DNA from: Pseudoduganella albidiflava
GTDB lineage: Bacteria > Pseudomonadota > Gammaproteobacteria > Burkholderiales > Burkholderiaceae_D
Assembly: GCF_004322755.1 (NCBI RefSeq)
Contig: NZ_CP036401.1
Span: forward strand, 5,394,001-5,458,000
Direction: 5' to 3'
Length of the DNA: 64,000 nucleotides
The position numbers and the translations under genes are program-made. Below, piece after piece: positions 1 to 64,000 of the stretch. The number at the start of each line of letters is the position of its first letter. The stretch's first letter is position 1. The notes beneath the pieces are model-generated. The model had not been told where the DNA came from. It made no database searches and saw nothing but the letters and a program-made list of their open reading frames with translations.

Positions 1-101
1 GGGTTGCTGGTCAAATCGGACCAGCCGATTTCCTCATACAGCGCCTCGCGTTTTTCGCTCTGCGGGAAATTCTGTTCCACCTGATTGAACGACGGCTTCA
101 T
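1..101 (-). CDS. Probable type VI amidase effector Tae4, N-terminus only (cut by the window edge)
   Basis: The minus-strand frame starting at 101 reads MKPSFNQVEQNFPQSEKREA and then LYEEIGWSDLTSN before the window ends. The KPSF opening, the N-F/Y-P motif about ten residues later and the L-Y-x-x-I-G stretch resemble the start of Tae4 effectors, which cut peptide cross-links in the cell wall of rival bacteria after type VI delivery. The start overlaps the stop of the immunity-like gene upstream (TGATG), so the two are translationally coupled. Only 33 codons are visible and no catalytic Cys or His can be checked. The assignment rests on the N-terminal motif and on the neighbour. Confidence 0.5.
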   Translation of the reverse strand, partial: MKPSFNQVEQNFPQSEKREALYEEIGWSDLTSN

Positions 102-556
102 GGATTACCTCCTTTGACGGGACACGGAAATCTGCGACGCAGCAGATCGAGCAGGAGAATCGACGCGTTTTTCTTTCGCTCTGCAGCAGGAAGTCTGGCC
201 AAGTCAGCGGCGAGTTCATATGCAAGATCTGGTGTTTTCAACTGATTTACATCGCACCAGTCACGGCCCTCCGTGCCATCCCGCACGCCGTCGAGGTAGC
301 TGTAAGCCTTTTCGCGCAAGGTGTATTCGTAGCTATCAAGTGACTTGGTGCTGCCTATCATTTGAACGAATCGGTCTCCGGTCAGCGTGTAGGCGTATGG
401 GGATTGGGCATGTGCAACGCTGGGGGACAATGCAACGAAGCCCGAAATGATGAGTAGCGCAGCCTCTTTGAATCTGAGGACAGCCTGGAACTGATGGGAT
501 GGGAGCAACTGCTGCAAGAAGAAACCCTGGTGGGCTGGCGGTGGCGAGGGACGCAT
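98..556 (-). CDS. Rap1a/Tai-family immunity protein, start uncertain
   Basis: The C-terminal 100 residues show the Rap1a/Tai4 pattern: a hydrophobic signal segment (EAALLIISGFVALSPSVAHA), then YLDGVRDGTEGRDWCD with a Trp-Cys, a Leu-rich helix, and the closing FPCPV. Such proteins sit in the periplasm and block Tae4-type peptidoglycan amidases. The ATG at 556 leaves an unusually long stretch of about 30 residues before the hydrophobic core, and no ATG lies closer, so the true start may be a TTG nearer the signal peptide. The gene overlaps the effector start by one codon. Here the immunity gene precedes the effector. Confidence 0.6.
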   Translation of the reverse strand: MRPSPPPAHQGFFLQQLLPSHQFQAVLRFKEAALLIISGFVALSPSVAHAQSPYAYTLTGDRFVQMIGSTKSLDSYEYTLREKAYSYLDGVRDGTEGRDWCDVNQLKTPDLAYELAADLARLPAAERKKNASILLLDLLRRRFPCPVKGGNP

Positions 557-749
557 GCGAATGTCTCCGAAACTGGCTGTACAAAGTTTGCTACCGCGAT
601 TAGCTCCATTGTTTGCGTCGGCTCGAAGCCATCCGACAAAGCAATGCGGAAGTCCGGTTTTGTTGTTTTCGTGCTTGTTGGTAGTTGCCATAAATACATC
701 CAATGCCATTTTTCCTGCATACTTGTGCAGCGGAAAAATGGAGGGTCCC

Positions 750-1784
750 ATGGCGCAGCCCGATCGGCAAAACAACTTCAACCTGATCCGGTTGATCCTG
801 GCGCTGTGCGTCATCCTGTCCCACTCCCCCGAACTGACCGATGGCGACAACCATCGCGAGCCGCTGATGTGCCTGTTCGACACGATCCCGCTCGGGTTCG
901 CCGCAGTCGACGCGTTCTTCGTGCTCAGTGGCTACCTGATCGTGCAGAGCTGGGATCTCGCTCCCAGCGCGAAGCAGTTCCTGCGCAGCCGCATGTTGCG
1001 GATCTATCCTGGCTTCCTGGTGGCGAGCGTGATCTCCGCCCTGCTGGTCGGGCCGCTGGGTGCCGACGCCGCCGCGTATTTCACCGCATTCGATATCGGC
1101 GCTTTCGCCAGCGGGGCACTGCTGCTGCAGGCGCCCGTGGTACCGCCGGTCTTCCAGGGCACGCCGCTGCCGAAGGTAAATCTGTCGATGTGGACGATCT
1201 CGTACGAATTCGCCTGCTACCTGCTGGTGCTGGCAGCGGGACTCACCGGCGCGCTGCGAATCCGCCACTTCTGGCTGGCGATGACGCTGGCCGTCCTCGG
1301 CGCCCTGGCCCTGTCGAAAGTCGTGCATTTCGACGTGGGCTTGCTGCGGCTGCCCAGCTTCTTCCTGACCGGCGGCTGCTTCTACATCTACCGTGACAAG
1401 ATCCGCCTGGATGGCCGCGTCGCCATTGCCGTGACGGCGGCCGTGATCGTCTGCATGTTCTCGTGGAGCGCGAGCGAACTGGCGCTGGCCACCGGCGGCT
1501 GCTATGCGCTGATCTACCTGGCCAAGAAACCGTCGGCATTCCTGAACCGGTTCAACGCATTGCCGGACGTTTCGTACGGCACTTACCTGTACGCCTGGCC
1601 GATCCAGAAACTGCTGGTCTGGTATTTCCCCGGCATGTCGCCATGGCTGGTGTTCGCCATCGCCGCCCCGGCCGCCCTGGCGCTGGGCGCCGCCAGCTGG
1701 TTCGCCATCGAAAAACCGGCACTCAAGTTCAAGCGCCCGGCAGCGCCCGCCGTTCCTCACGAAGCCGACCGCGCCGCCGCCTGA
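750..1784 (+). CDS. Acyltransferase 3 family integral membrane protein (OafA/YrhL type)
   Basis: This 344-residue protein begins NFNLIRLILALCVILSHS and continues with FFVLSGYLI and SRMLRIYPGFLV, the signature order of acyltransferase-3 enzymes (early R and H, S-G-[FY]-L-[IV], R-x-x-R-I-x-P). These inner-membrane proteins move acyl groups onto sugars of lipopolysaccharide, exopolysaccharide or other glycans. About ten hydrophobic segments are visible, and the C-terminus carries the usual E-K-P after the last helix (WFAIEKPALKFKRP). The start at 750 is preferred over an ATG at 738 because GGAGGG lies 5 bases upstream. The gene stands alone, so its substrate cannot be told. Confidence 0.85.
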   Translation: MAQPDRQNNFNLIRLILALCVILSHSPELTDGDNHREPLMCLFDTIPLGFAAVDAFFVLSGYLIVQSWDLAPSAKQFLRSRMLRIYPGFLVASVISALLVGPLGADAAAYFTAFDIGAFASGALLLQAPVVPPVFQGTPLPKVNLSMWTISYEFACYLLVLAAGLTGALRIRHFWLAMTLAVLGALALSKVVHFDVGLLRLPSFFLTGGCFYIYRDKIRLDGRVAIAVTAAVIVCMFSWSASELALATGGCYALIYLAKKPSAFLNRFNALPDVSYGTYLYAWPIQKLLVWYFPGMSPWLVFAIAAPAALALGAASWFAIEKPALKFKRPAAPAVPHEADRAAA

Positions 1785-1936
1785 CAGCCAACCCGCATCG
1801 CCGGCGCGTTCAACAGCCCTCTTCCCGGGCCAGCACGCGCCAGCCAGCAGCCCTATAATTGCCGCCTTCGCCGGCAAAGTCCTCGCGTGATTCCGATGGG
1901 AGATCGCGCCGGCGCATCCGCAACCACGGGAATCCG

Positions 1937-2605
1937 ATGCATGTCGTAAAACAAACCCTGACCCGCGCCGATGTTGAAAGCGCGATCGCCCAAGGCCCCC
2001 CCACATTCGAGCACTGCGACCTGGATGGCGCCGACCTGTCGCGGCTGGACCTGCGCGGCGCGGCCTTCGTGAACTGCAGCGTGGCGGAAACCTCGTTCTA
2101 TGCGGCCAAACTGACGCACACCGCATGGCAACGCTGCCGCGGCCGCCAGGCGGATTTCGAGTCGGCGGATGCTACCGACGCTCAATTCCACGGCTGCGAC
2201 CTGAACAACAGTAGCTGGCGGCGGGCCAGGCTGGCCTCGGCGCTGTTGAAAGGGTGCAAGCTGACCGGTGCTAATTTCGAAGAAGCCGCCCACCTGGGAC
2301 TGGCGTTCGAAGACTGCCTGCTGGTCGGCGCCGACATGCGCCGCATGTCGTTTCGCAAGGCGACCCTGGTCCAGCTCGATTTCGCCGATGCCGACCTGGC
2401 CGGCTGCGATTTTCGCGACGCCTTGTTCCACGGCGGCAGCCTGCGCAATTCGAACCTGAAAGGCGCGCGCTTCGACAATGCCGACTTGCGCGAAGCGGAT
2501 CTCGGCGGGCTCAAGCTGTCGGACATCAAGCTGTTCCAGGGCGCCCTCATCTCGCCGCGGCAGGCGGCCGAAGTGCTGGCGGAGATGGGCTTGCGGGTCG
2601 GCTGA
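1937..2605 (+). CDS. Pentapeptide-repeat protein
   Basis: The 222-residue product is built almost entirely of A(D/N)LXX-type pentapeptides (for example CDLDGADLSRLDLRGAAF, ADLAGCDFRDALF, ADLREADLGGLKL), which fold as a right-handed quadrilateral beta-helix. Length and pattern resemble the Qnr/McbG group that shields DNA gyrase, but the asparagine, cysteine and loop features needed to claim that role cannot be judged by eye. The ATG at 1937 starts just before the repeats; an upstream in-frame ATG would add 26 basic residues with no repeat pattern. No operon partner is evident. Confidence 0.8.
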   Translation: MHVVKQTLTRADVESAIAQGPPTFEHCDLDGADLSRLDLRGAAFVNCSVAETSFYAAKLTHTAWQRCRGRQADFESADATDAQFHGCDLNNSSWRRARLASALLKGCKLTGANFEEAAHLGLAFEDCLLVGADMRRMSFRKATLVQLDFADADLAGCDFRDALFHGGSLRNSNLKGARFDNADLREADLGGLKLSDIKLFQGALISPRQAAEVLAEMGLRVG

Positions 2606-2926
2606 CCGCCGACGATCCCGACCGGCAGGCTTCGTTCGCGCCTGGTTCATCCAGGCCCATGCCACGCCGGACTACTTTTCATCGACATGGCCTGCTCGCT
2701 AATGCCGCTCTATCTGTTCCAGATCAAACGTCCACTGCTTGCCAGCAGCACCCTGGCAGGCAGTAAAACCGTTGTTCGACCCGCGTGGTTTATTGCCCAC
2801 GATTCCAGTCAATTTACTGGCAATGCCCTGAGGAAACTTTATAATTGGTGTGGCGTATCAATTTAAATTTCTTTTAAGAACCTGTCTGCCCCTCCCGGTC
2901 CAGCAGGGCTACTCGCAAGGCCGTCG
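2606..2926. other. Intergenic stretch with an imperfect hairpin and a TATAAT box
   Basis: No gene is apparent in these 321 bases. An imperfect inverted repeat (CTGCTTGCCAG at 2735-2745 and CTGGCAGGCAG at 2753-2763, one mismatch) could form a hairpin but has no T-run. A perfect TATAAT at 2840-2845 could serve the gene at 2927, although no good -35 box lies at 16-18 bases. Confidence 0.4.
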
Positions 2927-3286
2927 ATGAATCAGCAAAAAAGCGAAGCACTGCCTCTCTCTCCCGGATTTGTGCTGAAGGAAACGGCTGCGAGTCTGGG
3001 CCAGGCCCTGTCCCGCTTCCTTGGGCGCATGCTGGGTAAAAGCGCACTAGCAGAGCGCGCGCCGCTCGATGTGGCGATCCCGGAGAGCAGCATGGCTGGA
3101 CAACAACTTCCGGACGAGATTTCCTGCGAAACGGAACAGCAGGCAGTGGATCTTTGCAAGGAAATGATCGCCCGCGGATACATGGCACAGGTACATTTCA
3201 ACGCCTATGACTATGCCTGGTCGGTGGGCATCAGCCCCGCAATGGCCACCGAGCAAGATATTCCGCAGGCACACGCCGATAAATGA
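2927..3286 (+). CDS. Hypothetical protein, 119 residues
   Basis: I do not recognise the family. The N-terminal third is amphipathic (LGQALSRFLGRMLGKSALAE). The C-terminal part (CETEQQAVDLCKEMIARGYM, then VHFNAYDYAWSVGIS) reads like a small compact alpha/beta domain with two cysteines. There is no signal peptide and no membrane segment. It is a single-gene unit followed by a hairpin. Confidence 0.55.
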   Translation: MNQQKSEALPLSPGFVLKETAASLGQALSRFLGRMLGKSALAERAPLDVAIPESSMAGQQLPDEISCETEQQAVDLCKEMIARGYMAQVHFNAYDYAWSVGISPAMATEQDIPQAHADK

Positions 3287-3296
3287 CGTTGTTTCG

Positions 3297-3316
3297 CACC
3301 GAACCGTTGTTCGGTG
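3297..3316 (+). terminator. Hairpin after the 2927-3286 gene
   Basis: CACCGAAC, a CGTT loop and GTTCGGTG form a perfect 8-bp stem starting 10 bases past the stop. There is no strong T-run, so termination would be weak or factor-assisted. Confidence 0.4.
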
Positions 3317-3405
3317 GGCGTCCAGAGTGAAATATCCCGAATGAGTTGCATCACGGAATTTATTTGCCGGTACAATATTGGTATTGCCAAATACTAATAG
3401 CCACC

Positions 3406-3855
3406 ATGTCCTCCGCCGCTCCCGCATCGAAAGAATTTTCCACGTACAGCAAGGACACCCCCACCGAGCGCCCTGGCCTCGATGGCCGCGCCGGCGTGTT
3501 CGTGCCCACCGATGCACTGGACCTGGGCAACGGGCCGATCCGCAAAGGTTCGGGCATTGTCGGCTACGGGAACCCGGATGGCACGCTGACCGTGTATTTC
3601 GAATCGAACCGGTTCGAGGAAACCAGCCTGCACAAGTGGGAAAACAAGGTGCGCAAGGCGTATGACCGTCTCGTGATGGTAGCGCCAACAGTGTCCAAGG
3701 CGAAAATGAATGCCAGCACGCTGGAACTGGTGGGCTATATCGACGGCGCCGGCATCCAGTTGAAGCAGCCCGACAGCGTGAGCCTGTGGCTGAAGATCTC
3801 GGACGCGCTCGACACCGCTCCCGAAAGCAGCGTGATCACGTTCGGTCGCCGCTGA
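3406..3855 (+). CDS. Hypothetical protein, 149 residues
   Basis: This soluble protein has no signal peptide, membrane segment or known motif that I can identify. It is rich in beta-prone segments (GTLTVYFESNRF, STLELVGYIDGAGIQL, SVSLWLKISDAL) and ends with FGRR. A TACAAT at 3371-3376, with TTGCAT 19 bases upstream, is a possible promoter. A terminator hairpin follows directly. The function is unknown. Confidence 0.6.
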   Translation: MSSAAPASKEFSTYSKDTPTERPGLDGRAGVFVPTDALDLGNGPIRKGSGIVGYGNPDGTLTVYFESNRFEETSLHKWENKVRKAYDRLVMVAPTVSKAKMNASTLELVGYIDGAGIQLKQPDSVSLWLKISDALDTAPESSVITFGRR

Positions 3856-3861
3856 TCCGCG

Positions 3862-3892
3862 AAAAAAATGCGCAGCCAGAAAAGCTGCGCAT
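3862..3892. terminator. Rho-independent terminator, strongest for leftward transcripts
   Basis: ATGCGCAGC (3868-3876) and GCTGCGCAT (3884-3892) form a perfect 9-bp stem. The A-tract at 3862-3868 becomes a T-run on the minus strand, so leftward transcripts would stop here. It may also end the gene at 3406-3855. Confidence 0.65.
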
Positions 3893-3988
3893 GTCGACGG
3901 GCGTTCCTCCTACAACTCGCCCCACCTTTTGCCGATGACGCCGGACAGGCGCCCACTTAAGATGAACTTAAGTCAAAAGGAGCCCATC

Positions 3989-4108
3989 ATGGCACGGCAC
4001 ATTCCCCTCACCTTCAGCACCATCCTGCTCGGCCTGGTTGGCACGTCCACCTACCTGCTGTGCTCCACCGACCTGCTCCACAACGCCACGTTCTTCCTGC
4101 TGCACTAA
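3989..4108 (+). CDS. Small membrane protein of 39 residues
   Basis: A strong ribosome-binding site (AAAAGGAG, 3976-3983) precedes an ATG that opens MARHIPLTFSTILLGLVGTS and ends with TDLLHNATFFLLH. Most of the peptide is one hydrophobic helix, so it should be an inner-membrane microprotein. The final Leu-His and the stop fall within the first unit of a 14-bp tandem repeat, so the C-terminus is partly set by repeat sequence. The gene is real mainly on the strength of its ribosome-binding site and codon pattern. Confidence 0.55.
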   Translation: MARHIPLTFSTILLGLVGTSTYLLCSTDLLHNATFFLLH

Positions 4109-4183
4109 GCGGACTGCACTAAGCGGGCTGCACTGAGCGGGCCGCACTGAGCGGGCCGCACTGAATACGCTGCACTGAGCTAA
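4100..4183. repeat. Six tandem copies of a 14-bp unit (minisatellite)
   Basis: Six head-to-tail units run from 4100: CTGCACTAAGCGGA, CTGCACTAAGCGGG, CTGCACTGAGCGGG, CCGCACTGAGCGGG, CCGCACTGAATACG and CTGCACTGAGCTAA. Each holds an in-frame TAA or TGA at the same place in its unit. The first unit supplies the stop codon of the 39-residue gene. Confidence 0.9.
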
Positions 4184-4239
4184 CGTAAGAAAGCCGGCTG
4201 AATCGAGCCGGCTGTCAGCGTTCAAGGCCGCGGAACAGA

Positions 4240-4608
4240 TCAACGGCGACCGCGCCAGCCGCGGCCGTGGTGACCACGCCCCCAGCCGCCCGAACGGTGG
4301 CTCCACACGAAATCGAGTCCGATCGAAATCGGCGGATACCAGTAAGACGGTGCCGCATACACGGGCGCCGGCGCATAGACGGGTTGCGGCACATACACCG
4401 GCTGCGGCACATACGTCACGGCGGGCAGCGGCTCGGTGGTGTAGGTAACCGTCGACCCGTTCCTGGCCGCGGTGCCCGGCGCCACCGGCGTTACCGACAC
4501 GGTGCGCCACTGGTATGGATCGACAGGTTGCGCGGCGTAGTAAGGGCCGGGAACGGCACAACCAGCCAGCACGGTTGCCACGACAGGCAAAATCAACAAG
4601 CTTTTCAT
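4240..4608 (-). CDS. Lipoprotein with Tyr/Pro/Val repeats, 122 residues
   Basis: MKSLLILPVVATVLAGCAVP is a lipoprotein signal peptide with an LAGC lipobox. The mature chain has a short repeat (YVPQPVYVPQPVYAPAPVYA), an aromatic stretch (SYWYPPISIGLDFVWSHRSG) and a Gly/Arg/His-rich tail ending GRGWRGRR. It resembles the small YXPXPVYXP-type surface lipoproteins common in Burkholderiales. AAGGAG lies 8 bases before the ATG. The role is unknown; a cell-envelope location is likely. Confidence 0.75.
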   Translation of the reverse strand: MKSLLILPVVATVLAGCAVPGPYYAAQPVDPYQWRTVSVTPVAPGTAARNGSTVTYTTEPLPAVTYVPQPVYVPQPVYAPAPVYAAPSYWYPPISIGLDFVWSHRSGGWGRGHHGRGWRGRR

Positions 4609-4758
4609 GGTAAATCTCCTTCCCAATAGAGAACTATAGGGAATTTCCAGCCTGCCCGCCGCGGATTTACACACCGTTACAGCGGCAAACAACAGCGCAA
4701 TATTCAATGTTGCCCATGCCTGGAAAACAGCCGCGCGGCACATGCCGCGCGGCCACCA

Positions 4759-4932
4759 TCAATGCTTGCGGGCCTGCTTCTTTCCACCGCCGGCACCTTC
4801 ATTGCCGCCTGCCTTGGTATGGCTGGCCGCTTCCTTGCCGCTCTTGGCTTTCTTGTTCGAGGGCGTGGACGTTGCTTCCGCTTCGGTGGCTGACTGCTTG
4901 TTCTGGTTACCCGTAGATTTCGATTGCGCCAT
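4759..4932 (-). CDS. Small lysine-rich, low-complexity protein, 57 residues
   Basis: The product (MAQSKSTGNQNKQSATEAEA onward) is dominated by Lys, Ala, Ser, Thr and Gly, ends GGGKKQARKH, and is predicted to be disordered and basic. GGAGG precedes two adjacent ATG codons (4935 and 4932); the second has better spacing. It may bind nucleic acid like other small basic bacterial proteins, but nothing specific is recognisable. Confidence 0.55.
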   Translation of the reverse strand: MAQSKSTGNQNKQSATEAEATSTPSNKKAKSGKEAASHTKAGGNEGAGGGKKQARKH

Positions 4933-4961
4933 CATTTTCCTCCATCGGTTGATTCGGCAAA

Positions 4962-5543
4962 TCAAATATACGGTATGTCGCAATCATCGAGCGCACGACC
5001 ATTCTCGTCGCGCCGCTGCGCGCAGATTTCAAAGCGCACGCCATGGTCGAAATCCATCCGGTACACCTTCCCGTAAGGCAGCGCGACGCCCTGTTGCAGT
5101 ACCTTGCGGTATTGCAGCGCCGGCACGTCGGTGGGAATCGCCATCGACGTGTGGAAGTTGCGCCGGCGGTCTTGCTGGCGCCGGTGTACATCCACCAGCA
5201 CGCCCAGGTCCAGCGTAACGCCGCCGGCCATGTAGGCGTAGCGCGTGATGGTGCGCGATGTGCTCAGCACGCCCCATGCACACGGTACCGCGCCGGTGGC
5301 TTCTTTCGCCGGGCAATTCTTGATCTGCGCCAGCGGGAAGATTTCCTCGTGGCCGGCCAGCTGCAGCAGCGGCCAGGTGGTGCGCACCCCGTCGCGCTTG
5401 CCGGACAGCGGATTCGTCCACGTCACCGCGTTGATTACCGAGACGGTCTGCTTCAGGCGCGCCGGGTCGTTCTGGTTGCGCATCATCGTGCAACCGGACA
5501 GCAGCGCCAGCGACATCATGGAAAGACAAAGCGGGGTTTTCAT
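4962..5543 (-). CDS. Putative lipoprotein, 193 residues
   Basis: The N-terminus MKTPLCLSMMSLALLSGCTM is a lipoprotein signal with an LSGC lipobox. The rest is soluble with several Cys residues (KNCPAKEATGAVPCAW, FEICAQRRDENG, DDCDIPYI). I do not recognise the family. It reads against the small basic gene downstream and could share a transcript with it (gap of 29 bases). Confidence 0.7.
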   Translation of the reverse strand: MKTPLCLSMMSLALLSGCTMMRNQNDPARLKQTVSVINAVTWTNPLSGKRDGVRTTWPLLQLAGHEEIFPLAQIKNCPAKEATGAVPCAWGVLSTSRTITRYAYMAGGVTLDLGVLVDVHRRQQDRRRNFHTSMAIPTDVPALQYRKVLQQGVALPYGKVYRMDFDHGVRFEICAQRRDENGRALDDCDIPYI

Positions 5544-5625
5544 GGCATTCGGCAATAAGGGACAGTCACCAGATTAACAGATGTGCGCGCATGTAACCGC
5601 ACGCACGTGCGGAACAAAACCGGGA

Positions 5626-5651
5626 CAAAAAAAAGCCGGCGTGAGCCGGCT
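5626..5651 (-). terminator. Rho-independent terminator for the TonB-C genes
   Basis: AGCCGGC (5634-5640), GTGA and GCCGGCT (5645-5651) form a 7-bp stem. On the minus strand it is followed by a run of at least eight T residues (5627-5634). It sits about 100 bases past the end of the gene at 5750-6085. Confidence 0.75.
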
Positions 5652-5749
5652 AAAGAGGTAAAGCAGGTAAAACAGGAATTCATATCACTGCGCTTGTCAC
5701 CGCGCTTCTTTATGCATTCGTCACGCGCCGGCAAGGCGCGGTCGGGAAA

Positions 5750-6085
5750 TCAGTCCAGTTTCCAGGCGTAGTCGACCTTGGCCCAAGTTTCGGCCGGTGC
5801 GCCATCCTTCGAGCCCGGCTTGAACTTGCAGGCGGACAGCGACTTGATGGCCGCCTTGTCCAGGTTCTTGAAGCCGCTCGATTTGTCGAGCTTGGAATCC
5901 TTCACGTCGCCGCCGGCCGAGACCAGGAACGACATCGATACCGTGCCCTGTTCTTCGTTCATCAGCGATGCCTTCGGATAATCGGCCTTGCAGTTCTTGG
6001 CATCGAAGGAAGCCGGCACTTCCGCAGCGGAAGCGGCACCAGCGAAGAGCACCGCGGTCAGTACACCCATGAAACGCTTGTTCAT
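5750..6085 (-). CDS. Secreted TonB C-terminal-domain protein (paralogue A)
   Basis: This 111-residue protein has a Sec signal peptide (MNKRFMGVLTAVLFAGAASA) and then a single TonB-C-like domain: CKADYPKASLMNEEQGTVSM and the SGFKNLDKAAIKSLSACKF helix, ending in the VDYAWKL strand. TonB-C domains contact outer-membrane receptors, but this protein has no membrane anchor or proline-rich linker, so it cannot act as a complete TonB. Two Cys residues (in CKADYP and SACKF) could form a disulfide. It lies 33 bases downstream of a close paralogue. Confidence 0.75.
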   Translation of the reverse strand: MNKRFMGVLTAVLFAGAASAAEVPASFDAKNCKADYPKASLMNEEQGTVSMSFLVSAGGDVKDSKLDKSSGFKNLDKAAIKSLSACKFKPGSKDGAPAETWAKVDYAWKLD

Positions 6086-6118
6086 CTGATTTCCCCTTGT
6101 GTTATCAGCTACGGTTGA

Positions 6119-6451
6119 TTACAGCGCCCAAACGTAATCGACCTTGGTCCAGGTCTGGGCCACGGCGCCGTCTTTCTTGCCCGGCGTGAACTTGCATGCG
6201 GTCAGCGCCTTCAGTGCCGCCTTGTCCAGGTTCTTGAAGCCACTCGATTTCTCGACTTTCGATTCCACCACGTCACCGCTCGTGGACACCAGGAAGGCCA
6301 TCGTGACCGCGCCCTGCTCTTCGTTCAGCAGCGAGGCTTTCGGGTATTCGGCCTTGCATTTGCGGGCATCGACGGATGCCGGGGTTTCGGAAGCGAAGGC
6401 GGCGCCAGCAACGAGGGTGGCAGCGAAGAAGGTGATCAGATGCTTGTTCAT
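6119..6451 (-). CDS. Secreted TonB C-terminal-domain protein (paralogue B)
   Basis: The 110-residue product has the same layout as its downstream neighbour: a signal peptide (MNKHLITFFAATLVAGAAFA), then CKAEYPKASLLNEEQGAVTM, SSGFKNLDKAALKALTACKF and the VDYVWAL end. By eye more than half the mature residues match, so the pair arose by tandem duplication. The role is presumably a periplasmic accessory in energy transduction or in sensing outer-membrane receptors, which is inference only. Confidence 0.75.
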   Translation of the reverse strand: MNKHLITFFAATLVAGAAFASETPASVDARKCKAEYPKASLLNEEQGAVTMAFLVSTSGDVVESKVEKSSGFKNLDKAALKALTACKFTPGKKDGAVAQTWTKVDYVWAL

Positions 6452-6502
6452 ATTATTTTTTCCAGAAAGTTGTGAATTGAGGTTGTCGTCTCGTTTGTTT
6501 GC

Positions 6503-8275
6503 TTAGAATTCTTCCCACTCGTCCGCGCCGGCCGGGGCGGAAGCCACGGTTTTCTTCGGCTTGGCGGTATCGGACTTGGCAACAGCGGGTTTGGCGGCGA
6601 TGGCCGGAGCCGGCTTGCGGGCGGCAGGCTTGGCAACCGCCTTGACGCTGGCCGTGGTCGGCACGGCCTTGGCGGCGGTGCTCACGGCTTCGATCACGGC
6701 GCGCTCTTCGCCCGCTTCCAGCTTGAAGATCGATACCACGCGGGCCAGTTCGCCAGCCTGGTCTTGCAGGCTCTGCGCGGCGGCGGCCGCTTCTTCCACC
6801 AGCGCGGCGTTCTGCTGGGTCATGCCGTCCATCTCGATGATCGAGCGGTTGACCTGCTCGATGCCGGCGCTCTGTTCCTGGCTGGCGTTGGCGATCTCGC
6901 CCATGATGTCGGTCACGCGGCGCACCGAAGCCACCACTTCATCCATCGTCACGCCGGCCTGGCCGACCAGCTTCGAACCGCGCTCCACCTTCTCGACGGA
7001 GTCGCCGATCAGCGCCTTGATTTCCTTCGCGGCGCCGGCCGAACGCTGGGCCAGGTTGCGCACTTCGGAAGCCACCACGGCGAAGCCGCGGCCCTGTTCA
7101 CCGGCACGGGCTGCCTCGACAGCGGCGTTCAGTGCCAGGATGTTGGTCTGGAAGGCGATGCCATCGATCACGCCGATGATGTCGACGATCTTGTTGGCGG
7201 ACTCGTTGATCGAGCTCATCGTGTCGACCACCTGCGACACCACGGCGCCACCCTTGCGGGCCACGTCGGAGGCGCTGGCGGCCAGCTGGTTTGCTTCACG
7301 GGCGTTGTCGGCGTTCTGCTTCACGGTCGACGTCAGTTCTTCCATCGCCGACGCGGTCTTTTCCAGCGACGATGCCTGCATTTCAGTGCGGGACGACAGG
7401 TCGATATTGCCGGCGGCGATTTCACGCGATGCCGTGCCGATCGTTTCGGTACCCACGCGCACCTGGCTGACGATGCCTACCAGGCTGTCGCGCATTTCCT
7501 TCATTTCGGACAGCAGGCTTTCCTTCGCGGCGCCGCTCGTGTCGATCGAGATCGACAGGTCGCCGTTGGCAATGCTGCCGGCGATCGACGCCGTGTAGTC
7601 CGGCTCGCCGCCCAGCTGCTTCAGCAGGCCACGGGTGATGGCGATCGCGGCGGCCACCGACAGCAGCACGGCCAGCACGCCCATGCCGATCATGAAGTTA
7701 CGGGCGCTGTTGAAGCCTTCCTTGGCGTCGATCGCCGATTCCTTGTTGACCTTGTCTTCCAGCGCGCCCAGCTGGTCCAGCGCTTCCATCCACTTCTTCT
7801 GCGCAGGACGGATTTCCTTGATCAGCACGCGGGTGGCGCTCATCGCGTCATTGGCCAGCCAGAACTGCGAAGCGCGCTCGATGGCGGGCATCGCCACGCC
7901 TTCATGTTCCTTGATCGCCGCCAGCAGCTTCTTTTCTTCCGGCGATGCTTCGATCGCGAACTTGGCTTCCAGCTTCTGCAGGTCGGCCTGGTACTTGGCG
8001 GTCTGCTCCTTGATGCGGGCAAACTCCGGTTCCATGTCGGCCGGGTCGGACATCAGGGTCAGCACGCGCAGCGAACCGATGCGGTCGGCCACGTTGTTGC
8101 GCATGTCGATCACCAGGCGCGTTACCACGTTGTTAACGCTAACAACGTGGTCGAGGCGATCCTGGATCTGCGCCAGGCGGAAAATACCCACCACGGTCAC
8201 GGCCACCAGGAACACCAGTACCAGTGCGAAACCAAGCGCCAGCCGGCTGCCTACCTTCATTTTGCTAAGATTCAT
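6503..8275 (-). CDS. Methyl-accepting chemotaxis protein
   Basis: The 590 residues follow the standard order: a first membrane helix ([20 protein letters not shown], about residues 14-33), a periplasmic four-helix-bundle sensor rich in [13 protein letters not shown] helices (about 35-190), a second membrane helix (about 192-215), HAMP, and the long cytoplasmic coiled coil. Its hairpin tip carries the invariant [20 protein letters not shown]. The last residues, EWEEF, match the xWxxF tether that recruits CheR and CheB, so this is a self-docking high-abundance type receptor. The ligand is unknown. An Ala/Lys/Pro-rich linker joins the tether to the signalling domain. Confidence 0.95.
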
Positions 8276-8707
8276 TTCGACTCTTCGTTATTTGGAGTTA
8301 TGTGACACCTGGCGATCAAGATCGGGGACCGCCAGCTCTACCTCGTGAAACTCTTCTTTTTCAGAATTTTATATTTCCGTACAGCACTGTATTACGGTAG
8401 CAAGCTTTGACTGCGCATGCAAAGCAAGAGGAAGAAAAGGCGGAACATCTGTAGCTTTTCAGTCCTGTTCCACACATTGAAGACCAGCGAAATGTGTGTC
8501 CATAAGGAAAGTATAATTCTTTGGCTTGCTTACGGGCAAGCGAAATCCTACGCACAAATGCGTATTGTGGATTTCTATGGGGAAATTACGACAGATTGGC
8601 CGGAATGCGCACGAAACTGAGCGTTTCAGGCGTTTTATGAACAAAAACAGTGCGTTGGCGCACCTGAACGATGCACGCAACCTGGCTGCAAAGCGTGCCA
8701 GCTTGCC

Positions 8708-8740
8708 AAGAAAAACGGTGACAGGCACCATTTTTAGAGA
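8708..8740. repeat. Dispersed GGTGCCTGTCACC-type repeat, copy 1
   Basis: The stretch contains AAAAACGGTGACAGGCACCA followed by a T-run. Read on the other strand it matches the element at 61511-61535 (AAATGGAGCCTGTCACCGGT) with few changes. Confidence 0.6.
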
Positions 8741-8826
8741 AATGTTCTCCGAGACAACACTTGCCAGCTCGGCCGTTCAACCACTGTTCGCGCGTTGCCG
8801 GCACTCGGCTTCGTAGTGCATACAAT

Positions 8827-8893
8827 CACCCCAACAGCGAACGGCTGGGGTCAGACCCGCCGGGTCTGACCCCGGAATTTGCACTTGGGGTGG
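8827..8893. repeat. Dispersed GGGTCAGACCC palindrome, copy 1
   Basis: A perfect 27-bp palindromic core at 8847-8873 (GGGGTCAGACCCG, then a mirror arm CGGGTCTGACCCC) is flanked by CACCCCAACAGCGAACGGCT and GGAATTTGCACTTGGGGT. The same flanks recur at the other copies, so the repeated unit is longer than the palindrome. It lies beyond the 3' end of dusA, between convergent or silent regions, as REP-like elements usually do. Confidence 0.85.
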
Positions 8894-8994
8894 CTTATCC
8901 ACGCGGGATCAGGGATGGACCCTATTTTCCAGGCAATTTTCTTGAGCACAGGGTGCCGGCTCGTTCCGGCCCCCTGCCTCCCAACCTTGCTCCC

Positions 8995-10014
8995 CTACCG
9001 CCTCAGCGCTTCCAGCAGCAGCCCGGGATCCCCGGCAGCCAGCCGCTTCGAGTCCGACAGCGTCTGCCGGAACTGCCGCGCGCCGGGCAGGCCCTGCATC
9101 AGGCCCAGCATGTGCCGCGTGATCGTGTTCAGTTTCAGCCCGCGGCCGCCCTCCTTCGCCAGCTGCGCGGCGATATACGGCATCATCGCCCGCAGCACTT
9201 CCTCGCGGCTTTTCACGGGCGCGGCATCGCCGTAATACTTGCTGTCGAACGTGGCCATCAGGTAGGGGTTGTGATACGCCTCGCGGCCCAGCATCACGCC
9301 ATCCACGTGTGCCAGGTGTTCGTCGATCTCGGCCTCGGTCTTGATGCCGCCGTTGATGAGGATCTCGAACTGCGGGAAATCGCGCTTCAGGCGGTACGCG
9401 TATTCGTACTTGAGCGGCGGGATCTCACGGTTTTCCTTCGGCGACAAACCCTTCAGGATCGCGTTGCGGGCATGGACGATGAAGGTGGTGCAGCCGGCAT
9501 CGGCCACGGTGCCGACGAAATCGCGCACGAAATCATAGCTTTCGGTTTCATCGATGCCGATGCGGTGCTTGACGGTCACGTCGATCGATACCGCGTCGCG
9601 CATCGCCTTCACGCAGTCGCGCACCAGTTCCGGCTCGGCCATCAGGCAGGCACCGAACGCGCCTTTCTGCACCCGCTCGGAAGGGCAGCCGCAATTCAGG
9701 TTGATCTCGTCATAGCCCCATTTCTCGCCCAGTTTCGCCGACGTAGCGAGATCTTTCGGGTCGCTGCCGCCTAGTTGCAGCGCCACCGGGTGTTCTTCCT
9801 CGTTGAAGCGCAGGTGGCGCTCCACGTCGCCGTACACCAGCGCGCCGGTCGTCACCATCTCTGTATATAGCCAGGTGTGCTTCGTGATGTGGCGATGGAA
9901 TACGCGGCAGTGGCGGTCGGTCCAGTCCATCATCGGGGCCACGCTAATTCGGCGACCCGCGTATGTGTTGGATTTTCCTGCACTTCCCTCTGGGAGAGCA
10001 TTGTTTGGCTGCAT
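8995..10014 (-). CDS. dusA: tRNA-dihydrouridine(20/20a) synthase DusA, with a prophage-supplied N-terminus
   Basis: DusA uses FMN and NADPH to reduce U20/U20a in the tRNA D-loop. The protein shows ISVAPMMDWTDRHCRVFHR, the catalytic-cysteine motif NLNCGCPSERVQKGAFGACL, HRIGIDE, and NGGIKTEAEIDEHLAHVDGV, so it is full length and probably active. The attachment site lies in the codons for VAPMMDWTD. Everything before it (MQPNNALPEGSAGKSNTYAG) is encoded by the prophage end, and the original start now lies at 50093. I use the ATG at 10014; a GTG at 10026 would add four residues. The promoter must also be phage DNA: on the minus strand TTGTGA, 18 bases and TATACC precede the start, which is a weak match. 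Confidence 0.95.
   Translation of the reverse strand: MQPNNALPEGSAGKSNTYAGRRISVAPMMDWTDRHCRVFHRHITKHTWLYTEMVTTGALVYGDVERHLRFNEEEHPVALQLGGSDPKDLATSAKLGEKWGYDEINLNCGCPSERVQKGAFGACLMAEPELVRDCVKAMRDAVSIDVTVKHRIGIDETESYDFVRDFVGTVADAGCTTFIVHARNAILKGLSPKENREIPPLKYEYAYRLKRDFPQFEILINGGIKTEAEIDEHLAHVDGVMLGREAYHNPYLMATFDSKYYGDAAPVKSREEVLRAMMPYIAAQLAKEGGRGLKLNTITRHMLGLMQGLPGARQFRQTLSDSKRLAAGDPGLLLEALRR
9917..9943. other. attL core, 27-bp direct repeat inside dusA
   Basis: These 27 bases start TCGGTCCAGTCC and end GGGGCCACG. They are identical to 49963-49989, and the sequence diverges on both sides. They encode the conserved VAPMMDWTD segment of DusA, so recombination here swaps the gene start without breaking the frame. 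Confidence 0.95.
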
Positions 10015-10030
10015 GGCTTGTATCACTGGG

Positions 10031-10036
10031 TATAAT
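10031..10036 (+). promoter_or_regulatory. TATAAT box ahead of the integrase
   Basis: A perfect TATAAT lies 48 bases before the integrase start. No clear -35 sits at 16-18 bases (TTGGCT is 20 bases upstream). It lies in the short divergent region between int and the phage-made dusA start. Confidence 0.4.
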
Positions 10037-10063
10037 GATTAATCACCTGAATTCACAACGCAG

Positions 10064-10082
10064 TGCTACGGATTTGCTACGA
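10064..10082. promoter_or_regulatory. Candidate integrase arm-type site, left end
   Basis: TGCTACGGATTTGCTACGA holds two TGCTACG direct repeats 11 bases apart. The same arrangement with one base change occurs at 49900-49918, near attR, and paired short direct repeats near both ends are what integrase arm sites look like. It overlaps the start region of int. Confidence 0.65.
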
Positions 10083-10083
10083 A

Positions 10084-11121
10084 ATGGCATCAGTAATAAA
10101 GATTGGAGATCAATGGCGCGCCCAAGTTAGGCGCAAGGGCTTTCCGGCGGAAACGCGGACCTTCTCGACGAAGGGGCAGGCAACTGCGTGGGCCGCGACG
10201 ACCGAGGCGAACATGATGGCGCTGAAGCACCAAGATGTGCGCATCATATCAAAGATGACGGTGGCTGACCTGATCGATCGATATGCCAAGGAGATTGGCA
10301 CAGTCAAGCCATTTGGCAAGAACAAGGCTGCCGTGCTGGCGGCCTTGCGTACCCAGCTCGGCGACACGCGTCTTCCAGATCTCACGATTGAGCGGCTAAC
10401 GCAGCACCTGCAAGCGAGGCAGAAGGCCGGCGCAGGCGGTGTGACGATCGCCATTGATCTGACTTATCTCGGCAGCGTCCTAAAAGCTGCAAAAAATCTT
10501 TGGCGTCTCCCGGTCGATCCGAGTGTGACTGCAGGCGCACGAGACAATATGCGTTACCTTGGCTTGTCACCAAAGTCCAAAGAGCGAGATCGCAGGCCCA
10601 CGGCGGATGAACTGACGAAGCTGAAAGCCCATTTCAAGGAAAAGTTACGGCAGAGAATTCCGATGCCTGACCTTATCGATTTTGCTGTAGCGACCGCAAT
10701 GCGGCTTGGCGAGATCATCGCGTTACGTTGGCAAGATTTGGACGAAAGGCATCGCACGATCATCATCCGTGACCGCAAGCACCCGCAAGAAAAGATCGGA
10801 AACGATCAGGAAGTGCCGCTACTTGGCGAAGCTTTTGATATTGTGCTGCGGCAACCTCGCAATAGCGGAGAAGATCGTATCTTTCCAGTGACAGAGGGAA
10901 GTGTCAGCACCATTTTCCCGCGCGCCTGCAATGCGCTAGGAATCGAGGATTTACGTTTTCACGACTTGCGCCATGAAGGAGTATCGAGGCTATTCGAACA
11001 ACGCTACAGTATTGAAGAGGTGGCTTTGGTATCTGGTCACCGAGATTGGAAAATGTTATCAAGATATTTGCACCTACGGGCTCGCGACTTACACAGGCAT
11101 GATCTTCAGGAAACAAATTAA
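10084..11121 (+). CDS. int: Tyrosine-recombinase integrase, dusA-targeting type
   Basis: This 345-residue enzyme catalyses site-specific integration at the 27-bp dusA core. The N-terminal part (KIGDQWRAQVRRKGFPAETR) is the usual arm-binding domain and a SAM-like core-binding domain follows. The catalytic residues are visible: R in ATAMRLGEIIALRWQDL, H-x-L-R in FHDLRHEGVSRLF, H in SGHRDW, and the nucleophile Y in MLSRYLHLR. I take the ATG at 10084; a GTG at 10063 is in frame but would fall within the candidate arm site. Integrases specific for dusA are an established group. The stop overlaps the next gene's start (TAATG). Confidence 0.95.
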   Translation: MASVIKIGDQWRAQVRRKGFPAETRTFSTKGQATAWAATTEANMMALKHQDVRIISKMTVADLIDRYAKEIGTVKPFGKNKAAVLAALRTQLGDTRLPDLTIERLTQHLQARQKAGAGGVTIAIDLTYLGSVLKAAKNLWRLPVDPSVTAGARDNMRYLGLSPKSKERDRRPTADELTKLKAHFKEKLRQRIPMPDLIDFAVATAMRLGEIIALRWQDLDERHRTIIIRDRKHPQEKIGNDQEVPLLGEAFDIVLRQPRNSGEDRIFPVTEGSVSTIFPRACNALGIEDLRFHDLRHEGVSRLFEQRYSIEEVALVSGHRDWKMLSRYLHLRARDLHRHDLQETN

Positions 11122-11876
11122 TGTCCGAAAAAATTATTGAAGTCACTCAGGCCTTATCTGACGGTACCTTCCTGAGCAATTGGCAGTTTTGGCTTATGCT
11201 TGCTGCAGTCAACATTGTCGTAACCACTGCAGCAACCTGCATAACAAGTTTTTATTCGGAGAAAGGCAAGTTCAAGGCGATAGAATCTAATTTTAGCAAG
11301 GTTATTACCCAGCTTGAGAGAACGACTCAGGCCACGAAAAGTATTGAATTATCGCTATCGCATCAAGACTGGATTGAGCGCGAATTCAAACTCATCAGGA
11401 GAATCAAACTGGAGGAAGTGATGAATGGTTGCTTGGCAACACGGGACTGGCTGGGCAAGGCAATGATTTACAGGTCTGATGAAACACCTGATGCCGACCA
11501 AACACCGCTCACCAAGGTGCTAACCACCATCGAGCTTTATTTTCCTGAGATGGCTAACCAAGCTGACAATCTATTGCAAATCCATCACAAATTTCTTCAC
11601 AAAATCCTTGGCCTCCAAATTAACTTGCACAATAAAGAGAAAGAGTTGATAAAAAAACGAGGCGAGCTTCAAGCGTTATCTAATGCACCGGCCGTTTTGC
11701 GGCGAATCGCCATCGAACCACTAAAGGAAGAGATCACGAGTCTTGAGCAAGATTTCAATGAGCTAAAGTCGTCCTATAGCAATTCCCTTCACGCCGATTA
11801 CGCCAAGTTCCTGGAATCGTTGAGCGCTGTGAAAACTGAAATCCGAACAATAATGCGAAAAACAATTTCCTCATGA
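11121..11876 (+). CDS. Membrane-anchored coiled-coil protein, cargo gene 1
   Basis: The 251 residues begin with one strong membrane helix (FWLMLAAVNIVVTTAATCIT, about 20-40), followed by a long cytoplasmic or periplasmic region with heptad-rich helices (EKELIKKRGELQALS, LKEEITSLEQDFNELKSSYS). No family is recognised. It is coupled to int by a one-base overlap, so it is probably expressed in the lysogen. It is clearly more AT-rich than the structural genes. Membrane-tethered coiled-coil proteins in this position are sometimes superinfection-exclusion or abortive-infection proteins, but that is inference from position only. Confidence 0.6.
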   Translation: MSEKIIEVTQALSDGTFLSNWQFWLMLAAVNIVVTTAATCITSFYSEKGKFKAIESNFSKVITQLERTTQATKSIELSLSHQDWIEREFKLIRRIKLEEVMNGCLATRDWLGKAMIYRSDETPDADQTPLTKVLTTIELYFPEMANQADNLLQIHHKFLHKILGLQINLHNKEKELIKKRGELQALSNAPAVLRRIAIEPLKEEITSLEQDFNELKSSYSNSLHADYAKFLESLSAVKTEIRTIMRKTISS

Positions 11877-11980
11877 CAATTATTACAATTTGAGGGCACT
11901 AGAGTTTCGTCTACAAAACTCGGTAAACGAAATGCAAGTTACCCTAAAGGCAGTCTTTATTCCGAACACCTGGAGCTTAC

Positions 11981-12496
11981 ATGGAACAACCTGATGAGTC
12001 GTCACAGGCCAAGTTGCAATATGCCGAACGGGTAAGCAATGCACTCGAATGGTTCAAGCATGCTCGGTCGCTGCTTGCTGCTGCGCGGTCAACGCGTGAA
12101 CGCGCAGCTGTCCTCATCGACCACTTTGAACGTTCTGACCTAGAAAATGTTGCCTCGATGTTATACGGCTTTTCGCTTGAGAACCTCTTCAAAGCCCAAT
12201 GGATACTTAAGAAATTTGGTCCTCCGGACCGCGAGGGCTGGGCACCAGTTGCGGAATTTCCAAAGGAGCTCAAGACCCACAACTTGGCACACTTGGCAAA
12301 GCTAGTTGACCCGAGGTTGCCAGATGAATTCAGTGCACTGTTTTACTTTTTAACAGAAGCTGCTACATGGAGCGGCCGCTACCCATGCACTCTTTTCCCA
12401 GAAGATGGTGGGGCGCAAGCACGCTGGCCAGCGCTAAATGATCAGGCTGAAGAAGTGTTCAAGCGGTTCAGTCGCGAATTTACTGCTTTCGCCTGA
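11981..12496 (+). CDS. HEPN-like domain protein, cargo gene 2
   Basis: The 171-residue, all-helical protein has the HEPN layout: NALEWFKHARSLLAAAR near the N-terminus, SMLYGFSLENLFKAQWILKK (the A/Y-x-E-x-L-L-K-A type second helix), THNLAHLAKL and WSGRYPCTL. HEPN proteins are often RNases or partners of toxins and nucleotidyltransferases. The classic R-x4-6-H motif is not obvious (RERAAVLIDH is a loose candidate), so catalytic activity is uncertain. GGAG lies before the ATG. It is on the same strand as int and is AT-leaning compared with phage structural genes. Confidence 0.6.
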   Translation: MEQPDESSQAKLQYAERVSNALEWFKHARSLLAAARSTRERAAVLIDHFERSDLENVASMLYGFSLENLFKAQWILKKFGPPDREGWAPVAEFPKELKTHNLAHLAKLVDPRLPDEFSALFYFLTEAATWSGRYPCTLFPEDGGAQARWPALNDQAEEVFKRFSREFTAFA

Positions 12497-12558
12497 TCGC
12501 CCGAAAACTAACGCGCCGGAATTATTTTATAACCAACCCCTATAGATGCACGCCGTTA

Positions 12559-13293
12559 ATGAAATATGTGAATCCGATAAAATTGGCTGAAATGATTTCG
12601 AACATTTGGATTCCCGATAAGATCCCTGTGTACAAGTTTCTAAGCCGGAAGTATTTCGATATGTTCTTTGAGACTGGCAATCTACGCCTCGGAACTACCG
12701 GCGATTTTGCTGACGGCATCGCGCATGGCGCGGCAAGGCTGGATCGCGAGGAAGGCAGGCATAGGACTGAGATTCGACTGGCTGAGCACCATTATGGCTC
12801 AGGTGGGCCAGATGCCTATTTGGACAGGGTTTTTTCCGGTTTGAATGATGGTATAGCCTTCAAAAATCTTAACCTTTCGATGCAGCATACCTTTCCCGAT
12901 TCTCACGTTTATTGCGCTAGCATGTATTACAACGAGGCCATTTTCCAGCGATGGCATACTGAGGAAGGTACAGATACTTGCTTTGAAATATTTGACTTTA
13001 TGGGCTTCTTAGATGCAATAACTAAGAAACTCTCTCGCGATCGCTTCTTTTTCGGAGCAGGACAAATTGACTATATTGAAGGAGCTCAAAGCTATGATTC
13101 GAAGTATGTCGACTTCCCATCAGTCTTCGTAAAACAAGCTGAAAAGTTTTCATGGCAAGTCGAAGGGCGCGGCGTATGGGTACAGAGAGGCCCTTACTTA
13201 AGGATTACGTCCATGGTAGTGGACGTTCCTGATGCACGTCAATTTTGCCGCCCGTTTGCCGTGTTAAAGGAAGGAATTATCACTTATCTATAA
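12559..13293 (+). CDS. DUF2971-like protein, cargo gene 3
   Basis: The 244-residue product starts with IPVYKFLSRKYFDMFFETGN and LRLGTTGDFADG, which recalls the opening of DUF2971-type proteins (Y-K-[FY]-x-S ... L-x-x-x-[ST]-x-x-x-F-x-D). These occur in phage and defence islands and have no settled biochemical role. Later segments include VYCASMYYNEAIFQRWH and QRGPYLRITSMVVDVPDA. There are no membrane segments. No good ribosome-binding site precedes the ATG. The similarity is by eye and weak. Confidence 0.5.
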   Translation: MKYVNPIKLAEMISNIWIPDKIPVYKFLSRKYFDMFFETGNLRLGTTGDFADGIAHGAARLDREEGRHRTEIRLAEHHYGSGGPDAYLDRVFSGLNDGIAFKNLNLSMQHTFPDSHVYCASMYYNEAIFQRWHTEEGTDTCFEIFDFMGFLDAITKKLSRDRFFFGAGQIDYIEGAQSYDSKYVDFPSVFVKQAEKFSWQVEGRGVWVQRGPYLRITSMVVDVPDARQFCRPFAVLKEGIITYL

Positions 13294-13332
13294 TGGTACC
13301 AGTGCAATCGATGCCTGCGTTTCAAAATAAGC

Positions 13333-13590
13333 TCATCCCTTCTTGAACAATTCTTCCCGCATGCGCTGTTGCTCCTGCACGCATGCGCACTCGTCCAGCT
13401 CGCGGCGCAGAACATCCCGGATCAGGCTGTTCGGGCCGATGAGGTACTGGTCAGCCCGGGCGGCGATCGCGCGAAGCCGGGCGATTTCCCAGAGCAGCGC
13501 CTGCACATCACCTGGTGCTGGTTCGTGCCGACGCTGGCCAATCTCATGTAGCTGTTCCTTGGACAAGGATGGCTTGTAAAAGTTGCTCAT
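13333..13590 (-). CDS. Small helical protein under a LexA box, 85 residues
   Basis: The protein MSNFYKPSLSKEQLHEIGQR onward is helical and charged, with one Cys pair (ECACVQEQ) near the C-terminus. I do not recognise it. It is the last gene of the leftward direction and has its own control region: a perfect CTGT-N8-ACAG LexA box only 13 bases before its start. SOS-controlled expression is therefore likely, fitting a role in induction, anti-repression or the host SOS response. Confidence 0.6.
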   Translation of the reverse strand: MSNFYKPSLSKEQLHEIGQRRHEPAPGDVQALLWEIARLRAIAARADQYLIGPNSLIRDVLRRELDECACVQEQQRMREELFKKG

Positions 13591-13602
13591 AGCATCGGGG
13601 AA

Positions 13603-13622
13603 TACTGTGTTTTTATACAGTA
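13603..13622. promoter_or_regulatory. LexA (SOS) box
   Basis: TACTGTGTTTTTATACAGTA is a near-perfect palindrome matching the CTGT-N8-ACAG LexA consensus of E. coli and beta-proteobacteria. On the minus strand a TATAAA lies inside it, so LexA bound here would cover the -10 box of the 13333-13590 gene. Confidence 0.8.
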
Positions 13623-13624
13623 TA

Positions 13625-14119
13625 TCAGTACGCTAGGCCGTGCTCCCGTGCGGCCGCCTGGCACGCGCGGCCGGTAGCCAAGTCCTTTTCGACAGCGATC
13701 ATCAACGCTTTAAGATCTCGGTCAACGTCGCTTCGAACCATCCGGCGGGATGAATCGGCTCCATCGCCGCTGCTGGGAACTTCGGGAGTGGACGCTCCGG
13801 CAGATCCACCACAGATGGCGGACCCGACGCGCACCCGCTCAGCAGCAGCGATGCGAGCAATAACAGGCTGGACTTCATCATTTTTCCCTTTCGTGATGCT
13901 TTCGTTGGTCGCGGCCTGGCGTGCCGCTGCGGCCGCGTTGTCCTTCAATCGTTTCGTGATTGCTTCGTGCTCGGCATTCGCCCGCTCGAACTCCGCCGCC
14001 AGGTGCTCGCCTTGCTCCGCGGAGCGGCCAGCGACATAGCCAGTCGCAAGGGCTGCTAGAAAAACCGCTATCGCCGCGCCGGCGCGGAAGAGGATCGAAA
14101 CCAGTTCGGCCGGGATCAT
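13625..14119 (-). CDS. i-Spanin Rz-like lysis protein
   Basis: The 164-residue protein has an N-terminal signal-anchor (SILFRAGAAIAVFLAALATG) and then a charged helical periplasmic domain (EHLAAEFERANAEHEAITKR), the layout of inner-membrane spanins (Rz/DUF2514 type). Paired with an outer-membrane lipoprotein, it fuses the two membranes in the last step of lysis. Its ATG overlaps the lysozyme stop (ATGA). The matching o-spanin gene is nested inside it in another frame. Confidence 0.75.
   Translation of the reverse strand: MIPAELVSILFRAGAAIAVFLAALATGYVAGRSAEQGEHLAAEFERANAEHEAITKRLKDNAAAAARQAATNESITKGKNDEVQPVIARIAAAERVRVGSAICGGSAGASTPEVPSSGDGADSSRRMVRSDVDRDLKALMIAVEKDLATGRACQAAAREHGLAY
13702..13881 (-). 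CDS. Nested o-spanin Rz1-like lipoprotein, 59 residues
   Basis: Inside the Rz gene, in a different frame on the same strand, the ATG at 13881 opens MMKSSLLLLASLLLSGCASG, a clear lipoprotein signal with an LSGC lipobox. The short mature chain is proline-rich (PPSVVDLPERPLPKFPAAAM) and ends TEILKR. AAGGG lies just upstream. Nested, proline-rich lipoproteins of this size within Rz are the hallmark of Rz1, the outer-membrane half of the spanin complex. The length of 59 codons makes it easy to miss in annotation. Confidence 0.85.
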   Translation of the reverse strand: MMKSSLLLLASLLLSGCASGPPSVVDLPERPLPKFPAAAMEPIHPAGWFEATLTEILKR

Positions 14120-14604
14120 TGCGCCCCCATGCACTGAGCGTGCTTTCTCTTCCGATCGGCCCAGAGGCCGGCGCACCGTCCGTTGCCAGGCGTCGAGCAG
14201 TCGAAACCAGCTGCGTACCGGAAGAGGAGGATGGCGTCGCACGCGGCACGATAGTCGCCGGCATTGAGCCTGCGTACGATGGTCGACCGGCAGAAGGCGC
14301 TCGCGCCGATGTTGTACGAGAGGTCGACGTAGACGTCGTACTCTACCTGGTGCAGTGGCGCGGTCACGCACTGCCGCAGCGCTCCCTCGAACTGCTGGGA
14401 GTCCGCAAGCGCTCTTTGGGCTGCAACCACTGGCGTAGTGACATCGCCCATACGCACGCCGCCCGTAGTACCGAATCCGAGCGTTGGGACGTCTCCCTTC
14501 GTGGGGATGATCGCCCGATCGGTGTAGCCTTCGCGCGTCAGGATACCGACGAATGCTGCAGCGGAGAGCGACAGTGCGGCGACATTCATGCGAGCCTTAT
14601 TCAT
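14116..14604 (-). CDS. Endolysin, lysozyme-like (GH24 type) with N-terminal signal-anchor
   Basis: The 162-residue enzyme shows the GH24 pattern with the catalytic Glu in TREGYTDRAI, the Asp/Thr in GDVPTLGFGTT, and later VYVDLSYNIGASAFCRSTIV and GLWADRKRKHAQCM. It cleaves the glycan strands of peptidoglycan. The N-terminal hydrophobic segment VAALSLSAAAFVGIL looks like a signal-anchor-release (SAR) segment, so export by Sec and activation on membrane release is likely. It is ATGA-coupled to Rz downstream and slightly overlaps holin upstream. Confidence 0.9.
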   Translation of the reverse strand: MNKARMNVAALSLSAAAFVGILTREGYTDRAIIPTKGDVPTLGFGTTGGVRMGDVTTPVVAAQRALADSQQFEGALRQCVTAPLHQVEYDVYVDLSYNIGASAFCRSTIVRRLNAGDYRAACDAILLFRYAAGFDCSTPGNGRCAGLWADRKRKHAQCMGAQ

Positions 14605-14812
14605 GATGCTCCTCCAGGTGCTTCAGCCTGGCCGCCGTTTCGACTTCCTCGCGACGATCCTTCCGGTACATATAAATGGCATTCAGCGCGAACGTGAGCA
14701 ACGCTGTGGCAATACCAATGATCACACCCCATTCGGTCAGCGTAAGGGACGATGCGATGGAGACGCCGGCACCGGCGTAGCTGATGACCTCAGGGCTGGC
14801 TGGTCGGCTCAT
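14597..14812 (-). CDS. Holin, HP1-like, 71 residues
   Basis: The sequence ISYAGAGVSIASSLTLTEWG followed by VIIGIATALLTFALNAIYMY gives two hydrophobic helices, and a charged tail (RKDRREEVETAARLKHLEEH) completes the layout of HP1-type phage holins. It would permeabilise or depolarise the inner membrane at the lysis time. I take the ATG at 14812 with GAAAG upstream. A GTG at 14875 in the same frame overlaps the upstream stop and would add 21 residues, so dual starts are possible. Confidence 0.75.
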   Translation of the reverse strand: MSRPASPEVISYAGAGVSIASSLTLTEWGVIIGIATALLTFALNAIYMYRKDRREEVETAARLKHLEEHHE

Positions 14813-14871
14813 TTGCAATCTTTCATAAAATAGTTCTTCAATTCGATACTGGGTTGTCTCGATGTGGATAC

Positions 14872-15279
14872 TCACGGATCAAGCGCCGCCGCACGCTGCC
14901 AGGCGTCGTTGAATTCTTCTTCGGAGGCATAGAGCTGCGGCCACATCATGTTGACCAGCCAGTTGTCGCGCCGAGCGGTCTGCGCCGCAGTCCAGTACGC
15001 ACGGGCCCGCGCGCCGTCGTCGCCCTCCATCCCGTTGATGATGGTCTCCGCGGAAGTCATCTTTCCATCATCGACCAAGATCAGCTTCAGATTCAGCATC
15101 GGCACCCCGTCCACCTCCGATACGGGCGGTGGCAGCGATGCCGGCGGCCGGGCAAACGCCTCTCCATCGAACAGCCAACCGATCTGTGCTTCGTCGCTGC
15201 GAACCCAGTTCGGCTCCAGCGCTTCGTTTGCATCGGCCACGTTCGTGACCACTCCATAATTTACGATCGCGTATCGCAT
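14872..15279 (-). CDS. Tail-fibre-associated hypothetical protein, 135 residues
   Basis: The protein starts MRYAIVNYGVVTNVADANEA, a layout seen in small proteins encoded right after tail fibres (Y-A-[IV]-[IV]-x-x-G-x-V-x-N-[IV]). A middle segment is Pro-rich (ARPPASLPPPVSEVDG), and the C-terminus is Trp-rich and helical. It may act in fibre assembly. It is 4 bases from the fibre stop and lies just before holin. Confidence 0.55.
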   Translation of the reverse strand: MRYAIVNYGVVTNVADANEALEPNWVRSDEAQIGWLFDGEAFARPPASLPPPVSEVDGVPMLNLKLILVDDGKMTSAETIINGMEGDDGARARAYWTAAQTARRDNWLVNMMWPQLYASEEEFNDAWQRAAALDP

Positions 15280-15283
15280 CAGC

Positions 15284-16450
15284 TCACCATGCCCAGATCC
15301 GCGCGCGCCCTTTCGAGCCCGCGCCGGAGGTTAACGTACCTGTCCCGCCCGAATTGCCGTAGCCGGCACCGCCGCCCCCGCCGCCCGGATCCGCTCCCGC
15401 CACCGCGGTGGCATTCGCTGCCGCTCCGGCAGCTCGCGCATATACCCCGCCGTTGCCCGCCTCTTCCGACGTAGTGGCGTCGATGTCGGAGCCGCCGCTA
15501 GCAAAAGTGCTGCCGCCTGTTCCGCCGCCCTTCACGGCATCAATGCCTACCCATGGGACCGGAGCATCGAGGCCGGCCCCTGTTGATCCCGCAATGCCGC
15601 CCTTGCCTCCTTTTGCAGTCAGGTATGAGCCGAACGTTGTATCGCCTCCGTTGTTCCCATTAACGCGACCTTCGCCCACCATCGATACGGCAGCCGCAGC
15701 GGCGGGAATTGTCACCAGGACGCTTGCCGGCAGGGCGGAGGCAAGGAACAATTTCCACTTCCATTGCCCGGGTCCGCCGCCGCGCGCATACCCGTTGTTG
15801 CCCGCCCCCGAGGCCACAGCACCACTAGCCCCTCCAGCCACCAGCTCGACCATCACCCACTTGGCGCGCGGCGGCTTCGTCCAGGTCCCCGACGTGTTGA
15901 ACTCCTGGAAGTGCGTCTCGATCGGGAACTGCCAGCTCGTGCTGACGCCGTTCGTTTCCAGCATCTTGCCGGCCTGACCGGTCTGCGTCGGCACGGTCAC
16001 GTCGGCGCCCTGCTTGCCAGACAGGGTCACGGTCCAGTCGGTGTAGGTGCCAGCGCCCAGGGCGAACGACGATTCCAACACGGTCGCGCCGGTGACCTTG
16101 TTGTAGCTGGTCACCCGGCACATCATGTAAATCGTGTCGACGGCGCTGGTGCGCATCAGCAGAACGAACGTGCCCGGCGTGAATTGCTTCCCGGCCTGCA
16201 ACGTCAGCGCCTTGGTGCCAGTGCCCACCGCCAAGCTAGTCGTACTGGTGGCGGTCCAGCCGGCAGCAGCGCTCGCGGCCATCGAGGCCGACGTGGCGGC
16301 ATTCGCGGCCACGGTGTCGATGTTGTAGACCACAGTCATCACATCAACCAGCATGGGCATCAGCCATTTGCGGTGCCCGCCGTTACTCATATCCCGCGAG
16401 GAGCTTCCGTCGTCGCTATACGTACGGCCATTCACAACAAAGGTTGTCAT
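15284..16450 (-). CDS. Tail fibre/tip protein with glycine-rich C-terminus
   Basis: The 388-residue protein has a helical Ala-rich segment (TVAANAATSASMAASAAAGW) and a beta region with FNTSGTWTKPPRAKWVMVEL, which is the conserved start of the Gly-rich domain found at the end of many tail fibres. It finishes with long Gly-rich stretches (for example AGADPGGGGGGAGYGNSGGT) likely to form polyglycine-II bundles used in host recognition. Its ATG overlaps the upstream stop by one base (TGATG). The Gly-rich tip is the probable receptor-binding part. Confidence 0.75.
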   Translation of the reverse strand: MTTFVVNGRTYSDDGSSSRDMSNGGHRKWLMPMLVDVMTVVYNIDTVAANAATSASMAASAAAGWTATSTTSLAVGTGTKALTLQAGKQFTPGTFVLLMRTSAVDTIYMMCRVTSYNKVTGATVLESSFALGAGTYTDWTVTLSGKQGADVTVPTQTGQAGKMLETNGVSTSWQFPIETHFQEFNTSGTWTKPPRAKWVMVELVAGGASGAVASGAGNNGYARGGGPGQWKWKLFLASALPASVLVTIPAAAAAVSMVGEGRVNGNNGGDTTFGSYLTAKGGKGGIAGSTGAGLDAPVPWVGIDAVKGGGTGGSTFASGGSDIDATTSEEAGNGGVYARAAGAAANATAVAGADPGGGGGGAGYGNSGGTGTLTSGAGSKGRARIWAW

Positions 16451-17301
16451 CAGAGCTCCTCGATCGCGAACGGAACGCTGTGCGTCCGGGGGTATGGATA
16501 GGCGATCGGGCCGAGCTCCGCCATGTGACCGAGCATGCCGTACCGCTGGCACTCCGCCTGGTCTGCGGGATCGGGCAGATAAAGCACCTCGCCCCAAAGA
16601 CCCTGCCGCCGCTGGATCTCATGCACGGTTGCAGCCTCAGTTTTCGTCAGCCAGTCAAGGACAAAGCTGGCTCCCCGCCTGCGGCGCTTGACGGTGCCGA
16701 GCGGGTAGCCGCTGGCGGTTTTGGTAAGTTCAGTGCCATCCATCCAATAGTGCTTCAATCCATAGGACGCGTTGTACCGCGGCTGGAATCCACCGCCAGC
16801 AAACAACCGGCCGATCTGGACATAGCCTGCGGGGTTCGTCGTATCGTCGATGGAAATCGTGACGTATCGAGCATTCAACCAGGTAGGCAGCGCGTGCACG
16901 GCAAGGTAAGGATAGCCCGCATATTCGGCCGGATCGTCGATCGCCCCTTCCCAATACGACGCCGACTCCCATTCCAGCAGGTCGCCATCGAACGTCATGC
17001 CCCACACAGCCTGGAACCCACTTTCGTAGATATCGGCGGCGCCCGGCGTGGTGCCGACCTGGACCCGCCACGACGCATTGATGCTCAGGTTGTGATTGGC
17101 CAGCGCGAACGCCCGGAGGTTGCACACCCGGCCAAAGTCGACCTGGAACCGCGTGCTGGCCAATGCCGTGTCGACGCTGCGCGCCACGATCCATTGTTCA
17201 CGCTTACCGACATTGCTGATTGGCAGTCCAGCCACCCAGCTCCCGAAGTTGAACGTTGCGGTGTCCGCCCGATTGGGGAAACCCAACAGAATATTGCTCA
17301 T
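16450..17301 (-). CDS. Phage tail protein, 283 residues
   Basis: The protein starts MSNILLGFPNRADTATFNFG, and its middle resembles a beta-sandwich with an R-x-F-A-L-A-N-H-N-L-S segment of the kind seen in siphophage distal-tail or tip proteins. It sits between the hub-like gene and the fibre. No enzymatic motif is seen. Its assignment is by position and general composition. Confidence 0.6.
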   Translation of the reverse strand: MSNILLGFPNRADTATFNFGSWVAGLPISNVGKREQWIVARSVDTALASTRFQVDFGRVCNLRAFALANHNLSINASWRVQVGTTPGAADIYESGFQAVWGMTFDGDLLEWESASYWEGAIDDPAEYAGYPYLAVHALPTWLNARYVTISIDDTTNPAGYVQIGRLFAGGGFQPRYNASYGLKHYWMDGTELTKTASGYPLGTVKRRRRGASFVLDWLTKTEAATVHEIQRRQGLWGEVLYLPDPADQAECQRYGMLGHMAELGPIAYPYPRTHSVPFAIEEL

Positions 17302-17302
17302 A

Positions 17303-18778
17303 TCATCCCCATAAAACGTGGTCTACTTTTCCTGCTGCCGTGTCGTACCGCACCGCCACGATCTTGAATAATTTCCCCGCGTCGTATCCGAAACGAGGCA
17401 CCTGCACACACACCACATCGCCAATATCGAGCGCGAGTGTTTCGGCCGAAAGAAGGCTGCTCACGGCAACCTGGTCGCGCGCCTTGAAGAACCAGTCGAC
17501 GTATTTGTCGCGAAGCGCGACCCAAGCCGCGTTGCCCATCAATGGCTGCACGTCCAGCGTGATCGCCTCGGCTGACGGATGCTTCAACCTGATCGCGTCA
17601 TTCGCATAGCTGTAGCTGGCATACCAAGGAGCGCGGGAGAACGTTGTGCGCGTCACGCTGGCCCCTTTGGCCAGCTGCGAGGGCCAGGCTCGACCGGCGT
17701 TGATGCTTACCTTGTACGCCGGCACTGGCGCGCCATCAGGCGGGCTACGTACGAAAGACAGCGTGTTCTGCCTTGTGAAGGTGTAGCTCGGCGCACCACT
17801 CGGCACCGCAAACGCTTTCGCTTCGAATACCCCGAGCCGGTTAAATCCGAAGTAGCTCCCCAGCCGGGCCGCGTTCTGCGTCAGGATGTCGAGGTAGCTT
17901 GTACCAGCTGATTCCACCAGGTGCCCGACCGGGTCGAGGGTGCCGGTTACGGTACCCGTGAACCCCGCTTCAGCCAAGAACGCCGCTAATGTCCACGCCG
18001 CGCCACTGGCCTGCAGGCCAGTCGTGCTGACACGCAGATCCCCGGCCGGGTTTGAGCCCAGGCGCATCACGGTCGGGCCACCGGAATAGACCTGGTATTC
18101 CCCAGGTGCGGGTGCGCTCGCTAGCAACTCCGCGATGCTGGCAGCGGTGCCGCCGCTTAGTTCGATGCCCTGGTCCCACACCGAGAAGCCACCGCCGCAG
18201 CGGCCAGCGCTGATCAGGTACGTTTGAGCCGTCTCGTTTATCAGTTGGGGCGGCGGGTAGCCAACCTGGCCGAGGAGGCGCTGTTTCGATTCGCCGGCCA
18301 ATGCCGCCGGGCCTTCGATGCCCCCGGTGCCGGCGAACGTTGCATTTAGCACGGGTTTTTCCAGCAGCTGCAGGTCGTCACGCAGACGCAGACGCACCTC
18401 CGTGTAGTCCATCACGGCCCCTTCCATCGTGGCCACGAATACGGTCGTGAAGTCTGCCGGGTACGCTGCGCCCTGCTCGCCCCAGCGCAGCGTGAAGGCC
18501 CGGCCGTCGAAACCATACTCGCGCCAGGCATCGAACACACCATCCCCGTTGAACAGTACCGCCTCGCCGAACGCGGGCCGCACCGCTCCGAACGTGCGGT
18601 TCCCGCTGAACATCTCGCGGCGGTAGCTGCCCGGGTTCAGCAGGCAAGGCCGCACTGGCGTGTTGGCCGGCATGTCGGTCGGCCGCGTCGTGAATCCATC
18701 GCCGTTTGTCACGTAGAACGTTTTCGTGGCGCCGGTGGCGTCGATGGCCGCCGTGATCTCAGCTACAAACACTTTCAC
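17303..18778 (-). CDS. Tail tip/baseplate hub-like protein, 491 residues
   Basis: It follows the tape measure gene directly (4-base overlap) and starts MKVFVAEITAAIDATGATKT. It is long, beta-rich and free of membrane segments. It has repeated YDAG/FGYD-type motifs toward the C-terminus (VPRFGYDAGKLFKIVAVRYD), like hub proteins that carry a late OB-type or FN-like domain. The position after the tape measure fits a baseplate or central hub component. The family cannot be named with certainty. Confidence 0.6.
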   Translation of the reverse strand: MKVFVAEITAAIDATGATKTFYVTNGDGFTTRPTDMPANTPVRPCLLNPGSYRREMFSGNRTFGAVRPAFGEAVLFNGDGVFDAWREYGFDGRAFTLRWGEQGAAYPADFTTVFVATMEGAVMDYTEVRLRLRDDLQLLEKPVLNATFAGTGGIEGPAALAGESKQRLLGQVGYPPPQLINETAQTYLISAGRCGGGFSVWDQGIELSGGTAASIAELLASAPAPGEYQVYSGGPTVMRLGSNPAGDLRVSTTGLQASGAAWTLAAFLAEAGFTGTVTGTLDPVGHLVESAGTSYLDILTQNAARLGSYFGFNRLGVFEAKAFAVPSGAPSYTFTRQNTLSFVRSPPDGAPVPAYKVSINAGRAWPSQLAKGASVTRTTFSRAPWYASYSYANDAIRLKHPSAEAITLDVQPLMGNAAWVALRDKYVDWFFKARDQVAVSSLLSAETLALDIGDVVCVQVPRFGYDAGKLFKIVAVRYDTAAGKVDHVLWG

Positions 18779-21700
18779 ACGCGGGCCTCTTCCATCCGTG
18801 CGCTGTTGACGATCTGCGCCAGCTTCGCATTCGCATCGTCCATTTTGGCCAAGGTCGTCGTCGCTACGGCAGATGCTTGCGCGATCTGCGCTTCCAGCTT
18901 CGCAACGATTTGCTTTTGCTGTTCGATTTGCGCCTGCGCCAAAGCCAGTTGCTTGTTCACTGTCTCCTGCTGGCGGGCCTCCCGCTCGGCCAGGCCAGCA
19001 TCGAGCCGGCCCATTGCATCGACGGTCAGCTCGCTGGACAACTTCACGCTTGCATCAACCGTATGCAGGACTTCCAACTGGTCGTTGAGAGCATCGAGCT
19101 GTGGGTCGTAGTCTGCCGTAGCAACCGCGTCAATCGAGTCCATCACCGATTCAAAAATATCTACAAAGCCAGAAGATGAACCGAAGTAGTCCCGCGCTTC
19201 TTCGATATACGCTTGTGCATTGCCGGTGAAGTTTGATATGGCATCCGCGTTGCCAGCCTCCACACCTTCCAGTGTGCGCTTGTAAAGAGCGGCGGCCGCA
19301 TCCAGCTGATCCTCATTGCTGAGCGGCGAAAGGTCACTGAATCGCATGCTGCCGGTGAACTGCGCCAGTTCCTGCGCCATCGATTTCAGCTGCTTATACC
19401 CATCAATCTGGGTCTGGATCGTATTTGTCGCAGTTGCGTCGAGGTCTTCCGAAAGCGCGACCTGTTCCTTGATTCGATCGGTGATGACGGACTGCAGTTG
19501 CGCCGCTACTTCCGATGGATCGCTCGCGGTACCCAGTTGGCTGAAAAGCTCCTCTTCCCTGCCACGCAGTGCCGCGAGGCGATCGGCTGGCGTCATCCCG
19601 GCCAGCTGCGCGCTGCGGATCGATGCCTGGACGGACGCGCGGGAATTCTGGATTCCCGCGAGCCCATCCATCGCTGCCTTCAGCACATCCTGAATGCTCT
19701 TGTCGACAGCTCCCATGATCTGGGCCAGGCTGTCACCCAGGCGCTCGACGTTCGCCTGCGCCTCATCGCGGTCGGCCGTGTATTCCACAATGGCTGCCGT
19801 CTCTTTATTCAGCGCGGCGAGCCGGTCGTACAAAGCCACGGTCGATTCCGCCATGCCGGCCGTATCGAGCGCGCGGATTTCTGCCTCGTTCATGCGCCCC
19901 CGAAGGACCGCGTCGATCTGGGTTTGCAGATCCGCGTTCGCCGAGGCCAAGGAGTCACTTGCCGTCTTGGCGCTCTCAGCCGCCACGACCTGGTCATACA
20001 GGGCAAGGTTGCTGCCATCGATCGCGGCGCGCTGCCGCTCCTGCAGCTGCACAGATGTCAAGGTCGCTGCATCGAGCCTGTCTTGCAGACCAGTACGCTC
20101 GTCGGCAATATCTTGCGCCGACCGAGTCAGATCCTCGATCGCTTCATGCGTTGCGGCGAAAGCTGATTCCAGCGACATCAGCGCCGCATACTGTTCCGCG
20201 CCAGCTTGAGTCGTTTTATCCAGGCCCAGCACCACGTCTTTGAACTGGTCGCGGGTCGTCACGCTGGCCAACCCCATGCTAGCCAACTGCTCGGTGACAT
20301 AACTCTGCACCGGAGCGAGACGCTCGGCCTCGGTCAGGTAGTTCTCCGCGAACGATGCAGTGCTTTCCTCGACCTGGTCGATCCCGCCCATCAGTGCGAT
20401 GAGTTGCTCACGCGCCGCCAGGCTCGACAGGCCGACTGCGCCGAAGCTATCGCCTGTCGACGTCAGCGCAGCATCGAGCCGGCCATAGTCGGATGCGAGG
20501 CGCACCACGGTTTCCGCATATCCCTCCCCTACCTGCCGGAAGCCATCGAGTTCCGGGAATACCGCCTCGGCCATGTCATCCATGGCCTTCGAGAGCACGG
20601 CATTCAGGGCCTCGGTCAGCTCGTCGCCCGACAGTCCCTTGAGCGAGACTTTCGTCATGTCAATCGACAAGCCGTCGAGCACATTGGTAACGTGGTCGGC
20701 ACCGACGCCCAGGCTATCGGCAGCCGCGGCGAGTGCACCTTCGACGTTGGTGAAAATAAGCGCGAACTGGCTCGACAGCTCATCGCTCAGCGCCTGTGTC
20801 TGGGTCGACGTGGAGCTGCTCTTGATTGCACCGAACAGCTTTTTCTTGACCGTTTCGATGGTGGCGTATTGCTCATAGCCAACACCAGACTGCAGATCAT
20901 TTACCGAGCCACCGAACTGGATACCGGAGTCGATCACCGTGCTTTTGCTCAACCCGAGGATTGCCGACGCGACCTTGGTCATCAGGTCGCCCATCGGACC
21001 AATGCCTGCGCCGTAGTAGGTGGACGTCAGCGCGTGCTGCCCAACCGCTCCGCGATTGGCCGTGGTGCCGGTCGATGCAAAATCGCCTGTCGCCACGGTA
21101 GCATCCTGGACAATCAGGCCGGTCAGTCCAGTCATCGCCGCATCGATCGACCGAAGCGCCATCAACATTTCCTTGTTGATGGGGATGAGATCTCCTGAAT
21201 TCTCTTCGAGGAGCTCAATGGAGTTGGCGATCGATTTCGACTGCGCTTCGCTATCTCCGAGCACGCTGCCCGTGCCTTGCTTGGCCTGGACCTCGGCGGC
21301 CGATTGGCCGCTGCTTCCCGATCCGCCACTGCCGCCGCCGCTGATGGCAACGCCCAGGCCTGCGACAATCGCGGCCATTGCTGCCATTCGAGCGAAGGCC
21401 GAATACGGATCACCCGTGCCTTGGTTCAGCACCGCCGCGATACCCTTTGGCACCAGCTCGGCCATGGTCTGGGCCAGCTCGGCGGCATGGAACACCTTCG
21501 ACACGGCCATCAAGGTCTGGTACCCCTTGCTCTGCTCTCCGAAAAAACCCGCAGCAGCACCGGCCATGTCGCCGTATCCAGCGAGCTGGTTTTTCGTCTC
21601 GCGGTCGTTCAGCTCAGCTACGGCCTTCTGGTAGCCCATCTGGTCCAGCTGCTTGGAGTTCAGGGCCTCCAGGGCGTTTTTCCGCTGCTTGTCGATCTCA

Positions 21701-23553
21701 GCCTGCCGCTTGCCGTAGCCGTCCAGTATCCCTGTCACTTTGGAAATTGCCTCGCCAGCGCTGCCGAACGCTTCCCTCAGCGATTCGCCAAATGTCTGCG
21801 CCTTGGCCGGATCGAGAAATGCGTTGAGGTCGTCGAGCGCTTTTTTCGAGGATTCCAATCCCTCGACCGCGCTCAACGCTTCGGCGTTACGCTTCTTTGC
21901 AGCGATCAATGCGTCGAGGTCTTCGATCTGCTTTTCGGTCAACTTGCTGGCATCCTGCTGTGCACGCTGCTCTTCGAGTCTTGCGACTTCAAGCTCTTCG
22001 ATTTCCCCCTTCGACAAGCCGAACGTGGCGGCCAGGCGCTCATTCGCCGCAGCCTCCTCCACGGCGGCCTTGACCTTCTTCGTGCTTTCCTCCGCAGCTT
22101 GCTTAGTCTGCTTGGCTGCCTCGCGGGTGCCGTCAACGACTTTCTGCATCGTATCGAGCTGCTGCAGCTGCGTGACCAAACCGGCCGCCTCCGCTTCCGT
22201 GAGATTCACAGTCCCGTTCAGGCGGCCCTGCTGGATCTTGGCAATTTCCTTCTCTGAATCACTCAGCTCGCGGCCTGCATCGATCTCGGCCTGCAGCAGC
22301 GCGAGGCGATCCGCTACGGACTTGTTGAGCGATTCATAGTCGCTCCGCGCACTGGCGACGTCCGCCGATCCTTCGCCCGCTCCGCTCGACTGATAGGTCA
22401 GCGGGCGTTTTTTTGGGGCCGGCGCGTCGGGCTTCGCCGCGGCGCGATCGGCCACACGTTTGAGAAATGCCTGCTCGAACTGATTTGCAGGCACCTCCCA
22501 TAAAGCAGCCAGGCTCCGATTGGATTCTTCGACAACAGCATTGCGTTCGGCGAGCCCCTTCATCATCGCCTCATTCGGTGACTTCCCGTTCGCCCAGGCT
22601 TCGATAGCGGCGATTGGGTTGGCATTCGCCAGTACAGTGTTGGCCAGCTTCACATCCGCCCACACGGCCTGGAAACTGCCGGAGATCGCCTTCATAAGCC
22701 TCCAGGACAACGCCGCAACGTCGGCAACACGGGCCAATCCAACACCCAGATCATCGGCCCATTGCGTAACGTCATTGCCCGCGAGATCATCTGCCGACTT
22801 TCCGGTATCGATGAAGGCGCCGAGCAGGTCGTTCACCGCAGGCAACGCGGCCACTGTGATCTCCGTTGCCAGGCTCAGCAGCTTCGCGCGCAGCTCACCG
22901 GTCTGGTCCTGGAACCGCGCAGCCTGGTCGACCGCGTCCTGAGTGACGCCAGTAAACCGCTCAATGCTGCCAGCTGTGTCATTCAGAAATGGCATCAGAT
23001 CCGCACCCGATTTCCCCAAGGCGTCATTTACCAGGGCGGCCTTCGCAGCTCCGTCTTCGTAGTCCTGAAGATTCTTTGAAATATCGATGAAGACTTCCGC
23101 AGGATCGCGCATATTCCCGGCCGCATCCTTGGCCGAAATGCCAAGCGTCTTCAGGGCTTTATGCACCTTGCTCGAATCCTCGTCAGCGGCCGCCATGCCC
23201 TTGGCCAGCTTGGTCACGGCACTGTCGACGCCTGCAAAGTCCTGGCCGAACGTTTGCGCCACCTGCTGCAGACGCGACAGCGTCTCCACCGAAGAACCGG
23301 TTTTCTGTGCCAGATCGTCCAGCGCGGCCAGGTCGTTGATCGCGTTGTTCATAGCGCCCAATGCCGCATCCAGCGTCACAACCGTGGCGACTACGCCAAC
23401 AACACGCTGGCCGATACCAGTGAGCGCCTCGCTCAGCTGCGCCCCGCTCATGCCAACGTTTTGCAAAGAACCCGACGCCGATGCGCGCAGGCGCTCGAAT
23501 TCTTCGATTGCCTGCCTTGCCACTGCAGTGATGATTACGCGTGTTTCAGCCAT
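18775..23553 (-). CDS. Tail tape measure protein, 1592 residues
   Basis: This largest gene sets tail length. The N-terminal part (VGVVATVVTLDAALGAMNNA, ALDDLAQKTGSSVETLSRLQ) is the standard tape-measure opening. The centre contains hydrophobic segments (AGAAAGFFGEQSKGYQTLMA, MAAMAAIVAGLGVAISGG) that insert in the membrane during DNA ejection, and the rest is mostly coiled coil with an Ala/Gln/Glu-rich C-terminus (QAQIEQQKQIVAKLEAQIAQ). By the lambda rule of about 1.5 angstroms per residue, a tail of roughly 200-240 nm is implied, an estimate only. Its start overlaps the GT frame. Confidence 0.92.
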   Translation of the reverse strand: MAETRVIITAVARQAIEEFERLRASASGSLQNVGMSGAQLSEALTGIGQRVVGVVATVVTLDAALGAMNNAINDLAALDDLAQKTGSSVETLSRLQQVAQTFGQDFAGVDSAVTKLAKGMAAADEDSSKVHKALKTLGISAKDAAGNMRDPAEVFIDISKNLQDYEDGAAKAALVNDALGKSGADLMPFLNDTAGSIERFTGVTQDAVDQAARFQDQTGELRAKLLSLATEITVAALPAVNDLLGAFIDTGKSADDLAGNDVTQWADDLGVGLARVADVAALSWRLMKAISGSFQAVWADVKLANTVLANANPIAAIEAWANGKSPNEAMMKGLAERNAVVEESNRSLAALWEVPANQFEQAFLKRVADRAAAKPDAPAPKKRPLTYQSSGAGEGSADVASARSDYESLNKSVADRLALLQAEIDAGRELSDSEKEIAKIQQGRLNGTVNLTEAEAAGLVTQLQQLDTMQKVVDGTREAAKQTKQAAEESTKKVKAAVEEAAANERLAATFGLSKGEIEELEVARLEEQRAQQDASKLTEKQIEDLDALIAAKKRNAEALSAVEGLESSKKALDDLNAFLDPAKAQTFGESLREAFGSAGEAISKVTGILDGYGKRQAEIDKQRKNALEALNSKQLDQMGYQKAVAELNDRETKNQLAGYGDMAGAAAGFFGEQSKGYQTLMAVSKVFHAAELAQTMAELVPKGIAAVLNQGTGDPYSAFARMAAMAAIVAGLGVAISGGGSGGSGSSGQSAAEVQAKQGTGSVLGDSEAQSKSIANSIELLEENSGDLIPINKEMLMALRSIDAAMTGLTGLIVQDATVATGDFASTGTTANRGAVGQHALTSTYYGAGIGPMGDLMTKVASAILGLSKSTVIDSGIQFGGSVNDLQSGVGYEQYATIETVKKKLFGAIKSSSTSTQTQALSDELSSQFALIFTNVEGALAAAADSLGVGADHVTNVLDGLSIDMTKVSLKGLSGDELTEALNAVLSKAMDDMAEAVFPELDGFRQVGEGYAETVVRLASDYGRLDAALTSTGDSFGAVGLSSLAAREQLIALMGGIDQVEESTASFAENYLTEAERLAPVQSYVTEQLASMGLASVTTRDQFKDVVLGLDKTTQAGAEQYAALMSLESAFAATHEAIEDLTRSAQDIADERTGLQDRLDAATLTSVQLQERQRAAIDGSNLALYDQVVAAESAKTASDSLASANADLQTQIDAVLRGRMNEAEIRALDTAGMAESTVALYDRLAALNKETAAIVEYTADRDEAQANVERLGDSLAQIMGAVDKSIQDVLKAAMDGLAGIQNSRASVQASIRSAQLAGMTPADRLAALRGREEELFSQLGTASDPSEVAAQLQSVITDRIKEQVALSEDLDATATNTIQTQIDGYKQLKSMAQELAQFTGSMRFSDLSPLSNEDQLDAAAALYKRTLEGVEAGNADAISNFTGNAQAYIEEARDYFGSSSGFVDIFESVMDSIDAVATADYDPQLDALNDQLEVLHTVDASVKLSSELTVDAMGRLDAGLAEREARQQETVNKQLALAQAQIEQQKQIVAKLEAQIAQASAVATTTLAKMDDANAKLAQIVNSARMEEARV

Positions 23554-24264
23554 TTTTCTGTCGTCGCTCTTCCCACGCCGATAGCGCGGCGCGTTCCATG
23601 ACTTGTAAATCGATCAGCATTTGCTTGCGCGCGTGCCGCTCTACCGTGTACCGCAACATGACCTCGACGCCCGGGTAGTTCAGGCCAGTGCGCACGCCTT
23701 CCGCAAAAAGCCATTGGGTGCCGCATCGGTGGAACAGGCTCCAGACCTCGACATGCTCCGGCCAGAGGTATAGGGGATCCACCCTCTGGACTGCCGCTGA
23801 ACCTGCACGAGTGAGGCCCCAGGCAGCGAGTGCATCGTCGACGACCTCTTGGTCGCGCTCTTCCCGGGCCTGGTCGTACAGCTCACCTGCAGCCCAGGCG
23901 CGCGCGACCCCGGTTAGTTTTTTGCCTTTGCGCCGTTTTCAGCGGTGTACGCGTTGAAGCACAGCAGGCCCATGCCATTGACATTGAGCAGCGCGGACAG
24001 TGCATCGGCACAGAACTCGGCCGGCGTCTCACCGTCTTCTTCCATGACCAGCCGCTGGCCGGCCCAGCCCGTGGTCACTTCCTGCATGAAGTCGGCGAAC
24101 ACCAGCCCTTTGCCATCGAACTTCTCTTTCATCTGGGCTTGATCCGAGCGCTTGCAGGTCAGCGTGAATTTGAACGGCACCGGCTTGCCGGCGGCATCGG
24201 TCAGCTTGCCTTCCACTGGAACGATGACGGTGTCGCTGACGAGGATTCTGTATTTCTTGCTCAT
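23546..24264 (-). CDS. Tail assembly chaperone G-T fusion made by -1 frameshift
   Basis: The zero frame from 24264 stops at 23914, but the codons before the stop read GCA AAA AAC TAA, a perfect A-AAA-AAC slippery heptamer. After a -1 shift the frame continues without a stop (LTGVARAWAAGELYDQAREE and on through WGLTRAGSAAVQRVDPLYLW) into the DUF1799-like domain that ends at 23546, a total of about 239 residues. This is the conserved lambda G/GT arrangement, in which the long form helps load tail-tube subunits on the tape measure. The T part overlaps the tape measure start by 8 bases. Annotating the 78-codon T frame as a free gene (GTG at 23782) would be an artefact. Confidence 0.88.
23914..24264 (-). 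CDS. Tail assembly chaperone G, 116 residues
   Basis: The protein MSKKYRILVSDTVIVPVEGK onward includes FKFTLTCKRSDQAQMKEKFD and LVMEEDGETPAEFCADALSA, the pattern of siphophage tail chaperones that precede the tape measure. It is made in excess over the frameshifted G-T product and keeps tape measure and tube proteins soluble before assembly. It ends in AKAKN at the slippery site. The neighbour upstream is the tail tube gene, 36 bases away. Confidence 0.8.
   Translation of the reverse strand: MSKKYRILVSDTVIVPVEGKLTDAAGKPVPFKFTLTCKRSDQAQMKEKFDGKGLVFADFMQEVTTGWAGQRLVMEEDGETPAEFCADALSALLNVNGMGLLCFNAYTAENGAKAKN
23917..23923 (-). other. A-AAA-AAC slippery heptamer for -1 frameshifting
   Basis: Read on the minus strand, the heptamer AAAAAAC sits in the zero frame as A AAA AAC and is followed at once by the stop TAA. 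Both tRNAs can re-pair after slipping back one base. The placement directly before the stop and the open -1 frame beyond it support a programmed shift. Confidence 0.85.
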
Positions 24265-24299
24265 GGTTTTCCTATGCCGCGCAGGGCGGCTTGATGGGG

Positions 24300-25271
24300 T
24301 TAGAAACTGGTGGTGATGCGGAATTCATCGTTGCCGGATGCCGGCAGCATGCGCAGTTTGTATGCGCACATGCGGGAGCCATTGAGCTCCGCTTTCGTAG
24401 GCTCGGTCAGCTGCACTGCAGGCATGAAGACCATCACGCGATCGTTCACTACGGTGCCGTGCTGAACACCAAGGCTGGTCAGGGCGGCCGCCTTGACGTT
24501 GGCCATGAAGGTAACTTCCTGCGCTGCAGTCAAGTCCAGCTGAACCGAACCGCTTACCTTGCGATCGGTGATCGGCACCGATTCGCCGCCGAGAAGCGAC
24601 TGGAACTGCGCAGCGATGCCCAGGTCGACCGTCAGGCCCTGGCTTGGGTACTGCTGCCCGCCGACCAGCGCGGGAGCCGTTGCAGTTGCGTGCGTGGCGT
24701 CGAAGGTCAGGTCACCCGAGTTTGCGTCGACAACGATTTGCGGCACGCGCCAAGCCGTCAACGTCGTCGACGGCATGGCTGCCGCGCTGATACCGCCATC
24801 GATCGCGACGAACTTGAACGAGATGACCGGCTTCTTACCGACGGAAAGATCGAGCGTTGCGGTGCCGCGTGCGCCCAAGCCCTTGTGCAGCACGCCATCG
24901 TCGTACCAGTAAATGGTTGCCGATTCGAAGCCGGTCGAGATAGGCGTGTAATCGACGCGAATCCCTGCCGTAATCGTTTCAGCGAAACCGATAGCACGCA
25001 TCAGCGGTCCCCAGGCCGGTGCAGTACCAGCGGTCCCGGAGCCAACCAGCTCGACGTCGAAGCCCATCTCCACATGACGACTGCCGAGAAGCTGTTCCGA
25101 GTTGCCGAGATAGGGGCGGATGATGTCGCGCTCGACACTATCTGCACTCAGCGGGCTGATGCTGAGGTTGCTCACCAGGAGCGCATTGGCGGCGCCAGTC
25201 GGCAAGGCATCCACGCCATACGTGGCTTCCAGTTTCGCCAGGATGGCGGTATTGCGGATCAAACGTGCCAT
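24300..25271 (-). CDS. Major tail tube protein
   Basis: The 323-residue protein starts MARLIRNTAILAKLEATYGV and has a long beta-rich body with repeated T-x-D-L-S-V/G-T-A-T-L-D-L strands (RGTATLDLSVGKKPVISFKF), which is typical of phage tail tube subunits (V-type). The tail tube forms the conduit for DNA. It lies just upstream of the G/GT chaperone, as in lambda. No Ig-like C-terminal extension is evident. The ribosome-binding site is AAGGAG in the 4-base-spaced upstream gene end. Confidence 0.75.
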   Translation of the reverse strand: MARLIRNTAILAKLEATYGVDALPTGAANALLVSNLSISPLSADSVERDIIRPYLGNSEQLLGSRHVEMGFDVELVGSGTAGTAPAWGPLMRAIGFAETITAGIRVDYTPISTGFESATIYWYDDGVLHKGLGARGTATLDLSVGKKPVISFKFVAIDGGISAAAMPSTTLTAWRVPQIVVDANSGDLTFDATHATATAPALVGGQQYPSQGLTVDLGIAAQFQSLLGGESVPITDRKVSGSVQLDLTAAQEVTFMANVKAAALTSLGVQHGTVVNDRVMVFMPAVQLTEPTKAELNGSRMCAYKLRMLPASGNDEFRITTSF

Positions 25272-25274
25272 CAG

Positions 25275-25445
25275 TTACTCCTTGATCGATTGCGTAGGTT
25301 CGACGTCGCGCTGGGTCAGCGCGCCAGTGACCGGGTCGCGCAGGTAGCTGCCACCGCGCTGCGGCTCGGGCGGTGCGATCGGGGCCGGGTTCGCCCGAGC
25401 ACTGTCCGCGACGGCCGCGTCGACAGTTCGTTCGTTGGTTTTCAT
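25275..25445 (-). CDS. Small hypothetical protein, 56 residues
   Basis: MKTNERTVDAAVADSARANP and GGSYLRDPVTGALTQRDVEP make up most of this small, probably unstructured protein. The GGSYLRDP-x-TG-x-L motif is common in small proteins encoded next to tail tube genes. A ribosome-binding site with AAGGA lies ahead. Its ATG overlaps the upstream stop (ATGA). The function is unknown. Confidence 0.6.
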   Translation of the reverse strand: MKTNERTVDAAVADSARANPAPIAPPEPQRGGSYLRDPVTGALTQRDVEPTQSIKE

Positions 25446-25888
25446 TGCGAGAGAGTCCTTCCGTATGTTTGATGCGTGATGACAAATTGCGCGGTAATGC
25501 ACGTCAGGCCGGTATCGAACTCGTCGTGATCCCATGCCAGCGTGTCGCCTTCCAGCGGCAGCACGTCCAGCGCCTGACCGCCCAAGGTCGGCATCTGTGC
25601 CAGGCGTTCGAATACTTGCGCGACCAGCTGGTCGGCGGCCTCGTCCAGCTGGTCGCCGGAGCCCCGGCCGTAGCACTCGATGCCCACCAGGGTCTGCCAG
25701 GTCGTCGGGCCGCCGATGACCGCAGCGAGCGTGGAAGCGCTACGGGAGATCCGCACCACGACGGCGCGCCGCGTGTCCTTGTTGATCGCCCGGGTGCGCG
25801 AGCGGTACACCGCGCCATCGGCGATGGCCGGCTCCTGCAGCAGCGCATCTTTCAGCGCGGTGGCGATCTGCGAGTGCGCCGTGCTCAT
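25442..25888 (-). CDS. Tail terminator/completion-like protein, 148 residues
   Basis: The sequence has the opening HSQIATALKDALLQEPAIAD, a central SRSASTLAAVIGGPTTWQTL and a strand-rich end (LTCITAQFVITHQTYGR). Size, position between the head-tail connector and tail tube genes, and fold-like pattern fit gpU- or gpZ-like tail terminators, which close the tail tube at the head end. The match is to general layout, so the name is tentative. Confidence 0.55.
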   Translation of the reverse strand: MSTAHSQIATALKDALLQEPAIADGAVYRSRTRAINKDTRRAVVVRISRSASTLAAVIGGPTTWQTLVGIECYGRGSGDQLDEAADQLVAQVFERLAQMPTLGGQALDVLPLEGDTLAWDHDEFDTGLTCITAQFVITHQTYGRTLSQ

Positions 25889-26187
25889 GGCCGCTCCAGG
25901 AATACCGCCGTCAGCCCGTACGGCTGCTCGCCGTCCGGCTGGCGGTCGCTGACGATCCAGGGAACGTTGTTCACGCGGATCTCCGTGCCGACGAAGACTT
26001 CCGGCACCTGGTCGCTGGCGATCGTCATCTGCGGCACTGCCGCGCCCATGCCGACGACGCCCACCATGCCAACCTTGAACTGGGCGTCGAAGATGACCGG
26101 CACGTCCTTGTCGCCAAACTGAGCGCGGGCATTGGCCAGCCTGGTCATGGCGACGCGGTTCGTGCGCGCTTCCAGCAGGGCGAACAT
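25885..26187 (-). CDS. Head-tail joining protein, FII-like, 100 residues
   Basis: MFALLEARTNRVAMTRLANA and the VFVGTEIRVNNVPWIVSDRQ segment are arranged like small beta-barrel neck proteins (FII/ gp16-type), which bind the portal-side connector and the tail. The gene is ATGA-coupled to the next tail gene, and its ATG overlaps the last base of the upstream gene. The assignment relies on size, position and the V-x-x-x-P-W-I-V strand. Confidence 0.5.
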   Translation of the reverse strand: MFALLEARTNRVAMTRLANARAQFGDKDVPVIFDAQFKVGMVGVVGMGAAVPQMTIASDQVPEVFVGTEIRVNNVPWIVSDRQPDGEQPYGLTAVFLERP

Positions 26188-26516
26188 CAGGCGTTGATCT
26201 TCACGTTGACGGTAGTCACGCCGGCTGCGGCAGCACCGGTGGCGTAGCCGGCCAGCGTATTGCCTGCGGCGGTGACAGTCAGCCGCGCGTTGGCCGCGTC
26301 CCAGTACAACAGATCACCCTGCGCGACCGCATCACCGGCCAGCTTCGCCAGGTTGAAAACGCCCTCGACTGCGGCAACGCCGTTCGAGTTTGCGGCGATG
26401 TCGCGCAGTGCAACGCCGATCCGCTTGCCCATCACCACTACCGTGCCGCCTACAACCGCAGTGCCGCCGGTGTTCACGTCGAGGATCTCGCCCTCGCCCA
26501 CATAATTTTTCGCCAT
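26187..26516 (-). CDS. DUF2190-type capsid cement/decoration protein
   Basis: The 109 residues (MAKNYVGEGEILDVNTGGTA, VVVMGKRIGVALRDIAANSN, GDLLYWDAANARLTVTAAGN, LAGYATGAAAAG) match the DUF2190 pattern well. These proteins trimerise on the outside of HK97-type capsids or are encoded right after the capsid gene. Two ATG codons are adjacent; the second (26516) is better spaced from GGAG. The gene starts 49 bases past the capsid stop, after a strong hairpin. Confidence 0.8.
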   Translation of the reverse strand: MAKNYVGEGEILDVNTGGTAVVGGTVVVMGKRIGVALRDIAANSNGVAAVEGVFNLAKLAGDAVAQGDLLYWDAANARLTVTAAGNTLAGYATGAAAAGVTTVNVKINA

Positions 26517-26534
26517 CATTGGCTCCTGTCAGAT

Positions 26535-26558
26535 GGCGGCGTGGTCGCCCACGCCGCC
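26535..26558. terminator. Strong GC hairpin between the capsid and decoration genes
   Basis: GGCGGCGTGG, TCGC and CCACGCCGCC form a perfect 10-bp stem 7 bases past the capsid stop. There is no T-run, so it may be a partial terminator or an mRNA 3' stabiliser that raises the capsid dose relative to downstream genes. Confidence 0.5.
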
Positions 26559-26564
26559 AAGGGG

Positions 26565-27905
26565 TTATTGGCCGGGGTTATGCACCAGGGTGCGGAAGTC
26601 CAGGGCCTTGACGCCCGCATCCATGCGGACCTTGAATTCGGTACCGTCCACGTTCCAGCCTTCCTGCTGTTCCAGGGTCGGCGCGGTCTGGCCGTCCAGG
26701 TACGACACTTCGACGGTGTCGTACTTCGCGTGGTCGGCCGTGCCATACCATTTCGCGGCCGAGTTCGCGTCCAGGCGAGCATCGGCGATGACCTTGAAGG
26801 TGTTGCGCACCGAGTTGGGCACGGTGTTGTTCTTCGCTGCCGCACCGACTTCGTATTCGCTGTCGCGAACCACGTTTGCCAGGCCTTCCAGGGCCAGCGG
26901 CACGATCAGGTTCGCCAGGCGGATATTCAGCGTGGCATTGCCATCGCTTTGCTTGCCCATCAGCACGCGCGCCGCGTCGACGCCACCGGTACTGATCGGG
27001 CCGCCGGCCAGCAGGTTGTTGTGCGTGGCGTGGAACAGCGGATTGCCATCGGCCATGGCCGGGTTGCTGGTCAGGATTGCGTAAACCAGGTCGCCGATCG
27101 TGCGGATCGCGGCGCGGCCCATGATGCGCGGCAGCTTGGCGAAGGCATCCAGGTCGTCGTTGATGATGGTCTGGCGGGTGATCGAGAACAGCTTGCCGTA
27201 GGTGGCCAGCTGCACCTGTTCGCCGCGCTCGCCGACGGAGGCGTAGCGGTACTCGCCGCCATCACGCACGCGGTCCAGCGCCGGGAAGGTGTTCAGGTCC
27301 AGGCGCATACCCGGCTTGAAGTCCGACAGCGTGCCCTCGGCCGTCCACAGCTGGAACGTCTCGTCGGCTTCTTCGTAGCCCTTCAGCATCGCCTTCTCGG
27401 CGATGTTCGACAGCAGCTGCGGGAAGTCACTGCCCGTATGCGTGAAGGCAGCGGCCACCAGGCGCATCTTGTCCATGCCGCCAGCCTTGACGCCAGCGCG
27501 TGCCAGGCATTCGCGTGCAATGTCCATCAGCGTGAAGCCGCGGTAATTGTTGGCTGCATCGTCCTTGGCGATCTTCGAGCGGGCCATCAGCGAGGCCTGC
27601 ATGCCGGCGCGCATTTTGTCGCGCTCGTCTTCCAGGGTGATGATGTTGCCGCCGGCAGTCGGCGTGGCATCCTTGCCCAGGTGGGCCAGCAGCTTTTTGC
27701 CGGCGTCGTCGGCGCTGCAGTTGATATCGTTCTGGCACGTGGCCATCAGGGCGGTGACGCCGGCACGCTCGGCAAAGCTGGCGAACAGCTCGCTGATGCT
27801 GATGCGGCGGGTCTGGTCAGCCTGCAGGGCGGCACGAGCGGCGGCGTCGCGCTCCTGCTGCAGTTGGGCCGCATTCACGGGGCCGTCGGTATTTTCCGGT
27901 GGCAT
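26565..27905 (-). CDS. Possible separate scaffold-capsid product from an internal start
   Basis: Within the fusion gene, an ATG at 27905 (MPPENTDGPVNAAQLQQERD) is preceded 8 bases upstream by AAGGAG, a far better ribosome-binding site than expected by chance inside a coding region. It falls exactly at the linker between the protease and the scaffold-capsid part. Initiation here would give many copies of scaffold-capsid without protease, as lambda makes Nu3 from inside C. This is inferred from sequence only. Confidence 0.55.
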   Translation of the reverse strand: MPPENTDGPVNAAQLQQERDAAARAALQADQTRRISISELFASFAERAGVTALMATCQNDINCSADDAGKKLLAHLGKDATPTAGGNIITLEDERDKMRAGMQASLMARSKIAKDDAANNYRGFTLMDIARECLARAGVKAGGMDKMRLVAAAFTHTGSDFPQLLSNIAEKAMLKGYEEADETFQLWTAEGTLSDFKPGMRLDLNTFPALDRVRDGGEYRYASVGERGEQVQLATYGKLFSITRQTIINDDLDAFAKLPRIMGRAAIRTIGDLVYAILTSNPAMADGNPLFHATHNNLLAGGPISTGGVDAARVLMGKQSDGNATLNIRLANLIVPLALEGLANVVRDSEYEVGAAAKNNTVPNSVRNTFKVIADARLDANSAAKWYGTADHAKYDTVEVSYLDGQTAPTLEQQEGWNVDGTEFKVRMDAGVKALDFRTLVHNPGQ

Positions 27906-28637
27906 GGGATTGCTCTCCTTGGTGGATGGTTTGGTGGTTGTCGCAGCCGATGCTGCCGGGGAAACAGGGGGACGGAACGCGGCCTGGTGCCGGGCCTTGG
28001 CCGCGGCAGTCAGCGATGCCGAAGCTGCAACAGGAACAGCGGCCACGGTCTCGTCGATGAACTTTTCGGCCAGCGCCTGTTCGGCGGTGTACCAGTGATC
28101 CTTGCCGTCGGTGAGCATTGCCAGCACGTCAGCCTTGTCCTTGCCGGTCTTGCCCGCATAGGTGGTCGACATCGCATCGGCCCAGCTATCGAGCATGTCG
28201 GCGTATTCGCGCATCGCGGCGCTGTTGCCGACCTGATAGCCCCAAGGTGCGTGAATCATCAGCTGGGCGTTCTCGGCCATCTGCACGGTGTCGCCGGCCA
28301 TCGCGATCAGGCTGGCGATGGATGCAGCGATGGCGTCAACCACGATGGTCACTTTCGCCTTGTGCCGTTTGATGGCGTTGTGGATGGCGATGCCGTCGGT
28401 GACGGAGCCACCGTAGCTGTTGATGCGGATGGTCAGCACGTCCACGTCCAGGGCGGCGATCTCGCGCACGAAGTCTTTCGCGGCGATCGTGTCGCCATAC
28501 CAGCTTTCGCCGATATCGCCGTAGATCAGGATCTCGGCCGCTGCGGCGTTGATCGCGCCCGCACGTGCGGAGGCGCGGATCGTGTACCACTTTTGTGCTG
28601 CTGGCGTGTTATTCGCCTGAGGGTTCGAAGTCGGCAT
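26565..28637 (-). CDS. ClpP-like prohead protease / major capsid protein fusion, 690 residues
   Basis: The N-terminal 210 residues are a ClpP-like protease: LTIRINSYGGSVTDGIAIHN, the nucleophile Ser region VDAIAASIASLIAMAGD, and the His in AENAQLMIHAPWGY. A Pro/Thr-rich linker (SPAASAATTTKPSTKES) leads to a helical scaffold-like part (NAAQLQQERDAAARAALQAD) and then an HK97-fold major capsid domain with FPQLLSNIAEKAMLKGYEEA, YGKLFSITRQTIINDDLDAF and ADGNPLFHATHNNL, a pattern shared with Mu gpT-like capsid proteins. The protease presumably frees itself and trims scaffold and capsid during prohead maturation. Fusions of this kind are known in some siphophages. Position -40 holds a conserved 29-bp element. 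Confidence 0.9.
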   Translation of the reverse strand: MPTSNPQANNTPAAQKWYTIRASARAGAINAAAAEILIYGDIGESWYGDTIAAKDFVREIAALDVDVLTIRINSYGGSVTDGIAIHNAIKRHKAKVTIVVDAIAASIASLIAMAGDTVQMAENAQLMIHAPWGYQVGNSAAMREYADMLDSWADAMSTTYAGKTGKDKADVLAMLTDGKDHWYTAEQALAEKFIDETVAAVPVAASASLTAAAKARHQAAFRPPVSPAASAATTTKPSTKESNPMPPENTDGPVNAAQLQQERDAAARAALQADQTRRISISELFASFAERAGVTALMATCQNDINCSADDAGKKLLAHLGKDATPTAGGNIITLEDERDKMRAGMQASLMARSKIAKDDAANNYRGFTLMDIARECLARAGVKAGGMDKMRLVAAAFTHTGSDFPQLLSNIAEKAMLKGYEEADETFQLWTAEGTLSDFKPGMRLDLNTFPALDRVRDGGEYRYASVGERGEQVQLATYGKLFSITRQTIINDDLDAFAKLPRIMGRAAIRTIGDLVYAILTSNPAMADGNPLFHATHNNLLAGGPISTGGVDAARVLMGKQSDGNATLNIRLANLIVPLALEGLANVVRDSEYEVGAAAKNNTVPNSVRNTFKVIADARLDANSAAKWYGTADHAKYDTVEVSYLDGQTAPTLEQQEGWNVDGTEFKVRMDAGVKALDFRTLVHNPGQ

Positions 28638-28676
28638 GCGTGTTCCTTATTGGATACACACAGTGTCGCTATTCAA

Positions 28677-28705
28677 CTGTCCACTTTCTACGGGAAAAAG
28701 TGGAC
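28677..28705 (-). promoter_or_regulatory. 29-bp conserved element, capsid copy
   Basis: The element begins CTGTCCACTTTCTACGGG and ends AAGTGGAC, with 8-bp inverted arms GTCCACTT and AAGTGGAC. It matches 32541-32569 at 26 of 29 positions and lies 40 bases before the protease-capsid start, as the other copy lies 39 bases before gpW. It is a candidate activator-binding site. Confidence 0.75.
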
Positions 28706-28799
28706 TCTCGAAAAATTTGGGATATCCGCAGCCCTAATATCGTTCGTTCAAATGCAAGGGCCTCGGCAGCGCCGCTCCCTGCCGGATGCCGAGGCCAAG

Positions 28800-29036
28800 C
28801 TAGATCGCCGTATATGTGAACGGTTCGAGGAGTTTCTCCAGGTCGGCTTCGGTCATTGTCACGAACTGCGCGTCGACTGGCTGGAAGTCCAGCCCATAAC
28901 GGCGTACCTCGTAGTCAAGGTCGGTCTCGTCATGCCGTGTCTTGACCTTGATGTAACCGGTCTCGACTTTGAATTCGGCGTAAAGGCACGCCTCGCCGCA
29001 GCAGGCCGAGACCCACGTAATGTCGCTCAATTTCAT
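28800..29036 (-). CDS. Hypothetical protein, 78 residues
   Basis: The protein MKLSDITWVSACCGEACLYA onward has a Cys-Cys-x-x-x-Cys cluster near the N-terminus that may bind metal, and an aromatic middle. No family is recognised. The start is fixed by an ATGA overlap with the upstream gene; a longer frame would read into that gene. It is the last gene of a short cluster before the capsid gene and is followed by about 90 bases of non-coding DNA containing the late element. Confidence 0.6.
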   Translation of the reverse strand: MKLSDITWVSACCGEACLYAEFKVETGYIKVKTRHDETDLDYEVRRYGLDFQPVDAQFVTMTEADLEKLLEPFTYTAI

Positions 29037-30535
29037 TTCCGGTCCATCCCATAGTAAAAGCCAGTAATCCCATCGCAAACGCGCAGCTTCCCTTCCAGCT
29101 CCAGCGCGCGAATATATGCCATGGATTTTTCGAATGCAGATCGAGTAATTGCAAGGGTGCTGCCGGTCAAATCCTCTCCGCTGCCCGTATCAACTACAGA
29201 AATCGTGTGCCAGAACGGGAACCACGTGTCGCCGTACCGAACGATCACATCGATCACCCGCTTGATCTTCGAGAACTGCTGCAAACCGTTCACGGTAGAC
29301 GTGACGCCGCCGGTGACATTGATGACACACGAGCTCGTATGATTCCCGATATCCGAGGCGCCGACATGGTGAATATTCGGCACGCCGAACGCTGTCACCG
29401 CCACATTCATTTTCCGCGCATGCCGCTGCAGTTTGATGCCCAGATTCTTGATAACTTTCTCGGCGAGCCGGCTCGTGGACGACTGGGGCGAGCAATAAAA
29501 CTCACCGCCGCGCGTCATGCCCTGGTTGCGATAGTACGCATTGACCGCATTGATTTCGTAAGCGATCTCGGCCGGGTTCGTCAGCGTGCCATTGGCCAGA
29601 TGGTTGGTCGTGTGGTTGGTGCAGTCCCAGCCCGCGTCGTAGGCTGCTTTCAGCAACGCGTTGCCGCTCGACCAGTCGGTCACCGTTTTCGATGCCGGAG
29701 CTTCCCAGACCCGCTTCGGGGCAGCCGTGTAGCCAACCCATCCGTACTGTGCAAACAGGGGGAGCGTGATGGAGGTGAGCTTGTCCTCGGTCACGTCAGT
29801 GCCGAGAACCATTTGTGGTTCAGTTTTCCAATCGGTAATGAGCGAATCGAAGTACAACGTGGCACCAGTCCAGCCGGCCAAGGCAATCTTGATGCCGGCA
29901 ATCGGCAGTGCCTTGATATTGGCCTCCGCACCGTTGAATACTGTCGGGGAAACGCCGAACGGGTGATCTTCGCTAACGCCCGAGCCTGGAACGTATGCCG
30001 CCGGATCTTCCATCACGAATGACAGAAAATTCCACCCCTCGATCAGCTGGTTCGAATTGAAGCCGACCTGAAGCGCGAAACCGGCACCACTAGTTTTCAG
30101 CGCAATCGCAATGCTGCCATTGAGCGTGCCACCTGGTTCATAACCAGGCTGGTTCTCGATATAGACCCACAATCCGATGCGGCCGTCCAGTGCAGTCGTC
30201 AGAAGGTTTGTCCCCGGCGCGCTAAGAATGATCTCTTCATTGCCGTTCCCGGCTGTGACGTATTTCAGGATATTCGGCTGCGAAGTAATGCTCGCCACCG
30301 GCAGCTGGTTGCCGCTCGCGTCGTAACCACTGTAGTTCTCTTTTACTGCGGGCACGCCGCCATTCTGGCCCCACGTGGCAACCGAGAAGAGTGCAACCAC
30401 CTTGCCCGCCCGCTTTACCGGTCGCGTAATTGTCGTCGGCTGGCCGCTGGGGAGATATGCTGAAGTATCCGGCTTGTCCGTTTTGTCCAACAGCCCCAGG
30501 ATCTGCGCGTTGCGCACGAAGTCGCCGAGGCTCAT
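29033..30535 (-). CDS. Polysaccharide deacetylase-like protein in the head module, 500 residues
   Basis: The C-terminal half is like NodB/CE4 deacetylases: MVLGTDVTEDKLTSITLPLF at the first-motif place, YGWVGYTAAP, and CTNHTTNHLANGTLTNPAEI with the H-[ST]-x-x-H metal motif, then AYYRNQGMTRGGEFYCSPQS. The first-motif TFDDG is altered, so activity is uncertain. The N-terminal half is a jelly-roll-like region (LDGRIGLWVYIENQPGYEPG, GWNFLSFVM) suited to binding glycans. Between portal and capsid genes such a gene is unusual; it may be a virion decoration or depolymerase acting on host surface sugars. ATGA overlaps couple it to both neighbours. Confidence 0.65.
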   Translation of the reverse strand: MSLGDFVRNAQILGLLDKTDKPDTSAYLPSGQPTTITRPVKRAGKVVALFSVATWGQNGGVPAVKENYSGYDASGNQLPVASITSQPNILKYVTAGNGNEEIILSAPGTNLLTTALDGRIGLWVYIENQPGYEPGGTLNGSIAIALKTSGAGFALQVGFNSNQLIEGWNFLSFVMEDPAAYVPGSGVSEDHPFGVSPTVFNGAEANIKALPIAGIKIALAGWTGATLYFDSLITDWKTEPQMVLGTDVTEDKLTSITLPLFAQYGWVGYTAAPKRVWEAPASKTVTDWSSGNALLKAAYDAGWDCTNHTTNHLANGTLTNPAEIAYEINAVNAYYRNQGMTRGGEFYCSPQSSTSRLAEKVIKNLGIKLQRHARKMNVAVTAFGVPNIHHVGASDIGNHTSSCVINVTGGVTSTVNGLQQFSKIKRVIDVIVRYGDTWFPFWHTISVVDTGSGEDLTGSTLAITRSAFEKSMAYIRALELEGKLRVCDGITGFYYGMDRK

Positions 30536-30753
30536 TGCTTCACCCAGTCCGATTCGCCAGTGAGCACGCCGTTGGTGTAGGTGAAGGTCTTCACGTACAC
30601 CATACCGTCGACGGTCCACGTATCAGTGGTCAGGAGTCCGCCCACGTAGGCATAGGTATGGGAGCCGGCCGAAACTGGCATCATGACCGGGATCACCGCG
30701 CCGCCGGCGCCAGGGTTCGCAACAGCCGCACCCGTACTAGTTGATTTATTCAT
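30532..30753 (-). CDS. Small hypothetical protein, 73 residues
   Basis: The protein MNKSTSTGAAVANPGAGGAV onward ends GMVYVKTFTYTNGVLTGESD plus WVKQ. It resembles short beta-rich structural accessory proteins that precede appendage genes, and its coupling to the deacetylase-like gene (ATGA) suggests that the two act together. It overlaps the portal stop by 8 bases. There is no known motif. Confidence 0.55.
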   Translation of the reverse strand: MNKSTSTGAAVANPGAGGAVIPVMMPVSAGSHTYAYVGGLLTTDTWTVDGMVYVKTFTYTNGVLTGESDWVKQ

Positions 30754-32272
30754 TCTCTTTCCTATCGTCGTTGAGATTGCTTTCGGCGCCCGTCTTCTGC
30801 TGGTTGGCGAAGTCGCTGCCGAAGGCCAGGCCCTTCTCGTTGGCTTGTTTCCGGAATGCCGCGATCTGCTCCAGCACGTCCCGAGGATTGCCGCCGCGTT
30901 TGCGAATTACTTCCACTTCGCTAGCGAATCCGTCCTGTACCAGGGAGTGCCACGCCAGAGCTTCCTTGAGCGGGTCAATCCATGGCATCGACTGGCCGAT
31001 GAACAGCGCGTCGTCTATCGATTCCGGCATCAGGTCGGCCGGCGGATTGGCCAGGCCGGACAGGCGCGCGGCCTTCACGAAGTCCTTCCAGGCCGGCTGC
31101 ACGAACTGGCCAACGAAGTCGTCGGTCAGCACGGCATAGTGAATCCACTGCTCGACCAGCTCCTGGCGCTGCGCCGAGTACGTGCCGTTGTAGTCGCGCG
31201 CGATGCTTGAATAGCTGCCGCCCAGGCCGGCGGCGACCGCGCGCAGCTGGCCCTGCCGGAAGTGGATCAGGTTCGGATTCGGGCGGTTCGAGTCGATCAT
31301 GCCGATCTCCTCACCGGGCTTGAGCGAATCAATGACCATGCCGGGCGCCATGCCGATCTCGCGTACACCGGAAGTAGTGTCGGCCTCGGCGTAATCATCC
31401 GGGCCGCCCTTCTTGACGTACACGGTCAGCGCCGCGGCCACTTTCGCCGCAATGCGCTCGGATTCCTCATAGTCCTTGATGTCTTCGAGCCGCGTGATCA
31501 CGCTAGCGAACTCGGATATGCCTCGCGTCTGGCCGATCCGGTCCAGGCTGGCCACGTGCAGCATATTGGCCGCGTCGATCCGCTTGAGTTCGTAGGAGCC
31601 CTTCCCCCAATTGTCGGAGCCCGGGAATGCCTTGTAGACCCAGTAGCCGACTGCCTTGCCCCAGGCATTGCGTTCTACGCCCTGCGCGATGCGGCGGTCG
31701 GCATCGGCATAATGCAGCGGGAGATAGTCGGCCTCCATCAACTCAAGGGAGTATGGCACCCGGCTGCCGTGATCCAGGAATGGTACGGCGCCGATCAGGC
31801 GCTGCGCCAGCACCTCGCCATCGCGGATCCAGGTCTTCGCAGCCAGGCGCTGGACCTTCGACCAGGTGTGCTTGTGCGTGACCTCGGGCTTCTGCACCCA
31901 GTCGCGCCACAGCGTGCGCAAGGTCGCTGCGTATTCCTCGTGGATCGAGCCGTCGCGCCGACGCGGCTGCGGCTCGATGCCGATCCCGTTCGCGCCGATC
32001 ACGTTATTGACCAGCACGCGCAATGCGCCTCGGGCGATATCGTGGTTTTGCTCTAGGTCGCGCGCCAGCGCACGCAGGGTAGCTGCGCTTTGCCGCACCT
32101 GCATATCCGGCGAACGGTGGTCACGCTTGCCTTTGCGGAGGCGCGACGGCTTTGCCGCCTCGTACTGGCTCAGCACCCGGCGCGCGGAAAGCCGGCGCAG
32201 GCCGGCGGTTGGGGAAAAGTAGGCGACCAGCCGATCGACAACGGTGAGCGGGACGAAGGTCCGCGCGCTCAT
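30746..32272 (-). CDS. Portal protein, lambda B family
   Basis: This 508-residue protein forms the dodecameric DNA gate at one capsid vertex. Recognisable segments are RALARDLEQNHDIARGALRV with LVNNVIGANGIGIEPQ, then TWSKVQRLAAKTWIRDGEVL, RNAWGKAVGYWVYKAFPG and GGSYSSIARDYNGTYSAQRQ, all conserved in lambda-type portals. The C-terminus carries the usual EVEVIRKRGGNPRDVLEQIA. It follows gpW by an ATGA overlap, as W-B do in lambda. Confidence 0.92.
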   Translation of the reverse strand: MSARTFVPLTVVDRLVAYFSPTAGLRRLSARRVLSQYEAAKPSRLRKGKRDHRSPDMQVRQSAATLRALARDLEQNHDIARGALRVLVNNVIGANGIGIEPQPRRRDGSIHEEYAATLRTLWRDWVQKPEVTHKHTWSKVQRLAAKTWIRDGEVLAQRLIGAVPFLDHGSRVPYSLELMEADYLPLHYADADRRIAQGVERNAWGKAVGYWVYKAFPGSDNWGKGSYELKRIDAANMLHVASLDRIGQTRGISEFASVITRLEDIKDYEESERIAAKVAAALTVYVKKGGPDDYAEADTTSGVREIGMAPGMVIDSLKPGEEIGMIDSNRPNPNLIHFRQGQLRAVAAGLGGSYSSIARDYNGTYSAQRQELVEQWIHYAVLTDDFVGQFVQPAWKDFVKAARLSGLANPPADLMPESIDDALFIGQSMPWIDPLKEALAWHSLVQDGFASEVEVIRKRGGNPRDVLEQIAAFRKQANEKGLAFGSDFANQQKTGAESNLNDDRKENE

Positions 32273-32502
32273 GCGTCACTCCCGAAGCGGGCGACCGAGA
32301 ATCGAAGACCGCCAAATTTTGGCGCAGCCTTGGCAGCGGGCGTCTCCGCAGCAACCCGGGCTTCCCATTCCCGCCGGCCGGCCTGGACGAACGCCAGGTC
32401 TTCCATCCGGAGGGTGCGGTCGGCGAATTTAACTTCCTTGCCTTCCAAGATTGCGGTCTCGGCGGCAAGGTATTTTGCGAGCATGTCAGTAGCGTTTGTC
32501 AT
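32269..32502 (-). CDS. gpW-like head completion protein, 77 residues
   Basis: The sequence has an N-terminal helix (MLAKYLAAETAILEGKEVKF), a short hairpin (ADRTLRMEDL) and a second helix (QAGRREWEARVAAE), which is the gpW fold, and it lies between terminase and portal as in lambda. It closes the portal before tail joining. The ATG at 32502 is chosen over a GTG at 32529 because the conserved 29-bp element then sits 39 bases upstream, matching the 40 bases at the capsid gene. Confidence 0.75.
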   Translation of the reverse strand: MTNATDMLAKYLAAETAILEGKEVKFADRTLRMEDLAFVQAGRREWEARVAAETPAAKAAPKFGGLRFSVARFGSDA

Positions 32503-32540
32503 CGGGGCCTCTGTTTGATGCCCCGACACTACGCCTCAAG

Positions 32541-32569
32541 CTGTCCAGTTTCTACGGAAAACAGTGGAC
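32541..32569 (-). promoter_or_regulatory. 29-bp conserved element, gpW copy
   Basis: The element begins CTGTCCAGTTTCTACGGA and ends CAGTGGAC. It differs from the capsid copy (28677-28705) at three positions and lies 39 bases before the gpW start on the minus strand. The inverted arms are less perfect here (GTCCA and TGGAC). Confidence 0.75.
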
Positions 32570-32615
32570 GATTCCAGCTACATACAGCGGTAGCATCAGA
32601 CAGTTAATATGAAGG

Positions 32616-33062
32616 TCACGTTGTGTGATATGGCTCAGGATCAAGGGGATAGCCTTTGAGAACTGAGACTGTCGCACCGGCTCGCCTCCTGAAGCCCCAG
32701 CTGCCCGAAAGCCAAGCACTAAGCTCACGAGAATATACGCTTTCCCACTCCTCCCCCTGAAGGCGAGTAGACAGTGGCCGGAGAGCCAGCTCAGTCTCTT
32801 TTCCGTGAAGTCCGCCCTCCGCCTTCGGCAGATTGTAGGAAGCCAAGTAGAGTTTTCCCGTCATATTCTTATACCCTGCAAATTTCGACGGTACGAAATG
32901 GAACCAACCGGTCTCATCAACATACGCGTACCAGTGATGGACTAAGGGCACAATTCGCTGCAGGCCATAGGCTAGCTCTTTGTCCTCTATGTCTTTGTTG
33001 AAACGAATGGCGTTCTGAACAACGTCATCGACGGTGGTAACGAATTGGTGGTATTTGCGCAT
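32616..33062 (-). CDS. Hypothetical protein, inserted in the head module
   Basis: The 148-residue protein starts MRKYHQFVTTVDDVVQNAIR and contains HHWYAYVDETGWFHFVPSKF and EGLHGKETELAL-like stretches; I do not recognise it. It has more A+T than its neighbours and its own upstream control region with four 9-bp repeats. It has no counterpart in lambda. It therefore looks like a moron, a cargo gene that a lysogen may express on its own. It is not essential to the lambda-like head order. Confidence 0.5.
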   Translation of the reverse strand: MRKYHQFVTTVDDVVQNAIRFNKDIEDKELAYGLQRIVPLVHHWYAYVDETGWFHFVPSKFAGYKNMTGKLYLASYNLPKAEGGLHGKETELALRPLSTRLQGEEWESVYSRELSAWLSGSWGFRRRAGATVSVLKGYPLDPEPYHTT

Positions 33063-33103
33063 GACAGGCAGCCTCGGCAGGAGTGATGAAGTTGAAATTT
33101 GCT

Positions 33104-33137
33104 GGACCTACCGGACCTAACGGACCTATCGGACCTA
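33104..33137. repeat. Four tandem 9-bp iterons (GGACCTANC)
   Basis: GGACCTA recurs at 33104, 33113, 33122 and 33131, exactly 9 bases apart (GGACCTACC, GGACCTAAC, GGACCTATC, GGACCTAAC). They lie 42 bases before the start of the 32616-33062 gene. A regulatory or replication protein that binds one face of the helix is expected, given nearly one helical turn per unit. Confidence 0.85.
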
Positions 33138-33231
33138 ACTAATCCGATAGTAACACTTGTTTCCTTAATGCATCACCGACTCGGCAAAAATACAACAGCT
33201 CCCGCCGTGTCAAAAACATGGGCAACGCCAA

Positions 33232-33522
33232 TCATCCGCCCTTGATGATCTTGTAGAACGCGCTGCGGCCCAGGCCGTACCGTTCCATCAGCTCGCGGCG
33301 ATTGGTCATGTTGTACTCGGCACGGATGGCCAACGCTCGTTCATCAGGATCGGGTCGGCTCTGCTTTACGTACACCTCCTGGCCGCCGAAGTGCAACCGC
33401 ACCTTCTTCTCAATCGCGCGCTCAACTTCTTTCGAAAACACCTCGGTACCAAGTGTGTCCCGAACTTCCTTCAACAGCATGGCGACTACGTCCGGCTGCT
33501 TGTACCGTTGTATCGATTTCAC
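33232..33522 (-). CDS. Mor-family transcription activator, 96 residues
   Basis: The C-terminal half reads ALAIRAEYNMTNRRELMERY and GLGRSAFYKIIKGG, the HTH signature of the Mu Mor/C activators (I-[RK]-x-[ED]-[YF]-N-G-x-N ... Y-x-I/V-I). The N-terminal half is a dimerisation-type region (MLLKEVRDTLGTEVFSKEVE). Mor switches on middle or late phage promoters with sigma-70. It is ATGA-coupled to the terminase gene, so it is made along with the packaging genes and is well placed to activate head and tail promoters. Confidence 0.8.
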   Translation of the reverse strand: MKSIQRYKQPDVVAMLLKEVRDTLGTEVFSKEVERAIEKKVRLHFGGQEVYVKQSRPDPDERALAIRAEYNMTNRRELMERYGLGRSAFYKIIKGG

Positions 33523-35603
33523 GAGAACCCCCTACCCATCCAGTCGTCCGACGCGAACCCGGAAGATCCGGTGCGCCGGGGTTGGTCCGCCGGCTTTGCC
33601 ACCGGCGCTGCTGCCGGCTCCTGTTTCGCGGGAGCCTGAGGTACGACCACAGGGGCAGGTTCCTCGATTGTCATCGGCCCCGCGAACAGGTCGACAATCG
33701 CCGGCTGCACCAGCGCTTCCAGCTGCTCCCAGTACACGGCCTTCTTTTTCCCCAGTTCGAGATGAGTCTCCAGCCACACTGTGTAGACCGTGCAGTCCCA
33801 GGCCTCGACCCGCTTGCGTAGCGCAGTCCAGCGCGATTCCCGGCCGCCGGCGGTCGCCCGCTCGACACGGGCCTCGCCGGCCATCTGTTTGAAGAACTCG
33901 TCACTGGCGTCCTTCGAGAAGTGCACATAGCCCGGGCCCGGCCTGGTGATCTGCAGGCGGCCATAGATCAGGTCTTTCGCCAGGTTGGTACCGACCTGCC
34001 ACAGGATCATGCCCTTCTTGCGCTTCTTGCCGCGCCAGTCGATATCGACCTTCGACGCACCATCCTTGATATGCTTCTCGCGGCCGGACCGGCCTTTCAC
34101 GGCGAAGATGCGGTGGCCCTTCTGTGCAGACGTCTGCACGAAGTTGTACACGGCCTGTGTATTGTGGCCGCCGGTGTCGATCGCGCTGGCGTAGATCTTC
34201 AGGCGCTTTCCGCTCGCGTGCGCGAATTCCTTGTCGAAGAGGTATTCGGCCACGTCTTCCCAAACTTGGTCCTCCTCCGGATTGCCGTAGCAGACTTCGT
34301 GGTCGACCAGCCATTTCTCGCAGCCGCGGCCATAGGCCCAGACTGTGAGCTCGATGCGGTTGGGCTGCGTGTCGCAGCCGGCCAGCAGCTGAAGCCCACC
34401 CATGGGAACGGTGTCGAACTTGTAGGGCTCGGCCCGGTCCTTCAGTGTGTCGGCCTCGGTCTTCTCCACGTCCAGCGCCCAGGTCTCGCCCAGCGTCGTG
34501 TTCGTGAAGGCTTTCAGCTTCGTGATGTCGCCGGACTGGGCCTTCTCGTACGCCTCCATGAAGTCCTGCACGATCGAAGCCCAGTTCACCGCCGGGCTGT
34601 ACGCTGTCCACACGTGGAAGGCGATATGCGCCGGCGGCGTCACGACCTGGCCAGCACCGTTACGGAACACGCCGTCGAAGTCGATCGTCATGCTGCCATC
34701 GACATTCTGCCAGCGGCCCAGATCGGCCACGGCCAGGTATTGGCCCTGGTCGATCAGCGCGCTGCAGTGCGGGCATAGGTGGCGCACGGTAGCCGGGTCG
34801 CCATCCACCCACTTGAAACCCGTCGTGTCGTCCTTCTTGCCCCAGGCAAGCTTGTGGAAGCCTCCGCACTCGGGGCATGGAATCGCGTAGGCGAATCGTT
34901 CGTCCGCCGCGTTGTACCGGTCCTCGATCAGCGAGAAGCCGCCCAGCTTGGGCGTGGAGCCTGTGACAAATTTCGGGAACGTCGCGCCCTCCACACGCTT
35001 GCGCGCCAGGATGTCCGGCGAGCCTTCCTTGTCGATGTCGCGCAGGAATGCATCCAGCTCGTCGAGGTAGGCCACGTCGACCGAGATCCGGCGGTAAGCG
35101 CGAGCCGCGGTGCCACCTCGCGTGTGCAGCAGGCAGCCCAGGAACTTCTTCTGCGCCAGGGTGTTGTCCTTGTTCCTGGAGACGTGCGCCGGCATCGCGC
35201 GCTCCATCACTTTCACGTCGCGCAGCATGGTGTCCAGCTCGGTCTTGACGAACTCGTCGCTGTCGCCATCGGTTGGCTGCCACAGCACCTGGTTGCGGCG
35301 CTTGTGCTCGGCGAAGTAGCCGATCGCGGCCAGCAGCATCTTCGTGTAACCCACCCGGGCCGACTTCATGAAGTCCAGGTCGCGGATATCGTCGTTACCG
35401 ATACACGCCAGGATCGCGCGCTGGAACGGCCATGGCACCCAGTTCTGCTCGACGTACGACGATTCCTTCGACAGGTAGAAGTTTTCTCGCGCCCACGCTT
35501 CGAGCGTTTTTGGCTCGGGCACGCCGAACGCACCCAGGCCACGCCCTACGGTGGCTTCAAGCTCCGGCGACTGCCAGCCGACCACCTCGTACATATCGCT
35601 CAT
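33519..35603 (-). CDS. Terminase large subunit, GpA family
   Basis: The 694-residue protein is the ATP-driven packaging motor and nuclease. It has FMKSARVGYTKMLLAAIGYF as the Walker A region, a Walker B-like VDVAYLDELDAF, a zinc-finger-like CPECGGFHKLAW with a following CPHC, and the nuclease part with GHNTQAVYNFVQTS and the HIKDGASKVDIDWRGKK region. It extends past the lambda GpA core with a Pro/Ala-rich tail. Its ATGA overlap with the small subunit marks coupled translation. Size fits the family. Confidence 0.94.
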   Translation of the reverse strand: MSDMYEVVGWQSPELEATVGRGLGAFGVPEPKTLEAWARENFYLSKESSYVEQNWVPWPFQRAILACIGNDDIRDLDFMKSARVGYTKMLLAAIGYFAEHKRRNQVLWQPTDGDSDEFVKTELDTMLRDVKVMERAMPAHVSRNKDNTLAQKKFLGCLLHTRGGTAARAYRRISVDVAYLDELDAFLRDIDKEGSPDILARKRVEGATFPKFVTGSTPKLGGFSLIEDRYNAADERFAYAIPCPECGGFHKLAWGKKDDTTGFKWVDGDPATVRHLCPHCSALIDQGQYLAVADLGRWQNVDGSMTIDFDGVFRNGAGQVVTPPAHIAFHVWTAYSPAVNWASIVQDFMEAYEKAQSGDITKLKAFTNTTLGETWALDVEKTEADTLKDRAEPYKFDTVPMGGLQLLAGCDTQPNRIELTVWAYGRGCEKWLVDHEVCYGNPEEDQVWEDVAEYLFDKEFAHASGKRLKIYASAIDTGGHNTQAVYNFVQTSAQKGHRIFAVKGRSGREKHIKDGASKVDIDWRGKKRKKGMILWQVGTNLAKDLIYGRLQITRPGPGYVHFSKDASDEFFKQMAGEARVERATAGGRESRWTALRKRVEAWDCTVYTVWLETHLELGKKKAVYWEQLEALVQPAIVDLFAGPMTIEEPAPVVVPQAPAKQEPAAAPVAKPADQPRRTGSSGFASDDWMGRGFS

Positions 35604-36130
35604 GCGTCGATCACCTCGTCGGACCCCGCGCCCCGGTCTTCATCAGATTCCGCGCCGGAGTCACGCAGGTCCGCCAGCGACATGCTCGCCACGATGTTGC
35701 GCACGCGCGCGATCTCCGCGCCGATGTTCTTGATCTCGTCGCCGGACAGCGCCGGCACGCGGCGCTTCACGGCGCCCGGGATCCCTTCCAGGATGCCCGC
35801 GATCTTGCCGCCGGCCTTCGACAGCACTTCCTCGATCAGCGTTACTGGCGCGAGCTCGCCGCGCGTGACGGCGTTCTGCATCTCGATCCGTTCGCGCTGG
35901 GCCTTCGCCAAGCCCGCCCGCTCGTTCACCAGATCGAGCTCGCCATTGCTGGCACGGCCGGCGGCTTGCTCGCGCAGGTGCGCGCAGTACATCTGCAACG
36001 CCTGTCGCGCCGGCACCTTCATATCCAGCACGCCGCGGCCAACCAAGTTGCCGATCGCCTGCTGCGTGACACCGACCAGCGCGCCGAAAGCTGCCTGCGT
36101 CATGGGTTCGTTCAGGTCAGTCGACAACAC
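35600..36130 (-). CDS. Terminase small subunit, Nu1 family
   Basis: The N-terminus MTQAAFGALVGVTQQAIGNL followed by VGRGVLDM forms the winged-helix DNA-recognition motif of Nu1, and the middle (NERAGLAKAQRERIEMQNAV) is the charged helix that binds GpA. It recognises the cos site and recruits the large subunit. An ATG six to nine codons further in (MTQAAF) is possible. It lies just after a non-coding interval of 117 bases that could hold part of cos. Confidence 0.85.
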   Translation of the reverse strand: MLSTDLNEPMTQAAFGALVGVTQQAIGNLVGRGVLDMKVPARQALQMYCAHLREQAAGRASNGELDLVNERAGLAKAQRERIEMQNAVTRGELAPVTLIEEVLSKAGGKIAGILEGIPGAVKRRVPALSGDEIKNIGAEIARVRNIVASMSLADLRDSGAESDEDRGAGSDEVIDA

Positions 36131-36247
36131 AACCCCCTTGGAAATGGCCTGTGACTAGAGAAAAGTCGGGGTTCGAATTACCCTTGGCAGAAGGGGCTTG
36201 GGAGTACCTTGGATCGTTGCACGGTTGCAACAAAAGGCGGTGACCGG

Positions 36248-37003
36248 TCATCGTGCGGTCCTTTGCGCTTCGGCGTAGGCCGCCTCGAATTCGCCCGCGA
36301 ACTCCTGCTCGATCGTCTTCTCCGCCACGAATCGGAAGTCGTAGATCGGCTGGTAGTCGGCAGTGCGGACGAACAGCAGCACCGGCTTGATGGCCGAGCC
36401 CTGCGCGAAGTTGATGCGCTGCCAAATGCCAAGTGGCAGGCGGTCGCCAGGGCTGCCGACAAAGTACGCTACGCCCGGCCTGGTCCGCGTGCCACGAGCC
36501 AGGCGCGCGCGTGATGCCGCCGTCATGTTCGCCTTGTAGCCAGCCTCCGGGAACGCCTGGAAGAACGCCAGGATCTGGACGATCTGGCCGCGGCTGATAT
36601 TGCCATACGCATCCAGCTTTGCGCCGGCACCCGGCACAGCCCGGAAGCCTGGCGGCATTGCACCGACCGCCTGCAGCGCACGTTCGAAGCGCTTCTGCGC
36701 GCGCGTGCCGCCATCGATCTGCGCTGCCAGGAACTTCGCGGCCGGCGTGGCCTTGGTGGCATCGTCCTTCAGCTTCACTTCCGCGCTGAGCCGCTGTGCA
36801 GTGGCCGGGCGCACGAACATGCTGGAGAGCGTATATGGCGTCGGGCTGTGGAAGATGTCGCGCATCTCCTTCACCTGCGCTTGTGCGGCCTTTTGCGCGG
36901 TCCTGGTGAGGGCCACGCGCGTGGCGAACTTCACCTGCTTTTGCGATGCATCGGCCTGCTGTGCCAGCGCCGCAACCGCTTCCTGCACGTCCACTGTTAC
37001 CAT
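36248..37003 (-). CDS. Phage protein of unknown function upstream of terminase, 251 residues
   Basis: The protein starts MVTVDVQEAVAALAQQADAS with helices (QKQVKFATRVALTRTAQKAA) and ends with IYDFRFVAEKTIEQEFAGEF. The layout of an N-terminal helical bundle with a later beta domain (RPGVAYFVGSPGDRLPLGIW) resembles minor structural proteins of siphophages. AAGGAGAGAAGG lies just upstream of the ATG at 37003, whereas a GTG at 37096 would run through repeats. A virion role is likely because it opens the late leftward module. Confidence 0.55.
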   Translation of the reverse strand: MVTVDVQEAVAALAQQADASQKQVKFATRVALTRTAQKAAQAQVKEMRDIFHSPTPYTLSSMFVRPATAQRLSAEVKLKDDATKATPAAKFLAAQIDGGTRAQKRFERALQAVGAMPPGFRAVPGAGAKLDAYGNISRGQIVQILAFFQAFPEAGYKANMTAASRARLARGTRTRPGVAYFVGSPGDRLPLGIWQRINFAQGSAIKPVLLFVRTADYQPIYDFRFVAEKTIEQEFAGEFEAAYAEAQRTAR

Positions 37004-37037
37004 TTTCCTTCTCTCCTTCGTTTCAAGTCCTGCTAAC

Positions 37038-37283
37038 GCAGGGTCAGCAGGCTTCATTTCAAACCCTGCATCGTTGTAAGCCGCATAAACACTCACTCTG
37101 AGCAGGGTATGCAGGGATGCAGGGTTATCTATAATGTGAGCAGCAATAAAAATTCATCACAGTTAGAAAATCGCTTCACACATACGTGCGCGGAACCCTG
37201 CTAACCCTGCATACCCTGCGCAAACCTAGCATCCATGCGGGTTTGCGCTATGCAGGGTTTGCGAATAACCCTGCGTACCCTGC
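37038..37283. repeat. Cluster of eleven CCCTGC/GCAGGG boxes, candidate replication origin
   Basis: CCCTGC or its complement occurs 11 times in 246 bases: GCAGGG at 37038, 37102, 37111, 37119, 37252; CCCTGC at 37064, 37196, 37205, 37214, 37269, 37278. Within groups the spacing is 9 (once 8) bases, giving tandem units such as AACCCTGCATACCCTGC. Three boxes face one way at the left and three the other way at the right of an AT-rich middle (37125-37190). The cluster directly follows the 3' end of the primase-helicase gene, like ori and crr of P4-type replicons. Confidence 0.85.
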
Positions 37284-37285
37284 AT

Positions 37286-40036
37286 TTAGCCAAGCGCACC
37301 ATCGGCACGAACGTCCGCCAGCTTCCTGAAGCGGGCGATCTGTTTCTCCATGGACTCCGTTTCCTCCGGCCCGACAATCTCGAACACCATCCGGTACATG
37401 GGCTGCTTGTTGCCTACCGCGACCTTGCGCTTGACCTTGTGCTCCCGACTGGCGATCAGGCCGGAGAACTTGCACAGGGTGAGGGGCTTCTCGCCGCTCT
37501 TGTCGCACCAACGCTTGTAGATGTTGTACAGATCCTCCGTGAGGCACGAGCAATACGGCGCGTCCAGGTAACCGTCCTTCCACGCCCGGTGAAACGACAT
37601 CCAGCCGCTCAGGCCGAACTCGATCACACGCTCCTTGGCCAGGGTCATCGGCGGCTTGGTGTGCTCGTCGAAGTCATCCAGCGGGAAATTGAGCAGGAAG
37701 TGGTAGAACGCTTCCAGGCCGCCGGCATCGATCGACGCCTTCACTCGGGCATAGAACTCGGCATCCTGCTTCTTGCGGGCCTCGACCACCATGAAGCGCC
37801 GGTCTTCCAGCTCGATCGGAATAGGCTGCGGCTCGTTCGACAGGAACACCGCGTTCATGTGATTGCGCTCTGTCCGTTCCGGCAGGTTCTTCTGGTTGAT
37901 GCTCATCTGCTTGCCGGTGACCATGTACTTCAGCGTGCCGTTGTGGCTGTACTTGTCGTCACGCGACAGCACTTCCTCGAACAGCACGAACAGCTTGCGC
38001 GATCGCCAGGCCGTGAAGGTCGAGTCCAACTGGTGCTGGCTGGCCACGGTGCCATACTCGCCGTAGATCGGTGCCATCACGTCCTGGAAAAACAGGCTCT
38101 TGCCGGTCCCCTGCTTCTCGCCGAACATCAGCAATGCGGTCTGCATCTTCGCGCCGGGGTGCTGCAGCGGATATGCCAGCCAGCGCAGGATCCACGCCAC
38201 GCACTCATCGACCCGGTCTTCGGCGCTGCAAAGCGATTCCAGGAGCGCGAGGATCGGCAGCACGAGATCCTCGTTCGCCTTGGGCACAAGCGGCCAGCCG
38301 AGGAAGATGTTCACGTGCGTGACCGGGTCTGCGGTCTGCGTGGGATCGAACACCAGGTTCCGCGCCTCGATCGTCTTGCGCAGGCTGTGCTCCTGCCAAC
38401 GCGCGGTCAGATCGGCTGTGTAGTCGGCCCGCACGGCGCCCAGCGACATGACCTGCTGGCCGATGCCATCCCATACGGTCTCGGTGCCGCGCAGCAGGGT
38501 GAGCTGTTCGAGCATTTCGCCCAGCTTGCCACCCTCGCCGCTCGCGCCCATCGCCTTGCCACCGATCAGCGTCGGCAGCGATTCGCGCATGATGGTGCGC
38601 CGGCCTTCCGCTTTCTCCCACTGCGTGGCCAGATCCTTGCCCACCCAGGCGGCGAACGAGCTTTTCTTCATGCGCTGTTTACGCAGGCCATCCCACACGT
38701 CGGTCGTCGGGTAGATCAGCGCGAAGTGCGACAGCAGTGCTTCGATCGTTGGCACGCGCAGGTCGACCAGCTCGGCCGGCTCTGTAGGCCCAGGGGGCGC
38801 GGGGGATTCCGCCGGGGCATCAGGGGCTCGCTCGGTCGGAACCGTTTCGTGTTGCTCAACCATCGCAGCGGCAGGTACAGCGCTGGCCACAGCAATGGCG
38901 GCCATTACCTGCGTCCGGGCTGCCTCGATCGATTCCTCGACGTGCAGGTCATTGAAGTCGGTCCACTTGTTCTCGCCGCGCGCGGCAAACTTCGGCCAGC
39001 ACACGTGAGCATTGCCGACGGCCGCAGCCGCGGCGCGGGCCTTCGAAATGCCGGCGTTCTCGAACTTAAGCTGGCGGAAACGGCGGCCGCAACGGATATC
39101 GCACTCGATGTAATCGGTGCCGGTAGCGTCCTTGCGCCAGGTGGCCCGCACGGTGACCGACTCACCCTTGCCGTTCGTTACGACGTGGTCGGCCCCATCG
39201 ATCAGCGGCGCTGTGTCGATATCGAAGTCGTCGGTTAAGTCCCGCTGATAGCGCTGCACCAGCTGCCAGTCGTCGTCCGCGAAGAACAGCAGCGTCGCGT
39301 GCGGAAAGTCAGCGCGTAGCTGCCGCGCAACCGCGAGCAGGTTTCCGGCGTTGAATGCCACCATGAACGGCAATGTGCCAGCTTCCGCCAGGCGGACAGA
39401 CTGCCCGGTGGCGTATCCTTCGCCGACTCCGATCAGTCGCGTCTCGTCGCGCGCGATTGTGCCCAACAGGCAGGCGGCACCGACCATATCGGCACCGGCA
39501 TTGAAGCGCTTGCCTCCGACCGCGTCGATCTTCTGCAGACATACCAGCTCGGGCCGCTGGCCAGCACGATAGCGCCTCGCTGGCACAAGCAGAGTTCCGT
39601 CTTCGGAGACGCGTGCGAACTCGCCATCGATGTGCTTTTTCACCAGGTATGGCACGGCGGCTGCATCATCGATCGCAGTCGCCCGCTTCCATTCCTGGCC
39701 GGCCCGGTTGGCGGCGAATCGCGCTGCATTCTCGCGGCGCTCGTGCTCCTTGCGCTCGTCATCGGCTTGACGGCGAGCAGCTTCCGCACGCTCTTCCTCG
39801 CTGACGCCTTCCCAATCGAATTTGACCGAGACCGAGTTCGGATTTTGCCCTTGCCAGACCCCATACGCACCAGTGATGACCTGCCGGCCCGACCGCAGCG
39901 TGAATTCGCGCAGCTGGTACCAGGCTTTCTTTCCCTTGCCGAAGCGGTTGATCTTGCCATTCAGGCGCGGATGTCCCGAAGGCAGCGGCGGCAGGTCCGC
40001 CGCCATCTGCGCGATGACCTGGTCAAGCGTTGCCAT
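37286..40036 (-). CDS. P4-alpha-type primase-helicase replication protein, 916 residues
   Basis: The N-terminal half holds a primase region with GVGEGYATGQSVRLAE, the E-G-Y-A-T motif of P4 alpha, and a Toprim-like stretch (LLFFADDDW). The C-terminal half is an SF3-type helicase of the DUF5906 kind with Walker A FGEKQGTGKSLFFQDV, a LFVLFEEVLSRDD Walker B and FLSNEPQPIPIELEDRR as the motif C/arginine region. Together they can start and unwind phage replication. It overlaps the CII-like gene's stop by one base. The Pro/Ala/Glu-rich linker (VPTERAPDAPAESPAPPGPT) separates the halves. Confidence 0.9.
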   Translation of the reverse strand: MATLDQVIAQMAADLPPLPSGHPRLNGKINRFGKGKKAWYQLREFTLRSGRQVITGAYGVWQGQNPNSVSVKFDWEGVSEEERAEAARRQADDERKEHERRENAARFAANRAGQEWKRATAIDDAAAVPYLVKKHIDGEFARVSEDGTLLVPARRYRAGQRPELVCLQKIDAVGGKRFNAGADMVGAACLLGTIARDETRLIGVGEGYATGQSVRLAEAGTLPFMVAFNAGNLLAVARQLRADFPHATLLFFADDDWQLVQRYQRDLTDDFDIDTAPLIDGADHVVTNGKGESVTVRATWRKDATGTDYIECDIRCGRRFRQLKFENAGISKARAAAAAVGNAHVCWPKFAARGENKWTDFNDLHVEESIEAARTQVMAAIAVASAVPAAAMVEQHETVPTERAPDAPAESPAPPGPTEPAELVDLRVPTIEALLSHFALIYPTTDVWDGLRKQRMKKSSFAAWVGKDLATQWEKAEGRRTIMRESLPTLIGGKAMGASGEGGKLGEMLEQLTLLRGTETVWDGIGQQVMSLGAVRADYTADLTARWQEHSLRKTIEARNLVFDPTQTADPVTHVNIFLGWPLVPKANEDLVLPILALLESLCSAEDRVDECVAWILRWLAYPLQHPGAKMQTALLMFGEKQGTGKSLFFQDVMAPIYGEYGTVASQHQLDSTFTAWRSRKLFVLFEEVLSRDDKYSHNGTLKYMVTGKQMSINQKNLPERTERNHMNAVFLSNEPQPIPIELEDRRFMVVEARKKQDAEFYARVKASIDAGGLEAFYHFLLNFPLDDFDEHTKPPMTLAKERVIEFGLSGWMSFHRAWKDGYLDAPYCSCLTEDLYNIYKRWCDKSGEKPLTLCKFSGLIASREHKVKRKVAVGNKQPMYRMVFEIVGPEETESMEKQIARFRKLADVRADGALG

Positions 40037-40503
40037 TACGACTGGCCACCGTCGACAGCAGCCGCCGGCCTGCGGCAGTAGATCTGGAACATCAAGGCCA
40101 TCAACTCGCGCATGGTCTTGTGGATGTGCTGTTCAATGCGCTGCAGCTGGGCGCGCTCGCGCTGGTCAATCTCGTCGTCCTTGATCGCTTCGGAGTACGT
40201 GCGCGACAGGTTACCGAGTTGCTCGTACAGTTCGTGAAATTTGGCGTGGAGGTCTCCGCCATCGAGCGCGCCTACCTCTGGCAGCTCGATAAATACTCCA
40301 CCGCTCGCCGCTGCAATAGCGTCAGCGAAGTGCGTGGTACCGGCATAGCTCTGGATGAGCAGCGCAGTATCGACGCGCATGCCGGAACCCTTGACCTCGT
40401 ACACGCGGGCCTCCAGGGCCGACTTGGTCATACCAAGCGTTGCCGCCGTACCGTTCCAGCCGTGCACTCGGATCATATCTTGGTATGCGGTTAATAGTTC
40501 CAC
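40036..40503 (-). CDS. CII/YmfL-family transcriptional regulator, 155 residues
   Basis: The N-terminal HTH (GWNGTAATLGMTKSALEARV) and the conserved YEVKGSGMRVDTALLIQ plus GTTHFADAIAAASGGVFIEL follow the phage CP76/CII-type regulator family. Such proteins bind early promoters and influence the lysis-lysogeny choice. It is the second gene of the leftward early operon, overlapping the replication gene. Confidence 0.8.
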   Translation of the reverse strand: MELLTAYQDMIRVHGWNGTAATLGMTKSALEARVYEVKGSGMRVDTALLIQSYAGTTHFADAIAAASGGVFIELPEVGALDGGDLHAKFHELYEQLGNLSRTYSEAIKDDEIDQRERAQLQRIEQHIHKTMRELMALMFQIYCRRPAAAVDGGQS

Positions 40504-40615
40504 AGCAATTCCTCTATTTCCTTGGGTTACGTCGTCATTGCCTAGCGAATATCATTTCCGAAAGGCTAAATCCATTGACATCAAACAACGTGAAACACAA
40601 ACTTCCCTACTCGAC

Positions 40616-40915
40616 TCACGATGCGATGACTGCAGCGCGCTGCGAGAGGCCTTCCGCCAGCTCGCACAAGTACCGGCGAGCGAGCATCTCTGCGTCGGCG
40701 TCAGACGCACCAGCTTTGCGTGCGCTGGAGACCGAAGCCTCAGCTGTCTTCGCCTGCATAGCGATCGTTTCTAGCAATGCCTTTGCGCTCGGATCCTGCG
40801 TGGTGTCTAGCGAGTGCGTCTGTCGCCAGAGTGCAGGGGTCGTATATCGTCGCGCGGAGTCTGCCGAGGTCCGGCGAGCACGGAGCTTTGTCAAACGCTC
40901 TGTCATTGAAGTCAT
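40616..40915 (-). CDS. Small hypothetical early protein, 99 residues
   Basis: The protein starts MTSMTERLTKLRARRTSADS and is basic at the N-terminus and helical after (KALLETIAMQAKTAEASVSS). AAAGGA lies upstream of the ATG at 40915. It sits between Cro-like and CII-like genes, a place where lambdoid phages carry small accessory regulators. There is no recognised domain. Confidence 0.5.
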   Translation of the reverse strand: MTSMTERLTKLRARRTSADSARRYTTPALWRQTHSLDTTQDPSAKALLETIAMQAKTAEASVSSARKAGASDADAEMLARRYLCELAEGLSQRAAVIAS

Positions 40916-41065
40916 GCCGTTTTTCCTTTCATCACCCTGGCCGGCGCGAACAACCGAATCTTCACGCATTGCCCAAGTTACATTATTAATAATTTCTGGT
41001 ATTACTAAGTGCCTTGTGGCAACTTTATGGACGCGTGAGAACCCTCCGCGTTACAACTTTGCGGT

Positions 41066-41275
41066 TCAGGAGTTGATCTTTTGTATTGGAGAAATTGGCT
41101 CTAGAAAGACTTCAGGCCGAACCACCTTCAGATACATCAGGCGGGCCTTTGGGATTCCACCACTGGCAGTCCGCCACTGCGACACTGCTGCATCGCTGAT
41201 CTCGAACAGCTTCGCAACCGCAGAGGTGCCGCCGCAAGCGTCGATGATTTGGTCTGCATTCAGATTGGTATCCAT
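41066..41275 (-). CDS. Cro-like repressor (YdaS type), 69 residues
   Basis: The sequence ACGGTSAVAKLFEISDAAVS plus QWRTASGGIPKARLMYLKVV is a compact HTH in which SAVAKLFEISDAAVSQW is the recognition unit of the Cro/YdaS group. It is divergent from cI and transcribed leftward from the operator region. On the minus strand a TTGCGC, 17 bases and TAAAAT precede the start, with the -10 box ending 6 bases before the ATG, so the mRNA may be leaderless. Confidence 0.8.
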   Translation of the reverse strand: MDTNLNADQIIDACGGTSAVAKLFEISDAAVSQWRTASGGIPKARLMYLKVVRPEVFLEPISPIQKINS

Positions 41276-41284
41276 GCGTCAATT

Positions 41285-41357
41285 TTAAGCGCACTTAAAT
41301 TTAAGCGCAACTAAATATTTCAGCACACTTAACGGAGTACAACTTAAGCTAGCTTAA
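41285..41357. promoter_or_regulatory. Four 14-bp operators between cro and cI
   Basis: Sites are TTAAGCGCACTTAA (41285-41298), TTAAGCGCAACTAA (41301-41314), TTCAGCACACTTAA (41319-41332) and the perfect palindrome TTAAGCTAGCTTAA (41344-41357). The first two cover the likely leftward promoter and the last covers the cI start codon, so CI could repress cro and tune its own gene. Confidence 0.85.
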
Positions 41358-42049
41358 TGAACTGGAACCAACGTTTGACGCAAGCTCGCGTCGAGAAAAA
41401 CTTATCGAAATCGGAGCTAGCACGCGCTATCAACGTCTCGCCAGCAACGATCACACAGTGGGAATCAGGCACGACGAAGGAGCTAAAGGGAGAGAACCTG
41501 ACAGCGGTCTGCTCTGTGCTTGGGCTTGCAGCAGAGTGGCTTTTGCATGGTAGAGGACCGAAAGCCCTCGACCCGACGGCACTCTTCCCAGGAGCCAGAC
41601 GAGTCGAAGTTCACGACACCGATAGCCCAATTTTCTATCAAATCCCCAAGGTCCGGCTCAAGCTGCAAGCAGGCGTAATGGGCGTCGTTACTGAGCCTCT
41701 TCCTGAGGAAAGCGGAAAGACGACGATTCTTCGTGCTTGGGTAGACAAGCGGGGCTTTCAGCCTGAGAAGCTTGTAGCGATTGAGGTCAAGGGCGAGAGC
41801 ATGGAGCCCACGCTCTATGCTGGAGACACCGTCTTCATCAACCTGGCGGACACGCAGCCCGCTGAAAACGGCGTATTCGCGGTGAACTATGAAGGCGAAG
41901 CTGTGGTCAAACGCTTATCGCGCGACGCCGGCGACTGGTGGCTAACGTCGGACAACTCAGACCAGCGGAAGTACCACCGCAAGGTCTGCCGAGGCGTGGA
42001 CTGTCTCATCGTTGGCCGGGTGGTCTACAAGGAAAGCGAACACATCTGA
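41357..42049 (+). CDS. CI-type repressor with S24 autoprotease domain
   Basis: The 230-residue protein has an N-terminal HTH (LARAINVSPATITQWESGTT) and a C-terminal LexA-like peptidase: the cleavage-site region LQAGVMG, the Ser in VKGESMEPTLYAGDT and the Lys in GEAVVKRLSRD. DNA damage would trigger RecA-assisted self-cleavage and induction. The protein binds the TTAAG-N4-CTTAA operators on both sides of its gene. Its ATG lies inside operator 4 and no ribosome-binding site is near, so the transcript is probably leaderless, like lambda PRM. Confidence 0.93.
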   Translation: MNWNQRLTQARVEKNLSKSELARAINVSPATITQWESGTTKELKGENLTAVCSVLGLAAEWLLHGRGPKALDPTALFPGARRVEVHDTDSPIFYQIPKVRLKLQAGVMGVVTEPLPEESGKTTILRAWVDKRGFQPEKLVAIEVKGESMEPTLYAGDTVFINLADTQPAENGVFAVNYEGEAVVKRLSRDAGDWWLTSDNSDQRKYHRKVCRGVDCLIVGRVVYKESEHI

Positions 42050-42057
42050 TTGTCAAC

Positions 42058-42106
42058 TTAAGCGAACTTAAAAATTTCGCTTGCTTAAATTTTTAAGTGC
42101 ACTTAA
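42058..42106. promoter_or_regulatory. Second operator cluster, downstream of cI
   Basis: TTAAGCGAACTTAA (42058-42071), a degenerate TTTCGCTTGCTTAA (42075-42088) and the perfect palindrome TTAAGTGCACTTAA (42093-42106) match the operators upstream of cI. They precede the rightward early genes starting at 42201, so CI can shut off both early directions, like OL and OR of lambda. Confidence 0.82.
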
Positions 42107-42200
42107 TATTTCCTTGTCGCAGCACTTCGATAGGGAAATATATGTTTCTTGCAACTCCCCTCCGTTTTCATTCCCTGACCATTGCGCCCAAGGGGCCGCG

Positions 42201-42350
42201 ATGAGTCCCTTCACGGTCACTGTCCGCACTGAGAGTGGCACACTCACCTACCCCGCTATCGGCACCAGCAGCGCTGCCGTGCATATAGACGCCCTTGAGC
42301 GCTTCGGCGCGTGCGGCGTGACCGTGCGGCCACAGAGAGCCAAGGCGTGA
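42201..42350 (+). CDS. Small early protein, 49 residues
   Basis: The protein MSPFTVTVRTESGTLTYPAI continues GTSSAAVHIDALERFGACGV and ends VRPQRAKA, a pattern seen in many short beta-rich proteins at the start of early operons of Burkholderiales phages. AAGGGG lies 6 bases upstream. A longer frame from 42081 would run through the operators and is rejected. Confidence 0.65.
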   Translation: MSPFTVTVRTESGTLTYPAIGTSSAAVHIDALERFGACGVTVRPQRAKA

Positions 42351-42448
42351 TCACTTACCTCCGCTGCTTCCGGTACTACCGCAATTGCGGCCGCGCCGTC
42401 CGGGTCTCGATCAAGTCTGCTTGGCGCGCAATGCGAGTTGGCTTCTAG
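42347..42448 (+). CDS. Possible 33-residue protein
   Basis: A GTG overlaps the upstream stop (GTGA) and opens a frame with VITYLRCFRYYRNCGRAVRV and ending RAMRVGF. Very short, basic, aromatic proteins of this kind are common in early operons of related prophages, and coupling supports translation. It is too short for more. Confidence 0.45.
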   Translation: MITYLRCFRYYRNCGRAVRVSIKSAWRAMRVGF

Positions 42449-42450
42449 CG

Positions 42451-42642
42451 ATGCAGCTAGCACGTCCAGACCAGCTCTCTCTGGAGCATGCGCACCGCGC
42501 GCTCCGATCAGAGATGTCCCTGGAAGCGATGCTGTCGAACCCGGCCCTGAAAGTCATTTTGGAAAACCGCGCCCGTGCCTTCATGCAGCGGCGTGCGCGA
42601 GTGGATGTGAAGAAGCTGCAGGCCAATGACAACGACGAATGA
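42451..42642 (+). CDS. Small early protein, 63 residues
   Basis: The sequence MQLARPDQLSLEHAHRALRS EMSLEAMLSNPALKVILENR is helical with a basic second half (ARAFMQRRARVDVKKLQ). It resembles small proteins next to ParB-like genes in phages, without a known role. The ATG lies 2 bases past the upstream stop; an upstream in-frame start is unlikely to be used. Confidence 0.6.
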   Translation: MQLARPDQLSLEHAHRALRSEMSLEAMLSNPALKVILENRARAFMQRRARVDVKKLQANDNDE

Positions 42643-42679
42643 CCGCCGCGGGCATTCCAAATCATTTGAAGAGAACACC

Positions 42680-43555
42680 ATGGAATCGTTTGTATCCCTG
42701 AAGGTCGCAGCAGAGAAAAAGCTGCACGGCGACGGCGTATCGAAAGTCACATCGTTCGCGGTCGCTCCGGACCTGCTGGAAGTCGAGGAAGGCTTCAACG
42801 CTCGTCCGCTAGACCTGGAGCACGTTGCCGAAATGTCGCTCGCCTACCGCAACGGCGCGGTCTTCCCGCCGCTGGACGTGCGCGTCGAGGACGGCCACAT
42901 CATCCTGGTAGACGGCCACCACCGGCGCGCCGCAGCGCTGGATGCCATCGACAAAGGCGCGGAAGTGCGCTCCCTCGAATGCCGCCAGTTCCGCGGCAGC
43001 GATGCCGACCGTGTCGCCCACATGATCACCAGCGCAGGCGGGCTGCCACTCACTCCGCTGCAGGCCGGCGTTCAATATCGCAAATTGATCGGGTTCGGCT
43101 GGACCGAGAAACAGGTTGCCGCGCGCGTTGGCAAGACCGTCCAGCACGTGAAGGATGCCGTCCTGCTGGCCGAGGCCAATAGCGACGTCCACCAGGCCGT
43201 CAACGCCGGTGAAGTGTCCAGCACCGTAGCCGTGGCCATGGTGAAGCAGCACGGCAGCAAGGCTGGCACGGCCATTCGGGAAAGCCTGAAGGACGCCCAG
43301 GCCGCCGGCAAGAGCAAGGTCACGGCCGGCACACTTGCTCGCCAGCGTGCGACGAAGGAACCCACAGACAAACAGATCCTCGAATGGCTGATCGCTAACG
43401 GCACGCCTTCCGGCTATCGCCGGGACGATGGCACCGTGGAGTGGCGGCTGTCGTTCAATGCGCCGGCCGACGCACCAAACAAAGGTTCCAAACTTCGCGA
43501 AACGATTGCCGCTGCGATGAAGGCGGCATCGGACAACAACACCCCCACCACCTGA
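42680..43555 (+). CDS. ParB/Srx-like domain protein, 291 residues
   Basis: The N-terminal region contains RPLDLEHVAEMSLAYRNGAV followed by DVRVEDGHIILVDGHHRRAA, the ParB/sulfiredoxin-type N-terminal domain with the G-H-[HR]-R box. An HTH-like region follows (GWTEKQVAARVGKTVQHVKD). Phage proteins of this kind are CTPase-like DNA binders or nucleases of undefined function, and partition is unlikely in an integrated phage. The ATG at 42680 is taken; an ATG at 42626 overlaps the upstream gene. Confidence 0.75.
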   Translation: MESFVSLKVAAEKKLHGDGVSKVTSFAVAPDLLEVEEGFNARPLDLEHVAEMSLAYRNGAVFPPLDVRVEDGHIILVDGHHRRAAALDAIDKGAEVRSLECRQFRGSDADRVAHMITSAGGLPLTPLQAGVQYRKLIGFGWTEKQVAARVGKTVQHVKDAVLLAEANSDVHQAVNAGEVSSTVAVAMVKQHGSKAGTAIRESLKDAQAAGKSKVTAGTLARQRATKEPTDKQILEWLIANGTPSGYRRDDGTVEWRLSFNAPADAPNKGSKLRETIAAAMKAASDNNTPTT

Positions 43556-43567
43556 AAGGACTGCACC

Positions 43568-43765
43568 ATGCAGAACAAGAAGATCGGTCCCGGCTCGCCG
43601 GTGACCTTCGAGAGCGACGCCGGCCCCCAGCACGGCACCGTCGCCGAAATCAAAACCGACGTCACCAACGGCGCCAAGATCGCTTCCGTGCGTGTGCCTG
43701 GCACGATGGGCGGCGCACCGTGGACGATGCCTGTCAACGAACTGTCGCACGCGGAGGCCGCGTGA
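43568..43765 (+). CDS. Small hypothetical protein, 65 residues
   Basis: The sequence MQNKKIGPGSPVTFESDAGP, EIKTDVTNGAKIASVRVPGT and WTMPVNELSH reads as a small beta-barrel of SH3 or KOW type. Nothing specific is known. Its stop overlaps the GTG of the next gene. The ribosome-binding site GAAAGGA is good. Confidence 0.6.
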   Translation: MQNKKIGPGSPVTFESDAGPQHGTVAEIKTDVTNGAKIASVRVPGTMGGAPWTMPVNELSHAEAA

Positions 43766-44112
43766 ACGCGCAGGCATTCGGCGTCTTCATCCAGGACGTG
43801 CGCGACGGCCGCGCCCACGCCGAGCTGACCGCACAGCTGGGCGAGCTGCTCGCCGCCGTGCGCGAAACCGGCAAGGGCGGCTCGCTCACGCTGAAGATCG
43901 ACGTGAAGCCGGCTGGCCGCGGCTCCGACGTAGACAAGGTCGTGATCACCGACACGGTCACCTCCAAGGTGCCGAAGCCCGATCGCGGCCAGGACTTCTA
44001 CTGGCTCACCGACAGCAACAACCTTTCGCGCAATCACCCGCGCCAACACGAGCTGCCCCTGCGCGCTGCAGGCGCGCCAGCACCCACCACCTTTAAGGAA
44101 GCAACCGCATGA
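43762..44112 (+). CDS. Hypothetical protein next to the DUF2303 gene, 116 residues
   Basis: A GTG start overlaps the upstream stop (GTGA). The sequence AQAFGVFIQDVRDGRAHAEL and TGKGGSLTLKIDVKPAGRGS plus VVITDTVTSKVPKPD is conserved next to DUF2303 genes in phages. The role is probably shared with DUF2303 in DNA metabolism, since the two are ATGA-coupled. No enzyme motif is visible. Confidence 0.6.
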   Translation: MNAQAFGVFIQDVRDGRAHAELTAQLGELLAAVRETGKGGSLTLKIDVKPAGRGSDVDKVVITDTVTSKVPKPDRGQDFYWLTDSNNLSRNHPRQHELPLRAAGAPAPTTFKEATA

Positions 44113-44999
44113 CGCACCCCGAAGCCGGCACCGCCGCAACTGCAGAATTCATCGCCGCTCCCGCCGCTGGCGAATCGCTGGTGATCGACTCCAGCGCACT
44201 GGCCCTGTTCACGAAGCTGGCTGTCGCCAGCACCGCCGTAACGGAGCACGAGGGGACGGCGCACCTGGTGATCCCGGAAGGCTACAAGCACATCGACCTG
44301 ACCGCCGCAGTCGAGAAAGCCGCCGCTGTACCGACCCGCAAACAGGGAACGGTGAAGCTGGGCGACCTGGACAGCTTCCTGACCTACGTCGAGCAGCACG
44401 GCCAGCACGACCGCACTTACGTCTACGCCGACGTCGACAGTCGCTCGCTGACGGCCGTGATCAACGACCATCGCCCGCACCTGTACGGCGACCTGCCGGG
44501 CTGGCGCGACCACCGTGCCGTCTACACCGCGGAGCTGAGCCCCGAGTTCGAAAACTGGAAGAAGCACGACCGCAACCAGTTCGACCAGGAAGCGTTCGCC
44601 ATCTTCATCGAAGACAACATCGCCGACGTGATCGAGCCGGCCGGCGAAGTGCTGCTGAAGGTCGCGCTGACGCTGCAGGCCAAGACGGACGTCAACTTCA
44701 GCAGCGCGCGCCGCCTGGACAACGGCCAGGTGCAGTTCACGTATGAGGAAAACACCACCGCCAGCGCAGCCAACGGCGCGATCGAGATCCCGCGCGAGTT
44801 CACGCTGGGCATGCGCCTGTTCAAGGGCGGCGAAGGCTACAAGCTGAAGGCCCGCCTGAAGTACCGCATCGGCAGTGGCAAGCTGAAGTTCTGGTACGAG
44901 CTGGACCGCCCTCACATTGCGATCGAAGACGCGTTCAAGTCGTACGTCGAGCAGGCTCGCGAAGCCGACTGCACGCTGCTGGTCGGGAAGGCTGGCTAA
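44109..44999 (+). CDS. DUF2303-family protein, 296 residues
   Basis: The sequence shows DLDSFLTYVEQHGQHDRTYV, DVDSRSLTAVINDHRPHL, AELSPEFENWKKHDRNQFDQ plus EAFAIFIEDNIADVIEPAG and REFTLGMRLFKGGEGYKLKA, all typical of DUF2303 (YfdQ). This family is common in the early region of temperate phages and has no defined reaction. It sits where lambdoid recombination or single-strand-annealing genes usually lie. The size is normal for the family. Confidence 0.85.
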   Translation: MTHPEAGTAATAEFIAAPAAGESLVIDSSALALFTKLAVASTAVTEHEGTAHLVIPEGYKHIDLTAAVEKAAAVPTRKQGTVKLGDLDSFLTYVEQHGQHDRTYVYADVDSRSLTAVINDHRPHLYGDLPGWRDHRAVYTAELSPEFENWKKHDRNQFDQEAFAIFIEDNIADVIEPAGEVLLKVALTLQAKTDVNFSSARRLDNGQVQFTYEENTTASAANGAIEIPREFTLGMRLFKGGEGYKLKARLKYRIGSGKLKFWYELDRPHIAIEDAFKSYVEQAREADCTLLVGKAG

Positions 45000-45001
45000 C
45001 G

Positions 45002-45322
45002 ATGAGCTACAGCAGCTGGCGCATCGCGTTCCAGTGCTCCGAGCAGGCCGCCCGCGCGGCCTACGCCCGGGTCGAGGAACTGGCAACTGAAGCAGCCCGG
45101 CTGCGCTACCAGGTGGCGCAGCTGGAAGGCAGCCTCGCCCACTGGAAGGCAAACCACGCCGACATGGCGACGCGCTGCCAGTACCTCGCGCAGCGCAAGG
45201 ATTTGCCGGTGGATCGCATCCCTGCTTATCTGGCGCATGCGCAACGCATTGCCGATCTGACGGTCGAGAACAGCTACCTGACAGCCCTCCTCGCGGGCCG
45301 GGTGGCCCGGAGGGCAGCGTAA
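45002..45322 (+). CDS. Hypothetical coiled-coil protein, 106 residues
   Basis: The protein has a helical middle (AAYARVEELATEAARLRYQV AQLEGSLAHW) likely to form a coiled coil, and an Ala/Arg end. Its stop overlaps the next start by one base (TAATG). No domain is recognised; it may assist the adjacent DUF2303 protein. Confidence 0.6.
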   Translation: MSYSSWRIAFQCSEQAARAAYARVEELATEAARLRYQVAQLEGSLAHWKANHADMATRCQYLAQRKDLPVDRIPAYLAHAQRIADLTVENSYLTALLAGRVARRAA

Positions 45323-45723
45323 TGCCGCGCTCCACCTCTCCTCGCCGCGCGCGTCGCGACCGGCCCACGAACAGGCCGATGATGAGCGAGACACACGACC
45401 GCCTGGCGCTCGAACTGCGCATGGCAGTTGAAGCACTCGTCGGCGCACCTTCGCCCGACGCCTACAACGTGCTTACTAAGATGCTGGCCGCACTGAACCG
45501 CAGCGGCATCCGGCTGGCGGCTCTGGAGACGGCGACGGCCACCATGAATGAGATCTGCGATCGCTACGAGCGCGTCGGCAAGATTGGCCTGAAGGATGGC
45601 GAAGCGCTGGCCCTGCGCTGCGCCGCCGCCTCCATCGAGGCCACGTTGCCAAAGCTTCCGGTGAACGTGTTCGCCCGGGCTGTCGCGGAAGTTGAAATTT
45701 ACTGCGCCTCGATTGGCGCCTGA
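45322..45723 (+). CDS. Hypothetical protein before the methyltransferase, 133 residues
   Basis: A basic start (MPRSTSPRRARRDRPTNRPM) precedes a helical domain (HDRLALELRMAVEALVGAPS, ATATMNEICDRYERVGKIGL) that looks like a helical bundle found in phage early operons. The actual start may be MMSETHD, since the first 19 residues have no fold. Function unknown. Confidence 0.6.
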   Translation: MPRSTSPRRARRDRPTNRPMMSETHDRLALELRMAVEALVGAPSPDAYNVLTKMLAALNRSGIRLAALETATATMNEICDRYERVGKIGLKDGEALALRCAAASIEATLPKLPVNVFARAVAEVEIYCASIGA

Positions 45724-45732
45724 ACGGAATTC

Positions 45733-47688
45733 ATGAAGCGAGACTTCTTCACCATGCCGCTCGATCTGGGCAGCGAGCTGATCATCGACAACTTCGCCGG
45801 TGGAGGCGGCACCAGCACTGGCCTGGAAGCCGCATTCGGCCGGCCTGTCGATATCGCCATCAACCACGACCCTGAAGCGCTGGCCATGCACGCCATGAAT
45901 CACCCACACACGAAGCACTTGTGCGAGAGCGTCTGGGACGTGGACCCGATCAAGGTCACGAACAACCAGCCCGTGGGGCTCGTGTGGCTGTCGCCCGACT
46001 GCAAGCACTTCAGTAAAGCAAAGGGCGGTAAGCCGGTCGAAAAGCGTATCCGCGGGCTGGCCTGGGTCGCGCTGCGCTGGGCGGCAAAGTGCAAGCCTCG
46101 GGTAATCATGCTGGAGAACGTCGAAGAGTTCCAGACGTGGGGCCCCCTGCTGGTTGCCGCTGACGGCTCCGCGAAGCCTGACCCGGCGCGCCGCGGCAAA
46201 ACGTTCCGCAGCTTCGTCCGCCAATTGGAGGCGCACGGCTACACGGTCGAATACCGAGAGTTGCGCGCGTGCGACTTCGGCACGCCCACGATCCGCAAGC
46301 GCTTCTTCCTGGTCGCGCGCCGCGACGGCCTGCCGATCTGCTGGCCGGTGGCGACGCATGGCGCACCGGACTCGCCGGGCGTGCGCGCCGGCAAGCTGCT
46401 GCCGTACCGCACGGCAGCGGAATGCATCGACTGGGCGCTGCCCTGCCCCAGCATCTTCGAACGCACCCGCGAGCTTGCGCCGGCCACCATGCGGCGCATC
46501 GCAAAAGGCATCATGCGCTACGTGGTCGACGCGGAGCGGCCGTTCATCGTGCCGGTGACGCATCAGGGTTCCGACCGTGTTGAGTCGATCGACGAGCCCA
46601 TGCGCACGATCACAGGAGCGCAGCGCGGTGAAAAGGCGCTGGCATCGGCCACCCTCGTGCAGGTTGGGTACGGCGAGCGGGCCGGCCAGGCACCGCGCGC
46701 GCTGGACATCGGCGCGCCAGTGGGCACGCTGGTCGCCAGCGGCAAACATGCGCTCGTGACGGCATTCCTGAACGAGCATGCGAACGCGACGAATCAGCGA
46801 GTCATGCCGGCGGACGAGCCGCTGCGTACCATCTGTGCTCAAGTAAAGGGCGGGCATTTCAGCCTGGTGTCGGCCGTGCTGACCGGCGTCGGCGGCCGCG
46901 CTGGCCAGAGCCGCCCGCGCAGGCCGGGTGAGCCACTGGCCACGATCACGGCGAAGGCCGACGGCGCCGTAGCCACCGCGTTCCTCGCGAAGCACTACAC
47001 GGGCGTGGTGGGCTCTGAGCTGAGTGACCCGATCGGCACAGTGACGAGCACCGACCACCACAGCCTGGTGACCGCGCACCTGACGAAGTTTCGCACCGGC
47101 TCGACCGGCAGCGAGCTCACCGAGCCGGTGCCGACGATTACCGCCGGGCCGAAAGAGAACCCCGCCGGTGCGCCGCATGCACTTGGCATCGTGTCGAGCC
47201 ACCTGGTGAAGCTGCGCGGCACGAGCACCGCCGCGGCAGTCGATGAGCCGCTGCACACGATCAGCGCCGGAGGCCAGCATCACGCGGAGGTGCGTGCGTT
47301 CCTGCTGAAGTATTACGGCACCGATCAGGATCCGCAGCTGGCCGCGCCGCTGCACACCGTAACAACGAAGGACCGCTACGGCCTGGTGACGATCCACGGC
47401 CAGGACTACCAAATCGTCGATATCGGCCTGCGCATGCTGGCCCCGCACGAGCTGTACCGTGCGCAAGGATTCCCTGCTGGTTACGTCATCAAGGAAATAC
47501 CTGATCCAGCCCTGCTGTTCATCGACGGCGTGCAGGTCGAGTGCGACGTGCTGGAGCTCCCGCGCGTGCCGCTGACGAAGTCCGCCCAAGTGCGCATGTG
47601 CGGCAACAGCGTGTGCCCGCCGCTGTCGGAGGCACTGATACGGTCGAACTTCGCACACGAATTCCAGATAGCGCGGGTGGCAGCATGA
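45733..47688 (+). CDS. C5 cytosine DNA methyltransferase with eight internal repeats
   Basis: Motif I is IDNFAGGGGTSTGLEAAFG, motif IV has the catalytic Cys in LSPDCKHFSKAKGG, motif VI is MLENVEEFQTWG, and motif VIII-like is ACDFGTPTIRKRFFLVARRD. These identify an S-adenosyl-methionine-dependent 5-methylcytosine enzyme. The region from about residue 275 to 570 is unusual: it is made of about eight tandem units of about 35-40 residues, each with DEPL-x-TI-T/A, H-x-LV and often AFL-x-K (DEPLRTICAQVKGG, GEPLATITAKADG, EPVPTITAGPKE, DEPLHTISAGGQ). They occupy the place of a target-recognition domain. No restriction gene is next to it, so phage genome protection or epigenetic control is likely. 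Confidence 0.88.
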   Translation: MKRDFFTMPLDLGSELIIDNFAGGGGTSTGLEAAFGRPVDIAINHDPEALAMHAMNHPHTKHLCESVWDVDPIKVTNNQPVGLVWLSPDCKHFSKAKGGKPVEKRIRGLAWVALRWAAKCKPRVIMLENVEEFQTWGPLLVAADGSAKPDPARRGKTFRSFVRQLEAHGYTVEYRELRACDFGTPTIRKRFFLVARRDGLPICWPVATHGAPDSPGVRAGKLLPYRTAAECIDWALPCPSIFERTRELAPATMRRIAKGIMRYVVDAERPFIVPVTHQGSDRVESIDEPMRTITGAQRGEKALASATLVQVGYGERAGQAPRALDIGAPVGTLVASGKHALVTAFLNEHANATNQRVMPADEPLRTICAQVKGGHFSLVSAVLTGVGGRAGQSRPRRPGEPLATITAKADGAVATAFLAKHYTGVVGSELSDPIGTVTSTDHHSLVTAHLTKFRTGSTGSELTEPVPTITAGPKENPAGAPHALGIVSSHLVKLRGTSTAAAVDEPLHTISAGGQHHAEVRAFLLKYYGTDQDPQLAAPLHTVTTKDRYGLVTIHGQDYQIVDIGLRMLAPHELYRAQGFPAGYVIKEIPDPALLFIDGVQVECDVLELPRVPLTKSAQVRMCGNSVCPPLSEALIRSNFAHEFQIARVAA

Positions 47689-47864
47689 TGTACGACCTAG
47701 CACGCGCCGAGCGCATGCACCAAGCGATCAAGAAGGAGAGCCCAGCCGGTTATTACCAGGCGATGCGCATGTGCACCGGCGGCTGCAAACGCCGGCGATC
47801 GCTGGGCCAATTCAAGGGCGAAAGTAGCATTTGCCTGCGCTGCACTGCACGGAGTCCACGGTGA
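47685..47864 (+). CDS. Small Cys-rich protein, 59 residues
   Basis: The protein begins MMYDLARAERMHQAIKKESP and ends with MRMCTGGCKRRRSLGQFKGE and CLRC, so two Cys pairs (C-x3-C and C-x2-C) make a small zinc-ribbon. It overlaps the methyltransferase stop (ATGATG). Such short zinc-binding proteins often act as transcription or DNA-binding accessories in phages. Confidence 0.65.
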   Translation: MMYDLARAERMHQAIKKESPAGYYQAMRMCTGGCKRRRSLGQFKGESSICLRCTARSPR

Positions 47865-48166
47865 CCGGCCCGGCTGCGCTGCGCACGTGGGAGGAAATCG
47901 AGAAGCATAACCGCATGCTGCTGCGCGCGCTCCAGACAGCGCACCCAGTCCTGCACAACGGCCTGCAGCGATTCATTCACACGCTGACGTTCTGCGGATC
48001 TGGCAGCAGCATTGACACGGTCGTCTACCTGCGCGGCCACCCTGGTGAGGTGCCTGCAGAGGAACTGACGCTGGACACCAGGCATTCGCCAACGGGACAA
48101 ATTCAGGCCCACGCCGACACGAAGGCACAAGCCACAACACAAAGCACTACCGGAGAAGAACCATGA
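47861..48166 (+). CDS. Hypothetical protein, 101 residues
   Basis: A GTG start overlaps the preceding stop (GTGA). The product begins VTGPAALRTWEEIEKHNRML with a helical first half, and the second half is Thr/Gly/Gln-rich and probably disordered. No domain is recognised. It is ATGA-coupled to the next gene. Confidence 0.5.
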   Translation: MTGPAALRTWEEIEKHNRMLLRALQTAHPVLHNGLQRFIHTLTFCGSGSSIDTVVYLRGHPGEVPAEELTLDTRHSPTGQIQAHADTKAQATTQSTTGEEP

Positions 48167-48717
48167 GTGTATTGACAGAACCGTCGGCGGACACCAAGCC
48201 GGCGCATGACTTCCGCGCCACGGCCGTCGACCTGGCCGCGCAGCTTCAGACCGCCAGCCGTACCGCGGCGGGGCTGGCGGTGGTGATCGCCCGATCGGAG
48301 CAGGCAGTCGAGGTGCTGAAGAAGCACATGACGCCAGCGCAGCGGATACACGCGCAACTGGAGATCGATGCGCTGCAGGCCCAGGATGCCACTACGTTAG
48401 GCCAATACGCCGCCGCTGCTGTCGGTGGCTCGGCTGCCGCTTGGGATGTGTTAGCCGAACGCCGTCGCCAAGTTGAAATCGAAGGTTGGACACCTGGACA
48501 CGATGACAGGTACGGAAGCGGTGAAATGGCGATAGCGGGAGGTTGCTATGCCCTATATTCCGATACGCACCTACCAGGGCAGCCGCCAGTTGGCTGGCCA
48601 TGGGACCGCCGCTGGTGGAAGCCTCAGAAATGGCGAAGCGATCTCGTCCGCGCGGCTGCATTAATTATTGCCGAGATCGAACGCATCGATCGTGCTCGTC
48701 AACGGAGGGAAAAATGA
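48163..48717 (+). CDS. Conserved phage protein, 184 residues
   Basis: The C-terminal part WDVLAERRRQVEIEGWTPGH, GEMAIAGGCYALY, WPWDRRWWKPQKWRSDLVRA plus AALIIAEIERIDR is a module found in many temperate phages (E-x-E-G-W-[ST] ... W-W-K-P ... R-D-L-V-[KR]-A). Its biochemical function is not known to me. The N-terminal half is a helical, Ala-rich region unique to this protein, giving a two-domain design. The gene is coupled to neighbours at both ends. Confidence 0.75.
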   Translation: MSVLTEPSADTKPAHDFRATAVDLAAQLQTASRTAAGLAVVIARSEQAVEVLKKHMTPAQRIHAQLEIDALQAQDATTLGQYAAAAVGGSAAAWDVLAERRRQVEIEGWTPGHDDRYGSGEMAIAGGCYALYSDTHLPGQPPVGWPWDRRWWKPQKWRSDLVRAAALIIAEIERIDRARQRREK

Positions 48718-48929
48718 AAGCGTCAATGTTCCTCGCCTTGAAATACGAACGCATGTTCATGCGCCTGGATGAGATCTGCGCCGAGATCGATATGGCGGTC
48801 GGCACGGCGCGGAACAAGCTCTGCGCTGGCACGTTTCCAATACCTACGCGAAAGTCGGGAAAGTTCGTCATCGCCGACGTGCGGGACGTTGGCCAATACA
48901 TCGACGACTGCCGCCGGCAGTCTGCATAG
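48714..48929 (+). CDS. PrtN-family (pyocin activator) regulator, 71 residues
   Basis: The sequence MFLALKYERMFMRLDEICAE, MAVGTARNKLCAGTFPIPTR and KFVIADVRDVGQYIDDCR matches the PrtN family, small DNA-binding proteins named for the Pseudomonas pyocin activator. It could act as an activator or as an excisionase-like factor, since Xis proteins have a similar size and winged fold. It closes the rightward operon just before a terminator. Confidence 0.8.
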   Translation: MKASMFLALKYERMFMRLDEICAEIDMAVGTARNKLCAGTFPIPTRKSGKFVIADVRDVGQYIDDCRRQSA

Positions 48930-48930
48930 C

Positions 48931-48958
48931 AAAAAGCCACGGAAACCGTGGCTTTTTT
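48931..48958. terminator. Strong bidirectional terminator after the rightward operon
   Basis: A 7-bp stem (GCCACGG, AAA, CCGTGGC, 48936-48952) is flanked by an A-tract on one side and six T residues on the other, so it stops transcripts from both directions. It separates the early operon from the convergent cargo genes near attR. Confidence 0.85.
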
Positions 48959-48982
48959 ATATCAGTAAACACATTATAAACT

Positions 48983-49156
48983 TCAGGTTCTTGGCCTTTT
49001 CAACATCAAGACACTGCCTGTTTTGACTGGGACCAAATCGCCTTCATAGGCCTCAACACGGCCAGGGCCCAACCTCCGCTTTATCATGGCCTTCTTAACT
49101 TGCTGCGACGTGGCCGGCTTCATCCGTGCGAGGGCCAGTAAGAACTTAGTACTCAT
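48983..49156 (-). CDS. Small basic protein near attR, 57 residues
   Basis: The protein MSTKFLLALARMKPATSQQV onward is rich in Lys, Arg and Ala and ends VKTGSVLMLKRPRT. AAAGGA lies upstream of the ATG at 49156, and the start overlaps the stop of the GNAT-like gene, so the two form an operon. Function unknown. Confidence 0.55.
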   Translation of the reverse strand: MSTKFLLALARMKPATSQQVKKAMIKRRLGPGRVEAYEGDLVPVKTGSVLMLKRPRT

Positions 49157-49850
49157 AAGAAATTCCTTTCGCTTCAACGTAATTCCTGAGGACTGTCCAG
49201 CTCAAACTGTCGGGTGACAAGTCAAATTCAACGTCGATCGCTCGCCCCCCTGGATGGTACCACCACTGCCGTCCCTCGTCATCCAGCATAAGTTCCGCCA
49301 AGCGACGCACATGCGAGAGCCTCTCCGGCAATGAACACAAAATCTCGCTAGGGAGCACTGCATCGAAGCCCATCGACGCCCACACATAGTACCCCCAGAA
49401 CGTCCCTCGATTGTTCGAACTTCCAGCCGCCGTCAGCGATACATATCTGAAGCCTTGAGCCTTTGCTTCGAGCAAGCTCAGAAGCATCGACCGGGGGCCA
49501 ATCCCCTTGTTCTGATATTCATCACGCAACGTTATTGAATCCACGTACAACTCAAGTCCGAATCCATCACTTCGGTTGGCTAATGCATACTCAGATGGAT
49601 ACTTGAAGATCCTGTTGCGAACAACGATGTGAAACAGCTCCGCCTCATCAGTTCCCCGAGAAACCTTGAGATAGCTTCCATCTGGAGCACCGGTGAGCTT
49701 GACAAGCATTTCCACGCTATTGAACACGTCGAACTCATCGTCATCTACCGACTCATCAAGCTCCAACGTCATGTCAACTTGATTGAAGTACTGCCGGAAG
49801 ATTTCGTCACGATCACTCATGTGAGCATGATACCAGTCTAACAATGACAT
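49146..49850 (-). CDS. GNAT-like acetyltransferase, cargo near attR
   Basis: The middle region FGLELYVDSITLRDEYQNKG plus IGPRSMLLSLLEAKAQGFRY is the acetyl-CoA-binding core of GNAT enzymes, with the Q/R-x-x-G-x-G/A motif in QNKGIG. The later FWGYYVWASMGFDA is a typical end of the domain. The substrate is unknown. The ATG at 49850 follows AGGAGG at 14 bases, a longer gap than ideal. Transcription toward the terminator, away from attR, is typical for lysogeny-expressed cargo. Confidence 0.7.
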   Translation of the reverse strand: MSLLDWYHAHMSDRDEIFRQYFNQVDMTLELDESVDDDEFDVFNSVEMLVKLTGAPDGSYLKVSRGTDEAELFHIVVRNRIFKYPSEYALANRSDGFGLELYVDSITLRDEYQNKGIGPRSMLLSLLEAKAQGFRYVSLTAAGSSNNRGTFWGYYVWASMGFDAVLPSEILCSLPERLSHVRRLAELMLDDEGRQWWYHPGGRAIDVEFDLSPDSLSWTVLRNYVEAKGISYEY

Positions 49851-49899
49851 GTGGAAGCTTAGAGCCTCCTGCACACTCGAAGGGCTCATGATGAGGCAC

Positions 49900-49918
49900 T
49901 GCTACGAATTTGCTACGA
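49900..49918. promoter_or_regulatory. Candidate integrase arm-type site, right end
   Basis: TGCTACGAATTTGCTACGA has the two TGCTACG repeats at the same 11-base spacing and orientation as the left copy at 10064-10082, differing at one base. It lies 45 bases inside attR. Confidence 0.65.
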
Positions 49919-49958
49919 GGGCCCTCAAATCCAATACGTTCCCCTCTACAAGCGAATG

Positions 49959-50093
49959 TCATTCGGTCCAGTCCATCATCGGGGCCACGGACAGGCGGCG
50001 GCCGCGATACCGGGCGGCGGATTGGCCACGATCCTGGTCAGCGCCGGCAGTCGGCATCTCGGAGGCGTGGGTGGGGACGGTAACAGTGTTCAT
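49959..50093 (-). pseudogene. dusA: Displaced original 5' end of dusA
   Basis: The minus-strand frame from 50093 reads MNTVTVPTHASEMPTAGADQ, then a short linker and YRGRRLSVAPMMDWTE, and stops four bases past the attR core. It is clearly the original start of the host dusA, separated from the rest by prophage insertion. The leftover promoter and 44-codon peptide may still be expressed. On excision it would be rejoined to the catalytic body at 9916. Confidence 0.9.
49963..49989. other. attR core, 27-bp direct repeat
   Basis: This is the second copy of the 27-bp core, identical to 9917-9943. Beyond it lies the former 5' end of dusA. On its left the phage sequence differs at once. Confidence 0.95.
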
Positions 50094-50163
50094 CGCGGCG
50101 GGGAGTCAAACGGGGCCGCACATTATACAGGCAGCGGCAGGCAACAGGCGCTGCCCGGCACCG

Positions 50164-50679
50164 TCAGCGCCCACCCGCCGGGCGTATCTGCCGCATCACC
50201 GCGGGCACGATCCGCCGGTGCACGGGCGCGACGAAGAACATGTAGACATGGCCCAGCGGCCGGTGCACGTGCACCACCGTCGACATCGACAGCTCCCCGC
50301 CTTCCCGGCACACCGACAGCTGCACGCTAAGGTGCCGGTCCGAATCGCCAAGGATCACTTCATCGTCGGACACGTGACGCAACTCGAAGATGCCGATCCG
50401 GTCGCCGGGGCGGTAGGCGCTGGCCGGCTTGTTCCGGTCGAATTCGCCCAGCGCGCCGAGGTCCTTCAGCCCGATGCGCGACACCACCGCGTTACGCAGC
50501 GCCATCAGCCGGTCGACCCAGGCAGGGGTGCGTACCGCCGTGTCCAAATAGAGCTGCAGCGCGGAGCGGGGATCGGACGCCAGCGCCATGCGGTAGCTGT
50601 CGTGGAAGTGCGCACCCGGGATGGTGCGGTGGAGCCGGCTCGCGGCCGGAACCGGTTGCTTCGAGATGGTTGGCGTCAT
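50164..50679 (-). CDS. DUF2867-family protein, 171 residues
   Basis: The sequence contains AHFHDSYRMALASDPRSALQ, TPAWVDRLMALRNAVVSRIG and GIFELRHVSDDEVILGDSDR plus HLSVQLSVCR, the DUF2867 layout (an SRPBCC-like beta sheet). The role is unknown; the family occurs as single genes across proteobacteria. It is transcribed toward the former dusA start. The start at 50679 follows the conserved N-terminal length. Confidence 0.75.
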   Translation of the reverse strand: MTPTISKQPVPAASRLHRTIPGAHFHDSYRMALASDPRSALQLYLDTAVRTPAWVDRLMALRNAVVSRIGLKDLGALGEFDRNKPASAYRPGDRIGIFELRHVSDDEVILGDSDRHLSVQLSVCREGGELSMSTVVHVHRPLGHVYMFFVAPVHRRIVPAVMRQIRPAGGR

Positions 50680-50986
50680 GGGCCCAGCATAGCGCAACGC
50701 CGGCAACCGCGTGGAACGGCCCGCGGCCGGCGCCGGCCGAACGATCACCTTGTTGATTGAATCTCGCCGTTCCGTTGACACCCGCTGAGCGAGTCCCGAT
50801 ACTCGTTTGCCATTCCTGCAAGCATGACGGGACCGATGGCGGCCCTGGCCGGGTCCGTGCCACATCGACGCCGGGCGCCCGCAACGAACACCCCGGCGCA
50901 TCGCCGTGTGGCACGACCTGCCCGGGCCGGGCTATCCTCGGGCTGCCAGTCCCGCAGTTCCACTCAACCTTCGCCTTGAGAGCACC
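50680..50986. other. Divergent intergenic region before the pectin locus
   Basis: About 307 bases separate the DUF2867 gene from DUF4861. I see no gene, no obvious regulator operator and no terminator. It presumably holds the promoters of both divergent genes. Confidence 0.35.
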
Positions 50987-52213
50987 ATGAACAATCGATT
51001 CCTGCCTGCCGCCGCCGCATTCGCCGTCTCCGCCGTTTTCGCCATGCCCGCCGCCCACGCGGAAAAGCTGACGATCACCGTCACCCACGCGCTCGACCAA
51101 GCCCGCCCGGCCGAGACGATCACGGTGCCGTGGTCGGAAGTGAACCGCGTGCTGCCCGGCGCGCTGCTGCAGAAGATCGCCGTGCGCGACGCTTCCGGCA
51201 AGCTGCTGCCCTACCAGGTGACGAACGTGGCGCCGCAGGCCAAGGACCCGGAAAACCGCGGCATCGCCTATGGTGACCTGATCTTCCAGCACGACTTCAA
51301 GGCCGGCGAGAAGAGCGCCACGTTCACCGTGGAGAAAACGGAAACCGTGTCGCCGCCGTTCCCCACCAAGGTGTTCGCGCGCTACGTGCAGGAGCGCCTG
51401 GACGACTTCGCGTGGGAGAACGACAAGGTTGCGCACCGCACCTACGGCCCCGCGCTCGGCGCCCCGGCACCGGCCGGCGGCGGCAAGGAAGTGCTGGTCA
51501 CCAGCGGCAACGACATCTGGTTCAAGCGCGTGCCCTACCCGATCGTGGACCGCTGGTACAACAAGGGCCACGACCACTACCACGTGGACCAGGGCGAAGG
51601 CATGGACATGTACAACGTGGGCCGCACGCTGGGCGCGGGCGGCACCGGCATCTGGGATGGCACGAAGATCGCCAAGGCGACCAACTACGCGAAGTGGAAG
51701 GTGCTGGCCAACGGACCGGTGCGCGCCATCTTCGAGCTGTCGTACGACGCGTTCGACGCGGCCGGCACGCAGGTATCCGAAGTGCGCCGCTTCACCGTGG
51801 ATGCCGGACACTGGTTCGATCGCATCGACAGCACATTCACCTTCAATGGTGGCCAGCAGCTGAACGCGGTGGTCGGCCTGAACAAGACGCCGAGCGACAA
51901 GGGCCAGGACCCGCAGATCGCCACCGACCGCGTGCCGGCCGACGGCTCGCTGCGCCAGTGGGTCACGCAGAAGAGCAACGATGCGTTCGGCGTGGCGGTG
52001 GTGGTGCCGGCGGCGAAGGATGCGGGTTCCGACCAGGCCAACGATTTCGTGATCGCCCCGGTCACCTCCGGCAAGCCGCTGACGTACTACGTGGGCGCCG
52101 CCTGGAGCCGCGCCGGCGAGATCAGGACGAAGGACGAGTGGGCGAAGCAGGTGGCGCTGACCGCCGCGCGGGCGAAGTCGCCGGTGAAGGTGGTGGTGGC
52201 GGTGGCGAAGTAG
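50987..52213 (+). CDS. DUF4861-family secreted protein, pectin locus
   Basis: The 408-residue protein has a signal peptide (FAVSAVFAMPAAHA) and then LPGALLQKIAVRDASGKLLP, VDRWYNKGHDHYHVDQGEGM plus DMYNVGRTLGAGGTGIWDGT and SEVRRFTVDAGHWFDRIDST, matching DUF4861. Members of this family occur within pectin and rhamnogalacturonan loci. A periplasmic carbohydrate-active role is expected because several His and Asp residues are conserved in the GHDHYH stretch. No reaction is established. Confidence 0.75.
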   Translation: MNNRFLPAAAAFAVSAVFAMPAAHAEKLTITVTHALDQARPAETITVPWSEVNRVLPGALLQKIAVRDASGKLLPYQVTNVAPQAKDPENRGIAYGDLIFQHDFKAGEKSATFTVEKTETVSPPFPTKVFARYVQERLDDFAWENDKVAHRTYGPALGAPAPAGGGKEVLVTSGNDIWFKRVPYPIVDRWYNKGHDHYHVDQGEGMDMYNVGRTLGAGGTGIWDGTKIAKATNYAKWKVLANGPVRAIFELSYDAFDAAGTQVSEVRRFTVDAGHWFDRIDSTFTFNGGQQLNAVVGLNKTPSDKGQDPQIATDRVPADGSLRQWVTQKSNDAFGVAVVVPAAKDAGSDQANDFVIAPVTSGKPLTYYVGAAWSRAGEIRTKDEWAKQVALTAARAKSPVKVVVAVAK

Positions 52214-52249
52214 GGCTGATCGGCTTTCGACGCTATCCCCGGAATTTGG

Positions 52250-52329
52250 AAAGCGCATGCATTCACCCCAACGGCAAAGGGCTGGGGTCAGACCCGCCGG
52301 GTCTGACCCCGGAATTTGCACCTGGGGTA
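52250..52329. repeat. Dispersed GGGTCAGACCC palindrome, copy 2
   Basis: The same 27-bp palindrome is at 52284-52310, with flanks GCATGCATTCACCCCAACGG on the left and GGAATTTGCACCTGGGGTAG on the right. It lies in the gap between DUF4861 and the CE12 esterase, where it could act as a terminator or mRNA stabiliser. Confidence 0.85.
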
Positions 52330-52490
52330 GCCATATCGAGCGGCATTGGTATCAGACACCAGTGTGCTTCCATGGCCGTCTGCACCTTAGGCGTTCCCCA
52401 CGCTCACCCCGCTGATTCTTTCCGCAGCCATCGCAGCCCCTCACCGCCGCCCCCATAAAATACCGCGCAGGCAACCACTCCCGACCCGAC

Positions 52491-53789
52491 ATGAAGATCA
52501 AACCGCTCGCCGCCCTGCTGCTCGCCCTGGCCGCCCCCGCCTCCTTCGCCGCCATGCCCGCCGATGGCTGGCGCTTCGATTTCACCGCGAAGCCCGCGCC
52601 GGGCTACACCGCCGTGCAGGCCGGCGCCGCCTACGACACGGCCCGCGGCTACGGCTATGAGCTGGACAACACCGCGGCCAAGGGCGCCGACGCCAACGCG
52701 GACAAGGGTGCCAATGGCGCTACTGCCACGTTCTTCTCCGCCGATGTCCCGGAAGGGAACGTGGCCGTCACCGTCACGCTCGGCCCGGGCACGCATACCA
52801 TCAAGTCCGAAGTGCGCCGGCTGATGCTGGAGAACGTCGTCGTTCCGGCCGGGCAGGTGGCCACGCGGACCTTCGTGGTCAACACCCGCACGCCGCAGAT
52901 CGCCGCCGCGAACGGCATGCAGCCGGGCGTCGTCAACCTGAAGGCGCCACGCGAGACGGTGCAGGAAGCGTGGAACTGGGACCGGCGGCTGACGCTGGAA
53001 ATCCACGGCGGTGTCGACAAGGTGGACATCAAGCCGGTGCAGGTACCCACCATCTTCCTGCTGGGCGACTCCACCGTCAGCGACCAGCCGGGCGAACCGT
53101 ATGCCAGCTGGGGCCAGATGCTGACGCGCTTCTTCAAGCCCGGCGTGGCCGTCGCCAACCATGCGCAATCGGGCGAGACGTTCCGCGATTCGCTGGCGCG
53201 CCGCCGCATCGACAAGATCGTGTCGCAGGTGCGCCCCGGCGACGTGGTGGTGCTGCAGTTCGGCCACAACGACCAGAAACAGATCAAGGCCGGCAGCGGC
53301 GGGCCGTTCACGACTTACAAGGCGGAGCTGCGCCAGCACGTGGAGATGGTGCGTGCCGCGGGCGGCTTGCCCGTCGTGGTGTCGTCGATGGAGCGCCGCC
53401 GTTTCGATGCCGACGGCAAGCCGGAATCGACGCTGGCCGACTACGCCGCCGCCGCGCGCCAGTCCGCCGGGGAACTGGGCGTGCCGTACATCGACCTGAA
53501 CGCCACCAGCAAGGTGCTCTACGGCGCACTCGGCGTGGAAGGTTCGAAGCCGGCCTTCGCCACCAAGGACGGGCAGATCGACAACACGCACCACAGCAAC
53601 TACGGTGCCTACCTGCTGGCCAAGGCCGTCGCCAGCGGCCTGCGCGATGCGCAGCTGCCGGTGGCGTCGCAGATCGTGGATGGTTTCGCGTTCGATCCCG
53701 CGCGTCCCGACCCGTTCGACAAGTTCGCCGTGCCGGCCAGCCCCCGCTACACCAACGAACGCCCGCTGGGCGACGAGGCCAACCGATGA
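52491..53789 (+). CDS. Rhamnogalacturonan acetylesterase, CE12 (SGNH)
   Basis: After a signal peptide (LLALAAPASFA) comes a beta-sandwich domain of about 150 residues, and then an SGNH hydrolase with TIFLLGDSTVSDQPGEPYAS (nucleophile Ser194), the oxyanion Gly/Asn in the GQM and GHND region (about 258-261), and the catalytic D364/H367 in DNTHHSNYGAYLL. It removes acetyl groups from galacturonic acid in rhamnogalacturonan I, opening the way for the PL11 lyase. It is ATGA-coupled to the GH43 gene. Confidence 0.9.
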   Translation: MKIKPLAALLLALAAPASFAAMPADGWRFDFTAKPAPGYTAVQAGAAYDTARGYGYELDNTAAKGADANADKGANGATATFFSADVPEGNVAVTVTLGPGTHTIKSEVRRLMLENVVVPAGQVATRTFVVNTRTPQIAAANGMQPGVVNLKAPRETVQEAWNWDRRLTLEIHGGVDKVDIKPVQVPTIFLLGDSTVSDQPGEPYASWGQMLTRFFKPGVAVANHAQSGETFRDSLARRRIDKIVSQVRPGDVVVLQFGHNDQKQIKAGSGGPFTTYKAELRQHVEMVRAAGGLPVVVSSMERRRFDADGKPESTLADYAAAARQSAGELGVPYIDLNATSKVLYGALGVEGSKPAFATKDGQIDNTHHSNYGAYLLAKAVASGLRDAQLPVASQIVDGFAFDPARPDPFDKFAVPASPRYTNERPLGDEANR

Positions 53790-54742
53790 TCCGCAAACTG
53801 CTCGCCACCGCTATCGCCACCCCTATATTCTCCTGCGCCCTGCCGGCCCTGGCCGCCGATGGCTACCTGTTCGCCTACTTCACGAAGAACGGCGAGGATG
53901 GCCTGCACTTCGCCGCCAGCACCGATGCCTACAAGTGGGACAAGGTTGCCGGCGGCAAGAGCTTCCTCGCGCCGAAGGTCGGCAAGTCGAGGCTGATGCG
54001 CGACCCGTGCATCGTGCGCGGTCCGGATGGCACGTACCACATGGTATGGACGTCGGGCTGGAACGAGAACAACATCGGCTACGCCTCGTCGAAAGACCTG
54101 ATCACCTGGTCGGAGCAGAAGGAATTGCCGGTGATGGCGCACGAGCCGGGCGTGCTGAACTCGTGGGCGCCGGAAATCGTGTACGACGACAAGCGCGGCG
54201 AATTCCTGATCTTCTGGGCCTCGACCGTGCCGGGCAAGTTCACCGAAACGGCCGGCTCCTCCGAGCAGAAGTACAACCACCGCATGTACTACACCACCAC
54301 GAAGGATTTCACGAGCTTCGCGCCCACGCGGCTGTTCTACGACCCGGGCTTTTCCGTCATCGACGCCACCTTCGTGCGCGCCAATGGCAAGGATTACCTG
54401 GTGGTGAAGGATGAAACCGTGAAGCCGCCGCGCAAGTACCTGCAGGTGGCCGAGGCGCCGGACCTGCGCGGGCCGTTCAAGCCGCTGTCCGGCCCCATCA
54501 CGCCGGCCGGCCTGTGGGTCGAAGGCCCGACGGCGATCCAGGCCGGCCAGGAAGTCATCATGTACTTCGACGCGTACACGACGAAGCACTACGGCGCGCT
54601 GCGCTCGCGCGACATGAAGACGTGGGAAAACGTGACCGGCCGGATGCACTTCCCGGACGAAGGCACGCCGGTGCGCATGCGGCATGGCACCGTGATCCAG
54701 GTGCCGGAAGCCACGCTGGCGAAGCTGCGCGCGGCCAATTGA
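53786..54742 (+). CDS. GH43-type glycosidase, five-bladed propeller
   Basis: The 318-residue protein has a Sec signal (FSCALPALAA). The three acids of GH43 are in place: D73 in MRDPCIVRGPDGTYHMV, D193 in SVIDATFVRANG, and E246 in WVEGPTAIQAG. The rest shows propeller blades with W-T/D repeats (DLITWSEQKELPV, DMKTWENVTGRMH). GH43 members in pectin loci remove arabinose or galactose side chains of rhamnogalacturonan I. The exact substrate cannot be told. Confidence 0.85.
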   Translation: MIRKLLATAIATPIFSCALPALAADGYLFAYFTKNGEDGLHFAASTDAYKWDKVAGGKSFLAPKVGKSRLMRDPCIVRGPDGTYHMVWTSGWNENNIGYASSKDLITWSEQKELPVMAHEPGVLNSWAPEIVYDDKRGEFLIFWASTVPGKFTETAGSSEQKYNHRMYYTTTKDFTSFAPTRLFYDPGFSVIDATFVRANGKDYLVVKDETVKPPRKYLQVAEAPDLRGPFKPLSGPITPAGLWVEGPTAIQAGQEVIMYFDAYTTKHYGALRSRDMKTWENVTGRMHFPDEGTPVRMRHGTVIQVPEATLAKLRAAN

Positions 54743-54789
54743 GCGCCGCCTGATCCTAGTGCCGCTTGAATAAGCGTTACCAACGCGTT

Positions 54790-54941
54790 GAAAGCGCATG
54801 CATTCACTCCAACAGCGAAGGGCTGGGGTCAGGGTGGAGTGCTGGCTTGCAAGCCAGCACCGCTTAGCCGGCAAGGAGCAATGCTCCTTGAAACCCCGGC
54901 TAAGCCCCGGCGGTCTGACCCCGGAATTTGCAACTGGGGTG
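54790..54941. repeat. Dispersed palindrome, copy 3, interrupted by further inverted repeats
   Basis: The outer flanks (GCATGCATTCACTCCAACAG and GGAATTTGCAACTGGGGTGG) match the other copies. Here the central palindrome is split: GGGGTCAGGG is followed by GTGCTGGCTTGC/GCAAGCCAGCAC (a perfect inverted repeat) and by GCTTAGCC ... GGCTAAGC and AAGGAGCA/TGCTCCTT arms before GGTCTGACCCC resumes. It is a composite, nested structure. Confidence 0.85.
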
Positions 54942-55087
54942 GGCTTAAACGGCACTACCGCCTGATCCGGCTTTACCTGCATTTACGCCGGTTCACACTA
55001 TGTTACTTAACGACTTGCGGTGGAAATAATGGCAACGGGTGCGGCGGGTACAATCCGGCCCACAATATCAACAACCGTCGTCACGCA

Positions 55088-57502
55088 ATGAATCCATCGA
55101 AACGTCCCGCACTGCGCCCCCTCCCCGCCCTGCTGCTCGGTGCCCTCGTCGGGCAGCTCGGCCTGGCCCAGGCGCAGCAGGCACCGGCCGCCGCCCCCGC
55201 CGCCACGCCTGCCGTGACAAAGCCAGCTGCCGCACCCGCCACGCCTGCCGCCACGTCAACCATCGGCGGCAAGCCGGACGACGCCGCGAAGAAGCCGGAG
55301 GACAGCACGCAGCAGCCGGGCACTACCCAGATGCAGACCGTGACCGTGGTGGCCGAACGTCCCGCCGAGCAGATCGACCGTTCGACCTATGACGTGAAGG
55401 CCGAAGTCGTGACGCCGAACGCATCGGCGGCGGACGTGATCGCCAACGTGCCGAACGTCACCGTCGACCAGGACGGCAAGGTCGCCATCCGCGGCAACCA
55501 GAACGCGCAGATCTTCGTCAACGGCAAGCGCTCGGCCATGTTCTCCGGCCAGACCGCCGGCGATGCGCTGAACAGCTATCCGGCCGAAGCGCTGGAGTCC
55601 ATCGAAGTGATCACCACGCCGGGCGCGGAATTCGGCTCCGAGGGCGGCAGCGGGCCGATCCTGAACCTCGTCACGCGCCGCGTGCGGCCACAGGGCTCGC
55701 AGGGTCAGGTTTCCGTGAACGCGGGACCGAACGGCCGCTATGGCAGCTTCGCTTCCGGCAGCTACAACAACGGCCGCCTCCAGGTCGAAGGGCAGGCCGG
55801 CGTGATGCGCAACGTGAACGAGCGCACCGGCTGGTCCGAAACGGAAACGGACGTGGGCAACGCGGTCTGGACGACGCGCCGCGAGAACGACAGCCGCGCG
55901 CCGTCGACCATAGTGACCTTCAATCCCTCGGTCGGCTACAACATCGGCGAAACGGACCGGGTCAGTGCCGCGATGAAGTTCAACCACGTGGAAAACGAGA
56001 CGGTGTCGAACGAGTACTACCGCACCTATCACGGCGGCACCACGCCCTATGAAGAGTACCGGCGCGCCGTCGACCGCGACAACGAGCGCACCGTCTACGA
56101 GCTGGCGCTTGGCTACGAGCGCAAGTACAGCGCCACCGAGAAGCTGAACGCCGAACTGCGCACCTCGGGCAACCTGTCCGATGCCGACAGCCGCAACCGC
56201 AACACCTATGTGATCGCGCCACCGTCCGGCGCGCGCCCGGAAAGCACCAACGGCAACGACACGCGCAATCGCCTGACGGAGTTCAGTGTCGACTACCAGA
56301 AGCGCATCTCGCCCATGTTCAACCTGAAGACCGGCGTGAAACTGGGCCGTTCCACGGGCCAGTCCGACGCCGATTACTTCAACATCGATTCGCTGACCGG
56401 CGAGGAGGTGATCGACGAGAACCGTGCCAGCGCCTTCCGCTATACCGAGCGTACCTATGCCGTCTACGTGTCGCCGAACTTCCGGATCGACGAGAACTGG
56501 GCCGTGCTGCCGGGCCTGCGCTACGAGCGCGTGGACCGCCACATCGACTACATCAACCAGAACAACTCGGCCAGCGACGCGACGAAGGAGCTGCTGCCCA
56601 GCCTGCACGTGCAGTACGGCTGGGGCGAACGGGGCGCCTCGCTGACGGGCGGCTATGCGCGGCGCATCAGCCGGCCAACGCTGAACGACATCAATCCGAA
56701 CCTGCAATACGTGGATGACCAGAACTATACGCAGGGCGACCCGCGCCTGGCGCCCACGAAGAACGACAAGTACGAGCTGAAATACACCGACACCTGGCTG
56801 ACGTGGCTGAACACCAACCTGTCGGTGTACCGCGAGAAGGACAGCCCGCTGCTGGGCCGCTTCCTCACGCCGGTGCCGGGAAGCACGGCCGTGATCAGCG
56901 AATCGGTGAACTTCGGGGCGCGCACCAACGACGGCGTCAGCCTGAACCTGCAGGGCCGCCCGTCGCGCGAAGTGAACCTGGGCGCCACGCTGGGCTTCCG
57001 GCGCATCGCCCAGTCCTACCTGGCCACGCTGACCAACGAAGACGGCGCGCGCTACTCGGTGGAAGCGGAGCGCACGCAGAACACCCCGACCGTGCAGTTG
57101 CGGGCCCAGTATTCCGGCATCCCGGACCACCAGTTCCAGGTGAACGGCAACTACACGGGCCGCGCGCTGAACGGCCTGTTCGAGACGGAACCGAACTGGC
57201 AGGTACACCTGTCGTGGAGCTGGAACCTGTCGCGCGAGTGGTCGCTGCGCACCAGCCTGCGCGACGTCTTCGACAGCAACGTGAACCAGTTCACGCAGGT
57301 GTCCGACACCGTGCGCCAGGTCAGCTACAGCGAACAGCAGGGCCGCATGCTGACCGTCGCCCTCAGCTACCGGTTCGGCGGCGTGTCCGGCGACCCGGGT
57401 TTGCGCAACAATCCCGGCATGTTCCGCGGCCCGCAGGGCGACGGCCCGCGCGGCCCCGGCCCGGGCGGCTTCGCCCCTGGCGGCTTCGGCCCGGGCATGT
57501 AG
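55088..57502 (+). CDS. TonB-dependent outer-membrane receptor, pectin locus
   Basis: The 804-residue protein begins with a signal peptide, then an Ala/Pro-rich stretch and a TonB box-like segment (MQTVTVVAERPAEQ). The plug follows: ASAADVIANVPNVTVDQDGK, VAIRGNQNAQIFVNGKRSAM and SIEVITTPGAEF. The rest is a 22-strand barrel with repeated Y-x-R/aromatic ends of the OMP_b-brl_3 type, and it closes with a Pro/Gly-rich tail (GPGGFAPGGFGPGM). It imports pectin fragments using TonB energy. A longer ATG at 54788 would cross the repeat and is rejected. Confidence 0.9.
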   Translation: MNPSKRPALRPLPALLLGALVGQLGLAQAQQAPAAAPAATPAVTKPAAAPATPAATSTIGGKPDDAAKKPEDSTQQPGTTQMQTVTVVAERPAEQIDRSTYDVKAEVVTPNASAADVIANVPNVTVDQDGKVAIRGNQNAQIFVNGKRSAMFSGQTAGDALNSYPAEALESIEVITTPGAEFGSEGGSGPILNLVTRRVRPQGSQGQVSVNAGPNGRYGSFASGSYNNGRLQVEGQAGVMRNVNERTGWSETETDVGNAVWTTRRENDSRAPSTIVTFNPSVGYNIGETDRVSAAMKFNHVENETVSNEYYRTYHGGTTPYEEYRRAVDRDNERTVYELALGYERKYSATEKLNAELRTSGNLSDADSRNRNTYVIAPPSGARPESTNGNDTRNRLTEFSVDYQKRISPMFNLKTGVKLGRSTGQSDADYFNIDSLTGEEVIDENRASAFRYTERTYAVYVSPNFRIDENWAVLPGLRYERVDRHIDYINQNNSASDATKELLPSLHVQYGWGERGASLTGGYARRISRPTLNDINPNLQYVDDQNYTQGDPRLAPTKNDKYELKYTDTWLTWLNTNLSVYREKDSPLLGRFLTPVPGSTAVISESVNFGARTNDGVSLNLQGRPSREVNLGATLGFRRIAQSYLATLTNEDGARYSVEAERTQNTPTVQLRAQYSGIPDHQFQVNGNYTGRALNGLFETEPNWQVHLSWSWNLSREWSLRTSLRDVFDSNVNQFTQVSDTVRQVSYSEQQGRMLTVALSYRFGGVSGDPGLRNNPGMFRGPQGDGPRGPGPGGFAPGGFGPGM

Positions 57503-57584
57503 GCACCAGGCTGTTCGCGGGGTTGCGTATCACCGATGCGCAGCCGGAGTCTGCCCCTGATGCCGCTTGGATAAGCCTACCCCG

Positions 57585-57690
57585 AACGCACATTCCGGGG
57601 TCAGACCCCCATCGCCGCTACCGACAGTGCTTGCCGTTGGCGGTAACGGGGGTCTGACCCCAGCCCTTCGCTGTCGGGGTGAATGCATGC
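57585..57690. repeat. Dispersed palindrome, copy 4, reversed and extended
   Basis: Reversed relative to the others, with GGGGTCAGACCCCC and GGGGGTCTGACCCC separated by an extra imperfect stem-loop (CGCCGCTACCGACAGTGCTT and GGCGGTAACG). The flank ends in GGGGTGAATGCATGC, the complement of the other copies. It lies between the receptor and GH105. Confidence 0.85.
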
Positions 57691-57863
57691 GCCGCCGGGG
57701 GATTGCCCCCAAGTCCCTCTGAACACGCCCTCTCCCTCTCCAATCAACAATGCGAGCAATAGCGCCCCGCGGCGCTCACCGCATTGCACCGTCCCTTCAT
57801 ATCGGCTACTGTCACCATGGATCGCAAGCGCGGCCACCATTAACCTCGGAGACATTTGTTCAA

Positions 57864-59291
57864 GTGAAGAAGACCCCGTTCAAGATGAAGGCTGGCCGGC
57901 TGTTGATCGGCACGCTGCTCGCCTGCACTTCCCTGCAACTGATGGCGCAGGAAGCCCCGCCGCCGCAGGAAAAAGGCCCGGCCGCCGCGGATGCGATGCT
58001 GCACGCGCTCGTCGTGAAATACCCGAACCCGTACCGCGCGATGGAAACGGCCGAAGTGAAGGCCGTGATGGACCGCGTGTTCGCATACCTCGATGCCACC
58101 ACGCCGGCCGAGTTGATCAACAAGACTTCGCGCGCGCCCATCGCGAAGCTGGACAAGGCCGATCCGGAAGCCGTGCTGAAACCCGGCGACTTCCGCCTGA
58201 CCAGCTATGAATGGGGTGTCACGTACGCCGGCATGCTGGCCGCCGGCGCGGCCACCGGCGACAAGCGCTATACCGAATACACCACGAAGCGCCACCAGCT
58301 GCTGGCCGACCTCACGCGCCTCTACCTGCCCGGCGTGAAGGCCGATCCGGCGAATGCGCAGGCGCCGATCAAGAGCTTCCTGAATCCGCACGCGCTGGAC
58401 GATGCCGGCGCGCTGTGCATGAGCTTCCTGAAGGCGAAGCAGATGGGTTCCACGGTGAACTACGGCCAGATGGTCGACGTCTGCGGCAAGTTCGTCACCG
58501 AGAAGGAATACCGGCTGCCGGACGGCACGCTGGCGCGCGGCGGCCCGGATGGCAAGGGCGGCAACAAGCAGCGCCCGCTGACCAACACGCTGTGGCTGGA
58601 CGACATGTTCATGGGCGTGCCGACCATCGCGCTGCTGGGCAAGGATACCGGCAACACGAAATACTATGATGACGCCGTGAAGCAGGTGCTGCAGTTCTCG
58701 AAGCGCATGTTCAATCCGCAGCTGGGCATCTACATGCACGGCTACGTGGAAGGCATGCGCGACCATCCTGAACTGCACTGGGCGCGCGCCAACGGCTGGG
58801 CCATCATGGCAATGGTCGAAGTGCTGGAAGTGCTGCCGAAGAACCACAAGGGCTACAAGGCGGTGGAAACCCAGCTGCGCGCGCACGCCAAGGGCCTGGC
58901 CAAGTTCCAGCACAAGGACGGCCTGTGGCACCAGCTGATCGACCGTAACGACTCGTACCTGGAAACGTCGGCCACGGCGATCTATGCGTATGCGATCGCG
59001 CGCGGCGTGAACCGGGGCTACCTGGACAAGGAAATGTACGGCCCGATGGCCAACCTGGCCTGGAACGCGGTGGCCTCGAAGGTCAACGCCAAGGGCGAGA
59101 TCGAAGGCATCTGCGTGGGGACCGGCATGGCGTTCGACCCGGCGTTCTATTACTACCGCCCGACCAGCACGCGCGCCGCGCATGGCTACGGCCCGCTGCT
59201 GCTGGCCGGCGCCGAGATCATCGACATGAACAGGAAATTCAAGTTCGGCCTGAACGACAGCGGCTTCATGTACCAGGGCCAGCAACCCTGA
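57864..59291 (+). CDS. Unsaturated rhamnogalacturonyl hydrolase, GH105
   Basis: The 475-residue enzyme has a signal peptide (MKAGRLLIGTLLACTSLQLM) and an (alpha/alpha)6 barrel: DFRLTSYEWGVTYAGMLAAG, NTLWLDDMFMGVPTIALLGK with the catalytic Asp, ELHWARANGWAIMAMVEVLE and DGLWHQLIDRNDSYLETSAT. It hydrolyses the unsaturated galacturonate that lyases leave at the end of rhamnogalacturonan oligomers. I take the GTG at 57864 because GGAGA lies 11 bases before it; the ATG at 57885 also works and gives a shorter n-region. Confidence 0.9.
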   Translation: MKKTPFKMKAGRLLIGTLLACTSLQLMAQEAPPPQEKGPAAADAMLHALVVKYPNPYRAMETAEVKAVMDRVFAYLDATTPAELINKTSRAPIAKLDKADPEAVLKPGDFRLTSYEWGVTYAGMLAAGAATGDKRYTEYTTKRHQLLADLTRLYLPGVKADPANAQAPIKSFLNPHALDDAGALCMSFLKAKQMGSTVNYGQMVDVCGKFVTEKEYRLPDGTLARGGPDGKGGNKQRPLTNTLWLDDMFMGVPTIALLGKDTGNTKYYDDAVKQVLQFSKRMFNPQLGIYMHGYVEGMRDHPELHWARANGWAIMAMVEVLEVLPKNHKGYKAVETQLRAHAKGLAKFQHKDGLWHQLIDRNDSYLETSATAIYAYAIARGVNRGYLDKEMYGPMANLAWNAVASKVNAKGEIEGICVGTGMAFDPAFYYYRPTSTRAAHGYGPLLLAGAEIIDMNRKFKFGLNDSGFMYQGQQP

Positions 59292-59405
59292 ACCTTGAGC
59301 CCTGAGCCATAAGCCATAAGCGTCCGGCATTCGGCGCTCGACGACCATGCGGCTGCGCTCCCTCCGAGGGACCGCGGCCGCTTTCATCTCGCAGGAGACA
59401 GATCA

Positions 59406-61376
59406 GTGAAGACAACGATGACACGCTGCGCGGCCGCCGTCGCGCTGGCGGCGATGGCCGCCGGCTGCGGCACGGGAAAACTGGCCGCCCACCCTGAAGC
59501 GGCAACGATCGCCACCGCGATGGCGCCGGCGAAAACCGCCATGCAGCTGGAAAAACTCGACCGCGGCGCCGTGGCCGTGCGCGGCAAGGCCGGCACGCTG
59601 GTGAGCTGGCGCGCCCTGGCGAGCGATGCGCCGGGCCTGGCCTTCAACGTCTACCGCGATGGCACGAAGCTGAACGCGGAACCCATCGCCACGTCCACCA
59701 ACTTCAACGACAAGGCCGCTGGCGCGGGCGGCTATGAAGTGCGCGAAGTACGCAACGGCGCGGAGGGCGCGGCGAGCAAGGCGCTTGCCATCGATGGCTA
59801 CCTGACCGTTCCGCTGCAGCGCCCGGCCGGCGGTACCACCGCGGACGACAAGGCATACACCTACAACGCCAACGATGCCTCGGTGGCCGACCTCGATGGC
59901 GATGGCCGCTACGAGATCGTGCTGAAATGGGACCCGAGCGAATCGAAGGACAACTGCTGCGCGGGCTTCACCGGCAACGTGCTGCTGGACGCCTACCGGC
60001 TCGACGGCACGCTGCTGTGGCGCGTGAACCTGGGCCCGAACATCCGCGCCGGCGCGCACTACACGCAATTCCAGGTGGCCGACTACGATGGCGATGGCAA
60101 GGCCGAACTGGTCGTCAAGACCGCCGACGGCACGCTCGACGGCGCCGGCAAGGTGATCGGCGACGCGCGCGCCAACTGGGTGAGCGGCAGCGGTGAAATC
60201 GAGCAGACCGACCGCACCGGCGCGCGCCGCACCGACGACGGCAAGCTGATGGCCGGCTTCATGGGCCGCATCCTGAAGGGCCCTGAATACCTGTCCGTGT
60301 TCGAGGGTGCCACCGGGCGCGTGCTGGACACCATCCCGTATCCATCGAATCGGGGCGAGGACGGCGACAACCCGTCCGGCGACGAACTGAAAGCGCGCTG
60401 GGGCGATGCCTACGCCAATCGCTCCGACCGCTACCTGGCCGGCACGGCCTGGCTGGACGGCAAGCGCCCGAGCGCCATCTTCGCGCGCGGCTACTATGCG
60501 CGCACCACGATCGCCGCCGTCGATTTCGCGGGCGGCAAGCTGAAACAGCGCTGGTACTTCGATTCGGAGGCGGCCGGCGTGCCGAAGGGCTATTCGGGCC
60601 AGGGCAACCACCAGCTCAGCGTGGCCGACCTGGATGGCGACGGCCGGCATGAAATCCTGTACGGCGCGATGGCGCTGGACGACGACGGCAAGCCGCTGTG
60701 GACCACCGGGATGGGCCATGGCGATGCGATGCACGTGGGCGACCTGGATCCGGCCCGGCCCGGCCTGGAAAAGTGGGGCGTGCACGAGAACATGGCGATG
60801 GCGCAGGGCCGCGGCGCGGCGATGGTCGATGCGCGCAGCGGCGAAGTGCTGTGGTCCACCCCGGCCACCAAGGACACGGGCCGCGGCGCGGCCGGCGACA
60901 TCGATCCCCGCTTCCCGGGCGACGAGGCGTGGTCGTTCGCCTCGCCGAACCTGTTCGATGCAAAGGGCAACGTGATCGCGCCGGCGCGCCCGCAGCAAGC
61001 GAACTTCATGGTGTGGTGGGACGGCGACCTGCAGCGCGAACTGCTGGACGGTACCAGGGTCTTCAAGTGGAACTGGCAAAGCAGCCAGTCCGACCTGCTG
61101 CTCGATGCGGAAGGCGCCGCTTCGAACAACGGCACCAAGGCCAATCCCGCGCTGTCGGCGGACCTGTTCGGCGACTGGCGCGAGGAGGTCATCTGGCGCG
61201 CCGCCGACAACAACAGCCTGCGCATCTACTCGACGGACATCCCCACCACGCACAAATTGACCACGCTGATGCACGACCCGCAATACCGCGCCGCCATCGC
61301 CTGGCAGAACACCGCCTACAACCAGCCGCCCTGGCCCTCGTACTACATCGGCGAGGGGATGCCGAAAGCAAAATAG
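59406..61376 (+). CDS. Rhamnogalacturonan lyase, PL11 (YesW type), lipoprotein
   Basis: The first 21 residues are a lipoprotein signal ending AAGC. The 656-residue protein then has the PL11 propeller with calcium-binding DxDxDG loops (ADLDGDGRYEIVLKWDPSES, ADYDGDGKAELVVKTADGTL, ADLDGDGRHEILYGAMALDD) and SDLLLDAEGAASNNGTK near the end. It cleaves the backbone of rhamnogalacturonan I by beta-elimination. It has the typical length and is the central enzyme of the locus. Confidence 0.93.
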   Translation: MKTTMTRCAAAVALAAMAAGCGTGKLAAHPEAATIATAMAPAKTAMQLEKLDRGAVAVRGKAGTLVSWRALASDAPGLAFNVYRDGTKLNAEPIATSTNFNDKAAGAGGYEVREVRNGAEGAASKALAIDGYLTVPLQRPAGGTTADDKAYTYNANDASVADLDGDGRYEIVLKWDPSESKDNCCAGFTGNVLLDAYRLDGTLLWRVNLGPNIRAGAHYTQFQVADYDGDGKAELVVKTADGTLDGAGKVIGDARANWVSGSGEIEQTDRTGARRTDDGKLMAGFMGRILKGPEYLSVFEGATGRVLDTIPYPSNRGEDGDNPSGDELKARWGDAYANRSDRYLAGTAWLDGKRPSAIFARGYYARTTIAAVDFAGGKLKQRWYFDSEAAGVPKGYSGQGNHQLSVADLDGDGRHEILYGAMALDDDGKPLWTTGMGHGDAMHVGDLDPARPGLEKWGVHENMAMAQGRGAAMVDARSGEVLWSTPATKDTGRGAAGDIDPRFPGDEAWSFASPNLFDAKGNVIAPARPQQANFMVWWDGDLQRELLDGTRVFKWNWQSSQSDLLLDAEGAASNNGTKANPALSADLFGDWREEVIWRAADNNSLRIYSTDIPTTHKLTTLMHDPQYRAAIAWQNTAYNQPPWPSYYIGEGMPKAK

Positions 61377-61380
61377 CACC

Positions 61381-61445
61381 CCAAAAGCAAACTGCCGGGG
61401 TCAGACCCGCCGGGTCTGACCCCTGGTCTTGCATCTGGGTTGAAG
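61381..61445. repeat. Dispersed GGGTCAGACCC palindrome, copy 5
   Basis: GGGGTCAGACCCG and CGGGTCTGACCCC at 61397-61423 are followed by the diverged flank TGGTCTTGCATCTGGGTTGA. It lies immediately after PL11 and before the convergent CE12 gene, fitting a terminator role. Confidence 0.85.
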
Positions 61446-61510
61446 CATGCGCTACTGACACGCACAAAGACTGTGACAAGGCTCCGATATCCTAGAAATG
61501 TTTCAAAAAC

Positions 61511-61535
61511 AAATGGAGCCTGTCACCGGTTTTCT
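61511..61535. repeat. Dispersed GGTGCCTGTCACC-type repeat, copy 2
   Basis: AAATGGAGCCTGTCACCGGT followed by TTTCT matches the reverse complement of 8708-8740. It overlaps the last codons and the stop of the tandem esterase gene, so that gene's end is repeat-derived. Confidence 0.55.
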
Positions 61536-63214
61536 GCAATACCGGCTGCTCGCCCCTGTGCCGACAGCCATTGATCCACCAGCCCACCCGGCAGGCCCTT
61601 CAACGCGGCGACCACGCGCTGCGCGTTGAACGCGGCGCCGGCATCGTTGGTATGCGTGCGCGCATCGGAAAAATACGTGTCGACGATGCTGGCGCCGGCG
61701 CGCCGGTAGCCGTCGGTGATCGCCATCGTCAGGTCGGCGAACCGGGCGCCGTGGCGCTGCGCGACTTCGCGGTCCCACTGGGCGAAGTTCTCGAAGTCGC
61801 GGCGGTCCTGCCAGGCGTCGCGGTGCGGGACCGGCGACAGCAGCACCACCGTCGCGCCCTTTGCTTTCGCATCCTGCACGTAGCGCGCCATGTACCAGCC
61901 GAAGGTGTGCACCTGCTCCACCGTGCCGTCGGGCTTTTTGTCTTCCACGGTTTCCGGGCCGGTGCCGGGGCCGGAGGCGCGGCCTTTCATGGCCGGGTCG
62001 CCGATCCTGCCGCCATCGTTGTGGCCGAACTGGATCAGCACCACGTCGCCGGCCTTCAGCTGCTCCAGCACCCTGTTCCAGCGCCCTTCGGTGAAGAAGG
62101 TGCGGCTGCTGCGGCCGCCGATGGCATGGTTGACGACGTTCACCTTTCCGGTGTCGAAATACGGCGCGATGCGCTCGCCCCAGCCCACATGGCCGCCCGC
62201 ACCGCCGCTCTTCACGGTGGAATCGCCGACCAGGTGCAGCGTGGGCAGCGCGGTGTTCGCGGCCTGCTCGGCCTTCACGGACTTTGCATCGACGACCGGG
62301 CGCTCATCCTCGCTGGCGGGGCTGGCAGGAATGGCCTTGCCCCGTTCGTTCAATGCGCCGACCAGCGGCTGCAGGCCCAGCGCCTTGATGCCACCGACGA
62401 CGATCCGCGCGTTCAGGTCGGCACCGGCCCAGTTGGTGTGCACCGTTTCGTCCGGCGCCACCTGGGGGAACAGCTTCATCACTTCATCGCGGCCGATCTG
62501 GTCGTAGCGGCGTGCCGCCAGTTCGTTCAGGTCGATGAAGCCGGCGTTCTCGCGGCGCGCCACTTCCTTCGCCCAGCCCGCGTAATCGCCGGCGTTGCGG
62601 AGCACTTTGCCGTGGTCGTCCCAGCGCTTGCGGGGAATCAGCGACACGACGACCGGCGTCGCGCCCTTCGCGCGGATCTGGGCGATGTAGTCACCCAGGT
62701 ACCAGCCGTAGCTGCGCACTGTCTCGCGCCGTTTCGTCAGCAGGTTGTCGATTTCCTCGGTCTCGTTGCCGGTGCCGCGGATCGTGCCGCGCGCGCGGCT
62801 GGTGTCGTTGATGGCGCTGGCGTCGTTGTGCCCGAACTGCATCAGCACCACGTCGCCCCGCTTGACCAGCGCGAGCGTGCGCTGCCAATGGCCGCTGGTC
62901 ACGTAGGTGCGGCTCGACAGGCCGCCGACGGCGCGGTTGACGACGTTGATCTTCGATGTGTCGACGTAGTTCGCGATCGGGTTGCCCCAGCCCCACTGGC
63001 CGGCCGGACCCTTGCCCTGCCCGTCGTCGTGGCCGTTGCGCACCGTGGAATCGCCGATCAGGATTAACGATGGCAAGGCGGGATTGGCCGGTTCCGGCAG
63101 CACGACTTGTGCCTTGGCCGGATCGGTATTCGCGGCTGGCGGCAGGGGCGCCTGGGCATGGACGACTGACTGGAAGAGCAGGAAAAGGAAGAGGGATTGG
63201 AGGTAGCGTTTCAT
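61523..63214 (-). CDS. Double-domain rhamnogalacturonan acetylesterase (two CE12 SGNH units)
   Basis: The 563-residue secreted protein (signal LFLFLLFQSVVHA) has two full SGNH domains. Unit 1: LILIGDSTVRNGHDDGQGKG with Ser56, GGLSSRTY, FGHND near 128-131 and VHTNWAGA. Unit 2: LHLVGDSTVKSGGAGGHVGW with Ser332, GGRSSRTF, FGHNDGG near 397-402 and THTNDAGAAF. Both keep catalytic residues, so both may be active, perhaps with different acetyl positions. It is divergent from the PL22-like gene. The units are too different to be a recent duplication. Confidence 0.88.
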   Translation of the reverse strand: MKRYLQSLFLFLLFQSVVHAQAPLPPAANTDPAKAQVVLPEPANPALPSLILIGDSTVRNGHDDGQGKGPAGQWGWGNPIANYVDTSKINVVNRAVGGLSSRTYVTSGHWQRTLALVKRGDVVLMQFGHNDASAINDTSRARGTIRGTGNETEEIDNLLTKRRETVRSYGWYLGDYIAQIRAKGATPVVVSLIPRKRWDDHGKVLRNAGDYAGWAKEVARRENAGFIDLNELAARRYDQIGRDEVMKLFPQVAPDETVHTNWAGADLNARIVVGGIKALGLQPLVGALNERGKAIPASPASEDERPVVDAKSVKAEQAANTALPTLHLVGDSTVKSGGAGGHVGWGERIAPYFDTGKVNVVNHAIGGRSSRTFFTEGRWNRVLEQLKAGDVVLIQFGHNDGGRIGDPAMKGRASGPGTGPETVEDKKPDGTVEQVHTFGWYMARYVQDAKAKGATVVLLSPVPHRDAWQDRRDFENFAQWDREVAQRHGARFADLTMAITDGYRRAGASIVDTYFSDARTHTNDAGAAFNAQRVVAALKGLPGGLVDQWLSAQGRAAGIAENR

Positions 63215-63335
63215 GGACTCATTCTACGGCAGCGGTTTTCGCGGCAGCCCGGCAGCCTTTCAAACGATCAGGAAGATGAGTAAAGCCCCGCAGCGAACAA
63301 GCGCACAATCGGCCCTTTCGATCCGGGGCACACAC

Positions 63336-64000
63336 ATGAACACCTCCTCCCTGCTGCGCGCCGCCGTGTGCGTGGCGCTCTGCTTCAGCACCGCCGCCCA
63401 TGCCGGCATCGGCCAGCGCTTTCCGTCCGAACGCAAGGTCGTCAAGGACCCGGTGACGGGGACCATGCTGACCTTCCTTACCAGCACGCCGCAGGGAGAT
63501 TCGAAGATCTATCCGACGCATCCGCAATGGACCTCGGACGGCAAGTGGCTGGTGTTCCGCTCGAACCGTGTCAAGGGCGAGGCGATGGCCGTCAACGAAA
63601 CCACCGGCGACCTGGTGCAGGTAACGGAAGGCGGCTACACGGGCATGCTGAACCTGGCGCAGAAGTCGATGAAGCTGCTCTTCATGCGGCAGGGCTCCGA
63701 CAAAGGCGTGCTGCAGATCGTGGAGGTGGACCTGGCGGCCGTGTTCCGCGACAGCGCCGCCGGCAAGATGAAGCCGGCCGCCGAGTACCAGCGCATCGCC
63801 GGCACCACTTCGGCCGAGCTGGAAGCAGGCGGCGACATGGCGCTCGACGCCGACGAGGAATGGGTGTACTTCCGCGTGGGCCGCAACGCGGCGGCGAAGC
63901 ACCTGCCGGCGGGCGCGAAGATCGAGGCTAACTTCGGCCCGCGCAATATGGGCGCAGGGCCGAACGGCATCGCACGGATGAACGTGAAGACAGGCGAAAT
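63336..64000 (+). CDS. Oligogalacturonate lyase-like (PL22) propeller protein, partial
   Basis: The gene runs off the right edge. A signal peptide (AAVCVALCFSTAAHA) precedes MLTFLTSTPQGDSKIYPTHP, the QWTSDGKWLVFRSNR blade and TTGDLVQVTEGGYTGMLNLA, which resemble oligogalacturonate lyase propellers with repeated W-x-x-DGK-x-L/F blades. The enzyme would split short galacturonides into monomers. Only the first 221 residues are visible, and the catalytic His cannot be checked. Confidence 0.65.
   Translation, partial: MNTSSLLRAAVCVALCFSTAAHAGIGQRFPSERKVVKDPVTGTMLTFLTSTPQGDSKIYPTHPQWTSDGKWLVFRSNRVKGEAMAVNETTGDLVQVTEGGYTGMLNLAQKSMKLLFMRQGSDKGVLQIVEVDLAAVFRDSAAGKMKPAAEYQRIAGTTSAELEAGGDMALDADEEWVYFRVGRNAAAKHLPAGAKIEANFGPRNMGAGPNGIARMNVKTGE

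Follow-up and report, generated by a model that had tools for sequence, protein, structure and literature searches.

The window is the whole 64,000-nucleotide stretch of the Pseudoduganella albidiflava genome analysed here, and it contains a phage head module encoded on the minus strand in the order terminase small subunit (Nu1), terminase large subunit (TerL), a Mor-like gene, a 148-aa ORF, a dyad, gpW, portal, cargo genes, a second dyad and a protease/capsid gene. The small terminase subunit (35600..36130), the gpA-type large subunit (33519..35603) and the portal (30746..32272), which lies behind gpW and presumably under the gpW promoter, were assigned by PHROG and Pfam matches. The Mor-family regulator downstream of the large subunit (33232..33522; Pfam PF08765, PHROG 532) is a protein of 96 aa with a recognition helix at residues 86–94 that includes S87, A88 and K91. 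The gpW head-tail connector (32269..32502; PHROG 118) was assigned an ATG start after comparison of protein starts, and the alternative GTG at 32529 would fall inside the -10 box described below. The protease/capsid gene (26565..28637; PHROG 133, Pfam Phage_capsid_4 and CLP_protease) encodes a fusion of a ClpP-type protease with the major capsid protein. Accessory genes occupy two places in this order, which we refer to as cargo slot A, between the Mor-like gene and the gpW promoter, and cargo slot B, between the portal and the capsid promoter. Here slot A holds the 148-aa ORF (32616..33062, no PHROG or Pfam match) and slot B (28800..30619) holds a polysaccharide-deacetylase-like ORF of 528 aa (PF01522, E 6.8e-6) and an ORF of 92 aa, all on the minus strand; none of the three had a PADLOC match.

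The gpW and protease/capsid genes are both transcribed leftward and, as an earlier sequence-only reading of this DNA had pointed out, each is preceded by one copy of a 29-bp element (CTGTCCACTTTCTACGGGAAAAAGTGGAC at 28677–28705 and CTGTCCAGTTTCTACGGAAAACAGTGGAC at 32541–32569) with 26/29 identity between the two. Counted from the first base of the element on the plus strand, the protease/capsid ATG (28637) is 40 bases away and the gpW ATG (32502) 39 bases away. We found no third copy in the window at ≤3 mismatches (0/100 shuffled windows gave a match), and the genome-wide motif scan which that reading had proposed, run with a 27-base pattern at the same tolerance, again left just these two copies in the 7.44-Mb (7,437,157-base) genome. 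The dyad proper is 27 bp long in each copy and is a putative site for the Mor-like protein. The capsid-promoter dyad (28679..28705, minus strand; coding strand GTCCACTTTTTCCCGTAGAAAGTGGAC), which was delimited by its sequence and by the dyad pairs of relatives, has Watson–Crick pairs at 10/11 arm positions, and the gpW-promoter dyad (32543..32569, minus strand; coding strand GTCCACTGTTTTCCGTAGAAACTGGAC), delimited by its sequence, has them at 8/11. We also considered the element as an intrinsic terminator in its own right and dropped this because neither arm is followed by a run of Ts.

A first scan of viral contigs with the capsid as query gave 61 loci, several of which had a comparable pair at both positions but with a different sequence (e.g. 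GTCTCATTTCTCCCTAGAAATGAGAC). Further scans with the capsid, of genomes as well as viral contigs, and two named phages then brought the set to 300 loci, from which we retained 231 unique loci with a capsid match after dropping L001, L002, the Mu locus, loci without a capsid match and duplicates. We compared 270 nt around the gpW start (or the portal start where gpW was missing) with 270 nt around the capsid start and took the best pair of 25–27-nt dyads, scored by identity and symmetry only. Both regions were available for 154 unique loci, the others lacking a gene or ending too near to it, and the dyad pair scored higher than any of 308 shuffled controls in 95/154, including the window; an earlier version of the search, on 65 loci, agreed with this. 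Four of the 95 pairs had no anchor at both copies (L029, L031, L049 and L080). In all 91 anchored pairs the two sites of one phage were of equal length (27/27 in 45, 26/26 in 42 and 25/25 in 4), and arm positions differed by 7% between the copies of one phage, compared with 25% when the gpW copy of one phage was set against the capsid copy of another (36 phages). A search for extra sites in 1.52 Mb of loci, which cover at most about 22 kb each and not complete phages (for the window alone, the search took in the entire host genome), found three weak matches with five arm mismatches each, none with a -10 box. Separately, we note that a second dyad, GTCYAACCTC..GAGGTTRGAC, is present in L004, L006, L007, L016, L048 and L050.

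The letters past the dyad are mostly variable, yet position 13 was A in 172/190 sites and position 17 was T in 177/190, giving the pattern TAnnnT. Although this box was not used in the pair search, A13 and T17 were found in both copies in 85/95 pairs and in one copy only in a single further pair, compared with both copies in 1/59 of the loci below the threshold. Allowing the register to shift by 1–2 nt raised the number with a -10 box in both copies to 91/95, with L230, L223, L224, L041, L037 and L252 having the box one base away in both copies. In the window this register places the capsid -10 box GACACT at 28662..28667, with A and T at +13 and +17 past the dyad, and the gpW -10 box TAGTGT at 32526..32531. 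Both have the A at position 2 and the T at position 6 expected of a sigma70 -10, as had most sites of relatives, but good consensus in both hexamers was not found: the -10 hexamer had 3/6 matches in 154/172 sites, and a generic promoter scan with a threshold of 9 of 12 called neither window site. Our first idea of a promoter lacking a -35 was nevertheless dropped, as there were 4/6 matches to TTGACA at a 17-bp spacer in 104/172 sites and 3/6 in 56/172, while random places, given the best of five spacers, had ≥4 matches in 288/1720. The -35-like hexamer TAGAAA (4/6, 17-bp spacer) occurs in 27 gpW and 28 capsid sites among 58 representatives of each, and in the window it lies in the proximal half of the capsid dyad (28685..28690), 17 bp from the -10, and of the gpW dyad (32549..32554). 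The proximal half, including a T beyond the arm, is more conserved than the distal half, and the conserved T, G, A and A of TTGACA make the two halves asymmetric. The DNA directly before the dyad is A/T-rich.

A start would be expected some 24 nt beyond the dyad, which would then span approximately -50 to -24. For the window this predicts transcription starts near 28655 for the capsid gene, with an 18-nt leader containing AAGGA, and near 32519 for gpW, with a 17-nt leader. Start codons across the relatives keep a register with the predicted start, with the first in-frame gpW ATG 0–1 nt from it in 30/86 phages and 18–21 nt past it in 37/86, with none at 10–15 nt, and we predict that the gpW mRNA is leaderless in the first group of 30/86. 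The capsid ATG was 0–2 nt from the predicted start in 7/86, and for three capsid genes the ATG scored lies at -5 and is probably an in-frame codon ahead of the real start. Terminator-like stems were found within 150 nt before the dyad in 29/86 capsid and 5/86 gpW sites, compared with 49/860 random windows; the window capsid site has a weak 6-bp stem only, and a general scan found no terminator before it.

These features bear on whether the element might act as RNA instead, as a hairpin in a long head mRNA that controls translation, processing or stabilisation ahead of gpW and the capsid gene. In many relatives the arms can indeed fold into stems of as many as 11 pairs around a 4–5-nt loop if G–U pairs are counted, but several pairs make imperfect stems (the Duganella type has 8/11 Watson–Crick pairs) and Rfam gave 0 matches at the gathering threshold in the window. 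The hairpin would also fall outside the predicted transcript, the gpW ATG sits on the predicted start in the 30/86 phages noted above, the fixed -10 and the terminator-like stems before 29/86 capsid copies would be unexplained, and the dyad covaries with a helix that reads DNA (see below). We consider a role as an RNA hairpin very improbable.

A second possibility is suggested by the variable cargo found directly upstream of both copies, namely that the repeats are recombination or insertion points through which cargo entered the head module. The dyads are mostly found with empty slots, however, as slot A was <100 nt in 65/86 phages (the largest was 1985 nt) and slot B <150 nt in 62/86 (the largest was 5973 nt), and such a role would leave the directionality of the sites, with their -10 and start register, and the helix covariation unexplained; we give it hardly any credence, even less than the RNA hairpin. 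We sampled the cargo itself as 73 ORFs of ≥90 aa from 39 filled slots, leaving out the window, and scanned 49 of these. Among the matches listed, from Pfam and, for PADLOC, from the first 25 of 62 matching families, were AriA/AriAB-like proteins, PDC-S35, methyltransferase, TIR, PIN, DUF4062 and AbiEii-like AAA proteins, nearly all from one ORF each. The layout marks two cargo slots in which defence-like or other accessory genes lie directly before what would be a promoter restarting head expression.

The sequence-only reading had also placed a Mor-family gene in the same module, and this is borne out by the product of 33232–33522, which scored 31.5 bits against PF08765, above the family cut-off of 24.9, and matched PHROG 532, annotated as late transcriptional activator. 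It matched Mu Mor at E 0.007 as a single sequence and at 1.1e-11 as a profile, with C also matched, and the profile search matched the Mu Mor and C structures. A structure model (pLDDT 83, pTM 0.44) has helices at residues 59–69, 75–82 and 86–94 and a putative C-terminal helix-turn-helix; the top seven Foldseek matches were all to Mor/C but weak (E 0.017–0.21, none at 0.001, TM ~0.4). A Mor gene was present in 89/89 pair-bearing loci with a terminase compared with 33/54 other terminase loci (Fisher p 7e-11, uncorrected for relatedness). Conversely, 0/21 loci with a terminase and no Mor match had the pair, and in 33 loci with both a terminase and a Mor gene no pair was detected.

We then compared the half-site bases with each variable column of the Mor, gpW, portal, capsid and TerL proteins in 86 distinct phages (1503 columns). 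The two best columns for base 5 were both from Mor, 114 and then 111, with adjusted mutual information of 0.60 and 0.51 compared with 0.31 for the best non-Mor column. For base 6, Mor column 114 led (0.50), followed by a portal column (0.40) and Mor column 111 (0.39). These columns correspond to K91 (114) and A88 (111) of the window protein, both in the recognition helix. When the set was thinned to 58, 42 and 18 phages (1317, 1525 and 1278 columns), columns 114 and 111 took ranks 1–2 for both bases each time, and with 58 phages they also led when the gpW site or the capsid site was used alone, the latter being about 2 kb or more distant. For base 4, portal columns outscored Mor columns, and Mor column 110 (S87) was second at one thinning level. 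In a leave-one-out prediction of base 5, residue 114 was right for 52/58 phages, the nearest portal relative for 37/58 and the nearest TerL relative for 33/58. We reject coevolution of the whole Mor protein with the dyad, as a partial Mantel test of whole-Mor and dyad distances was not significant (r 0.085, p 0.22, 36 phages); general divergence does not mark out Mor, and only the column-by-column comparison does.

The residue at column 114 and bases 5–6 of the half-sites are related as follows. Phages with Arg (34) had CA in 129, CG in 6 and GG in 1 of 136 half-sites, while those with Glu (14) had GG in 49/56 and GC in 7/56. AG was found in 21/24 half-sites with Ala (6 phages) and in 15/20 with Gln (5 phages). 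Lys (19 phages) was associated with CA in 35, CC in 19, AC in 11, CT in 8 and others in 3 of 76 half-sites, Ser (5 phages) was mixed, and Asp, Leu and a gap were each found in one phage. A base-5 rule of C for Arg, Lys and Leu, G for Glu, and A for Ala, Gln, Ser and Asp fits 320/340 half-sites, leaving out L011 with the gap at column 114, though the rule was drawn from the same data that it fits. At least two of the four half-sites were off the rule in L177, L129, the window, L041 and L268. The window has K91 and thus belongs to the ambiguous Lys class, and its half-sites, mostly GTCCAC, miss the Lys-to-C rule. Column 111 may refine this, as the Lys phages with GTCCAC or GTTCAC (the window, L177 and L129) have Ala or Ser there and the other 16 have Gln, but L026, a near-duplicate of L011 that had been dropped, combines Gln and Lys with GTCCAC and breaks the refinement. 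The association is also visible between close relatives, as L141 (helix SRTRIYE, half-site GTCCGG) and L135 and L221 (SRARIYD and SRARIYA, mainly GTCCAG) differ by 7–8% in their portal proteins.

The rule could be applied to loci not used in its making. Matches to the Mor-like profile at E 1e-6 were found in 37/399 genomes of the order and 23/294 of the family, from which 30 stretches were taken and six set aside as loci already used, leaving 24; 17 of these have a Mor gene without this head module in the stretch taken and seven have it. The seven unseen loci share at most about 75% DNA identity and ≤62% Mor identity with the loci used. In 6/7 the top dyad pair, from a search blind to the code and to the -10, lay before gpW and between portal and capsid; L383 has no capsid match, and in L382, L384 and L385 the capsid match starts 550–600 nt further on. 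The pair in the seventh, L357, came from a search that demanded a -10 box and T as base 2. The base-5 rule fits all seven, with Arg and C in L379, L382, L383, L384 and L385, Gln and A in L358, and Ala and A in L357. The -10 was found in 12/12 sites of the six loci from the blind search, and in L358, where the dyad scored is a core of 25 bases, it lies one base further along. L360, an already-used locus with Glu, has one GTCCGG half-site before the capsid gene which was found by a targeted look.

The closest known systems are those of phage Mu. The likeness to Mu Mor and its promoter Pm (PDB 1rr7, 9l0y) consists of a homologous protein, a dyad upstream of the -10 preceded by A/T-rich DNA (a proximal UP subsite in Pm according to PMC4390567), and a promoter immediately behind the gene of its activator; in the Mu record Pm adjoins the end of mor, and a C-activated late promoter that of C. 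Pm, in contrast, has a 16-bp dyad with 5-bp arms and a 6-bp G/C-rich spacer, centred at -43.5 (PMC4390567), without a recognisable -35, as the -35 region has only one or two base matches (described in PMC4287176). The dyads described here are 25–27 bp with arms of ≤11 bp, are centred around -37 from the inferred start, have a -35-like hexamer inside, and differ in sequence; the A of the -10 lies 25.5–26 bp from the dyad centre, compared with about 31.5 bp in Mu (from the Mu sequence and the primer coordinates given in PMC4390567). We found neither a -43.5-centred dyad replacing the -35 nor 5-bp inverted repeats with a 6-bp spacer, and with this geometry, unlike that of Mu, the sites would be a variant of the Mor/C kind, working like Pm, rather than Pm promoters. 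The resemblance to Pm that had been suggested from the sequence thus stands for the homologous protein and the dyad upstream of the -10, and not for the centre or for the -35-like hexamer, which is kept here. Mu C (PDB 9l0x, 9vw8), which activates late genes at several promoters (PMC4287176), namely Plys, PI, PP and Pmom, is similar as a Mor-family late-gene activator, but is a second, later protein, whereas here there is one Mor-like protein encoded inside the head module and two sites per phage. The head module itself is of the lambda type and Mu is a transposable phage. Pseudomonas phage Ostro and Hafnia phage yong2 share the order terminase–gpW–portal–protease/capsid, but they have no Mor match, their genes overlap or are close together, and no dyad pair scored above shuffles. 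In the open-access papers searched we found no description of this arrangement, only Mu papers, mentions in annotations and unrelated papers.

An operator placed over the -35 is a common repressor layout. The Mor-like protein might accordingly bind the dyads and repress weak sigma70 promoters late, balancing gpW, portal and capsid against other proteins; the dyad does cover the -35-like hexamer, which is separated from the -10 by 17 bp, and the evidence for binding is identical to that for activation. Three things count against repression: both hexamers are poor (-10 with 3/6 matches in 154/172, -35 mostly with 3–4/6), expression of the gene is presumably off in the lysogen, which would leave the capsid promoters open there, and the relatives of known function that we found, Mu Mor and C, are both described as activators (PMC4287176). 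We therefore regard repression as unlikely, though a more serious contender than the hairpin or recombination.

It is highly probable, in our judgement, that the dyads are operators of a co-regulated pair of sigma70-type late promoters bound and activated by the Mor-family protein. At the level of sequence, our comparison established that the dyads come in pairs with a -10 at a constant distance, that start codons keep to a register, that the pair goes with the Mor gene and that helix and half-sites covary; the covariation argues that the Mor-like protein binds the dyads, register and layout suggest that both sites function as promoters, and family and layout point to activation rather than repression. 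In the mechanism we propose, a Mor-family dimer encoded just behind the terminase gene would bind each 25–27-bp dyad through its C-terminal helix-turn-helix, with the residue after the conserved helix Tyr (K91) and the residue three before it (A88) associated with half-site bases 5 and 6. Bound over the weak -35 (TAGAAA), 17 bp from the weak -10 (TAnnnT), it would exert positive control by recruiting host RNA polymerase, and transcription would begin about 24 nt past the dyad, one promoter driving gpW and portal and the other protease/capsid and the genes after it. The position of the activator gene behind the terminase gene suggests a timing in which expression of the terminase operon supplies the activator and the head genes are switched on by it next; both promoters would restart transcription past the two cargo slots and, in some phages, past a terminator. 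The dedicated class of late promoter tied to the Mor-like protein that the sequence-only reading had suggested is thus favoured by the fixed -10, the leaderless starts, the terminator-like stems, the Mor link and the covariation, but in a narrower form, as there are only two sites per phage in the loci covered, both in the head module, and not all late genes are included.

These phages may well represent a large and undescribed Mor-type branch among lambda-headed phages of the Burkholderiales and beyond, with a readable helix/operator code and leaderless gpW mRNA in many, a wider claim that we hold with somewhat less assurance than the promoter pair itself. In such a code the residue after the helix Tyr would specify base 5 as C for Arg and G for Glu, with mostly A for Ala and Gln, while Lys would need the residue three before it. 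The Mor-like proteins of the window and of L219 had no match in 50,697 phage records (tblastn, E 0.01), and judged by this protein the group was not found among phage records, while it is common in contig collections. The promoter pair would amount to a control circuit of the head genes in this group that can be put to the test, the natural series of helix residues and operators makes the DNA code of the Mor family testable with natural alleles, and from the leaderless gpW starts one would expect a late mRNA of an unusual kind.

The head module contains two cargo hotspots, one lying between the Mor-like gene and the dyad (inverted repeat) before gpW and the other between the portal gene and the dyad before the capsid gene, and these hotspots hold defence-like and other accessory genes. 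Among the cargo ORFs of at least 90 aa in the 39 filled slots outside the window, 27 of 73 are on the opposite strand. The head module of the window itself includes a 528-aa ORF with a polysaccharide-deacetylase match (29033–30619).

Both dyads are intact in the L011 locus, whose shorter Mor gene (L011:3295–3495) lacks an internal stretch present in the near-duplicate L026. Dyad pairs were also found correctly placed but with differing arms (CTCGCA, CTGCCA) in two further loci, L031 (7063 and 8945), where the −10 box does not fit, and L029 (345 and 7984), where it fits in one copy only. Dyads of 25 bp occur in L382, L384 and L385, which have the same circuit of Mor and paired dyads and whose portal and capsid proteins match the models weakly. 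We note that six relatives have another dyad, GTCYAACCTC..GAGGTTRGAC, located 5' of their terminase genes (L004:1466, L006:1573, L007:2214, L016:982, L048:1121 and L050:736).

The predicted transcription start coincides with the gpW ATG (0–1 nt apart) in 30 of the 86 distinct phages, including L074, L225, L219, L091, L079 and L149, and from this spacing we predict that the late mRNAs of these phages would be leaderless.
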